DNA of 41,719 nt from Paracoccaceae bacterium (GTDB lineage Bacteria > Pseudomonadota > Alphaproteobacteria > Rhodobacterales > Rhodobacteraceae). Shown here one piece after another: positions 1 to 41,719 of this stretch (within the stretch, counting starts at the first letter, position 1; each line of letters begins with the position of its first letter). The notes below the pieces were generated by a model, which saw nothing but the letters and a program-made list of their open reading frames with translations, was not told the DNA's origin and ran no database searches. The position numbers and the translations under genes are program-made. The stretch covers positions 1 through 41,719 of the forward strand of contig JACZKR010000078.1 in NCBI GenBank assembly GCA_014859945.1, read 5' to 3'.

Positions 1-1169
1 GGGTTGAGGTGGAACAGAACCGCCAGGTTGTGCAGCACCCCGATGGCGGGGTGGTGGCCCGGCTTGCGGTGGCCGAGGCGCAAAGCGTGGCGGCGGGCGA
101 TCTGCTGATGGTGCTGGACGGCTCGCTTCTGCAATCCGAACACGCGATTGTCGAGGCGCAGCTTTTTGAAACCATGGCCCACCGCGCCCGGCTGGAAGCC
201 GAACGCGATGGCGCCGCCGCCCCCGATTTTCCGGCCGAGCTGACCGGGCAGGCCGGCACCCGGCCCGAAGTGGCGGCCCTGATCGCCGGGCAGCGCAACC
301 TGTTCGATGCCCGTGCCCAGACCCTGCGCAAGCAGGTGGAACAGCTGGAACAGCGTCAGGCCCAGATCGCCGCGCAGGTCGAGGGCATCCGCGCGCAAGA
401 GGCCGCCCTGTCGCGGCAGATCGAACTGATCGGGCAGGAACTGACCGACCAGCAATCGCTTCTGGCCAAGGGTCTGGCGCAGTCCGGCCGCGTTCTGGCG
501 CTGGAGCGTGAGGCGGCATCGCTGCAGGGCGCGCTGGGTGAGGCGGTGGCGGCGCGGGCCCAGGCCGAGGGGCGGTCCACCGAAGTGGCGCTGGAGATCC
601 TGCGCCTTGCCGACATGCGCCGCGAAGAGGCCGCCACCGGCCTGCGTGACATCGCCCCGCGTGAGGCCGAGCTTGCCGAACGCCGCCGCAGCATCGAACA
701 GCGGCTCAGCCGGCTGGAGATTCGCGCGCCGGTGTCGGGTCTGGTCTTGGGGTTGCAGGTTCTGGGCACGCAGGCGGTGATTCGCCCCGCCGATCCGCTG
801 CTGTATATCGTGCCGCAGGACCGCCCGCTGATCGTGACCGCCCGGCTGTCGCCGCTGGACATTGATGAGGTGCAGCCCGGTCAGCCGGTGCGCCTGCGCC
901 TGCCATCGCTTCCCGGCCGCACCACGCCCGAGATCGAGGGGCAGGTGACGAACATCTCGGCCGATGCGCTGGTCGATCCGGACGGGCGGACCAGCTATTA
1001 TCGCGCCGAAATAAGGCTGGACCCCGCCGCGGTGGCCCGGCTTGAGGGGCAGCGGCTGGTGCCGGGCATGCCGGTTGAGGCCTTTATCCAGACCCGCGAC
1101 CGCACGCCGCTGGCCTATCTGCTGCAGCCCTTCACCGACTATTTTCACATGGCCTTCCGCGAAAGCTGA
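1..1169 (+). CDS. HlyD family type I secretion periplasmic adaptor subunit (5' truncated by window edge)
   Basis: Reading frame is open from base 3; VVQHPDGGVVARLAV, coiled-coil middle, C-terminal RLEIRAPVSGLVLGLQ barrel-sandwich segment and PGMPVEAFIQTRDRTPLAYLLQPF tail typical of HlyD/PrtE adaptors. Confidence 0.9.
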   Translation, partial: VEVEQNRQVVQHPDGGVVARLAVAEAQSVAAGDLLMVLDGSLLQSEHAIVEAQLFETMAHRARLEAERDGAAAPDFPAELTGQAGTRPEVAALIAGQRNLFDARAQTLRKQVEQLEQRQAQIAAQVEGIRAQEAALSRQIELIGQELTDQQSLLAKGLAQSGRVLALEREAASLQGALGEAVAARAQAEGRSTEVALEILRLADMRREEAATGLRDIAPREAELAERRRSIEQRLSRLEIRAPVSGLVLGLQVLGTQAVIRPADPLLYIVPQDRPLIVTARLSPLDIDEVQPGQPVRLRLPSLPGRTTPEIEGQVTNISADALVDPDGRTSYYRAEIRLDPAAVARLEGQRLVPGMPVEAFIQTRDRTPLAYLLQPFTDYFHMAFRES

Positions 1170-1322
1170 GCGCCACCCTATACAGCGCCGGCTTTTGCGC
1201 CTATGGGGGGCGGATCGGCGCGATAGGTCCGGGTGCAGGTGGCGAGGAGGCCTCTGCCGGGGGATGAAGTGCCGGAATACGGGCTTCACGGGCGCATGGC
1301 CGCCCCCCAGATGGACAGACAG

Positions 1323-3653
1323 ATGAATGATATGGGCATTGCCGCGCCTTTGGCCGCGGCTCTTGCGGCCAAGGGCTATGAAAGCCTGACCGCGGTGCAA
1401 CAGGCCGTGCTGGCCGACGGCGTTCCGGGCCGCGACCTTCTGGTTTCGGCGCAGACCGGGTCGGGCAAGACGGTGGCTTTCGGCATCGCCATTGCACCCG
1501 AGGTGCTGGATGGTCAGGACAGCCTGCTGTTCGCCGACAAGCCGCTGGCGCTGATCATCGCGCCGACGCGCGAACTGGCCCTGCAAGTCAAGCGTGAGTT
1601 CGACTGGCTTTACGGCCCGGCCGGCGCGCATCTGGCCTCATGTGTCGGCGGCATGGACTACCGCACCGAACGGCGCGCGCTGGAACGCGGTGCGCATATC
1701 GTCGTCGGCACGCCGGGCCGCCTGCGCGACCACATCGAGCGCGGCAGCCTTGACCTGTCGGCCCTGCGCGCCGTGGTGCTGGACGAGGCGGATGAGATGC
1801 TGGACCTGGGCTTTGCCGAGGACCTGGAGTTCATCCTGGCCGCCGCGCCCGAAGACCGCCGCACGCTGATGTTTTCGGCCACCGTGCCGAAAGAGATCGA
1901 GGCGCTGGCCGGCACCTTCCAGAAAGACGCGCTGCGCATTGTGGCGCAGGGCGAGGCGCGACAGCACGGCGATATCGAATACCGCGCTTTCTCGGTTGCC
2001 GTGCGCGACCGGGAACACGCGATCTTCAACACCCTGCGCTTTCACGAGGCGCAGACCGCCATCGTCTTCTGCAAGACCCGCGCCAATGTGAACCACCTGT
2101 TCGCCCGCATGGGCAACCGCGGCTTCCAGGTGGTGGCGCTGTCGGGTGAGCTGAGCCAGACCGAGCGGATGCACGCGCTTCAGGCGCTGCGCGACGGTCG
2201 GGCACGGGTCTGCATCGCCACCGACGTTGCGGCGCGCGGCATTGATCTGCCGGGGCTGGAACTGGTGATCCATGCCGATCTGCCCTCGAACCCCGAAACG
2301 CTCTTGCACCGGTCGGGCCGCACCGGCCGCGCCGGGCGCAAGGGCACCTCGGTGCTGATCGTGACGCCGGCCGATTTCCGCAAGGCGCAGCGCATCCTGC
2401 AAGGCGCCAAGGTTGAGGCCGAATGGGGCAAGGCGCCCTCGGCCGAAGAGGTGCAGGACCGGGACGATGTCCGCCTGATGGCCCATCCCGCGCTGGCCGA
2501 AGCGCCGGGCGATGAGGCTGGCATGGCCGACGCGCTGATCGGTCAGTTCGGGGCCGAAGCGGTGGCTGCCGCCTTTGTCCGCCTGTGGCGTGAGGGGCGT
2601 TCGGCGCCCGAGGTTCTGTCGGATTCGCTGCCGCCGCCCGCCCCGTCGGCGCCGCGGCCCAAGGGCGATTTCGGGCCTTCGGTATGGTTCCGCATCTCGG
2701 TCGGCCATACCGGCCGGGCCGAGGCGCGCTGGCTTTTGCCGAAGATCTGCGATGCCGGCGCCATCGCCAAGGATTCCATCGGTGCGATCCGCGTGCAGCA
2801 GGACGTGACCTATGTGCAGCTGGCCGAAGCCGTGGCGGGCCGTTTTCGCGACGTGACCGAGATCGACCGCGACCTGACCATGGAACGCCTGCAGGGCGAG
2901 CCTGACCTTGGCCGCGCCGAACGCCCCGCCCGCGCCCCGCGCCCCGAACGGGCCGAGCGTCCGGTCTATACGCCGAAGCCGCCGCGCATCGTCGAGGAGG
3001 ACGCGGAAGGCGCCGCGCCCGCGCCGGCGCCGCGCCCCCGGACCAGCCGCGACGACACCGAACGCAAGCCCTACACCCCGCGCGAAACCAGTGCCCGCAA
3101 GCCTTACGCCCCGCGTGAGACGACCGAACGCAAGCCCTATACGCCGCGTGAATCGGGTGACCGCAAGCCCTACACCCCGCGCCCCGAGGGCGACCGCAAA
3201 CCCTACAAGCCGCGCGTGGAAGGCGACCGTAAGCCTTATGCCCCCCGCGATGGTGACGCGAAGAAACCCTACACGCCCCGCGCCCGCGCCGAAGAGGGTG
3301 ACCGCAAGCCCTATGTCATGCGCGACGATGCCGAACGCAAGCCGCGCTGGGATGCCGACAAGAAGGCCAAGTCCACCGCCTACAAAAGCCATGGCGGCAG
3401 TGCCGACAAACCGGCGCGCTCCAGCGGCTACAAAAGCCACGGCAGCGACGAACCCGCCAAGCGCACCTATGCGCCCAAGGGCGACGAGGCGCGGCCCTAT
3501 GTGAAGCGTGACAGCGCGTCGAAATCCACGGGCTACAAGAGCCATTCGGCCGGCGACAAGAAAACCTATTCCAAGGCCAAGCCGGCAGCGCCCAAGACCG
3601 ATGCCCGCGACACCTCGAAGCGGTTCGTTCCGCCGAAGAAGCCCAGGGCGTAA
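1323..3653 (+). CDS. DEAD-box RNA helicase with DbpA-like RNA-binding domain and repetitive basic C-terminal tail
   Basis: AQTGSGKT, PTRELALQVK, VLDEADEMLDLGF, SAT, HRSGRTGRAGRKG motifs; FRISVGHTGRAEARWLLPKICDAGAIAKDSIGAIRV resembles the DbpA C-terminal domain. Start chosen at MNDMGIAAPLAAALAAKGYE rather than the upstream ORF start. Confidence 0.92.
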   Translation: MNDMGIAAPLAAALAAKGYESLTAVQQAVLADGVPGRDLLVSAQTGSGKTVAFGIAIAPEVLDGQDSLLFADKPLALIIAPTRELALQVKREFDWLYGPAGAHLASCVGGMDYRTERRALERGAHIVVGTPGRLRDHIERGSLDLSALRAVVLDEADEMLDLGFAEDLEFILAAAPEDRRTLMFSATVPKEIEALAGTFQKDALRIVAQGEARQHGDIEYRAFSVAVRDREHAIFNTLRFHEAQTAIVFCKTRANVNHLFARMGNRGFQVVALSGELSQTERMHALQALRDGRARVCIATDVAARGIDLPGLELVIHADLPSNPETLLHRSGRTGRAGRKGTSVLIVTPADFRKAQRILQGAKVEAEWGKAPSAEEVQDRDDVRLMAHPALAEAPGDEAGMADALIGQFGAEAVAAAFVRLWREGRSAPEVLSDSLPPPAPSAPRPKGDFGPSVWFRISVGHTGRAEARWLLPKICDAGAIAKDSIGAIRVQQDVTYVQLAEAVAGRFRDVTEIDRDLTMERLQGEPDLGRAERPARAPRPERAERPVYTPKPPRIVEEDAEGAAPAPAPRPRTSRDDTERKPYTPRETSARKPYAPRETTERKPYTPRESGDRKPYTPRPEGDRKPYKPRVEGDRKPYAPRDGDAKKPYTPRARAEEGDRKPYVMRDDAERKPRWDADKKAKSTAYKSHGGSADKPARSSGYKSHGSDEPAKRTYAPKGDEARPYVKRDSASKSTGYKSHSAGDKKTYSKAKPAAPKTDARDTSKRFVPPKKPRA

Positions 3654-3656
3654 CGC

Positions 3657-4430
3657 TCAGGGCGCCAGCCGCCCGACCAGCGCCGCATGCAGCGCCGGCC
3701 CGGCGGCAAGGATGCCGGGCGCGCGGGCGGCTTCGCTGTTGTAGCTGATCGGGCGCCCGCGCCCGTCGCTGACCACGGCACCCGCGCATCGGCAGATCAG
3801 GTCGCCGGCGGCGATGTCCCATTCCCATGCCGGGCGGAAGGACAGCATCGCATCAAACTCTCCGGCGGCGACCAGCGCCAGCCGGTAGGCTACAGATGAC
3901 CGGAAATGCCGCTGAAACCCGGGCGGGCCGTCGCGCCAGTGTTCGGCCGCAAGGCTGGGCTTCGTGGTCAGGATGCGGGCCTCGGCCAAAGCAGGTCCGG
4001 GGGTGGCGCGGATTGGCTGGCCGTTGCGCAGGGCCGGGCCGCCCAGCGCGGCGGCAAAGGTCTGCTCCAGCGCGGGCAGATGCACCACGGCGGCCGTTAT
4101 CTGCCCCCGCCGCGCGACGGCCAGCGACAAGGCGAAATGCGGCTCACCGGCGATGAAAGACCGGGTGCCGTCGATCGGGTCGATGATGAAGACATGCTCG
4201 GCATCCAGCCGCGTGCCGTCATCGGGGCTTTCCTCGGACAGCCAGCCATAGCCGGGCCGGGCGCTGCGCAGGTCTTCCTCAAGGCTGGCGTTCACCGCAA
4301 GATCGGCTTCGGTCACCGGGCCAAGGCCCGGTTTGTCCCAGACCTTCGGCCCCGCCTTCCACCAGCCCCGCGCAATGGCGCCGGCGCGCTGCGCCGCTTC
4401 GGTCAGCAGGGCAAGATCACGCTCCGGCAA
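3657..4430 (-). CDS. cysQ: 3'(2'),5'-bisphosphate nucleotidase / inositol monophosphatase family (CysQ-like)
   Basis: GPVTEADLAVN, WLSEESPDD, IIDPIDGTRSFIAG, WEWDIAAGDLI motifs. Confidence 0.85.
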   Translation of the reverse strand: MPERDLALLTEAAQRAGAIARGWWKAGPKVWDKPGLGPVTEADLAVNASLEEDLRSARPGYGWLSEESPDDGTRLDAEHVFIIDPIDGTRSFIAGEPHFALSLAVARRGQITAAVVHLPALEQTFAAALGGPALRNGQPIRATPGPALAEARILTTKPSLAAEHWRDGPPGFQRHFRSSVAYRLALVAAGEFDAMLSFRPAWEWDIAAGDLICRCAGAVVSDGRGRPISYNSEAARAPGILAAGPALHAALVGRLAP

Positions 4431-5760
4431 GGGTCAGCCCGTCGATCAGGATCGAGGGGACGCGCGTCGAAAGGTGCATCCGCGCGTCGTTGGCCGGCAC
4501 CATCCGCAACAGCATGTCGCGCAGGTTGCCGGCGATGGTGCATTCATGCACCGGATGGCGGATCTGCCCGCCCTCTACCCAGAAGCCCGAGGCGCCGCGC
4601 GAATAATCGCCCGTCGTGGCGCTGATGGTCGATCCGATCAGCGAGGTTACCAGCAACCCCGTCCCCATGTCGCGGATCAGGTCGCTGCGGCTGGCGCTGC
4701 CCTGCGTCAGTTCGACGTTCGAGGTGGCGGGCGACGGCGGGGCCGAGGTGGACCGCGCGGCGTTGCCGGTTGAGGCCATGCCCAGCCGCCGCGCCGTCGC
4801 CAGGTCCAGCGTCCACCCGGTCAGGATGCCGTTGTCCACGATGGCGCGGCGTTGCGTGGGCAGGCCCTCGGCATCGAAGGGGCGGCTGCCCGACACGCGG
4901 GGGCGCAGCGGGTCTTCGATCACCGAAAGGCCGGCGGGCAGCACCTGCTGGCCCAGCGCATCGCGCAGCCAGCTTGCGCCCCGGGCAATGGCCGCGCCGT
5001 TGACCGCGCCCAGAAGATGCCCGATCAGCGAGGCGGCGATGCGTTCGTCAAACAGCACCGGATAGGTGCCGGTGCGCGGCTTGACCGCCCCGGCGCGGGC
5101 CAGCGTGCGCTCGGCCGCAAGGGTGCCGATGCTGCGCGCGTCGGGCAGATCGGCCTGAAAGACGCGGGATTCGCCGGCATAGTCCCGCTCCATCGCGGTG
5201 CCCTCGCCGGTGAAGGCCACGGCGGAAACCGACCGGCCGGTGCGGGCATAGGCGCCGGAAAAGCCGTTGGTGGCGGCCAGATGCACCTCACGGAAGGAAT
5301 AGCCGGCCGAGGCTTCGACCTGGGTGATGCCATGCTGCGCCATCGCAGCCGCCTCGGCCGCGCGGGCGTCGGCCTCAAGCGCGGCGGGGGCGGGTTCGGC
5401 GGCAGGGTCGGCCAGTTCCAGCGCGGCGATATCCCAGCCGCGCGCCAGCTGAGCGGGGTCGGCCAGCCCGGCGGTCGGGTCTTCGGGGGCCTCGCGGGCC
5501 ATGGCCACTGCGCGTTCGGCCAGCCGCTCAAAGGTCGCGCGAGAGGTGTCGGAGGCCGAAACGCAGGCCTGCCGCCCGCCGATCAGCACGCGCAGGCCCA
5601 CTTCAACCCCCTCGGCCCGTTCCGCCTGTTCCAGCTGGCCCGCCCGGATGTCGATGGACAGGGCGCTGCCCGATACCGCCATGGCATCGGCGGCTTCGGC
5701 GCCCGCGCGCCGGGCGGCGTCAAGCAGGGCTTCGGTCAGGCGTTGAAGGTGCTGGGTCAT
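4417..5760 (-). CDS. TldD/PmbA family protein (PmbA-like)
   Basis: GLRVLIGGRQACVSASDTS, GNAARSTSAPPSPATSNVEL, GASGFWVEGGQIRHPVHECTIAGNLRDML typical of PmbA. Confidence 0.88.
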   Translation of the reverse strand: MTQHLQRLTEALLDAARRAGAEAADAMAVSGSALSIDIRAGQLEQAERAEGVEVGLRVLIGGRQACVSASDTSRATFERLAERAVAMAREAPEDPTAGLADPAQLARGWDIAALELADPAAEPAPAALEADARAAEAAAMAQHGITQVEASAGYSFREVHLAATNGFSGAYARTGRSVSAVAFTGEGTAMERDYAGESRVFQADLPDARSIGTLAAERTLARAGAVKPRTGTYPVLFDERIAASLIGHLLGAVNGAAIARGASWLRDALGQQVLPAGLSVIEDPLRPRVSGSRPFDAEGLPTQRRAIVDNGILTGWTLDLATARRLGMASTGNAARSTSAPPSPATSNVELTQGSASRSDLIRDMGTGLLVTSLIGSTISATTGDYSRGASGFWVEGGQIRHPVHECTIAGNLRDMLLRMVPANDARMHLSTRVPSILIDGLTLAGA

Positions 5761-5827
5761 CGGTCCATCCGGTTGCGGCTGCCCGCCAGACCTTCATCCT
5801 TCGGCGGCGGATTTCAACCCCCGGCAA

Positions 5828-5854
5828 CGAAAAGACCGCCCGGCATGCGGGCGG
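5828..5854 (-). terminator. Probable rho-independent terminator of the DUF2125 gene
   Basis: Minus strand CCGCCCG-catgc-CGGGCGG stem followed by tcTTTTc. Confidence 0.65.
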
Positions 5855-5874
5855 CCCGGGTTCAGGTGCAGCGG

Positions 5875-7368
5875 TTACTGAAGCTGCTGGCCGTTGGCGT
5901 AGAAGTGTTTGTCCCTGAACTCCAGCGAGGAGGTCAGGTCATCCGGCCCGGTGACGGGCCGGGCCAGCATGGCAAGGCCCATCCGCGCGCCCATCAGCGC
6001 ATCTTCGGGCATCAGGCCCATCGCCATCAGCTTGTCCATCAGCGAGTTCACGCCCAGAAGCTTGAAGTCAAGCTTGCCGGTCGGCGCCGGGAAGCCGCCG
6101 AAAGTCGCAAGGTCGGTGTTGTCGAAGGTCAGCGCGCCGTTGCCGCTGATTTCGGCCCCCGCCACCTTGGCGCGGATTTCGGTGATCTCCAGCGCGTTCA
6201 GCGCCGCCGGCGGGGCATCGCCCAGGGCTGCCATCGCGTCGTCATCGGCGATATCGGTGGTCACCGTCATCTGGCCCTTGGTGTCGATGATCAGCGTTGC
6301 GGGGTCATGCGGAATCTGCCCGGTCGGGTCCACCATCGCCCAGAGGTCTTCGGGCACCGCCAGGTCGATCAGCTTGAAGACGGCGGTGAAATCCTGCGGC
6401 GTGTCCGATTTCGCCAGCGGCACCAGGAAGTTCATCGCGCTTTCGGCATAGCTGAGGCTGACCTGCGGCAGCGGAATTTCCGGCCCCGAGATGGCGATTT
6501 CCACCCCCTTGCCCGAGGTGGCAAGCAAGAGCCGCGCCGCGTCCATCGCCAGTTGCAGGCTGCCGCCCTGCGAACCACCGCGGATCATGGTGGGGCCGGT
6601 GGGTTCGGTGACGTTCATGTCATAGGCGACAGCGCCGTAGCTGACCGAGAAATCCATGGTGGTGCCGGCTTTCAGGGCTTCGCCAAAGTCCTCCATGTCG
6701 ACGCCCATGAAATTCCCCGCGGCCTTGCCCGACAGGCCGGCGACGCTGGCCGTCATGTTCAGGTCGGTCTGGGTTTCGGGGTCTTTGACCACGGCCTTCA
6801 GGTTCAGGCTGTCGGCTGAAAACTCGGAATCCAGCGTCTTGGCGGTGTCGGTGCCGGTGACAAGGTAGTGGCCCGCGATGTTGGCCATGGTCGCGGCCAC
6901 ATCGGCGCCGGCTGCGGCGGCATCCTGACCATCCACCTTGGCCAGCCGGATTTCCACCGAAGGCGCGGCAAAGGCATAGTCGGTCGCATCGGCCGTGCCG
7001 CTGGCGGTCACCACCATGCCCGGCTGGCTGACGGTGATTTCGGCCGAAGTGCTGTCGGCGGCGTTGTCAAAGGTCACCGCATAGCTGTCGGTCATGGTGA
7101 TCTCGACCGTGCCATCGCCCTTGGCGGTAAAGCGCACCTCGGGGATGGTGCTGACAACCGTGATGCCGTCTTCCTCGCTTGTCATCGTCAGGTCGGACAC
7201 CACCAGCGCATCGCCGCTTTCGGTCGCGGTGCCGGTGATGGTCTGATCATAGGATGCCGAAAGGTCCTGCCAGTTCTGCCAGACTTCGGCGGGCGTCACG
7301 TCGGCCTGCGCGGCACCGGCAAACAGGGCGATTGCGGCGGTCGATCCCGCCAGAGACCAGTGTTTCAT
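5875..7368 (-). CDS. DUF2125 domain-containing secreted protein
   Basis: Start MKHWSLAGSTAAIALFAGAAQA signal peptide; composition and layout match DUF2125 proteins of Rhodobacteraceae; ORF-track start at 7428 is probably too far upstream. Confidence 0.75.
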   Translation of the reverse strand: MKHWSLAGSTAAIALFAGAAQADVTPAEVWQNWQDLSASYDQTITGTATESGDALVVSDLTMTSEEDGITVVSTIPEVRFTAKGDGTVEITMTDSYAVTFDNAADSTSAEITVSQPGMVVTASGTADATDYAFAAPSVEIRLAKVDGQDAAAAGADVAATMANIAGHYLVTGTDTAKTLDSEFSADSLNLKAVVKDPETQTDLNMTASVAGLSGKAAGNFMGVDMEDFGEALKAGTTMDFSVSYGAVAYDMNVTEPTGPTMIRGGSQGGSLQLAMDAARLLLATSGKGVEIAISGPEIPLPQVSLSYAESAMNFLVPLAKSDTPQDFTAVFKLIDLAVPEDLWAMVDPTGQIPHDPATLIIDTKGQMTVTTDIADDDAMAALGDAPPAALNALEITEIRAKVAGAEISGNGALTFDNTDLATFGGFPAPTGKLDFKLLGVNSLMDKLMAMGLMPEDALMGARMGLAMLARPVTGPDDLTSSLEFRDKHFYANGQQLQ

Positions 7369-7494
7369 GACATAGCCTTCCATGGAAATTTCGGGCGCAA
7401 GCATCCGGCGGCAGGGGCAGAGGGTCAAGGGATTCCATTGACAAGTCAGGCATCCTGACGGTCTTTGTCACCGGGCAAAAAGCCGGAGAAAGCC

Positions 7495-8238
7495 ATGCAG
7501 GGCAAGGTCGTGATCATCACCGGGGCAAGCCGGGGCATCGGTGCCGCGGCGGCGCGTGTCTTTGCCGCAGCCGGGGCGAAAGTGGCGCTTCTGGCCCGCA
7601 GCGGCGATGAGATCGCGGCGCTTGCGGCGGAAATCGGCCCCGGGGCGCTGGCCCTGCGCTGTGATATCGCGCAGGCGGCTGAGGTTGATGCGGCGGTGGC
7701 GCAGGTGGTGGCGCAGTTCGGGCGGCTTGACGTGCTGATCAACAACGCCGGCGTGATCGACCCCATCGCCCCCCTGACCAGCGCCGATGCCGATGCTTGG
7801 GGCCGGTCGATCGACATCAACCTGAAGGGCGTTTTCCACGGCATCCGCGCCGCCGTGCCGGTGATGAAGGCACAGGGCGGCGGCACGGTGATCACCGTCT
7901 CGTCGGGTGCCGCCACCACGCCTTATGAGGGGTGGAGCGCCTATTGCGCCGGCAAGGCGGGGGCGCTGATGCTGACCCGCGCGCTGCATCTGGAAGAAGC
8001 GGCGCATGGCATCCGGGCGCTTGGCCTGTCGCCCGGCACCGTGGCCACCGAGATGCAGGTGAAAATCCGCGCTTCGGGCGTGAACCCGGTCAGCCAGCTT
8101 GATCCGGCGGTTCACATTCCCGCCGAATGGCCGGCGCGGGCGCTGTTGTGGATGTGCGGCGCCGAAGCCGATCCGTGGCTTGGCAAGGACATCTCATTGC
8201 GCGATGAGGCGGTGCGGAAAGCGGCAGGATTGATCTGA
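7495..8238 (+). CDS. SDR family oxidoreductase
   Basis: GASRGIGAAAARVFA, NNAGV, YCAGKAGALMLTRAL motifs. Confidence 0.92.
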   Translation: MQGKVVIITGASRGIGAAAARVFAAAGAKVALLARSGDEIAALAAEIGPGALALRCDIAQAAEVDAAVAQVVAQFGRLDVLINNAGVIDPIAPLTSADADAWGRSIDINLKGVFHGIRAAVPVMKAQGGGTVITVSSGAATTPYEGWSAYCAGKAGALMLTRALHLEEAAHGIRALGLSPGTVATEMQVKIRASGVNPVSQLDPAVHIPAEWPARALLWMCGAEADPWLGKDISLRDEAVRKAAGLI

Positions 8239-8852
8239 TGATCGGTGTTCAGGATACCGGCGCCCTGTGGGTGCTGACGCTGCGGCGGCCGGAAAAGGCC
8301 AATTCGCTGACGCGGACCATGCTGGAGGGGCTGGACCGGGCGGTGCGCCGCGCCACGGCGGAAGGCGCCCGCGCCATTGTGCTGACGGGGGAAGGCAAGG
8401 TGTTCTCGGCCGGCGCCGATCTGGATGAGGCGCGGGCAGGGCTGGCAACGGCCGCGGTCTGGGAAGACCTGTCCTCGGCCATCGCTGCCTTTCCGGGGCT
8501 GAGCATTGCCGCGCTGAACGGCACGCTGGCCGGGGGAGCGATGGGTATGGCGCTGGCCTGCGATATCCGGCTGGCGGTGCCGGGGGCGAAGTTCTTCTAC
8601 CCGGTGATGAAGCTGGGCTTCCTGCCGCAACCCTCTGATCCGGCGCGGCTGGCGGCGCTGATCGGCCCGGCGCGCGCCAAGATGATCCTGATGGGCGGGG
8701 CAAAAGCCGAAGCCGCCGAGGCGCTGTCCTGGGGTCTGATCGACCGCATCGTTCCGCCGGAAGAGCTGATGCCCGCCGCCCTGGCGTTGGCGGCCGATTG
8801 CATTGCCGCCACGCCGGAACATGTGGCGGCCATCCGGCGGATGATCGGCTGA
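8238..8852 (+). CDS. Enoyl-CoA hydratase/isomerase family protein
   Basis: LTGEGKVFSAGADLDE, NGTLAGGAMGMALACDIRLAVPGAKF crotonase motifs; start overlaps the SDR stop. Confidence 0.9.
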   Translation: MIGVQDTGALWVLTLRRPEKANSLTRTMLEGLDRAVRRATAEGARAIVLTGEGKVFSAGADLDEARAGLATAAVWEDLSSAIAAFPGLSIAALNGTLAGGAMGMALACDIRLAVPGAKFFYPVMKLGFLPQPSDPARLAALIGPARAKMILMGGAKAEAAEALSWGLIDRIVPPEELMPAALALAADCIAATPEHVAAIRRMIG

Positions 8853-8927
8853 TCCGCCCCCGGTGCTTGTCTTGCCCGGCGTTTCTTGCCACAGGATGGC
8901 AAGGTGCGGGTGCAGGCGGGGGTGGTG

Positions 8928-10247
8928 ATGGGCGGTCAGTCGGAACTGGCGGATAAGCTTTCGGCCTGGGTTGCAGAGGCTGGTCAGGTGGCGATGGGCT
9001 GGCTTCTGTCGCCCGCCGCATGGTCGCAGTTCGCGCTGCTGGCGGTGGCCTTCATTGCCGCCCGGATCGTCAGCCGGCGGCTTGCGCCCCTGCTGTCACG
9101 CCTGATGGACCCGGGCGCGCGGACCGGCCTTCTGGCCGACCTGCGCCGCTTCACCTCGGGCTTTCTGCCGCTGTTGCTGCCGGTGCTGGCCTATGCTTTC
9201 ACCGCCACGGGCGAAGAGATTACCCGGTCGCTGTTCGGGTCGGGCGATGTGATCGCCTTCGGCAAGCGCGTCTTCTTCTTCATCGCCGCGCATATCTTCG
9301 TGCGTGAGGTGCTGACCGATCCGTTCCTGCGGCTTCTGGGCCGCTATGTGCTGATTCCGGTCGCGGCGCTTTATGCGCTGGGCATCCTCGATGACATTAA
9401 CACCCGGCTGGACGAAACCGTGGTGTCGCTGGGCAACATCCGCTTTTCGGTGCTGGCGCTGATCCGGGGGGTGATTGCCGGCAGCCTGCTGTTCTGGCTG
9501 GGGTCGTGGTCGAACCGGCAAAGCGCCGACTATATCAAGAAGCAAGAGGAACTGCGCCCCGCCACCCGCGAACTTGCGGTCAAGGCGGCCGAAGTGGCGA
9601 TCTTCGGCGCGGCGTTCCTGCTGCTTATGTCGATCATGGGCATCGACCTGACGGCGGTAGCCGTGCTGGGCGGTGCGCTGGGCGTTGGCATCGGCCTTGG
9701 CCTGCAGCAGATCGCGGCGAATTTCGTGTCGGGCATCATCCTCTTGGTGGAAGGGCAGACGACCGTCGGCGATTACGTTGAACTGGACGGGGGCGAGAAG
9801 GGAACCATCGTCAAGATGACCGCCCGCGCCTGCGTGCTTGAGACGTTTGACGGCAAGTGGATCGTGGTTCCGAACGAACATTTCATCACCAGCCGCGTCG
9901 TCAACTACTCGGATCAGGGCAGCGCCAACCGCTATGAGGCCGAGTTCTCGGTTTCCTACGACACCGACATCAACCGCGTGCCCGACATCATCGAGGCGGC
10001 AGTGGCCAAGCTGCCCTTCGTGCTGACCCAGCCAGACGGGCCGGATTGCGAGTTGCGCGGTTTTGGCGAATCCAGTGTCGATTTCGCGGTGGAATACTGG
10101 GTGAACGGCATTGATGACGGCAAGAACCGCTACGGCAGTCCGGTGCTGTTTGCGATCTGGAACGCGCTGAAGGAAGCGGGAATCGAGATGCCCTTCCCCC
10201 ACCGCGTGGTGGAACTGCGGGGCAGTCTGCCGGGCGTCAGGACGTGA
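8928..10247 (+). CDS. MscS-family mechanosensitive ion channel
   Basis: VAVLGGALGVGIGLGLQQIAANFVSGIILLVEG and VVPNEHFITSRVVNYS motifs. Confidence 0.92.
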   Translation: MGGQSELADKLSAWVAEAGQVAMGWLLSPAAWSQFALLAVAFIAARIVSRRLAPLLSRLMDPGARTGLLADLRRFTSGFLPLLLPVLAYAFTATGEEITRSLFGSGDVIAFGKRVFFFIAAHIFVREVLTDPFLRLLGRYVLIPVAALYALGILDDINTRLDETVVSLGNIRFSVLALIRGVIAGSLLFWLGSWSNRQSADYIKKQEELRPATRELAVKAAEVAIFGAAFLLLMSIMGIDLTAVAVLGGALGVGIGLGLQQIAANFVSGIILLVEGQTTVGDYVELDGGEKGTIVKMTARACVLETFDGKWIVVPNEHFITSRVVNYSDQGSANRYEAEFSVSYDTDINRVPDIIEAAVAKLPFVLTQPDGPDCELRGFGESSVDFAVEYWVNGIDDGKNRYGSPVLFAIWNALKEAGIEMPFPHRVVELRGSLPGVRT

Positions 10248-11398
10248 GCGATCGGCCCGACGCGCTGGTGATCGGGGCCGGCCCGGCGGGGCTTATGGCG
10301 GCCGAGGAGCTGGCGCGCGCCGGCCGCCGGGTTCTGGTGGCCGAAGCCCGGCCCAGCCCGGCGCGCAAGCTGCTGATGGCGGGGAAATCGGGGCTGAACA
10401 TCACCCGGGATGAACCGCCGGCGGCCTTTGCCGCGCACTACCCCGAAGGCTGGATTCGTCCCTATACGGCCGAATTCGGGCCTGAACAGGTGATGGATTG
10501 GTGCCGCGGGCTGGGGCAAGAGGTGTTTACCGGCACCACGCGGCGGGTCTTTCCGCGGGCGATGAAGGCCTCACCCCTGTTGCGCGCCTGGCTGGCCCGT
10601 CTGGCCGGGCTGGGCGTGACCCTGCGCACGCGCTGGGTCTGGCAGGGGTTTGACGGCGACGGGCTGCGCTTTGCCACGCCCGAAGGCGACAGGGTGCTGA
10701 CCCCCGCTGTCACCGTGCTGGCGCTGGGCGGCGCAAGCTGGCCCCGGCTGGGGTCCGATGCCGCCTGGGTGCCATGGCTGGTGGCGCGGGGGGTTGCGGT
10801 GGCGCCCTTCCGGCCGGCCAACATGGGCTTTGCCGTGAACTGGTCGGCCCATATGACCCGCCACTTCGGTCAGGCGATCAAGGGCGCGGCGCTGTGCGTC
10901 GGCGACCGGCGGGAACGCGGGGAGTTCGTCATCTCGGCCCGGGGGGTTGAGGGCGGCGGGATCTATGCGGTCAGCCGTGAGTTGCGCGAGGGGGTTGCGT
11001 TGGCCGTGGATTTGCTGCCGGATGTGTCGGCCGATCAGATTGCCGCGCGGCTGCAACGGATGAAACCCTCGGAAAGCCTGCCGAACCGGCTGCGCAAGCT
11101 GGGTCTGGCGCCCGCCGCCGCCGCGCTGGTGATGGAGTTCGGCCGCGCCATGCCGCCGGCGCAGGCAGTCAAGGCGCTGCCGGTACCGTTGGCCGGCCCC
11201 CGCCCGCTGGACGAGGCGATTTCATCGGCGGGCGGCATCACGGCGGACAGCCTGACCCCCGATCTTGAACTGCGCGCGCTGCCCGGCATCTTTGCCGCCG
11301 GCGAAATGCTTGACTGGGAGGCGCCGACAGGTGGCTATCTGCTGACCGCCTGTCTGGCGACCGGCCGGCACGCCGGCCGCGCCGCCGCCCGAACCTGA
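10244..11398 (+). CDS. HI0933/BaiN-like (TIGR03862-type) NAD(P)/FAD-dependent flavoprotein
   Basis: VIGAGPAGLMAAEELARAGRRVLVAEARPSPARKLLMAGKSGLNIT; GEMLDWEAPTGGYLLTACLATGRHAG; GTG start overlapping the mscS stop. Confidence 0.88.
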   Translation: MSDRPDALVIGAGPAGLMAAEELARAGRRVLVAEARPSPARKLLMAGKSGLNITRDEPPAAFAAHYPEGWIRPYTAEFGPEQVMDWCRGLGQEVFTGTTRRVFPRAMKASPLLRAWLARLAGLGVTLRTRWVWQGFDGDGLRFATPEGDRVLTPAVTVLALGGASWPRLGSDAAWVPWLVARGVAVAPFRPANMGFAVNWSAHMTRHFGQAIKGAALCVGDRRERGEFVISARGVEGGGIYAVSRELREGVALAVDLLPDVSADQIAARLQRMKPSESLPNRLRKLGLAPAAAALVMEFGRAMPPAQAVKALPVPLAGPRPLDEAISSAGGITADSLTPDLELRALPGIFAAGEMLDWEAPTGGYLLTACLATGRHAGRAAART

Positions 11399-11415
11399 TG
11401 CTTATGGAGGCCTGA

Positions 11416-12024
11416 ATGCGTCTTTTCTCTTCCCCCGCCACGCCGTTCGGGCGGATGGCCACGGTCACCATCCATGAATGCGGGCTGGCTGGCCGGGTCG
11501 AGGTGGTTCACGCCTCGGGCACGCCACTGGACCCCGGAACCATGCCGGTTGCGCAGAACCCGCTGGGCAAGATCCCGGTGCTGGAACTGGACGACGGCCG
11601 GGCGATCTATGACAGCCGGGTGATCTGCCGCTATCTCGATCATGTTTCGGCCTCGGGGCTTTATCCCGAAGGCCCCGCGCTGTGGGATGTGCTGACGCTG
11701 GAGGCGACGGCGCACGGCGTCGCCGAAGCGGCGCTGCTGATGGCCTATGAATGGCGGCTGCGGCCCGAGGAACTGCGTTTTCAGCCCTGGGTCGAGGGGC
11801 AGTGGAGCAAGGCCGCCCGCACTTTGGATGCGGTGGAATCGCTGTGGACCCCGCTGCTGGAAGACCCGCTGACCGGCGCGCATATCGCGCTCGGCTGCGC
11901 GCTGGGCTATCTGGATTTCCGCCATGATGCCCGCGGCTGGCGTGAGGGCCGTCCGCGCCTTGCGGCCTGGGAAGCGGGCTTTGCCGCGCGCCCCGCGATG
12001 CTGGCCACCCGGCCCGTCGGCTGA
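11416..12024 (+). CDS. Glutathione S-transferase family protein
   Basis: N-terminal MRLFSSPATPFGRMATVTIHECGL, NPLGKIPVLELDDGRAIYDSRVICRYLD thioredoxin-fold GST motif. Confidence 0.9.
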   Translation: MRLFSSPATPFGRMATVTIHECGLAGRVEVVHASGTPLDPGTMPVAQNPLGKIPVLELDDGRAIYDSRVICRYLDHVSASGLYPEGPALWDVLTLEATAHGVAEAALLMAYEWRLRPEELRFQPWVEGQWSKAARTLDAVESLWTPLLEDPLTGAHIALGCALGYLDFRHDARGWREGRPRLAAWEAGFAARPAMLATRPVG

Positions 12025-12216
12025 GCCGTTAGGAAGCCTGGGCTGCGCCTTCAAGGCCACGGCTTCCGACAAAGCGGTTTTCCGCGCCCCTGCGCGCCTT
12101 TGACCGCTGGACGGACCGCGCAAGCTTGTTTAAACCCGCCCGGCAAGGCTGCGGGAAACTGCGGCCGCAAGGTTTATGGGCCGCATGCCCGGCGGCCACG
12201 GAAGGGAGAAGATCTC

Positions 12217-12777
12217 GTGTCCCACGCAGACGATCACGCAGGCACCCGCAGGGATTTCCTGTACTATGCAACCGCCGGGGCCGGCGCCGTTGCCACCGGC
12301 GCGGCGGTCTGGCCGCTTGTGAACCAGATGAACCCCTCGGCCGACACCCGCGCCCTGGCCTCGATCTTTGTCGATGTCTCGGGCATTGCGGTCGGCACGC
12401 AGCTGACCGTGAAATGGCGCGGCAAGCCGGTGTTCATCCGCCGCCGCACCGCGGAGGAAATCAAGGCCGCGCGCGACACCGCGCTGACCGATCTGGTGGA
12501 CCCGCATGCCGAGAACGCCAACAAGCCCGGCGCCGATGCCTCGGACGCCAACCGCTCGATGGACGAAGCCGGCGAATGGCTGGTGATGATGGGCGTCTGC
12601 ACCCATCTGGGCTGCGTGCCGCTGGGCGACGGCGCCGGAGATTTCGGCGGCTGGTTCTGCCCCTGCCACGGGTCGCACTATGATACTTCGGGCCGTATCC
12701 GCAAAGGACCGGCGCCGCGCAACCTGGACATTCCGGTGGCCAAGTTCGAAGACGAAACGACGATCAAGCTCGGGTAA
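12217..12777 (+). CDS. petA: Ubiquinol-cytochrome c reductase iron-sulfur (Rieske) subunit
   Basis: GTG start; [41 protein letters not shown]...[24 protein letters not shown] Rieske motifs. Confidence 0.97.
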
Positions 12778-12788
12778 GGAACAGCAAC

Positions 12789-14102
12789 ATGGCCGGTATT
12801 CCTCACGACCATTACGAGCCCAAGACGGGCATCGAGAAGTGGCTTCATTCCCGTCTGCCCGTTGTCAGCCTTGTCTATGACACGCTGATGATTCCGACGC
12901 CCAAGAACCTGAACTGGATGTGGATCTGGGGCATCGTCCTGGCCTTCTGCCTTGTGCTTCAGATTGCCACCGGCGTTGTCCTGGCGATGCACTACACGCC
13001 GCATGTCGACATGGCCTTCAAGTCGGTCGAACATATCATGCGTGACGTGAACGGCGGGCACATGATCCGCTATCTGCACGCGAACGGCGCTTCGCTGTTC
13101 TTCTTCGCCGTCTATCTGCACATCTTCCGCGGTCTTTACTACGGGTCCTACAAGGCCCCGCGCGAAGTGACCTGGATCGTCGGCATGCTGATCTATCTGG
13201 CGATGATGGCGACGGCCTTCATGGGCTATGTGCTGCCCTGGGGTCAGATGTCGTTCTGGGGCGCCACGGTGATCACCGGTCTTTTCGGCGCGATCCCCGG
13301 CGTTGGCCCGGCCATTCAGGAATGGCTGCTGGGCGGCCCGGCGGTGGACAATGCCACGCTGAACCGCTTCTTCTCGCTGCACTATCTTCTGCCCTTCGTG
13401 ATCGCCGCGCTGGTCGCCGTTCACATCTGGGCCTTCCACACCACCGGCAACAACAACCCCACGGGTGTTGAAGTGCGCCGCGGGTCGAAGGAAGAGGCGC
13501 AGAAGGACACGGTTCCGTTCTGGCCCTACTATGTCATCAAGGACATTTTCGCGCTGACCGTCATTCTGGTGGTGTTCTTTGCGGTCGTCGGCTTCATGCC
13601 GAACTTCCTTGGCCACCCCGACAACTACATCGAGGCGAACCCGCTGGCGACGCCCGCGCATATCGTGCCGGAATGGTACTTCCTGCCGTTCTACGCCATC
13701 CTGCGCGCCTTCACCGCCGATGTCTGGGCCGTCCAGCTGGTCGAGTTCCTGAGCTTCGGCATCATCGACGCCAAGTTCTTCGGCGTGCTGGCCATGTTCG
13801 GCGCCATCGCCTGCATGGCGCTGGTTCCGTGGCTGGATACCTCGTCGGTGCGCTCGGGCAAGTACCGGCCCAAGTTCAAGGCGTGGTTCTGGCTTCTGGC
13901 CATCGACTTCGTGGTGCTGATGTGGGTGGGCGCGATGCCGGCGGAAGGGATCTATACCTGGATCTCGCTGATCGCGGCGACCTACTGGTTCGCCTACTTC
14001 CTGATCATCCTGCCGCTTCTGGGCGTGCTGGAAAAACCGCTGCCGCAGCCGGCCACGATCGAGGAAGATTTCAAATCCCACTACGGCACCCCGGCCGAGT
14101 GA
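12789..14102 (+). CDS. petB: Cytochrome b of the bc1 complex
   Basis: Full-length cytochrome b; [56 protein letters not shown]. Confidence 0.98.
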
Positions 14103-14120
14103 CAGAGAGGACTGACTGAG

Positions 14121-14915
14121 ATGTTCCGCAAAATCGCAATCAGCGCCGTTTCTGCCCTTTGCCTGACCACCGGCGCGGCCTTTGCCGCCGGTGGCGAGGG
14201 CGGCCATGTCGAGGATCATGCCTTCTCGTTCGAGGGGCCCTTCGGCACCTTTGACGAGCATCAGCTTCAGCGCGGCCTGCAGGTTTTCACCGAAGTCTGC
14301 TCGGCCTGCCATGGCATGAAGTTCGTCCCGATCCGCTCGCTTTCCGATGAAGGCGGGCCGCATCTGCCCGAAGATCAGGTGCGCGCCTATGCCGCCCAAT
14401 TCAGCGTCATCGACAAGGAAACCGGTGAAGAGCGTGCGGCCGTTCCGGCCGACAACTTCCCGGCCAACACCGGCGCCGGTGCGCCGGACCTGTCGCTGAT
14501 GGCCAAGGCGCGTGCCGGCTTCCACGGACCCTACGGGCTGGGGATCAACCAGTTCTTCCGCGGCATCGGCGGGCCCGAGTACATCTACTCGGTGCTGACC
14601 GGCTATACCGGGGAAGAAAAAGAGGAAGCGGGTTCGACCTTCTACGAAAACCACGCCTTCTCGACCGGCTGGATCGCCATGACCCCGCCGCTCTCGGATG
14701 ACGTGATCACCTATCAGGACGGCACGCCTGCCACCGTGCATCAGATGGCCGAAGACGTGTCGGCCTTCCTGATGTGGGCGGCCGAGCCGCATATGATGGC
14801 GCGCAAGTCGGCCGGCTTCAAAGCGGTGATCTTCCTGATCCTGCTGTCGTCGCTGCTGTATCTGACCAACAAGAAACTGTGGTCGGGCATCAAGGGCAAG
14901 AAGACGCACGCTTAA
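14121..14915 (+). CDS. petC: Cytochrome c1
   Basis: Signal peptide, [15 protein letters not shown] haem-binding motif, C-terminal membrane anchor. Confidence 0.97.
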
Positions 14916-14939
14916 GACGCCAACTCAGCTTTGGCCCTC

Positions 14940-14966
14940 AACCCCCGCCACTGGCGGGGGTTTTTC
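14940..14966 (+). terminator. Rho-independent terminator after petC
   Basis: AACCCCCGCCA-c-TGGCGGGGGTT stem followed by a T tract. Confidence 0.9.
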
Positions 14967-14969
14967 GTT

Positions 14970-15665
14970 TCATGACCCCAGATAGGCGCGCAGGGCCGGC
15001 GGCGGATCGGCAAACAGCGCGGCCGTGGGCACCGGTGCCGCCGCCACCCCATCGGCTACCAGAACCGACATTTCGGCAAATCGCCGGGCGTCGGCCGGGT
15101 CATGGGTGACCATCAGCACCGTCGCCCCGGTTTCGCCGGCAACTTCGGCAAGAAGATCAAGCATTTCCGCCTTCAGCGCCGGACCAAGCGCCGCAAAGGG
15201 TTCATCCAGCAAGAGCATCGGCCGCGCCCGCAACAGCACACGGGCCAGCGCGGCGCGGCCAAGCTGCCCGCCCGAAAGCTGCGCCGGCTTGCGGGCGCCC
15301 ATGCCGCCAAGGCCCACACGGTCCAGCACACTGGCCACCTGCCGGTGCTGCTCCGGGCTTAGCCGAAGGTCTGGGCGTAGGCCAAGGCCCAGGTTCTGGG
15401 CTACGGTCAGGTGGGGGAACAGGTTTTGATCCTGGAACAGGATGCTCAGCGGCCGGTCGCCCGGCGCCACCTGCGCCAGTTCCCGGCCCTGCCACAGGAT
15501 GCGGCCCGACGCCGGTTGAAGAAACCCCGCCAAAGCCATGAGGAAAGTGGATTTTCCGGCACCCGACGGGCCGATGACGGCCGCGCGGGCGCCGGCGGGC
15601 AGGCTCCAGTTGGCCGAAAGCCGGAAATCGTCCTGCACCAGCAGCAGGTTGTCAAGCGTCAGCAT
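14970..15665 (-). CDS. thiQ: Thiamine ABC transporter ATP-binding protein
   Basis: GPSGAGKSTFLMALAGFLQP, LSGGQLGRAALARVLLRARPMLLLDEPFAALGP; order thiB-thiP-thiQ behind a TPP riboswitch. Confidence 0.9.
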   Translation of the reverse strand: MLTLDNLLLVQDDFRLSANWSLPAGARAAVIGPSGAGKSTFLMALAGFLQPASGRILWQGRELAQVAPGDRPLSILFQDQNLFPHLTVAQNLGLGLRPDLRLSPEQHRQVASVLDRVGLGGMGARKPAQLSGGQLGRAALARVLLRARPMLLLDEPFAALGPALKAEMLDLLAEVAGETGATVLMVTHDPADARRFAEMSVLVADGVAAAPVPTAALFADPPPALRAYLGS

Positions 15666-17180
15666 GGCGTGCCCCCAACCTGTCAAATGCCCAGAACAGC
15701 GCGAAACTCAGCGCCACCAACAGCAGCGCCGCCGCGCCCGCCGCCTCCATCCGGTAGGCGCCGGCCAGACGCTGCACCATCAGCGGCAGGGTGGCCTGCC
15801 GTTCACCCGCGAAAAGCGCGATGACGCCCAGATCGCCCATCGACAGGGCGGCGGCAAGGCCGGTGCCAAAGCCCAGAGGCCGCGCTAGACGGGGCAGGAC
15901 CACCCGGCGCAGCCGCTGCACCCCCCGCAGCCCCAGCGATTCGGCCAGCCGGCCATAATCGGCCTGCACCTGCCGCGCCTGCGGCAGCAACAGCCGCACC
16001 AGATAGGGCAGCGAGAGCGCGGCGTTCACCAGAACCGTCACCGGCAGGGCCAGCCGTTCCACTGGCGCCAGCGGATGCACGATCAGGAACATCCCCGTCC
16101 CCATCACCAGCCCCGAAGCGGTCAGCGGCAGCATCCCGGCCAGTTCGGCCCAGCGGTGCCCCGCCACCCGTGCCTGCACCAGCGCCAATGCGCCCGCCAT
16201 CGCCAGCAGCGCCGAAATCACCGCCACGACCAGCGACCGAACGGCCGCCTCAAACACGCCGACGGGCAGCGACAGCAGCCCCGCCGCGCCGCGCAGGGCT
16301 ACCGCCAGCAGCGGCGCCAGCAGGAAGGCCGCCGCCAGAGCGATGACGGTTGCATCCGCCATCCGGCGCCAGCCGCGCGCTCGAGGTGCCGGCCCAGACC
16401 GGCGCCGAAGCCCTCGGCCACGGCCAGCCGCATGGCCGCCAGCGTGACGGCGGCGCACAGCAGGAACTGCACCGCCGCCAGCAGCGCCGCCCGGCCCAGA
16501 TCGAAGTCAAACCGCAGCGCCTGATAGATCGACAGTTCAATCGTCGAAGCCCCCGGCCCGCCGCCCAGCGTCAGCGCCACGGCGAAAGAGGTCAGGCACA
16601 GCAGGAACACCAGCACGAAGGCGCCGGGCAGCACCGCCCGCAGCATCGGCCATTCCAGATGCCGGAACTGCGCACCCGGCCCCATGCCCAGCGATTGCGC
16701 CAGCCGGAACCGCTCGGCCGGGATCGCCTGCCAGCCGTGGACCAACATCCGCGTCGCCAGCGGCAGGTTCAGGAAGACATGGGCAAGAACGACTCCGTGC
16801 AGCCCGAAGACCGAAAACGCCGGCAGGCCCATGGCCTGCAACACCCCGTTGACCGGCCCGCTGCGGCCGAAGATCGCCAGCAGGCCCAGAACGGCAACGA
16901 TGGTCGGCAGCAGAAAAGGCGCCGCCATCAGCCGCATCAGCGCCCCCCGCCCCGGAAAGTGCCGCCGCATCAGCGCGCGGGCCAAGGGCACCGCCAGCAG
17001 GGCCGAGACGCCGGCCGACAGCGCCGCCTGCAGCAGCGTAAAGCGCAGGGCAGAACGGTCGGGCGCGGTCAGCTGCCAGCTTTCCGCGCCCATGGCCGTG
17101 ACCAGCGCGCTGCCCCCCGTCAGCGCGACGACGGCCAGCGCAACGCAGGCCGGGATCAGCGGGCGAGGGCGGCTTGCCAT
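15652..17180 (-). pseudogene. thiP: Thiamine ABC transporter permease split over two frames (17180 to about 16380, then about 16380 to 15652)
   Basis: ORF 16299..17180 is the N-terminal permease half and ORF 15652..16458 the C-terminal half; homology-like sequence passes from ...GRHLER(AAG) into RGWRRMADATVIALAAAFLLAPLL near 16375-16390. Joined length is about 510 aa. Sequencing error cannot be excluded. Confidence 0.75.
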
Positions 17181-18142
17181 TCGGCCACCGCTGCATCCCG
17201 TGCCGCGCCGGCCGCGTCCGAGGACATCAACAGCGATTGCGCGGGCTGGATCAGCGTTTCAAACCCGGCGGGCAGGCCGGCTGCGGGAAGATTGGCCGGA
17301 TACATCCAGTTCGTGGTCGGGATCACCGATTGCGCCGCATCGCCCGCCAGATAGGCCAGGAAGGCGCGCGCAAGGTCGGGCTGGTCGCTGCCGGCAAGGA
17401 TGCCAGCCACCTCGACCTGCAGGTAATGGCCTTCGTCAAAGGCGGCGGCGGCCTTGGTATCGTCGGTTTCGGCGATCAGGTGGTAGGCGGGCGACGTGGT
17501 GTAAGACAGGACCATATCCGCCTCACCTTCCAGAAACATGCCGTAAGCCTCGGACCAGCCGGGGGTGACGGTGACGATGTTGTCGGCCAGCGCCGCCCAG
17601 ATCTCCGGCGCGCGGTCGCCATAGGCCGCCTTGACCCACATCACCAGCCCAAGACCGGGGGTGGATGAGCGCGGGTCCTGGATCAGAATCTTCAGGTCTG
17701 ACGCCGCCAGAGCCTGCAGGCTTTTCGGGGGTTCCGGCAGCCTGGTCTTGTCATAGACAAAGGCGAACCAGCCCCAGTCGAAGGGCAGGAACAGCGAGTC
17801 GTCATAGGCCACGGGCAGGCCGGTGACGGCAGGCTGCCCGTGCGGCGCGAAAAGCCCGCTGGCCGTAGCGGCGGCGGTCAGGTTGGTATCAAGGCCCAGC
17901 ACGACATCGCCGTCGGACTGCGCGCCTTCCAGCTGCACACGCGCCAGCAGGGCGGCGCCGTCGCCCGCTGTCACAAAGCGCACATCGCAGCCGCAGGTGG
18001 CCTCAAACCCCTTTTCGATCTGCGGGCCGGGGCCCCATTCCGAGGCGAAGCTGTCATAGGTCATGACGGTCAGAACGGGCGTGTCGGCCTGTGCAAGCGT
18101 TGCAAGGCAGGACAGGGCCGCAGCAAGTGGCAGGGTCTTCAT
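17156..18142 (-). CDS. thiB: Thiamine ABC transporter substrate-binding protein
   Basis: MKTLPLAAALSCLATLAQA signal peptide; VLTVMTYDSFASEWGPGPQIEKGFEATCGCDVRFV typical of ThiB. Confidence 0.93.
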   Translation of the reverse strand: MKTLPLAAALSCLATLAQADTPVLTVMTYDSFASEWGPGPQIEKGFEATCGCDVRFVTAGDGAALLARVQLEGAQSDGDVVLGLDTNLTAAATASGLFAPHGQPAVTGLPVAYDDSLFLPFDWGWFAFVYDKTRLPEPPKSLQALAASDLKILIQDPRSSTPGLGLVMWVKAAYGDRAPEIWAALADNIVTVTPGWSEAYGMFLEGEADMVLSYTTSPAYHLIAETDDTKAAAAFDEGHYLQVEVAGILAGSDQPDLARAFLAYLAGDAAQSVIPTTNWMYPANLPAAGLPAGFETLIQPAQSLLMSSDAAGAARDAAVAEWQAALAR

Positions 18143-18189
18143 GGTATCCTCCAATTGCGACGGAATGGCCGGGATGGAGGATTTCCATG

Positions 18190-18271
18190 CACCTTCCCTC
18201 CGCCGGTATGATCCGGTTCAGGTTCAACGGGTCCGCTTGCGCATCTCAGCCCTTCCGGGCACCCCGAGGTG
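18190..18271 (-). ncRNA. TPP riboswitch (THI element)
   Basis: Minus strand cacctcggGGTGCCCggaaGGGCTGAGAtgcgcaagcggACCCGTTGAACCTGAaCCGGATcATACCGGCGgAGGGAaggtg contains the conserved thi-box blocks; directly upstream of thiB. Confidence 0.95.
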
Positions 18272-18311
18272 ATGGTGAACATAGCGCCGCTGATCCGGCG
18301 CGCAAGACCCG

Positions 18312-18653
18312 TTATCCGGCAGCCCGGCGGGAGGCGATGGAATCGAGCCCGGCTTCGAACGCGGTCTTGGAGGCGTCATAGCAGGCGCGGATATGGCCCA
18401 GGTCGATATCGGTGCTGCCCTGCGCCGCCGCGTGTTCGCCCGCCTGACACAGCGCCGCGAAATCGGCAAAGCCCAGGTTCAGGGCCGCACCTTTCAGGAA
18501 ATGCAGGTCAGCCTCTAGCATGTCGGCGGGCCGGCCGGGCAGCAGGCGCAGCACGGCATCATCCGCCTCTTCCAGAAAAAGCGAGACGACTTCAGCGAAA
18601 TCCTCTGCGCCGATCTCGGCCCGCAGTTCGTGAATTCTTTGCCAGTCGATCAT
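18312..18653 (-). CDS. Hpt (histidine phosphotransfer) domain protein
   Basis: DLHFLKGAALNLGFADFAALCQAGE resembles the H-x-L-K-G-x-A-x-x-x-G Hpt motif. Confidence 0.85.
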   Translation of the reverse strand: MIDWQRIHELRAEIGAEDFAEVVSLFLEEADDAVLRLLPGRPADMLEADLHFLKGAALNLGFADFAALCQAGEHAAAQGSTDIDLGHIRACYDASKTAFEAGLDSIASRRAAG

Positions 18654-18810
18654 CCCCTTACCGCAAAAGCGGCCTCCGAATTCGCACGCCGACAGCGTGG
18701 TGCCCGCCGGTTAACAACCCGTAAGCGCCGGGCCGGCAATCCGGAGAAGTTTACACTTCACCTTCCCTTAAGACCACGGGTCCAGAACGGCATGACGAAA
18801 GGATGCCGAT

Positions 18811-20082
18811 TTGCCCGTGCCCGATCTGCGATCACCGCCCCAGATGCCGCCGGCTGCACCCTGCAGCCTGCCGGCCGTGCTGGTGGTGGATGACAGCCGC
18901 GCCCAGCGCCGGATGATCGGGATGCAGCTGGCGCGCTGGGGCTATCAGGTGACCGAGGCCGCTTCGGGAGATGAGGCGCTGCAGCTGTGCCAGACGCAGC
19001 CTTTTGGCCTGATTCTGTCGGACTGGATGATGCCGGGCATGACGGGGCTGGATTTCTGCCGCGCGCTGCGGGCGCTGCCGCAGGAAGGCTACGGCTATTT
19101 TATCCTGCTGACCTCGAAATCCGACAAAGCGGCGATTGCCGGGGGGCTGGAGGCCGGGGCGGATGACTTTCTGACCAAACCCGTCAGCGCGGATGAGCTG
19201 CGCGCCCGTCTGCGGGCAGGTGAGCGGATTTTGGGCATGCAGAACGAACTGATTGCCAAGAATCACCTGCTGGCCGACGCGCTGAGCCAGATTCAGCAGC
19301 TGTATGATTCGCTCGACCGTGACCTGATCGAGGCGCGGAAGCTGCAGCAGACGCTGGTGCGCGACCGGTTCCGTGATTTCGGTGCGGCCTCGGCCAGCCT
19401 GATCCTGCGCCCCTCGGGCCATGTGGGCGGCGATCTGGTGGGCAGTTTTGCCATCAATGCCAGGCGGATCGCGGTCTATTCGGTGGATGTCTCGGGCCAT
19501 GGCGTGGCCTCGGCGATGATGACGGCGCGGCTGGCTGGGTTGTTGTCGGGCGCCTCACCCGATCAGAACATCGCGCTGATCGCCGGGGGCGACGGAACGC
19601 AGGATGCCTGGCCGCCCGAGGCGGTGGCGGCGCGGCTGAACCGGCTGATGCTGGAGGAACTGCAGGTCGATCAGTACTTCACCATGGCCTATGCCGAGAT
19701 TGACCTGCCGACTGGCGAATGCCGGCTGGTGCAGGCCGGCCATCCCCATCCGCTGGTCCTGCATCCCGACGGCGGGGTCAGGATGCTGGGCGAAGGGGGC
19801 CTGCCGATCGGGCTGGTTGAGGGCGCCGAATATCAGCGCATCACGCTGCGCCTGCGGCCGGGCGACCGGCTGCTTCTGGCGTCAGACGGGGTCACCGAAT
19901 GCCCTTCGCCTGATGGCGCCGAACTGGGTGCCGAGGGGCTGAACCGCATCCTTGCCGGCCATGCCAGCCTGCCCTCACCCGACCTGCTTGAGGCGATGAT
20001 CTGGGAGATCGCCCGCCATGCCGGGACCGAGGATTTCCCCGACGATATCTCGGCTCTGATACTTGACTATCGCGGCAGTTAG
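18811..20082 (+). CDS. Response regulator receiver domain fused to PP2C/SpoIIE-type phosphatase
   Basis: VVDDSRAQRRMIGMQLARWGY...LILSDWMMPGMTGLDFC...LLTSKSD...DDFLTKP receiver; VGGDLVG...VYSVDVSGHGVASAMM...DRLLLASDGVTE SpoIIE motifs. Exact start uncertain (TTG 18811, GTG 18817 or ATG 18844). Confidence 0.9.
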   Translation: MPVPDLRSPPQMPPAAPCSLPAVLVVDDSRAQRRMIGMQLARWGYQVTEAASGDEALQLCQTQPFGLILSDWMMPGMTGLDFCRALRALPQEGYGYFILLTSKSDKAAIAGGLEAGADDFLTKPVSADELRARLRAGERILGMQNELIAKNHLLADALSQIQQLYDSLDRDLIEARKLQQTLVRDRFRDFGAASASLILRPSGHVGGDLVGSFAINARRIAVYSVDVSGHGVASAMMTARLAGLLSGASPDQNIALIAGGDGTQDAWPPEAVAARLNRLMLEELQVDQYFTMAYAEIDLPTGECRLVQAGHPHPLVLHPDGGVRMLGEGGLPIGLVEGAEYQRITLRLRPGDRLLLASDGVTECPSPDGAELGAEGLNRILAGHASLPSPDLLEAMIWEIARHAGTEDFPDDISALILDYRGS

Positions 20083-20522
20083 AGCCGCAAAATCCGCGCC
20101 AGCATCGCCCGGTCTCCGGCATTGCCCAGCTCGCGTAGCGCGGCCCTGACATCCATCCAGACGGCGGTATGCCCCGGCTCGCTGGGCGGGCCCACGCGCA
20201 GGACGGGACGCGCGATGTAGATGGTGCAAAGCTTCTCTGCCCACAGATCGTACTCCGGCATGTAGCAGAACCGGCGGAAGGCGCCAAAGCGGCGGATCCC
20301 ACCGATATGCCAGCCGGTTTCCTCCATCACCTCACGGTGCAGGGCGGCGACGGGATGTTCTCCGGGGTCGATGCCGCCGCCGGGCAACTGGAACTCTGGC
20401 TGCGGGTTGGCCTGATGGGTGGTCAGAATGGAATCGCCCTCCAGCAGCACCGCATAAACCCCCGGCCGCCGCCGGTAGCGCTGCCCCGATTTCACCGCTT
20501 CGCCGTAACGCCGGATCGTCAT
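20079..20522 (-). CDS. Nudix hydrolase
   Basis: GGGIDPGEHPVAALHREVMEETGWHIGG Nudix box; start at MTIRRYGEAVKSG. Confidence 0.9.
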   Translation of the reverse strand: MTIRRYGEAVKSGQRYRRRPGVYAVLLEGDSILTTHQANPQPEFQLPGGGIDPGEHPVAALHREVMEETGWHIGGIRRFGAFRRFCYMPEYDLWAEKLCTIYIARPVLRVGPPSEPGHTAVWMDVRAALRELGNAGDRAMLARILRL

Positions 20523-20526
20523 TGCC

Positions 20527-20557
20527 CTTGGACCTTCGGTTGCCCTGCCTATATAGG
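20527..20557 (+). promoter_or_regulatory. Candidate heat-shock sigma factor (RpoH) promoter for hslO
   Basis: CTTG-N17-CCTATATAGG, an exact fit to the alphaproteobacterial consensus CTTG-N17/18-CYTATMTNNG; 38 nt before the hslO ATG. Confidence 0.75.
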
Positions 20558-20595
20558 CGCGATATGCCATTGAATGGCACAGCCAGGAAACCCCG

Positions 20596-21579
20596 ATGAA
20601 CGCCGAACAGATTGCCTGGGACGATACCGTCCTGCCCTTCCAGCTTGACCGCTCTGACATCCGCGGCCGCGTCGCGCGGCTGGATGGCGTGCTGGAGCAG
20701 GTGCTGCGCCAGCACAGTTATCCCCCGGTGATCGAGGCGCTGGTGGCCGAGGCGGCGCTGCTGACGGCGCTGATCGGCCAGTCGATCAAGCTGCGCTGGA
20801 AGCTGAGCCTGCAGATCCGCGGCAAGGGCGCGGCCCGGCTGATTGCGACCGACTATTACGGCCCGGGCGAGGACGGAGAGCCGGCGCGCATCCGCGCCTA
20901 TGCCAGCTATGACGCCGACCGGCTTGACCACGGTGCGGCGCCCTTCAGCCAGATCGGTGAGGGGTATTTCGCCGTGATGCTGGATCAGGGCAGCGGGATG
21001 CAGCCCTATCAGGGCTTTACCCCCATCGCCGGCGGGTCACTCAGCGCCTGTGCCGAGACCTATTTCGCGCAGTCCGAGCAGTTGCCCACGCGATTCTCGC
21101 TGACCTATGGCCAGTCGCAGGTGCCGGGCGGGGTCAGCCATTGGCGCGCAGGCGGCGTGATGCTGCAGCATATGCCTACCGCGGGTGGTGCCGTCGCGGC
21201 CGAAGGTGGCTCGGGCGAGGGCGGGCTGTTGACCCATGCCGATATCCTGTCGGGTGATGCTTCGGAAAACTGGACGCGGGCGAACCTGCTTCTGGATACC
21301 GTCGAAGAGATGGAGCTGATCGGCCCCAGCGTGACGCCGACCGACCTTCTGGTGCGGCTGTTTCATGAAGAAGAGCCGCGGGTGTTCGAGGCGCAGACGG
21401 TTCGGTTCGGCTGTTCCTGTTCGGCCGACAAGGTGCGGCAAACCATGTCGATCTATTCGCAGCGCGACATTGCCAAGATGACGACGGCGGCAGGAATCGT
21501 GACGGCGGACTGCCAGTTCTGCGGTGCGCATTATGAATTCGACCCCAAGACGCTGGGCTTTGAAGGCAAGGATGCCTGA
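20596..21579 (+). CDS. hslO: Hsp33 family redox-regulated molecular chaperone
   Basis: FGCSCSADKVRQTM...TADCQFCGAHYEFDP zinc-binding cysteines; SYPPVIEALVAEAALLTALIGQSIKLRWKLSLQIRGKGAARLIATDYY. Confidence 0.95.
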   Translation: MNAEQIAWDDTVLPFQLDRSDIRGRVARLDGVLEQVLRQHSYPPVIEALVAEAALLTALIGQSIKLRWKLSLQIRGKGAARLIATDYYGPGEDGEPARIRAYASYDADRLDHGAAPFSQIGEGYFAVMLDQGSGMQPYQGFTPIAGGSLSACAETYFAQSEQLPTRFSLTYGQSQVPGGVSHWRAGGVMLQHMPTAGGAVAAEGGSGEGGLLTHADILSGDASENWTRANLLLDTVEEMELIGPSVTPTDLLVRLFHEEEPRVFEAQTVRFGCSCSADKVRQTMSIYSQRDIAKMTTAAGIVTADCQFCGAHYEFDPKTLGFEGKDA

Positions 21580-22153
21580 GATCGACCGCCTTCGTGATGC
21601 GCTGGCGCGCCCCGGAGGCGAATCGTCCGATTTCGACCTGAACCCCGGTATCCAGCTGCCGCCCGGCCGTGTGCTGCGGCCGGCGGCGGTGCTGATCGCG
21701 GTCTGGGGTGACCGGGTGATCCTGACCAAGCGGTCCTCGCATCTGAAGCATCATCCGGGCCAGATCGCCTTTCCGGGCGGCAAGCAGGACGCGGGCGACC
21801 CGACGCCCGAAGCCGCCGCCCTGCGTGAGGCGCATGAGGAAATCGGTCTGCCGCCCGGTCTGGTGGAAATCTGGGGCCGGTTGCCAGCGCATGAAACCGT
21901 GACAGGGTTCAGCGTGACACCGATTTTGGGCCATATCAGAGACGATTTTGCGCCAATGCCTGAGGCGGGCGAGGTGGATGAGGTCTTCACCGTGCCGCTG
22001 GCCCATGTGCTGAACCCGGCCCGCTTCGTGGTCGAGCGGCGGCGGTGGCTGGGCCAGTGGCGCAGCTATTACACGGTTCCTTACGGCCCCTATTACATCT
22101 GGGGGGCGACCGCGCGCATTCTGCGCGGTCTGGCCGCGCGGGTGGCAGAATGA
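21572..22153 (+). CDS. CoA pyrophosphatase-like Nudix hydrolase
   Basis: FPGGKQDAGDPTPEAAALREAHEEIGLPPG Nudix box with LTKRSSHLKHHPGQIAFPGG typical of the NudL/YeaB group. Confidence 0.9.
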   Translation: MPEIDRLRDALARPGGESSDFDLNPGIQLPPGRVLRPAAVLIAVWGDRVILTKRSSHLKHHPGQIAFPGGKQDAGDPTPEAAALREAHEEIGLPPGLVEIWGRLPAHETVTGFSVTPILGHIRDDFAPMPEAGEVDEVFTVPLAHVLNPARFVVERRRWLGQWRSYYTVPYGPYYIWGATARILRGLAARVAE

Positions 22154-23295
22154 AGATTACCGGGGCCTGGCTGACCGATCCGGCCACGCAGGCGTTGTGC
22201 GCGGCGGTCACGGCGGCCGGTCACCGCATCCTGTTTGTGGGCGGCTGCGTGCGCAACGCGCTTTTGGGCGTGCCGGTTTCGGATATCGACCTTGCAACCG
22301 ATGCGCGGCCCGAAACAGTCTCTGACATTGCCGAAAGCGCAGGTTTTCGGGTGGTTCCGACCGGGATTGACCACGGCACCGTGACGGTGATTGCCGGGGG
22401 TGTCCCGCATGAGGTGACGACCTTCCGCCGCGATGTGGAAACCGACGGTCGTCGCGCCGTCATCGCCTATTCCACCGAACTGGCCGAGGATGCGGCACGG
22501 CGGGATTTCACCATGAACGCGCTTTATGCTGATGCTGTGGGCAATGTCGTCGATCCGCTGGGCGGGCTGCCCGACCTTTTGGCGCGGCGGGTACGGTTTG
22601 TCGGCGATGCCGGCACGCGCATTGCCGAGGACTACCTGCGCATCCTGCGGTTCTTCCGCTTTCACGCTCATTTCGGCAATCCGGATGAGGGGCTTGACGC
22701 CGAGGGCCTGGCCGCCTGTGCGGCAGGAAGTGCAGGAATAGAGACACTTTCGGCCGAACGCATCGGGGCCGAGATGAAAAAACTGCTGGCCGCGCCCGAC
22801 CCGGCGCCTTCGGTCTGCGCGATGGCGCAGGCGGGCATCCTGCTGCAGGTTTTGCCTGGGGGCGACCCGCAGTTTCTGGCGCCCCTGGTGCATGTGGAGG
22901 CCGGGCGCCCGCCCCGCTGGCAGCGGCGGCTTGCGGTGCTGGGCGGCGATCTGATCCGACTGCGGCTGAGCAAGGCCGAAACAGTCACTGTTTCAGCTAT
23001 TCGGGACGAAATCGGCAGCCTGCGCAGCCCTGCGGCCCTAGGGTTTCTGCATGGGGCCGAGGTGGCGGCGGATGTGCTGCTGATCCGGGCGGCGATGCAG
23101 CTGGCGCCGCTGCCCGAAGGCTGGCCGGCCGAGGTGGACCGCGGGGCTGCGGCACGCTTTCCGCTGCGCGCAGCCGACCTTGCGCCGCTGGCGGGCCCCG
23201 ATCTGGGCCGGCGGCTGAAACTGCTGGAACAGCGGTGGCTGGCCAGTGATCTGCGGCTGGACAAGGCGGCCTTGCTGCAGAGCAGCGACGATTGA
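22150..23295 (+). CDS. cca: CCA tRNA nucleotidyltransferase / poly(A) polymerase family
   Basis: FVGGCVRNALLGVPVSDIDLATDARPE, RRDFTMNALYAD, DYLRILRFFRFHAHFG. Confidence 0.92.
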   Translation: MKITGAWLTDPATQALCAAVTAAGHRILFVGGCVRNALLGVPVSDIDLATDARPETVSDIAESAGFRVVPTGIDHGTVTVIAGGVPHEVTTFRRDVETDGRRAVIAYSTELAEDAARRDFTMNALYADAVGNVVDPLGGLPDLLARRVRFVGDAGTRIAEDYLRILRFFRFHAHFGNPDEGLDAEGLAACAAGSAGIETLSAERIGAEMKKLLAAPDPAPSVCAMAQAGILLQVLPGGDPQFLAPLVHVEAGRPPRWQRRLAVLGGDLIRLRLSKAETVTVSAIRDEIGSLRSPAALGFLHGAEVAADVLLIRAAMQLAPLPEGWPAEVDRGAAARFPLRAADLAPLAGPDLGRRLKLLEQRWLASDLRLDKAALLQSSDD

Positions 23296-23355
23296 GGGGT
23301 GACAAAGCCGGAACCTTCGGCTACCCCTGCCAGCATCGAAGCGAAGGAGCGCGGC

Positions 23356-23388
23356 ATGGATAACGGGATTTTTGTTCGTCAGAGCTGA
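23356..23388 (+). CDS. Putative leader peptide MDNGIFVRQS upstream of the ABC exporter operon
   Basis: ATG GAT AAC GGG ATT TTT GTT CGT CAG AGC TGA; GAAGGAG Shine-Dalgarno 6 nt before the ATG; followed immediately by alternative hairpins. Confidence 0.55.
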   Translation: MDNGIFVRQS

Positions 23389-23389
23389 C

Positions 23390-23427
23390 CGAACCGATCC
23401 CGTCTGGCGGTTCGCAAGCAACCGCCA
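23390..23427 (+). promoter_or_regulatory. Putative attenuator: mutually exclusive hairpins
   Basis: CGAACCG (23390-23396) pairs with CGGTTCG (23408-23414); the overlapping TGGCGGTT (23405-23412) pairs with AACCGCCA (23420-23427). Confidence 0.55.
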
Positions 23428-23465
23428 CCAGTCCAATAAGCCGTTCCGCCTTATGAGGCCGCTTC

Positions 23466-25304
23466 ATGTTCCGCTTCTTTGAGAATCTCGTCGATCCCTA
23501 CGCCAGCTATGCGCAAACCGACACGCCGCCGCGCAAGCTGTGGCCGTTCCTGCGTGAATATATCCTGCCCTTCCGCACGGTTTTCGCCGTCACCGCCATT
23601 CTGTCCATCGCCAATGCAGCGCTGGATGTGGCGCTGATATGGTATGTCGGCCGGCTGGTTGACGTTCTGGCCACCGGGCAGCCGGCGGCGGTCTGGGCAA
23701 GCCACGCATGGGAGATTCTGGCGGTGGCCTTCGTCATTCTGGTGATCCGGCCGCTGGTCGCGGGCACCGATGTGGCGCTGCTGCACAACACCATCCTGAC
23801 CAATTTCGGCACGATGATGCGCTGGCGCGCCCATGCCCATGTGCTGCGTCAGCCGGTGGGCTGGTTTGAAAGCGATTTCGCCGGGCGGATCGCCAACCGG
23901 ATCATGCAGGCCCCCCCGGCAGCGGGTGAGGCGGTGTTCCAGACCTTTGATGCGGTGGCCTTCGCCTCGACCACGCTGGTGGGTGCCGCGATCATGCTGG
24001 CAGGGGCGGATGTGCGGCTGCTGCTGCCGCTGGTCCTGTGGTTCGCGGGTTATCTGGCGCTGATGCGCTGGACGATCCGGCGGGCCGGCCCGGCGGCGAC
24101 AGCCAGTTCTGACGCGCGCTCGGCCGTGACGGGGCGGGTGGTGGATGCCTATACCAACATCCACTCGGTCAAGCTGTTCGCCCATACCGACCGAGAGCTG
24201 GCCTATGGCAAGGACGCGATCGAGAATGCGCGCGCCACTTTCCAGAAGGAAATGCGCATCGTCACCACGATGGATATCGTTCTGACGGCGCTGAACGGCC
24301 TGCTGATCGTCGGTGTCACCGGCTGGTCGATGTGGCTGTGGTATCAGGGTCAGGCCTCGGTCGGCGCGGTGGCGGCGACGGCGGCGCTGGTGCTGCGGCT
24401 GAACAACATGACCTATTGGATCATGTGGGCGACGACCAACCTCGTCTCGAACCTGGGCGTGGTGCAGGAAGGTATGCAGACCATCACCCAGCCTGTGACG
24501 CTGACCGACGCGCCGGCGGCAAAACCGCTGGAGTTCCGGGCCGGTGAGGTGGTGCTGGACGGCATCTCGCACCATTACGGGCGGGGGTTCGGCGGGCTGC
24601 AGAACGTCACGCTGGCCATTCGTGCGGGCGAAAAGGTGGGCGTTGTCGGGCGCTCGGGCGCGGGCAAATCGACCTTGGTCAAGCTGATCCTGCGGTTCTA
24701 TGACACGGAATCGGGGCGAATCCTGATCGACGGGCAGGACATCAGCAAGGTAACGCAGGACAGTCTGCGCGCGATGATCGGCATGGTTCAGCAGGATTCG
24801 AGCCTGTTGCACCGGCCCGTCCGCGACAACATCCTTTATGGCCGGCCGGATGCCACCGAAGAACAGATGATCGCGGCGGCGAAGCGGGCCGATGCGCATG
24901 ACTTCATCCTAGGGCTGGAAGATCCGCAGGGCCGCAAGGGCTATGATGCCCATGTGGGTGAGCGGGGGGTCAAGCTTTCGGGCGGGCAGCGGCAGCGGGT
25001 GGCGCTGGCGCGGGTCATCCTGAAGGACGCGCCGATCCTGATTCTGGACGAAGCCACCAGTGCCTTGGACAGCGAGGCCGAGGCGGTGATTCAGGACGCG
25101 CTTTTCGGCGTGATGCAGGGCAAGACGGTGATCGCGATTGCGCACCGGCTGTCCACCATCGCGCAGATGGACCGGATCGTGGTTCTGGAAGATGGCCGGA
25201 TCGCCGAGCAGGGCAGCCATGCCGAGCTTTTGTCGCGCAATGGCCTTTACGCGCGTTTCTGGGCGCGACAGTCTGGCGGCTTCATCGGCATGGATGATGC
25301 ATGA
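23466..25304 (+). CDS. ABC transporter ATP-binding protein/permease (exporter half-transporter 1)
   Basis: N-terminal TMD; GRSGAGKSTLVK, LSGGQRQRVALARVILKDAPILILDEATSALDSE, IAHRLSTI. Confidence 0.95.
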   Translation: MFRFFENLVDPYASYAQTDTPPRKLWPFLREYILPFRTVFAVTAILSIANAALDVALIWYVGRLVDVLATGQPAAVWASHAWEILAVAFVILVIRPLVAGTDVALLHNTILTNFGTMMRWRAHAHVLRQPVGWFESDFAGRIANRIMQAPPAAGEAVFQTFDAVAFASTTLVGAAIMLAGADVRLLLPLVLWFAGYLALMRWTIRRAGPAATASSDARSAVTGRVVDAYTNIHSVKLFAHTDRELAYGKDAIENARATFQKEMRIVTTMDIVLTALNGLLIVGVTGWSMWLWYQGQASVGAVAATAALVLRLNNMTYWIMWATTNLVSNLGVVQEGMQTITQPVTLTDAPAAKPLEFRAGEVVLDGISHHYGRGFGGLQNVTLAIRAGEKVGVVGRSGAGKSTLVKLILRFYDTESGRILIDGQDISKVTQDSLRAMIGMVQQDSSLLHRPVRDNILYGRPDATEEQMIAAAKRADAHDFILGLEDPQGRKGYDAHVGERGVKLSGGQRQRVALARVILKDAPILILDEATSALDSEAEAVIQDALFGVMQGKTVIAIAHRLSTIAQMDRIVVLEDGRIAEQGSHAELLSRNGLYARFWARQSGGFIGMDDA

Positions 25305-27157
25305 ACCCGCTGATCTTCGGACCCGCCATCCCGCCTTTCGCCGAGGCGGAAACCTCGCCGCCGCAGCGTCTCTGGCCCTTCTTCGGATGGGCGATGAAGG
25401 GGGCCTGGCCCGGGGTGCTGTGGGCCGGGTTCTGGTCGGCGGCCGCCGGCTCGCTTGAGGCGGTTTCGGCCACGATTCTGGGGCTGGTCGTCGATGCGGC
25501 GGCCAGCACCCACCCCGAAACCGCGCTGGCAGACCATTGGCAGCTGGCGGCGTTGTTCCTGGTGTTCTACCTGCTGCTGCGGCCGGCGATCTTTGGCCTG
25601 AACACGGCCGCCGCCTCGGTCCGGCTGGAGCCGAACCTGTTCCCGCTGATCCTGTCGCGCGTCCATCGCTGGACGATGGGGCAGGCGGTGACCTTCTTTG
25701 ACAATGATTTCGCCGGGCGGATCGCGCAGAAGCAGATGCAGACGGCGCGGGCGGCGACCGATGTGATCTCGGGCACGATCGAAACGGTGGCTTTCGCGCT
25801 GGCCTCGGTCGTGGGGTCGGTGGCGCTGTTGATGGCGATTGACCTGCGGATTTCGGCGCTTCTGCTGCTTTGGGTGCTGGCTTACTGCCTGTTCATCCGG
25901 GGCTTCCTGCAGCGCATCCGGGGGGCGTCGGCGGCGCGGGCGGCGGCGCGGGCTATGGTGACGGGGCAGATCGTTGATACCGTCACCAACATGAAGACGG
26001 TCAAGCTGTTCGCCCATGCCGAACATGAAGACCGCGCCGCGCTGGAGGCGATGGGCAGCTTCCGCGCGCGGGCGACGGAATACGGCATCATCTCAAGCTG
26101 GTTCCGGCTGTCGCTGATGGCGCTGGCCGGGGTGCTGCCTGTGCTTCTGGTGGGAGCGGCCGCCTGGCTGTGGATGCAAGGTGGCGCCACGGCGGGCGAT
26201 ATTGCGGCGGCGGGGGCGATTTCGTTCCGGCTGGCGCAGCTGACCGGCTGGGTGTCCTTCAGCCTGATGGGCATCTTCGGCAATCTGGGTGAGGTCGAGG
26301 ACGGCATCCGCACCCTGACGCCGCCCTACACGCTGGCCGATGCGCCGGATGCCACGGAACTGGGCAGGATTGCGGGCGATGTGCGTTTCGATGCCGTCAC
26401 CTTCGCCTATGGCCGCAAGTCCGAAGCGGGTCGCGGCGGGGTGGCGGGCATCAACCTGCATATCCGGCCGGGCGAAAAGATCGGCGTCGTCGGCGCCTCG
26501 GGCGCGGGGAAATCGACGCTGGTTTCGCTGCTGTTGCGTCTCTATGACGCCGAACAGGGACGCATTCTGATCGACGGGCAGGATGTGCGGCACGTCACGC
26601 AGGAAAGCCTGCGGCGGCAGATCGGCATGGTCACGCAGGAAACCGCGATGTTCAACCGCACGGCGCGCGAGAACATCATCTACGGCAATCCGGCCGCGAC
26701 CGAGGCGCAAATGATCGCCGCCGCGCAGGCCGCCGAAGCGCATGAGTTCATCCTGTCCCTGCGCGATCATCAGGGCCGCACCGGCTATGACGCCTATTTG
26801 GGTGAACGCGGGGTCAAACTGTCGGGCGGGCAGCGTCAGCGCATCGCACTGGCCCGGGCCTTCCTGAAAGACGCACCCATTCTGGTGCTGGATGAGGCGA
26901 CCAGTGCGCTGGATTCCGAGGTTGAGGCCAGCATTCAGGCCGCCCTTGCCCGGGTGATGGAGGGCAAGACGGTTGTGGCCATTGCTCACCGCCTTTCGAC
27001 CATTGCCGAGATGGACCGGATCATCGTACTTGACGAAGGCCGCATCGTCGAGGAAGGCAGCCATGCCGACCTGCTGGCGGGTGGTGGGCTTTATGCCCGT
27101 TACTGGAACCGTCAGTCGGGCGGCTTCATCGGCACCGACGAGAAGGGCACCGCGTGA
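25301..27157 (+). CDS. ABC transporter ATP-binding protein/permease (exporter half-transporter 2)
   Basis: GASGAGKSTLVS, LSGGQRQRIALARAFLKDAPILVLDEATSALDSE, IAHRLSTI; ATGA overlap with the upstream gene. Confidence 0.95.
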   Translation: MNPLIFGPAIPPFAEAETSPPQRLWPFFGWAMKGAWPGVLWAGFWSAAAGSLEAVSATILGLVVDAAASTHPETALADHWQLAALFLVFYLLLRPAIFGLNTAAASVRLEPNLFPLILSRVHRWTMGQAVTFFDNDFAGRIAQKQMQTARAATDVISGTIETVAFALASVVGSVALLMAIDLRISALLLLWVLAYCLFIRGFLQRIRGASAARAAARAMVTGQIVDTVTNMKTVKLFAHAEHEDRAALEAMGSFRARATEYGIISSWFRLSLMALAGVLPVLLVGAAAWLWMQGGATAGDIAAAGAISFRLAQLTGWVSFSLMGIFGNLGEVEDGIRTLTPPYTLADAPDATELGRIAGDVRFDAVTFAYGRKSEAGRGGVAGINLHIRPGEKIGVVGASGAGKSTLVSLLLRLYDAEQGRILIDGQDVRHVTQESLRRQIGMVTQETAMFNRTARENIIYGNPAATEAQMIAAAQAAEAHEFILSLRDHQGRTGYDAYLGERGVKLSGGQRQRIALARAFLKDAPILVLDEATSALDSEVEASIQAALARVMEGKTVVAIAHRLSTIAEMDRIIVLDEGRIVEEGSHADLLAGGGLYARYWNRQSGGFIGTDEKGTA

Positions 27158-28380
27158 GGATTACCATCGAACGGCTGGGCCATCTGGGCGACGGCATCGC
27201 CCAGACCGAGGCCGGCCCGGTTTTTGCCAGCGGGCTTCTGCCCGGCGAGGTGGCCGAGGGCACGCTGACGGGCGACCGGCTGGGCGATGTGCGGATTGTC
27301 ACGCCCTCGCCCATGCGGGTCAAGGCGCCGTGCAGTCACGCAAAGCTGTGCGGCGGTTGCCTGATGCAGCATGCGGCGGACAGCTTCGTCGCGGACTGGA
27401 AAGAAGGCATCGTGCGCGGCGCGCTGGCGGGTCAGGGGCTTGAGGCGCCGTTCCGGCCCATGGTCACCTCGCCCCCCCGGTCACGCCGCCGCGCCACGCT
27501 GTCGGGGCGCAAGACCAAGGGCGGCGTGCTGATGGGCTTTCATGCCCGCGCCTCCGACATGATCGTGCCGGTGCCGAATTGCCAGCTTCTGCACCCCGGT
27601 TTGGTCGCGGCCTTTCCGGGGCTTGAGGCGCTGGTGCGGCTGGGCGGCAGCCGGTCGTCCGAGGTCAGCCTGACCGTTACCCACAGCCTCGATGGCCCGG
27701 ATGTGGCGGTTTCGGGCGGTAAGGAACTGGATGGCGCGCTGAGGATGGACCTTGCCCGCATCGCCGAGGCCCACGGCATCGCCCGCCTGACCTGGAGCGA
27801 TGAGACGGTTGCCCTGCGTGCCGCGCCCCGGCAGCGGATGGGGCGTGCCACGGTCACCCCGCCGCCCGGCGTCTTCCTGCAGGCCACGGCCGAGGGCGAG
27901 GCGGCGCTGCTGGCGGCCGTCCGGGATGCCATCGGGCCGGCCCGGCGCATTGCCGATCTGTTCGCGGGCTGCGGCACCTTCACCCTGCCGCTGGCCGAAA
28001 CCGCCGAGGTGCTGGCGGTTGAGGGCGAAGCTGCCATGACCGCCGCGCTGGAGAAAGCCGCCCGCGGGGCCGAAGGGCTGCGCCGGATCACCGTTCAGGC
28101 GCGCGACCTGTTCCGCCGCCCGCTGGAACCCGATGAGCTGAAGGCCATCGACGCCGTGGTCATCGACCCGCCGCGCGCCGGGGCCGAGGCGCAGACCGAA
28201 CGCCTTGCCGCCGCGAAGGTGCCGGTGATCGCCTCGGTGTCCTGCAATCCGGTGACCTTTGCCCGCGATGCCCGCGTGCTGACCGCCGCCGGCTATGTGC
28301 TGGACTGGGTGCAGGTGGTTGACCAGTTCCGCTGGTCGGCCCATGTCGAGCTTGCCGCCCGGTTCCACCTGCCCCGCTAG
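27154..28380 (+). CDS. Class I SAM-dependent RNA methyltransferase (TrmA/RlmD-like)
   Basis: CSHAKLCGGCLMQH Fe-S cysteines, DLFAGCGTFTLPLA, VIDPPRAGAEAQ, SVSCNPVTFARD; GTGA overlap with the upstream gene. Confidence 0.9.
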   Translation: MRITIERLGHLGDGIAQTEAGPVFASGLLPGEVAEGTLTGDRLGDVRIVTPSPMRVKAPCSHAKLCGGCLMQHAADSFVADWKEGIVRGALAGQGLEAPFRPMVTSPPRSRRRATLSGRKTKGGVLMGFHARASDMIVPVPNCQLLHPGLVAAFPGLEALVRLGGSRSSEVSLTVTHSLDGPDVAVSGGKELDGALRMDLARIAEAHGIARLTWSDETVALRAAPRQRMGRATVTPPPGVFLQATAEGEAALLAAVRDAIGPARRIADLFAGCGTFTLPLAETAEVLAVEGEAAMTAALEKAARGAEGLRRITVQARDLFRRPLEPDELKAIDAVVIDPPRAGAEAQTERLAAAKVPVIASVSCNPVTFARDARVLTAAGYVLDWVQVVDQFRWSAHVELAARFHLPR

Positions 28381-28422
28381 GGCGGATCGCGATCCAAGAC
28401 AGGCTAGCCGTTGGAAATGTCG

Positions 28423-28464
28423 CGTATCTCTTTCAATCAGGTGAAGCTGATTGAAAGAGATACG
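28423..28464. repeat. 18-bp perfect inverted repeat (hairpin) with 6-nt loop
   Basis: CGTATCTCTTTCAATCAG-gtgaag-CTGATTGAAAGAGATACG; no T tract follows. Confidence 0.9.
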
Positions 28465-28553
28465 TCCTAACGAAAGCGTGAGCCGCCGACCCTCTGGTCA
28501 GAACGGCCGAATTCGGCTATCGGCTGGGAAAAAATAATGGGGCAGCGGCAGTC

Positions 28554-29060
28554 ATGACCACAAGGCGCAATTTCATCCTGACGTTATCCGCACTGGCGTT
28601 GACCGCCTGCGGAAACAGCAAGTTCCGCCGCTACAACGGGCCGGAGGTGACTTCGGTTCAGGTGCAGAAGGCCAACCGCAAGATGTACCTTCTGCACAAT
28701 GACAAGGTGCTTAAGGCCTATGACATCCGGCTGGGTGGCAACCCCATCGGCCACAAGCAGTTCGAGGGCGATCAGAAGACGCCCGAAGGCGCCTATTACA
28801 TCTCGCACCGCAACCCGAATTCCACCTACCACCTGTCGCTGGGCATCAGCTATCCGAACGAGGCGGACCGCGCCTATGCCAAGTCGCAAAGCAAGTCGCC
28901 GGGCGGGGATATCTTCATCCACGGGGCGCCGCCGAAGCGGATCCGCGACAAGGTGAAGAACACCGACTGGACCGCGGGCTGCATCGCGGTGTCGGACAAA
29001 GAGATTGAGGTCATCTATTCGATGATCCGCCCGGGAACGCCGATCTACATCCTTCCCTGA
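28554..29060 (+). CDS. L,D-transpeptidase (YkuD) family lipoprotein
   Basis: Lipobox LALTAC; DIFIHGAPPKR...DWTAGCIAVSDKEI catalytic motif. Confidence 0.9.
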   Translation: MTTRRNFILTLSALALTACGNSKFRRYNGPEVTSVQVQKANRKMYLLHNDKVLKAYDIRLGGNPIGHKQFEGDQKTPEGAYYISHRNPNSTYHLSLGISYPNEADRAYAKSQSKSPGGDIFIHGAPPKRIRDKVKNTDWTAGCIAVSDKEIEVIYSMIRPGTPIYILP

Positions 29061-29072
29061 GGGGCCGGCGGG

Positions 29073-29594
29073 TCAGCCGCCGGTCAGGAAGGTCCACCAG
29101 ATCTTGCCACCCTCTTCCTGGAACCAGGAAAAGCCGGCTTCGCGGGCGCGGGGATCAAGAAGGATGTCGCGGGTGTCGGGCTGAGCCATCCAGGCCGACA
29201 GCGTTTCAAGCTCGGTCTGGTAGGTTTCCGAAATCAGCTCGCCCAGGAACTTGCCGGCGTAGCCGACGCGCTGCACCCGCACCAGCGGCGAAGACCCGTC
29301 CGACCCGAAGTGCCACGGCCGGTTCTGCACCGCCATGTCGCGCGAATGGGTCAGCGCGGCGGCATTCAGCGCGGCGTTGAAGGCCAGCGGCATCGCGCCC
29401 TTGGCCTGCCGCAGGGTGTTGACCGAGTCGAGCAAGCGGTAGGGAATCTTCTCGGCCTCGGCCGGGGTGATGCGATAGACCCGCGGCAGGGGCTTGCCAT
29501 CCGAACCGATGCGCGGCTCATCCGTGCCGCCCACGCAAGCCGCCAGCACGGTTGCCGCGCCGCCCATAATCAGAACTGTCCGTCTGTCCATCAT
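29073..29594 (-). CDS. CAP (SCP/PR1) domain lipoprotein
   Basis: MMDRRTVLIMGGAATVLAAC lipobox; LDSVNTLRQAKGAMPLAFNAALNAAALTHSRDMA...WHFGSDGSSPLVRVQRVGY...GENI-like region typical of CAP; exact start within the first few codons is ambiguous. Confidence 0.85.
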   Translation of the reverse strand: MMDRRTVLIMGGAATVLAACVGGTDEPRIGSDGKPLPRVYRITPAEAEKIPYRLLDSVNTLRQAKGAMPLAFNAALNAAALTHSRDMAVQNRPWHFGSDGSSPLVRVQRVGYAGKFLGELISETYQTELETLSAWMAQPDTRDILLDPRAREAGFSWFQEEGGKIWWTFLTGG

Positions 29595-29825
29595 CTCTTC
29601 CAGTGCCAATGCCCGGTTTTCCCGCGTTCCTACCCAATCGCGCACAAAGGTTCAAACCGAACTCTGCGTGAGATGGCCGATCCCCGCCGACTGCGATTGC
29701 CCGGCAGGCGGCTTTGCCGTATGAGCGGGCATCCCGAAACGCCCCCCGCAGCTGCCGCTCCGGCGTTCGTGAATGGAAACCTGGGCCGCGCTCCCGTAAA
29801 ACGGCGCAAATGACGGAGATCGCCC

Positions 29826-30425
29826 ATGACTGATCAGAGCAAGCGGGCACTGAACCGCCGCCTGTTTCTTGGTGCCGCTGGCGCGGCGCTGGCCGCCGGG
29901 CTGCCCGCCCGCGCGCAGGAAAACTCGACCGAGATCATTGCTCCGGTCACCAGCCCGGTGCGCAACAACGTTTCCAGCTTCCGCATGGTGGACTGGCAGG
30001 AACACTTCAAGACCCTGAAGAACGGCGCGATTCTGGCCGATCTGACCTCGCGCGCGGTGCATTACTGGTCGGAAGACCAGTCGATCTATCGGCTTTACCC
30101 GTCTTCGGTGCCGCTGACCGAAGACCTGACGCGGCGCGGCTATACCGAGGTCGTGCAGAAGGTGGTCAACCCGACCTGGCGGCCCACCGCCTCGATGCTG
30201 GAGCGCCATCCCGAATGGCCGCCGGTGGTTGAAGGCGGGTCGCCCGACAACCCGCTGGGCACGCGCGCGCTCTATCTGGGATGGCCCGCCTACCGCATCC
30301 ACGGCACCCATGACACCCGCAAGATCGGCCGCCGGTCGTCGTCGGGCTGCGTCGGGCTTTACAACGAACACATCGAAGAACTTTTCGGTTTCGCGAAAGT
30401 TGGCACGCAAGTGTTGCTTATTTGA
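29826..30425 (+). CDS. L,D-transpeptidase (YkuD) family protein
   Basis: YRIHGTHDTRKIGRRSSSGCVGLYNEHIEEL catalytic motif; RRLFLGAAGAALAAGLPARA signal. Confidence 0.92.
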   Translation: MTDQSKRALNRRLFLGAAGAALAAGLPARAQENSTEIIAPVTSPVRNNVSSFRMVDWQEHFKTLKNGAILADLTSRAVHYWSEDQSIYRLYPSSVPLTEDLTRRGYTEVVQKVVNPTWRPTASMLERHPEWPPVVEGGSPDNPLGTRALYLGWPAYRIHGTHDTRKIGRRSSSGCVGLYNEHIEELFGFAKVGTQVLLI

Positions 30426-30574
30426 CGACATTCCTCGCGTCCTCTGCCCACCCGCCGCTGGCCCGATTGCAAATCACCGGCGACTGTCAGTAGAGGTCGC
30501 GCCACGAGGAACAGTCTTGGGTGCATGCCGCCACCTCTGAACCCTTTGACGGCATGCGATATCTGGAGGTTAAC

Positions 30575-30766
30575 ATGAAGAAACTTGCGCTCGCCGCTGC
30601 CCTGTCGCTGGCCGCCACCACCGCTTTCGCCGGTGGCGTTGCCGAACCGGTGATGGAGCCGGAAGTTGTCGAAGCCGCGACCTCGTCGTCGGCCGGTGGC
30701 ATCATTGTCCCGCTGCTGCTGCTGCTGGTCATCGCCGCTGCCGTTTCGTCGTCGTCGGGCGAATAA
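30575..30766 (+). CDS. Tandem small secreted/membrane protein, copy 1 (63 aa)
   Basis: MKKLALAAALSLAATTAFAGGVAEPVMEPEVVEAATSSSAGGIIVPLLLLLVIAAAVSSSSGE; SD GGAGG upstream; paralogous to the next four ORFs. Confidence 0.85.
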   Translation: MKKLALAAALSLAATTAFAGGVAEPVMEPEVVEAATSSSAGGIIVPLLLLLVIAAAVSSSSGE

Positions 30767-30789
30767 TCCATCGGCGCAAGCCGGTGAAG

Positions 30790-30820
30790 CGGCAGTCCCC
30801 ATACGGGGGCTGCCGTTTTT
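30790..30820 (+). terminator. Rho-independent terminator after copy 1
   Basis: CGGCAGtCCCC-atac-GGGGgCTGCCG stem followed by TTTTT. Confidence 0.88.
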
Positions 30821-30978
30821 CTTTGCGGCGGGTGTTGTAAGAAAACCGCAGCATTCAACAGACTGCGCAGGCAAATCCGCTGCATTTGCCTTGGCGCCGG
30901 GCCTCTGCAATTCTGCCACAGCATAATTCCGCGCCGCGCCCCCTGCCCGGCGTGAACCCCAATGCTGTGGAGATGTCG

Positions 30979-31182
30979 ATGAAGAAAATCGCCCTTGCTG
31001 CCGCCCTGTCGCTGGCTGCCACCACCGCCTTCGCCGGCGGTGTGGCTGAGCCGGTGATGGAACCCGAAGTTGTCGAAGCCGCGACCTCGTCGTCGTCGGG
31101 CGGTATCATCGTTCCGCTGCTCCTGCTGCTGGTCATCGCGGCGGCCATCGCATCGTCCTCGGGCAGCGAAACGCCGAGCTGA
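30979..31182 (+). CDS. Tandem small secreted/membrane protein, copy 2 (67 aa)
   Basis: MKKIALAAALSLAATTAFAGGVAEPVMEPEVVEAATSSSSGGIIVPLLLLLVIAAAIASSSGSETPS. Confidence 0.85.
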   Translation: MKKIALAAALSLAATTAFAGGVAEPVMEPEVVEAATSSSSGGIIVPLLLLLVIAAAIASSSGSETPS

Positions 31183-31190
31183 AAAATCCT

Positions 31191-31208
31191 GGCCCGGATG
31201 CCCGGGCC
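31191..31208 (+). other. Intergenic hairpin between copies 2 and 3
   Basis: GGCCCGG-atgc-CCGGGCC, no T tract. Confidence 0.8.
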
Positions 31209-31230
31209 GCAACATCGAGTGAGAACTGAC

Positions 31231-31431
31231 ATGAAGAAACTTGCCCTTGCCACCGCCCTGTCGCTGGCCGCCACCACCGCCTTCGCCGGCGGCGTTGCCG
31301 AGCCGGTCATGGAACCCGAAGTTGTCGAAGCCGCGACCTCGTCGTCGGCCGGCGGCATCATCGTTCCGCTGCTGCTGCTGCTGGTCATCGCCGCTGCAAT
31401 CTCGTCGTCGGGCGGCGAAAACGTTCGTTGA
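31231..31431 (+). CDS. Tandem small secreted/membrane protein, copy 3 (66 aa)
   Basis: MKKLALATALSLAATTAFAGGVAEPVMEPEVVEAATSSSAGGIIVPLLLLLVIAAAISSSGGENVR. Confidence 0.85.
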   Translation: MKKLALATALSLAATTAFAGGVAEPVMEPEVVEAATSSSAGGIIVPLLLLLVIAAAISSSGGENVR

Positions 31432-31436
31432 GCTTT

Positions 31437-31454
31437 CGGGGGGCCTGCCCCCCG
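31437..31454 (+). other. Intergenic hairpin between copies 3 and 4
   Basis: CGGGGGGC-ct-GCCCCCCG, no T tract. Confidence 0.8.
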
Positions 31455-31476
31455 TCAGTGTCTGAAGGACAAAGCA

Positions 31477-31677
31477 ATGAAAAAGATCGCTCTTGCTGCT
31501 GCCCTGTCGCTGGCCGCTACCACCGCCTTTGCCGGTGGTGTGGTTGAGCCGGTGATGGAACCCGAAGTTGTCGAAGCCGCGACCTCGTCGTCGGCCGGTG
31601 GCATCATCGTTCCGCTTCTGCTGTTGCTGGTGATCGCCGCTGCCGTTTCGTCGTCGGGCGGCGACAACTTCAAGTAA
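31477..31677 (+). CDS. Tandem small secreted/membrane protein, copy 4 (66 aa)
   Basis: MKKIALAAALSLAATTAFAGGVVEPVMEPEVVEAATSSSAGGIIVPLLLLLVIAAAVSSSGGDNFK. Confidence 0.85.
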   Translation: MKKIALAAALSLAATTAFAGGVVEPVMEPEVVEAATSSSAGGIIVPLLLLLVIAAAVSSSGGDNFK

Positions 31678-31686
31678 GTCCACAGT

Positions 31687-31702
31687 GGGGGCCCTGGCTC
31701 CC
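31687..31702 (+). other. Intergenic hairpin between copies 4 and 5
   Basis: GGGGGCC-ct-GGCTCCC (one G-U pair), no T tract. Confidence 0.65.
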
Positions 31703-31726
31703 GTTCATTTCCGAAGGATCACTGCC

Positions 31727-31936
31727 ATGAAGAAGATCGCCCTTGCCGCAGCCCTGTCGCTGGCCGCCACCACCGCCTTCGCCGGCGGCGTTGCCGAGCC
31801 GGTGATGGAACCGGAAGTTGTCGAAGCCGCGACCTCGTCGTCGTCGGGCGGCATCATCGTTCCGCTGCTCCTGCTGCTGGTGATTGCTGCGGCGATCGCG
31901 TCGTCCTCGGGCGACGAAGTGATCATCGACGGCTGA
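31727..31936 (+). CDS. Tandem small secreted/membrane protein, copy 5 (69 aa)
   Basis: MKKIALAAALSLAATTAFAGGVAEPVMEPEVVEAATSSSSGGIIVPLLLLLVIAAAIASSSGDEVIIDG. Confidence 0.85.
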   Translation: MKKIALAAALSLAATTAFAGGVAEPVMEPEVVEAATSSSSGGIIVPLLLLLVIAAAIASSSGDEVIIDG

Positions 31937-31944
31937 ACGGATTG

Positions 31945-31968
31945 AAGGGGCCGAAAGGCCCCTTCTTC
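31945..31968 (+). terminator. Terminator hairpin after copy 5, between convergent array and hemH
   Basis: AAGGGGCC-gaaa-GGCCCCTT followed by ctt; GNRA-type loop. Confidence 0.75.
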
Positions 31969-33025
31969 ACATCCAGCCCTGCAGGTTTTCGGCGATTGCC
32001 GCCGTCAGCGCATCTATATGCGCTTTTTCTGCATTAAGGCAGGGGATGTAGGTAAACTCCTCACCCCCCGCGTGCAGGAAGCTTTCGCGGATTTCGCCGT
32101 TGATCTCTTCCAGCGTCTCGATGCAGTCGGCGCTGAAGGCCGGCGCCACGACAGCGATGCGCTTTTTCCCCTGACGCGCCAGTTCGGCGACATGCTCAAC
32201 CGTATAGGGGCGCAGCCATTCCTCGCGGCCAAAGACGGACTGGAAGGTGGTGATGATCTCACCCTTCTCCCAGCCGAGCCGTTCGCGCAGAAGGCGCGAG
32301 GTCTTCTGGCACTGGCAGTGGTAGGGGTCCCCTTCCATCAGATAGCGTTGCGGCATGCCGTGGTAGCTGGCGATCAGATGGTCGGGGCGCTGTGACAGCC
32401 CGGCATAGGCCTGTTCGACCGACCGGGCCAGTGCGTCGATATACAGCGGATGATCGAAGTATTCCGGCACGGTGCGGGCGGCGGGCTGACGCTTTTCCTT
32501 CATCAGCGCGGCAAAGAAGGCATCGTTGGCCGTGGCCGAGGTGGCGCCGGCGTAATGGGGGTAAAGCGGGAAGAACAGGATCTTCTCGCAACCCGCCTGC
32601 ACCATCGCCCGGACCTTCGACGCGGTTGAAGGGTTGCCGTAGCGCATGCAGAAATCAACCATCACCCTGTCGCCATGGGCGGCCGACATGCGTTCGGCGA
32701 TGGCGGCGGTCTGTTCCTTGGTAATGGTCATCAGCGGGCTTTCGCCCTTGTCGTGATTCCAGATCAGCTTGTAGTTCGCGCCGCTGGTGAAGGGGCGTTT
32801 CGTCAGGATGATCAACTGCAGCAGTGGCTGCCATTTCCAGTCGGGAATGTCGATGACGCGCTTGTCCGACAGAAACTCGCTCAGGTAGCGCCGCATCGAC
32901 CAGTAGTCGTAATGGTCAGGCGTGCCGAGGTTGGCCAGAAGCACGCCGACCTTCGGTTGCTTCACCGGCGGATGATTCGCCGGGGCATGGGCCAGCCGCC
33001 CGGTTCCTGCCGCCACATCGGTCAT
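31967..33025 (-). CDS. hemH: Ferrochelatase
   Basis: VGVLLANLGTPDHYDYWSMRRYLSEFLSDKRVID, SYHGMPQRYLMEGDPYHCQC, FQSVFGREEWLRPYT, VVAPAFSADCIETLEE. Confidence 0.97.
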   Translation of the reverse strand: MTDVAAGTGRLAHAPANHPPVKQPKVGVLLANLGTPDHYDYWSMRRYLSEFLSDKRVIDIPDWKWQPLLQLIILTKRPFTSGANYKLIWNHDKGESPLMTITKEQTAAIAERMSAAHGDRVMVDFCMRYGNPSTASKVRAMVQAGCEKILFFPLYPHYAGATSATANDAFFAALMKEKRQPAARTVPEYFDHPLYIDALARSVEQAYAGLSQRPDHLIASYHGMPQRYLMEGDPYHCQCQKTSRLLRERLGWEKGEIITTFQSVFGREEWLRPYTVEHVAELARQGKKRIAVVAPAFSADCIETLEEINGEIRESFLHAGGEEFTYIPCLNAEKAHIDALTAAIAENLQGWM

Positions 33026-33080
33026 GCGCTTGCTCCTTCGCTCGCTTTCCTGACCCGAGATAAAGCAGGGCGGCCCGCGG

Positions 33081-33887
33081 TCAACCGTCCTCGCGCGGCA
33101 AGGGACGTTCGGCCGCATTCAGCGCCTCGGCCAGACGGGCGGCGGCGGAACCCGGGCGCAGGGGTTTCTGCTGGCTGTCATGGGGCGCCCAGCCGGTCAG
33201 GCAGATGATCTCGAACGTCGCGGGAATGCGGCCGTCGGGGCGGCCGAACCGCTCGGCATAAATCCCGGCAGCCCGCAGCAGAACCGCCCGGCGGGTCGGG
33301 TACCGCAGCCGGGCGGCCAGCGCATTGCCTTCACCCATGGCGCGCAGATCGGCCATCAGGTGAAAGGCGTCGCGGTAAAGCACGGTCTTGGTAAAGCTGT
33401 CTGCGACCGGCAGGGCAAAGCCCGCGCGCTGCAACAGCGCGCCCAGATCGCGAATCTCTCCCATCGGCAGGACGCGGGGCGACAGACCGCCGGTCACCTC
33501 GGCCTCTGCCTCGGCCAGCGCGGCGCGCAGTTCATGCAGCGTCTGACCACCGGGCAGAAGGCCCAGGAACAGCCCGTCCGGTTGCAGGGCGCGGCGGCAC
33601 TGCACCAGTTGACCGACCGGATCGTTGGCCCAGTGCAGCGCCATGGCATGCACCACCAGATCATGGGCGCCTTCGTGCAGCGCCAGCACCTCATCATCGG
33701 CCACGGCGGGGAAATCGGGCCAGACCGCCGGAAAACCGCTCACCACCACCGGCGCCGTAAAGGTTCTGTTAACCTCGGTCAGTCTTTCCTGAGCCTCATC
33801 GGCGGCCTCTTCCTGCAGGAAGAACTCGGTCGCGCGGGCGCGGTTGCGAAGCAGGGCTGCGCGGTCGGTCAGGGCGGGCGGTGTCAT
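33081..33887 (-). CDS. SAM-dependent methyltransferase (BioC/NDUFAF5-like)
   Basis: ALHWANDPVGQLVQCRRALQPDGLFLGLLPGGQTLHELRAALAEAE; start chosen at MTPPALTDRAALLRNRARATEFF. Confidence 0.82.
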   Translation of the reverse strand: MTPPALTDRAALLRNRARATEFFLQEEAADEAQERLTEVNRTFTAPVVVSGFPAVWPDFPAVADDEVLALHEGAHDLVVHAMALHWANDPVGQLVQCRRALQPDGLFLGLLPGGQTLHELRAALAEAEAEVTGGLSPRVLPMGEIRDLGALLQRAGFALPVADSFTKTVLYRDAFHLMADLRAMGEGNALAARLRYPTRRAVLLRAAGIYAERFGRPDGRIPATFEIICLTGWAPHDSQQKPLRPGSAAARLAEALNAAERPLPREDG

Positions 33888-33911
33888 GGGCCGCGAACAT
33901 AGGGGACGGCC

Positions 33912-34634
33912 ATGGGATTGCAAGCGACGCTGCATCTGATCTACCCGCCGCGTTGCCTGTCCTGCGACGCGCTGGTGACCACCGATTTCGGCCTGTGCGG
34001 CCATTGCTGGCGCGAGACGCCCTTCATCTCGGGTCTGGTCTGCGACCGCTGCGGCACGCCCCTGCCCGGGCAGGACAGCGGGCAGCCGGAATATTGCGAC
34101 GATTGCCTGACCATCGCGCGGCCGTGGAACCGGGGGCGGGCGGCGCTGCTGTATCGCGACAACGCGCGCCGGATGGTGCTGCAGCTGAAGCATGGCGACC
34201 GGCTTGATCTGGCGGGGCCGGTGGCGGGTTGGCTTTTGCGGGCGGTCCAGCCGATTCTGGAACCCGGGATGCTGGTGGCGCCGGTGCCGCTGCACTGGAT
34301 GCGGCTATTCCGGCGGCGCTACAACCAGTCGGCGCTGGTCTCGGCCCGGCTGGCGCGGAACGCGGGGCTGGACCATTGCCCCGACCTGCTGATCCGCCGC
34401 CGCGCCACCCCCAGCCAGGAGGGGCGGGACCGCATGGGGCGCTTTGCCAATCTGGACGGCGCGCTGGCGCTGCACCCGCGCCGGGCGGGGCGGGTGAAGG
34501 GCCGCCATGTGCTGCTGATCGACGATGTGATGACCTCGGGCGCCACCTTTGCCGCTGCGGCCGAGGCCTGCCTTGCAGGCGGCGCAACGGCGGTATCTGT
34601 TGCGGCACTGGCCCGCGTTGCGAAGGATGCCTAA
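33912..34634 (+). CDS. ComF family protein (zinc ribbon plus phosphoribosyltransferase)
   Basis: YPPRCLSCDALVTTDFGLCGHCW...CDRCGTPLP; VKGRHVLLIDDVMTSGATFAAAAEACLAGG. Confidence 0.93.
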   Translation: MGLQATLHLIYPPRCLSCDALVTTDFGLCGHCWRETPFISGLVCDRCGTPLPGQDSGQPEYCDDCLTIARPWNRGRAALLYRDNARRMVLQLKHGDRLDLAGPVAGWLLRAVQPILEPGMLVAPVPLHWMRLFRRRYNQSALVSARLARNAGLDHCPDLLIRRRATPSQEGRDRMGRFANLDGALALHPRRAGRVKGRHVLLIDDVMTSGATFAAAAEACLAGGATAVSVAALARVAKDA

Positions 34635-34669
34635 ATCCTTATAGTCGCGCCCGACAAGGATAGGCCCAG

Positions 34670-34924
34670 ATGAAACCCGTCGAGATCTACACCACCCCCA
34701 CCTGCCCCTACTGCATTGCCGCCAAGCGCCTGCTGACGAAGAAAGGCGTCGATTTCACCGAGATCGACGTGGCGGCCGACCCCACCCTGCGCCTGAAGAT
34801 GACCGAGCGCGCGGGTGGACGGCGCACCGTGCCGCAGATCTTCATCGGCGGCATCCATGTGGGCGGCTGCGATGACATCCACGCGCTGGACCACGCCGGC
34901 AAGCTTGACCCGATGCTGGCGTGA
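34670..34924 (+). CDS. grxC: Glutaredoxin 3
   Basis: TTPTCPYCIAAKRLLTKKGVDFTEIDV, RRTVPQIFIGGIHVGGCDDIHALD. Confidence 0.95.
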   Translation: MKPVEIYTTPTCPYCIAAKRLLTKKGVDFTEIDVAADPTLRLKMTERAGGRRTVPQIFIGGIHVGGCDDIHALDHAGKLDPMLA

Positions 34925-35757
34925 TGCGTGCGGCACTGGTCCAGCTGAACGTCTCGGACGATCCGGCAGCGAACCTGCCGGAAACGCTGGCGCTGGTGCA
35001 GGCGGCAGCGGCCGGTGGCGCAGAGTTTGTGCTGACGCCGGAATGCACCAACCTGCTGTCATCGAACCGCGAGCATCAGCGCAGTGTGATCCGCAGTGAA
35101 GCCGATGACCCGACGCTGGACGCGTTGCGCCAACAGGCCGCCGCTTCGGGCATCTGGCTGCTGATCGGGTCGCTGGGGCTGACCACGGGCGATGCGGATG
35201 GCCGCTTTGCCAACCGCTGTTTCCTGATCGCGCCCGATGGCAGCATCGCGGCGCGCTATGACAAGATCCACATGTTCGACGTGAACGTGTCGGAAACCGA
35301 GGTTTACCGCGAAAGCGCCGCCTACCGGCCGGGCGCACGCGCGGTTCTGGCGCAGACGCCTTTTGCCGCCGTGGGGATGACGGTCTGCTACGATCTGCGC
35401 TTTCCGCATCTGTTCCGTCGGTTGGCCAAGGCGGGGGCACAGATTCTGACCGTGCCGGCTGCGTTCAATGACACCACCGGCCGCGCCCATTGGGAGGTGC
35501 TGCTGCGCGCCCGGGCGATTGAGACCGGATGTTTCGTTCTGGCCCCGGCGCAGACCGGCCAGCATGCCGAAACCGCGGGCCCGGGCAAGCGCCGCACCCA
35601 TGGCCATGCGCTGGCCGTGGCCCCCTGGGGTGAGGTTCTGGCCGATGCCGGCACCGAACCCGGCGTGACCTTTGTCGATCTGGACCTGAGCGAGGTGGCA
35701 AAGGCCCGGGGCCGCGTGCCGTCGATCACCCACGACCGGGACTTCGACGGGCCATGA
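34924..35757 (+). CDS. Carbon-nitrogen hydrolase family protein (Nit-like)
   Basis: LTPECTNLL, YDKIHMFDVNVSETEVYRES, GMTVCYDLRFPHLFRRLA catalytic E-K-C motifs. Confidence 0.93.
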   Translation: MRAALVQLNVSDDPAANLPETLALVQAAAAGGAEFVLTPECTNLLSSNREHQRSVIRSEADDPTLDALRQQAAASGIWLLIGSLGLTTGDADGRFANRCFLIAPDGSIAARYDKIHMFDVNVSETEVYRESAAYRPGARAVLAQTPFAAVGMTVCYDLRFPHLFRRLAKAGAQILTVPAAFNDTTGRAHWEVLLRARAIETGCFVLAPAQTGQHAETAGPGKRRTHGHALAVAPWGEVLADAGTEPGVTFVDLDLSEVAKARGRVPSITHDRDFDGP

Positions 35758-36194
35758 GCGAGCGCACCGACGATCTGGCGATCACGCTGTTTGGTGAGCT
35801 GTTCATGGCCGATCAGCTGGCGCGCAACCGCATCTCGCGGGCGCTGCCCAAGGGTATGGAGCTTTCGCATTTCTCGGTGCTGAACCATCTGGCGCGGATC
35901 AACGACGAACGCACCCCGGCGCAACTGGCGCGGGCCTTCCATGTGACGCGGGGGGCGATGACCAACACCTTGTCCAAGCTGGAATGGGCCGGGCACATCC
36001 ACATCCGCCCCGACTGGGACGACGCGCGGCAGAAGTTCGTGGCGATTTCGCCGGCGGGCCGCGCGGCGCGTGATGCGGCGGTGGCCTCGGTCGTGCCGCT
36101 GATCGCCGATGTCGTGACGGCGCTGGGCGCCGACAAGGTGCGCGCCGTGCTGCCGGTGCTGCGTGAGTTGCGTCTGCGGATGGAAGGCGAATAG
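35754..36194 (+). CDS. MarR family transcriptional regulator
   Basis: Winged-helix segment ARINDERTPAQLARAFHVTRGAMTNTLSKLEWAGHIHIRPDWDDARQKFVAISPAGR. Confidence 0.9.
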   Translation: MSERTDDLAITLFGELFMADQLARNRISRALPKGMELSHFSVLNHLARINDERTPAQLARAFHVTRGAMTNTLSKLEWAGHIHIRPDWDDARQKFVAISPAGRAARDAAVASVVPLIADVVTALGADKVRAVLPVLRELRLRMEGE

Positions 36195-36233
36195 CGCCTT
36201 GCCGTAAGCCGGGGCATCGCCCATCTTCGGGCC

Positions 36234-37091
36234 ATGCGGATTACTTTTCTCTCGTCCGATATCAAGGCGGCGCTCTGGCGCTTTTACCGGCGCACCGAAC
36301 AGGCCGAGCTTGATCTGATCGCAGCGGGGGTGGCGTTCTATGCCTTTCTGGCGATCTTTCCGGCGGCAGCGGCGGTGATTGCGCTGTGGGGTTTCTTTTC
36401 GAACCCCGAGGTGATCCGGCAGGAAATGGCGCTGATGCGGCCGCTGATGCCGCCCGATGTCTTTGTGCTGATCTCGGGTCAGGTCGAACAACTGATGACT
36501 GCGACGACCCGCAGCCTGGGGCTGACGACGATTCTGCCGACTGTGCTGGCCCTGTGGTCGGCGCGGGCCGGGGCGGCGGCGCTGATCCGGGGGTTGAACG
36601 CGATCCACCAGCGGCCCAACCGTTCAGGCCACCGGCACCAGTTGCGGGCGATGCTGCTGACCTTTCTGCTGATCGGGCTGGTCATTGCCGCAATGGTGAT
36701 GGCGCTGGTCATGCCGCTGCTGGCCACCTTCCTGCCCGACTGGATGCGGATCTCGGGCATGACCAACACCACGAACCTGGCGCTGGCGCTGTTGTTCGGG
36801 GTCTTGTCGGTGGCGCTGGCCTTCCGGCTGGGCCCCAATCACGGGCCCGAAGCGCCGCCGCTGTTTTCCTGGGGCCTTCTGGTTGCGGTGCTGCTGTGGG
36901 TCGCGGTGACCAAGGGTTTCATGCTGTATCTGGCGAATTTCCCCAGCTACAACAGGGTTTACGGGTCAATCGGCGCGGTGGCGGCCACGATGATGTGGCT
37001 TTATCTGTCGGCCTATGCGGTGCTTCTGGGCGCGGCGGTGGATGCCGAGCGGCAAAAGCACCGGCGTGAGAAGGCGCGGCTCAGGGGGTAA
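36234..37091 (+). CDS. YihY/BrkB family inner-membrane protein
   Basis: AAGVAFYAFLAIFPAAAAVIALWGF, SARAGAAALIRGLNAIHQRPNR, YGSIGAVAATMMWLYLSAYAVLLGAAVDAE. Confidence 0.93.
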   Translation: MRITFLSSDIKAALWRFYRRTEQAELDLIAAGVAFYAFLAIFPAAAAVIALWGFFSNPEVIRQEMALMRPLMPPDVFVLISGQVEQLMTATTRSLGLTTILPTVLALWSARAGAAALIRGLNAIHQRPNRSGHRHQLRAMLLTFLLIGLVIAAMVMALVMPLLATFLPDWMRISGMTNTTNLALALLFGVLSVALAFRLGPNHGPEAPPLFSWGLLVAVLLWVAVTKGFMLYLANFPSYNRVYGSIGAVAATMMWLYLSAYAVLLGAAVDAERQKHRREKARLRG

Positions 37092-38628
37092 CCCGCTCCG
37101 CCCCCGTCCGCGTCAGGCGGTAGAAGCCGGGCGTCATATCCTGCCATTCCCCCGCTGTGCCGTCCGGCCAGATCACCCGCAGTTGCGTTGCGGTGGCGGC
37201 GCCAAGCCCGAAATGGTGCCAGCCCATCTGGCCGCTGGCATGGCCGCCGCCCACCGTCACCTCACGCCGTTGCGGGCGGGGCGTATCCAGTTCGATCCAT
37301 GCGCCCACGGCATCGCGGTTCGGCCCGTCATCTGACAGGCGGACCGAGATGAAAGCCCCGGCGCCTTCGGTGGTGTTGCGCCAGATCTGCGGCGGTTCGC
37401 GGCGGTTCACCACGATCAGGTCCAGCAGGCCGTCGCGGTTGAAATCGGCCAGCGCGGCGCCCCGGGCGGTGCCCATGCTGGCGACGCCTGCAGCCTCTCC
37501 GGTTTCGTGAAACATGCCGGCATCGTCCTGCATCAGCAGGTTGTTCGGATCGGCCTGCGCGAAGTCGGGCATCTGATCGACATTGCCCTTGGCGATGAAC
37601 AGATCGTCCAGACCATCGTTGTTCACATCGTCAAACTGCGCATGCCAGCCGGTCGAGGGGCGAATGTCACCGCCGGTATAGGGGCGGTGGGCGGTGGCAC
37701 CACGGGCGAAGGCCACATCGGCATAGTCGGGCAAGCCGTTCGCGGATTCGGTCAGCGACTGCAGCTTGTTGTCGGCCATCGAGGTCAGGAAAAGCTCGGT
37801 GTCGCCATCGGCATCAAGGTCGCGGCTGGCGATGCCCATGCCCCAGATGCGCAGGCGTTTCCAGCCCTCGGCCTCGGTATAAAGGCGGGGCGGCTGGCCT
37901 GCCGGAAGATGCCAAAGCTGTTCCTGCCCGCCCTTGTAATATTCACGGTCGTTCGACACCCGCAGGTCCACCTGCCCCGTGCCGGCCCAGTCGGAAAACA
38001 GGATCGACAGCGCGCAGAAGCTGGGCGTCAGGGGCAAAGGCGGGGCAAAGCCGCCTTTAGCGCCGGGGCGGTGCAGCCAGTTGTCGGTGCAGGACCCCCA
38101 GGGAAAGGCATCCTGCATGCGGTCGATGTAGTTGCCCACGGCCAGCGTCGGCCATGTCGCCCCCTTTTCCCATGTGGCGGAAAAGGCGGTGGACCAGGCA
38201 TCGCCGCCGTCAAAGCCCCAATCCGCGCTGGCATCGGCAAAGCGGCAGTCGCCCAACCCGCGCATCAGCATGTTGGCGCCCACCCGCATCAGCGCCAGAT
38301 CGGTGATACCGTCGCCGTCCACGTCCAGCGGCCAGGCCCCGCTGACGGCTTCAACCCCGGCGCCGCTGTCCACCGCTTCAAACCGCAGCGCGCCGCCGGT
38401 TTCGGAAAGGTTGCGGTAAAGCCCCGCCTTGCCGGCGCCACCCGCCAGAAAGACATCGTCGCGCAGGTCGCCGTCGCAGTCGAACACCGCAACGCCGCCG
38501 CCCACCATGTATTCCCAATCGCCCAGATAGGGCGTGGCAAGGCCGGCGGTCGCGGTTTCCTCGGCAAAGCGCGGTTCCTGCGCCATGCCGGGAGTGGCCA
38601 GAAGGGTCAGCAGCAGAAGGGCACGCAT
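37081..38628 (-). CDS. CRTAC1-like FG-GAP/VCBS repeat protein with ASPIC/UnbV C-terminal domain
   Basis: Repeated D-x-D-x-D-G calcium-binding-like motifs (DCDGDLRDDVFLAGG, DVDGDGITDLALM, DLDADGDTELFL, DVNNDGLDDLFI, DFNRDGLLDLIV); C-terminal RREVTVGGGHASGQMGWHHFGLG. Confidence 0.88.
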   Translation of the reverse strand: MRALLLLTLLATPGMAQEPRFAEETATAGLATPYLGDWEYMVGGGVAVFDCDGDLRDDVFLAGGAGKAGLYRNLSETGGALRFEAVDSGAGVEAVSGAWPLDVDGDGITDLALMRVGANMLMRGLGDCRFADASADWGFDGGDAWSTAFSATWEKGATWPTLAVGNYIDRMQDAFPWGSCTDNWLHRPGAKGGFAPPLPLTPSFCALSILFSDWAGTGQVDLRVSNDREYYKGGQEQLWHLPAGQPPRLYTEAEGWKRLRIWGMGIASRDLDADGDTELFLTSMADNKLQSLTESANGLPDYADVAFARGATAHRPYTGGDIRPSTGWHAQFDDVNNDGLDDLFIAKGNVDQMPDFAQADPNNLLMQDDAGMFHETGEAAGVASMGTARGAALADFNRDGLLDLIVVNRREPPQIWRNTTEGAGAFISVRLSDDGPNRDAVGAWIELDTPRPQRREVTVGGGHASGQMGWHHFGLGAATATQLRVIWPDGTAGEWQDMTPGFYRLTRTGAERVTP

Positions 38629-39974
38629 CAGGCGTCCTTTCGCGTGGTCAGCCGGTTCACGGCGGCGGCCACGCAGGCGCCCTGTGCCAGCCCCTGCTCG
38701 ATCGCCGCACGAAAGTGGATACCGCCGTAAAGGCGCGAGATGGCGGCCTCTTCCGCCGCGGCGGCAAAGCTGGGGAAGTTGCGCACCGGCAGACCGTCAT
38801 CTTCGTGCGTGGCGTCACTGAAGGCGAAGCCTTCGCCAAAAAGATCGGTCAGCACCCCCGCGGCCGCCCCCGACTGCGTCGAATGGCCCGAGGGGTATTC
38901 GGGGAAAGGCGGCGTGATCAGCAGCGGTTCCCACTTGGGGTCCATCACCCGGCGGATATAGGTGACGGGACGGACGAGATCATATTCGAACTTCGATTTC
39001 CAGCAGCAGATGAAGGCATCCGAAACCGCCATCCCCAGCCGCGCCAGAACCTCGGCCCGGCGGTCGGCCGGGGTCTGGTCACGTTCAAAGATCTGCATCG
39101 CGATGGCAATCCAGTGGCCGGGCGGCGTGGGCGACAGCATCGGGTCATCCGACCAGAACCGCGCGATCAGCTTCTGCTCATCCGTCAGGGCCGCCTTGGC
39201 GTCGTGAACCTCTTTCGCTTCAAGATAGAAGGCCGATCCGGGCTCTTCGCTGTAGGCGGGCGGCGGGGGCAGGCCGCAGCTGGCGGCCGAGGGCAGGGTG
39301 AAGGGCCGCACATCACCCCAATGGGGCAGAAGCGGCGCCTGTTGCTGGGCGATGCGGCTGGTCGGCACCCATTGCGCCGGGCTGCGGCTGGCCGGATCGA
39401 CGGTGTCATGGGGGAAGCCCATGTTCTCGATCACCGCGCCGCCGTCACCCTCGGACCAGGCCAGAACATGCGCCACCACGGCCTGACCATGGGCGATGCT
39501 GGCCGCCGCAACGTCGGGCGCGGTGGCGGCGGACAGCTTTTCATCCATGCGCCGGGCCATGGCCTGCATGGCGCGCTGGCCCGTGGGGCCGGTATGGCTG
39601 AAAAGCCGCGCCACGCCGGCGGCCAACGCGGCGTTCAGCACCGAAGCCGCGTCAGAGGCGGCGGGTGCGGCGGGAAGGGCACCAAGCCCGCCGACCTGCC
39701 CGGCCAGCGACACCAGAGGCGCTGCACCGCCCACCAGCGATTCGTGGCAGATGATGCCCAGATAGCCAAAGGCGCGGGCGGCCACGGGGGGCGAATAGAT
39801 CGGGGTATGGCGGACAAGCTCCAGCACCAGCCGATACCAGTCATGCAGCACCGCCTCGGGCGTGGGCGCCGATGATGCCGCACGGGCCGGCAGGGCGGCG
39901 GCGACCGGAAGGCTGGCCAGCCCGGCCAGAAGACTGCGGCGGCGAAGGCGCGCAGCATCGCGTTGCAGAACCAT
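38628..39974 (-). CDS. Vanadium-dependent haloperoxidase / PAP2 superfamily protein
   Basis: EYPSGHSTQSGAAAGVLTDLFGEGF and YGGIHFRAAIEQGLAQG motifs; twin-arginine-like RRRSLLAGLASLPVAAALPARA leader. Confidence 0.85.
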   Translation of the reverse strand: MVLQRDAARLRRRSLLAGLASLPVAAALPARAASSAPTPEAVLHDWYRLVLELVRHTPIYSPPVAARAFGYLGIICHESLVGGAAPLVSLAGQVGGLGALPAAPAASDAASVLNAALAAGVARLFSHTGPTGQRAMQAMARRMDEKLSAATAPDVAAASIAHGQAVVAHVLAWSEGDGGAVIENMGFPHDTVDPASRSPAQWVPTSRIAQQQAPLLPHWGDVRPFTLPSAASCGLPPPPAYSEEPGSAFYLEAKEVHDAKAALTDEQKLIARFWSDDPMLSPTPPGHWIAIAMQIFERDQTPADRRAEVLARLGMAVSDAFICCWKSKFEYDLVRPVTYIRRVMDPKWEPLLITPPFPEYPSGHSTQSGAAAGVLTDLFGEGFAFSDATHEDDGLPVRNFPSFAAAAEEAAISRLYGGIHFRAAIEQGLAQGACVAAAVNRLTTRKDA

Positions 39975-40117
39975 CCGTTCCCCCGGTTTGTGTTTGCGCT
40001 CACATATCAGCACGTCGGGGCGTTTGCGGAAAGCCGCTTGTGATCGGCCCGGGGCGGAAATAGGGGCCGCGGCACATTGCCCTTTGCCGCCCGGCTTGCG
40101 ATACTGGGCTACCGTAT

Positions 40118-41719
40118 ATGGGTATCCGAATGTTTGCCGTAACCACCCGTCGTCTGGCCCCCATGATTGCGTTCGTGCTGTCGCTGGCCGCAGGGTCGGT
40201 TCCGGCCAAGGCGCTGGAGACGCTTGTTTTCCGCACGCCCGGCGCCGACGGCAAGCTGGAAGACATCCTGCGGGCGGCCTCGATCCTTCTGGGGGCCGAG
40301 AAAGAGGGCACGACCGAGGCGCAGGACCTGTTCACCGATGCCCGTGCGGAATACGCGGCGCTGCTGAACGCGCTTTATGCTGCCGGCTACTATTCCGGTG
40401 TGATTCACGTCTATGTCGACGGGCGTGAAGCCGCCGGCATCGCCCCGCTGGATGCGCCCGCACGTATCGACCGGATCGAGGTGGTGGTCGAACCCGGCCC
40501 GCCCTTCACGCTGGCCGGAACCCGGGTGCAGCCCCTGCCGCGCAAGACCGAACTTCCCGAGGGGTTCGCGCCCGGCAAGCCCGCCGAAAGCGGGGTGATC
40601 CTGCAGGCCGTGACCGCGGGCATCGACGCCTGGCGCGCGCGGGGCCATGCCAAGGCCGGCGTGGCGCGGCAGGATGTGGTGGCCGACCACCGCGCGCATA
40701 CCCTTTCGGCCGATATCACGCTTGACCCCGGCCCGCGCCTGCGGTTCGGCCCGCTTGCTATCACCGGGCAGGAAAGGATGCGCGTCGAACGCCTGCGCGC
40801 CATCACCGGCCTGCCCGAGGGTGAGGTTTACGACCCCGAGGATGTGAAGCGCGCCGAAGCGCGTCTGCGCCGGACCGGCGTCTTCCGCTCGATCACGCTG
40901 ACCGAGGATGACAACATCCTCGCGCCCGACCTTCTGCCGTTTACGCTGACGGTCGTCGAGGAAAAGCGGCGGCGCTACAGCTTTGGCGCCGAACTGGCCA
41001 GCCTGGATGGGGCGACGATCACGGCGGGCTGGATTCACCGCAACCTTTTCGGCGGAGCCGAGCGGCTGGAGATCAAGGGTGAGGTGACCAACATCGGCGC
41101 CCAGACCTCGGGCATCGACTATGCGCTGGGCGTCAGTCTGGCCCGTCCGGCAACCTTTACGCCCGACACCACCGTCAGCCTTTCGACCGATATCGGCCAT
41201 CTGGATGAAGAAGACTTCACCGCCGATGTTCTGGTTGTGGGGCTGAACGCGACCCATGTCTTCTCGGACAGCCTGACCGGCCGGGCCGGCCTTGGCTATG
41301 AATTTGCCCGCGTCACCGACGAAACCGGCACGACGACCTATCGCAACATGGCCTTCCCGCTGGGCCTGACATGGGACCGGCGCAACAGCCCGACCGATGC
41401 GACCAAGGGATTTTATATCGACGTCGAGGCCAAGCCGTTCCTGGGCTTCGGTGTCACCGACAGCGGCGCGCGTCTGGCGGTCGATGCCCGCGGCTATCGC
41501 GGCTTCGGAGAGCGGAACAGCTTTGTTCTGGCCGCCCGGTTTCAGCTGGGCGCGGTTCTGGGGGCCAGCCTGATCGGCACGCCGCGCAGCTATCTGTTCT
41601 ACTCGGGCGGCGGCGGCACGGTGCGGGGCCAGCCCTATCAGTCGCTGGGCGTCAACGTGCTGCGCAACGGGCCGGATTCCTTCCGCACCGGCGGGACGCA
41701 TTTCCTTGCCGCCTCGGTC
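40118..41719 (+). CDS. tamA: TamA-like autotransporter assembly complex outer-membrane protein (3' truncated by window edge)
   Basis: Manual translation of the + frame from ATG 40118: MGIRMFAVTTRRLAPMIAFVLSLAAGSVPAKALETLVFRTPGADGKLEDILRAASIL...AGYYSGVIHVYVDGREAAGIAPLDAPARIDRIEVVVEPGPPF; POTRA then beta-barrel region. Absent from the ORF track because it runs off the end. Confidence 0.88.
   Translation, partial: MGIRMFAVTTRRLAPMIAFVLSLAAGSVPAKALETLVFRTPGADGKLEDILRAASILLGAEKEGTTEAQDLFTDARAEYAALLNALYAAGYYSGVIHVYVDGREAAGIAPLDAPARIDRIEVVVEPGPPFTLAGTRVQPLPRKTELPEGFAPGKPAESGVILQAVTAGIDAWRARGHAKAGVARQDVVADHRAHTLSADITLDPGPRLRFGPLAITGQERMRVERLRAITGLPEGEVYDPEDVKRAEARLRRTGVFRSITLTEDDNILAPDLLPFTLTVVEEKRRRYSFGAELASLDGATITAGWIHRNLFGGAERLEIKGEVTNIGAQTSGIDYALGVSLARPATFTPDTTVSLSTDIGHLDEEDFTADVLVVGLNATHVFSDSLTGRAGLGYEFARVTDETGTTTYRNMAFPLGLTWDRRNSPTDATKGFYIDVEAKPFLGFGVTDSGARLAVDARGYRGFGERNSFVLAARFQLGAVLGASLIGTPRSYLFYSGGGGTVRGQPYQSLGVNVLRNGPDSFRTGGTHFLAASV

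Follow-up and report, generated by a model that had tools for sequence, protein, structure and literature searches.

A candidate uORF-controlled translational attenuator upstream of an ABC exporter operon in Rhodobacteraceae

The window (the whole stretch of DNA that was analyzed, 41,719 nucleotides, a single contig of a Rhodobacteraceae-type alphaproteobacterium) carries the genes for Hsp33, a NUDIX protein and a CCA/poly(A) polymerase-like protein (gene end at 23295), followed by the two subunits of an ABC exporter and a methyltransferase homologue (Table 1). The relatives of subunit 1 found in NCBIfam and PDB are multidrug/lipid-type exporters, all of them scoring under the curated equivalog cut-offs, and the nearest named relatives by ABC protein belong to Pseudorhodobacter and related genera. 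The methyltransferase homologue, whose start (27154) overlaps the end of subunit 2, was found 3' of the ABC genes in 14 of the 16 relatives fetched, leaderless ones included. Some genomes have a third ABC subunit in tandem behind the pair (L005/L272, L015/L275, L014 and L010; e.g., G005, G027 and G028).

The stretch between the polymerase-like gene and subunit 1 contains a promoter-like element, a short leader ORF with its own Shine-Dalgarno sequence (SD), and several complementary arms. A preliminary description had proposed that a leader ORF and hairpins that exclude one another form a candidate attenuator of the paired exporter here. Checked against the sequence, its elements (the SD GAAGGAG, the ORF, both alternative hairpins, CCGCC at 23446-23450 and the GAGG of the ABC gene) were all exact; P-1, P0, P1 and the pairing of arm 2 inside the ORF are additions of the present analysis. 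The fold of 23341-23490 had a z of -3.87, with none of 200 shuffled sequences equally stable, and this stability, together with the recurrence of ORF and helices across the family, marks the 5' region as more than chance.

Table 1. Features of the exporter operon and its 5' region, in window positions
Feature	Position	Strand	Basis
Promoter-like element: GTGACA (23299-23304), 17-nt spacer, TACCCC (23322-23327)	23299-23327	+	Motif recurrence
P-1 5' strand GAAGCG, directly before leader SD	23338-23343	+	MFE pairing with 23460-23465; swap test
Leader Shine-Dalgarno (SD1), GAAGGAG	23344-23350	+	Sequence; strong SD also precedes the leader ORF of relatives
P0 5' strands (23346-23348, 23351-23355, 23357-23361), leader SD and start region	23346-23361	+	MFE; swap test
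Leader ORF MDNGIFVRQS*, 10 sense codons and TGA	23356-23388	+	Start, stop and length kept in relatives
P1 5' strand (arm 1), leader codons 3-5	23363-23370	+	Pairs with 23396-23403; swap test
Apical P1b: GTTCGTCA (23374-23381) with TGA.CGAAC (23386-23388, 23390-23394)	23374-23394	+	MFE; swap test
Arm 2, CGAACCG	23390-23396	+	Pairs with ORF (P1b) or arm 3 (alternative 2:3 helix)
P1 3' strand GATCCCGT	23396-23403	+	Alignment A3; swap test
P2 hairpin: arm 3 TGGCGGTT (23405-23412) with arm 4 AACCGCCA (23420-23427)	23405-23427	+	Swap test
CGGTTCG, partner of arm 2 in alternative 2:3 helix	23408-23414	+	Sequence; A3; swap test
P0 3' strands (23431-23435, 23440-23444, 23445-23447)	23431-23447	+	MFE pairing with P0 5' strands
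P3 hairpin GCCT/AGGC over ABC Shine-Dalgarno GAGG (23455-23458)	23448-23459	+	MFE fold
P-1 3' strand CGCTTC, spacer between ABC SD and ABC start	23460-23465	+	Covaries with leader SD region
ABC exporter subunit 1, 612 aa	23466-25304	+	Pfam ABC_membrane and ABC_tran
ABC exporter subunit 2, 618 aa	25301-27157	+	Start overlaps subunit 1 end; Pfam, NCBIfam
RlmD/TrmA-like 23S rRNA uracil-5 methyltransferase homologue	27154-28380	+	NCBIfam RlmD, under cut-off

The distribution of the leader was assessed in 153 genomes, in the region 5' of the ABC subunit 1 orthologue, a leader being defined as an SD-preceded ATG ORF of 8 to 11 codons ending about 66 to 125 nt before the ABC start. Such an ORF was present in 68 of the 153 regions. 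The 65 retained after curation fell into three classes, MYxG[I/L]W (GIW, 35 leaders), MxRDRxxxSFA-like (DR, 9) and MxNGI-like (NGI, the class of the window, 21). A covariance model (R1) built on 16 members of the last class, with 7 P1 pairs, gave a single confident match in its own genome (E value of 3.5e-14) and 33 matches in 298 genomes of the family, and all 30 matches with fetched loci lay directly 5' of ABC subunit 1. Searched against 239 other genomes sampled across the bacterial class, R1 found no match, the window's own genome being matched. Among 80 named ABC loci, the model and a separate ORF rule picked the identical 26, and every one of the 34 model matches outside the curated set had an ORF of 9 to 11 codons. 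Named carriers include Tabrizicola aquatica, T. soli, T. thermarum, T. flagellatus, Rhodobacter calidifons, Xinfangfangia pollutisoli and Defluviimonas aestuarii. Many ABC orthologues have no leader, one of them (L005) within the genus of the window, and leader presence on the ABC tree (124 proteins) required at least 17 changes versus 34 with shuffled labels, so that the leader must have been repeatedly lost or gained.

Some of these upstream regions had features of their own. In leaderless orthologues (L005 to L011, L016 and L017), the intergenic stretch is short and a TATATC-like element lies near the ABC start. One locus (L018, G012:C3) has an atypical leader, MNRGSRNTRS, located 143 nt before the ABC start and accompanied by a large GC-rich hairpin; the tblastn match to the adjoining ABC gene contains a single internal TGA. 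In another (L124, G080:C19) the leader reads MVIYRIRFSNV, and the intergenic stretch after it is ~40 nt longer than in relatives.

Of 99 sequences with a leader, 81 had the motif [TG]TGAC at 45 to 75 nt 5' of the leader start (mean of 6 after shuffling). Given this conserved promoter-like motif, the leader is very likely transcribed together with the operon, and a transcription start downstream of 23388, named beforehand as contrary to an attenuator, is argued against. A generic sigma-70 scan of the window did not call the element at 23299-23327.

The leader start and an in-frame stop are always kept, and the identity of the stop switches among TGA, TAA and TAG. The other two frames have a stop at codons 9 to 12 in only 4 and 13 of the 34 extra model matches. 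The peptide itself drifts: pN/pS of the leader was 0.59 to 0.74, in no class significantly below the column-permuted null, and two leader-bearing relatives of the same genus encode MDHGTFRPQP. ErmCL relies on a specific arrest peptide, IFVI, to which the IFVR of the window had been likened in the preliminary description. This parallel has to be abandoned, since IFVR is not kept even within the genus and selection at the amino acid level was not detectable, and the suggestion of slow translation through AT-rich central codons fares no better, as these codons are not conserved among relatives. A conserved arrest peptide of the ErmCL type was looked for across the leader classes and none was found. 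With a peptide that is neither conserved nor under significant selection, an arrest-peptide mechanism is not supported by the sequences.

Pairing was evaluated with an alignment-free approach because class-wide alignments were poor (RNAalifold on MAFFT whole-class alignments returned an energy of 0 for both GIW and NGI). In this swap test, the duplex energy of each strand with its own partner is compared with that obtained with partners from other species. Among 98 distinct sequences, P-1 (z of -9.3), P0 (-8.8), P1 (-9.0) and P2 (-6.7) all stood out, each with 0 of 2,000 permutations; the z values ignore phylogeny, and three control pairings without support (z from -0.4 to +2.4) reduce the concern about kinship without removing it. 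Within the NGI class the alternative 2:3 helix (z of -6.6) and P1b (-4.3) gave the same permutation result (0 of 2,000). P1b holds the leader stop codon, and in it CGAAC (23390-23394) pairs with GTTCG inside the ORF (23374-23378). In an alignment (A3), changes on both sides were seen for three of the five 2:3 pairs and for one pair in P1, a signal destroyed by sliding the partners; at one position of P1, G-C was replaced by A-U in 5 of the 16 sequences. Covariation thus supports five helices, namely P-1, P0, P1 and P2 as well as the alternative 2:3 helix in the class of the window. The folding model also produced the 2:3 arm in the GIW class, with covariation that was not significant (z of -1.5), and the swap test gave no signal for P3 (z of +1.6), which in many relatives takes a GCUC..GGAGC form. 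A pairing of SD1 with ABC codons 2 to 7, present in a 150-nt fold, was discarded, as no covariation was detected (z of -0.1 in the window's class and -0.9 in all sequences). As for the central proposal of the preliminary description, the check that it had named beforehand came out in its favor: the leader frame is conserved upstream of the paired exporter and the exclusive arms covary in relatives.

We modeled a ribosome on the leader by masking 30 nt, refolding the RNA and computing the energy needed to open the ABC ribosome-binding site (RBS). From the free RNA to a ribosome on codon 1, the predicted cost fell from 10.1 to 6.5 kcal/mol in the window's class, from 10.4 to 7.5 kcal/mol in GIW and from 11.4 to 6.3 kcal/mol in DR, and it drifted back toward the free value once the ribosome reached codons 7 and 8. 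When helices enclosing the ribosome were allowed, little opening was predicted for stalls past codon 3; when they were forbidden, the cost was about 5 to 7 kcal/mol at any ribosome position. With the ribosome on codon 4, the 2:3 helix in the window's class rose from 0.3 to 5.9 expected pairs and P2 dropped from 6.6 to 2.7, compared to 1.3 to 1.5 expected pairs for the 2:3 helix in shuffled sequences. In the window itself, the 2:3 helix was weak in the folding model (0.8 pairs with the ribosome at codon 4), and the ABC site stayed closed (>11 kcal/mol) unless enclosing helices were forbidden, which brought the cost to about 7 kcal/mol. The computed opening cost and the covariation of P-1 together indicate, on computational grounds, that the ABC RBS is sequestered in the default fold. 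The effect of ribosome position on the accessibility of this site is likewise a computed one.

Taken as a whole, we regard it as fairly likely that the region is a uORF-controlled, cis-acting translational attenuator of the ABC exporter operon. Transcription would begin 5' of the leader. With no ribosome on the leader, the 5' UTR would form one multibranched structure in which P-1 ties the spacer in front of the ABC start codon to the SD region of the leader, P0 ties the leader start region to the stretch 3' of P2 (enclosing P1 and P2), and P3 covers the ABC SD, leaving the ribosome-binding sites of both leader and exporter closed. If a ribosome were held at the leader start or over the first few of its ten codons, P-1 and P0 would stay open, and a ribosome on codons 3 to 5 would also free the arm behind the stop codon for pairing with the 5' arm of P2. 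The switch would then run from 1:2 plus 3:4 to 2:3, exposing the exporter RBS. Since the ORF sits inside a folded RNA that hides the exporter start site, ribosomes on the leader probably decide exporter synthesis; by analogy with toiL and BmrB (see below), slowed ribosomes, or ribosomes stalled by drugs, are the probable signal. The sequences show conservation, covariation and an exclusive association with the exporter genes; translation of the leader, the direction of control and the inducer are the elements that we infer. It is also conceivable, and we suggest it tentatively, that the attenuator senses ribosome occupancy independently of the peptide. The leader SD region would lock the exporter RBS, anything parking ribosomes at the first codons would open the lock, and what the switch reads would be the residence of ribosomes, not a specific arrest sequence.

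Switches of this kind are already known. ErmC-type attenuators combine a short leader with four arms (1:2 plus 3:4 against 2:3) and a hidden downstream RBS. The present leader shares all three features and differs in its unconserved peptide and in having the leader SD region itself paired to the downstream RBS spacer. The nearest mechanism is that of toiL, a short uORF 5' of the topAI-yjhQ toxin-antitoxin operon of E. coli, in which a repressive structure links the uORF to the downstream RBS, and for which it has been proposed that ribosomes stalled by several drug classes at the start or later codons open the structure (PMC12121999). Both the short uORF and the repressive structure joining it to the downstream RBS recur here. 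However, the operon under toiL control encodes a toxin-antitoxin pair and belongs to a gammaproteobacterium, whereas the present candidate precedes an ABC exporter in Rhodobacteraceae, pairs its SD region with the exporter RBS spacer and adds a classical 2:3 alternative arm. BmrB, the 53-aa leader ORF of bmrCD in Bacillus subtilis, has an intrinsic terminator inside the ORF (PMC4191407). It resembles our leader in logic only, in that both use the ribosome as sensor, have alternative hairpins and place a leader ORF ahead of the paired genes of a multidrug-type ABC exporter; here the ORF has 8 to 11 codons, there is no intrinsic terminator, the helices sequester the RBS and the lineage is unrelated. 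Within the same order, Rhodobacterales, the uORFC-8-2 motif is a structured uORF attenuator 5' of cysS (PMC8632094). It differs in its tandem Cys codons and terminator U-run and in controlling cysS, and is unrelated to the ABC exporter operon. None of BmrB, toiL, CutF of Rhodobacter (PMC9973294) and the cysS motif, as described in the literature, corresponds to the ABC leader, of which we found no description, and the supplementary lists of RNA surveys (PMC8632094 and others) may list the motif. What is unusual is that the SD region of the leader pairs directly with the spacer of the exporter RBS.

Control could also act on transcription, as in BmrB, with the ribosome choosing between terminator and antiterminator or with Rho acting in the untranslated leader or the early ABC gene. 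The 1:2/2:3/3:4 layout, in which arm 2 directly follows the stop codon, is that of a classical attenuator, and translational repression at toiL results in termination by Rho within the downstream gene (PMC12121999), so that translational and transcriptional layers can coexist. However, no intrinsic-terminator-like site was present in 23000-23600, no U-run follows P2 in the window, and the long-range helix with the strongest covariation extends to the ABC start codon, as would fit control of translation initiation. The lack of an intrinsic terminator and the action of the conserved long-range helices on the exporter RBS make translational control likelier, and we consider transcriptional attenuation improbable. 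The attenuator of the preliminary description therefore stands in outline, without its arrest motif and probably at the translational instead of the transcriptional level; its BmrB parallel is a loose one.

We give little credence to a riboswitch, RNA thermometer or protein-binding leader that senses a signal other than the ribosome and in which the ORF is incidental. Such an element would be in keeping with an unconserved peptide and with a compact, multibranched fold in which the two SDs are paired, but would be hard to reconcile with an in-frame start and stop that are always kept while the stop codon changes, and with the lack of such stops in the other two frames. The three classes also share no conserved unpaired core of the kind expected of a ligand pocket, and a true Rfam match is absent (the window gave one match at chance level, E value of 4.3, and 11 relatives gave a single weak and unrelated one, E value of 0.5). 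Constitutive translational coupling, in which leader translation just holds the ABC site open without sensing stress, agrees with the maximal predicted opening by a ribosome at the leader start and with the lack of peptide-level selection, but is very unlikely as well, since the leader stop and the ABC start are separated by ~77 nt that include P2, probably too far for direct reinitiation, and the covarying 2:3 arm would have no purpose.

If the translational attenuator is confirmed, many Rhodobacteraceae would have a dedicated ribosome-sensing control of a conserved operon for an ABC exporter and an rRNA-methyltransferase homologue, which would hint at ribosome-targeting compounds among those that the exporter encounters. 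As the leader ORF is kept and its peptide drifts, the need for an arrest peptide in such sensors becomes directly testable by mutation, and the three classes, with different peptides and common outer helices, provide natural variants for comparison. Attenuation at the invariant TGG (Trp) codon of the GIW class was rejected as a general explanation, the other two classes having no conserved Trp there. Within the GIW class, GGG ATC TGG (Gly-Ile-Trp), which may act as an RNA motif or through the peptide, is nearly fixed in the 35 leaders (L012, L057, L106, L108 and others), though the pairing partners vary.
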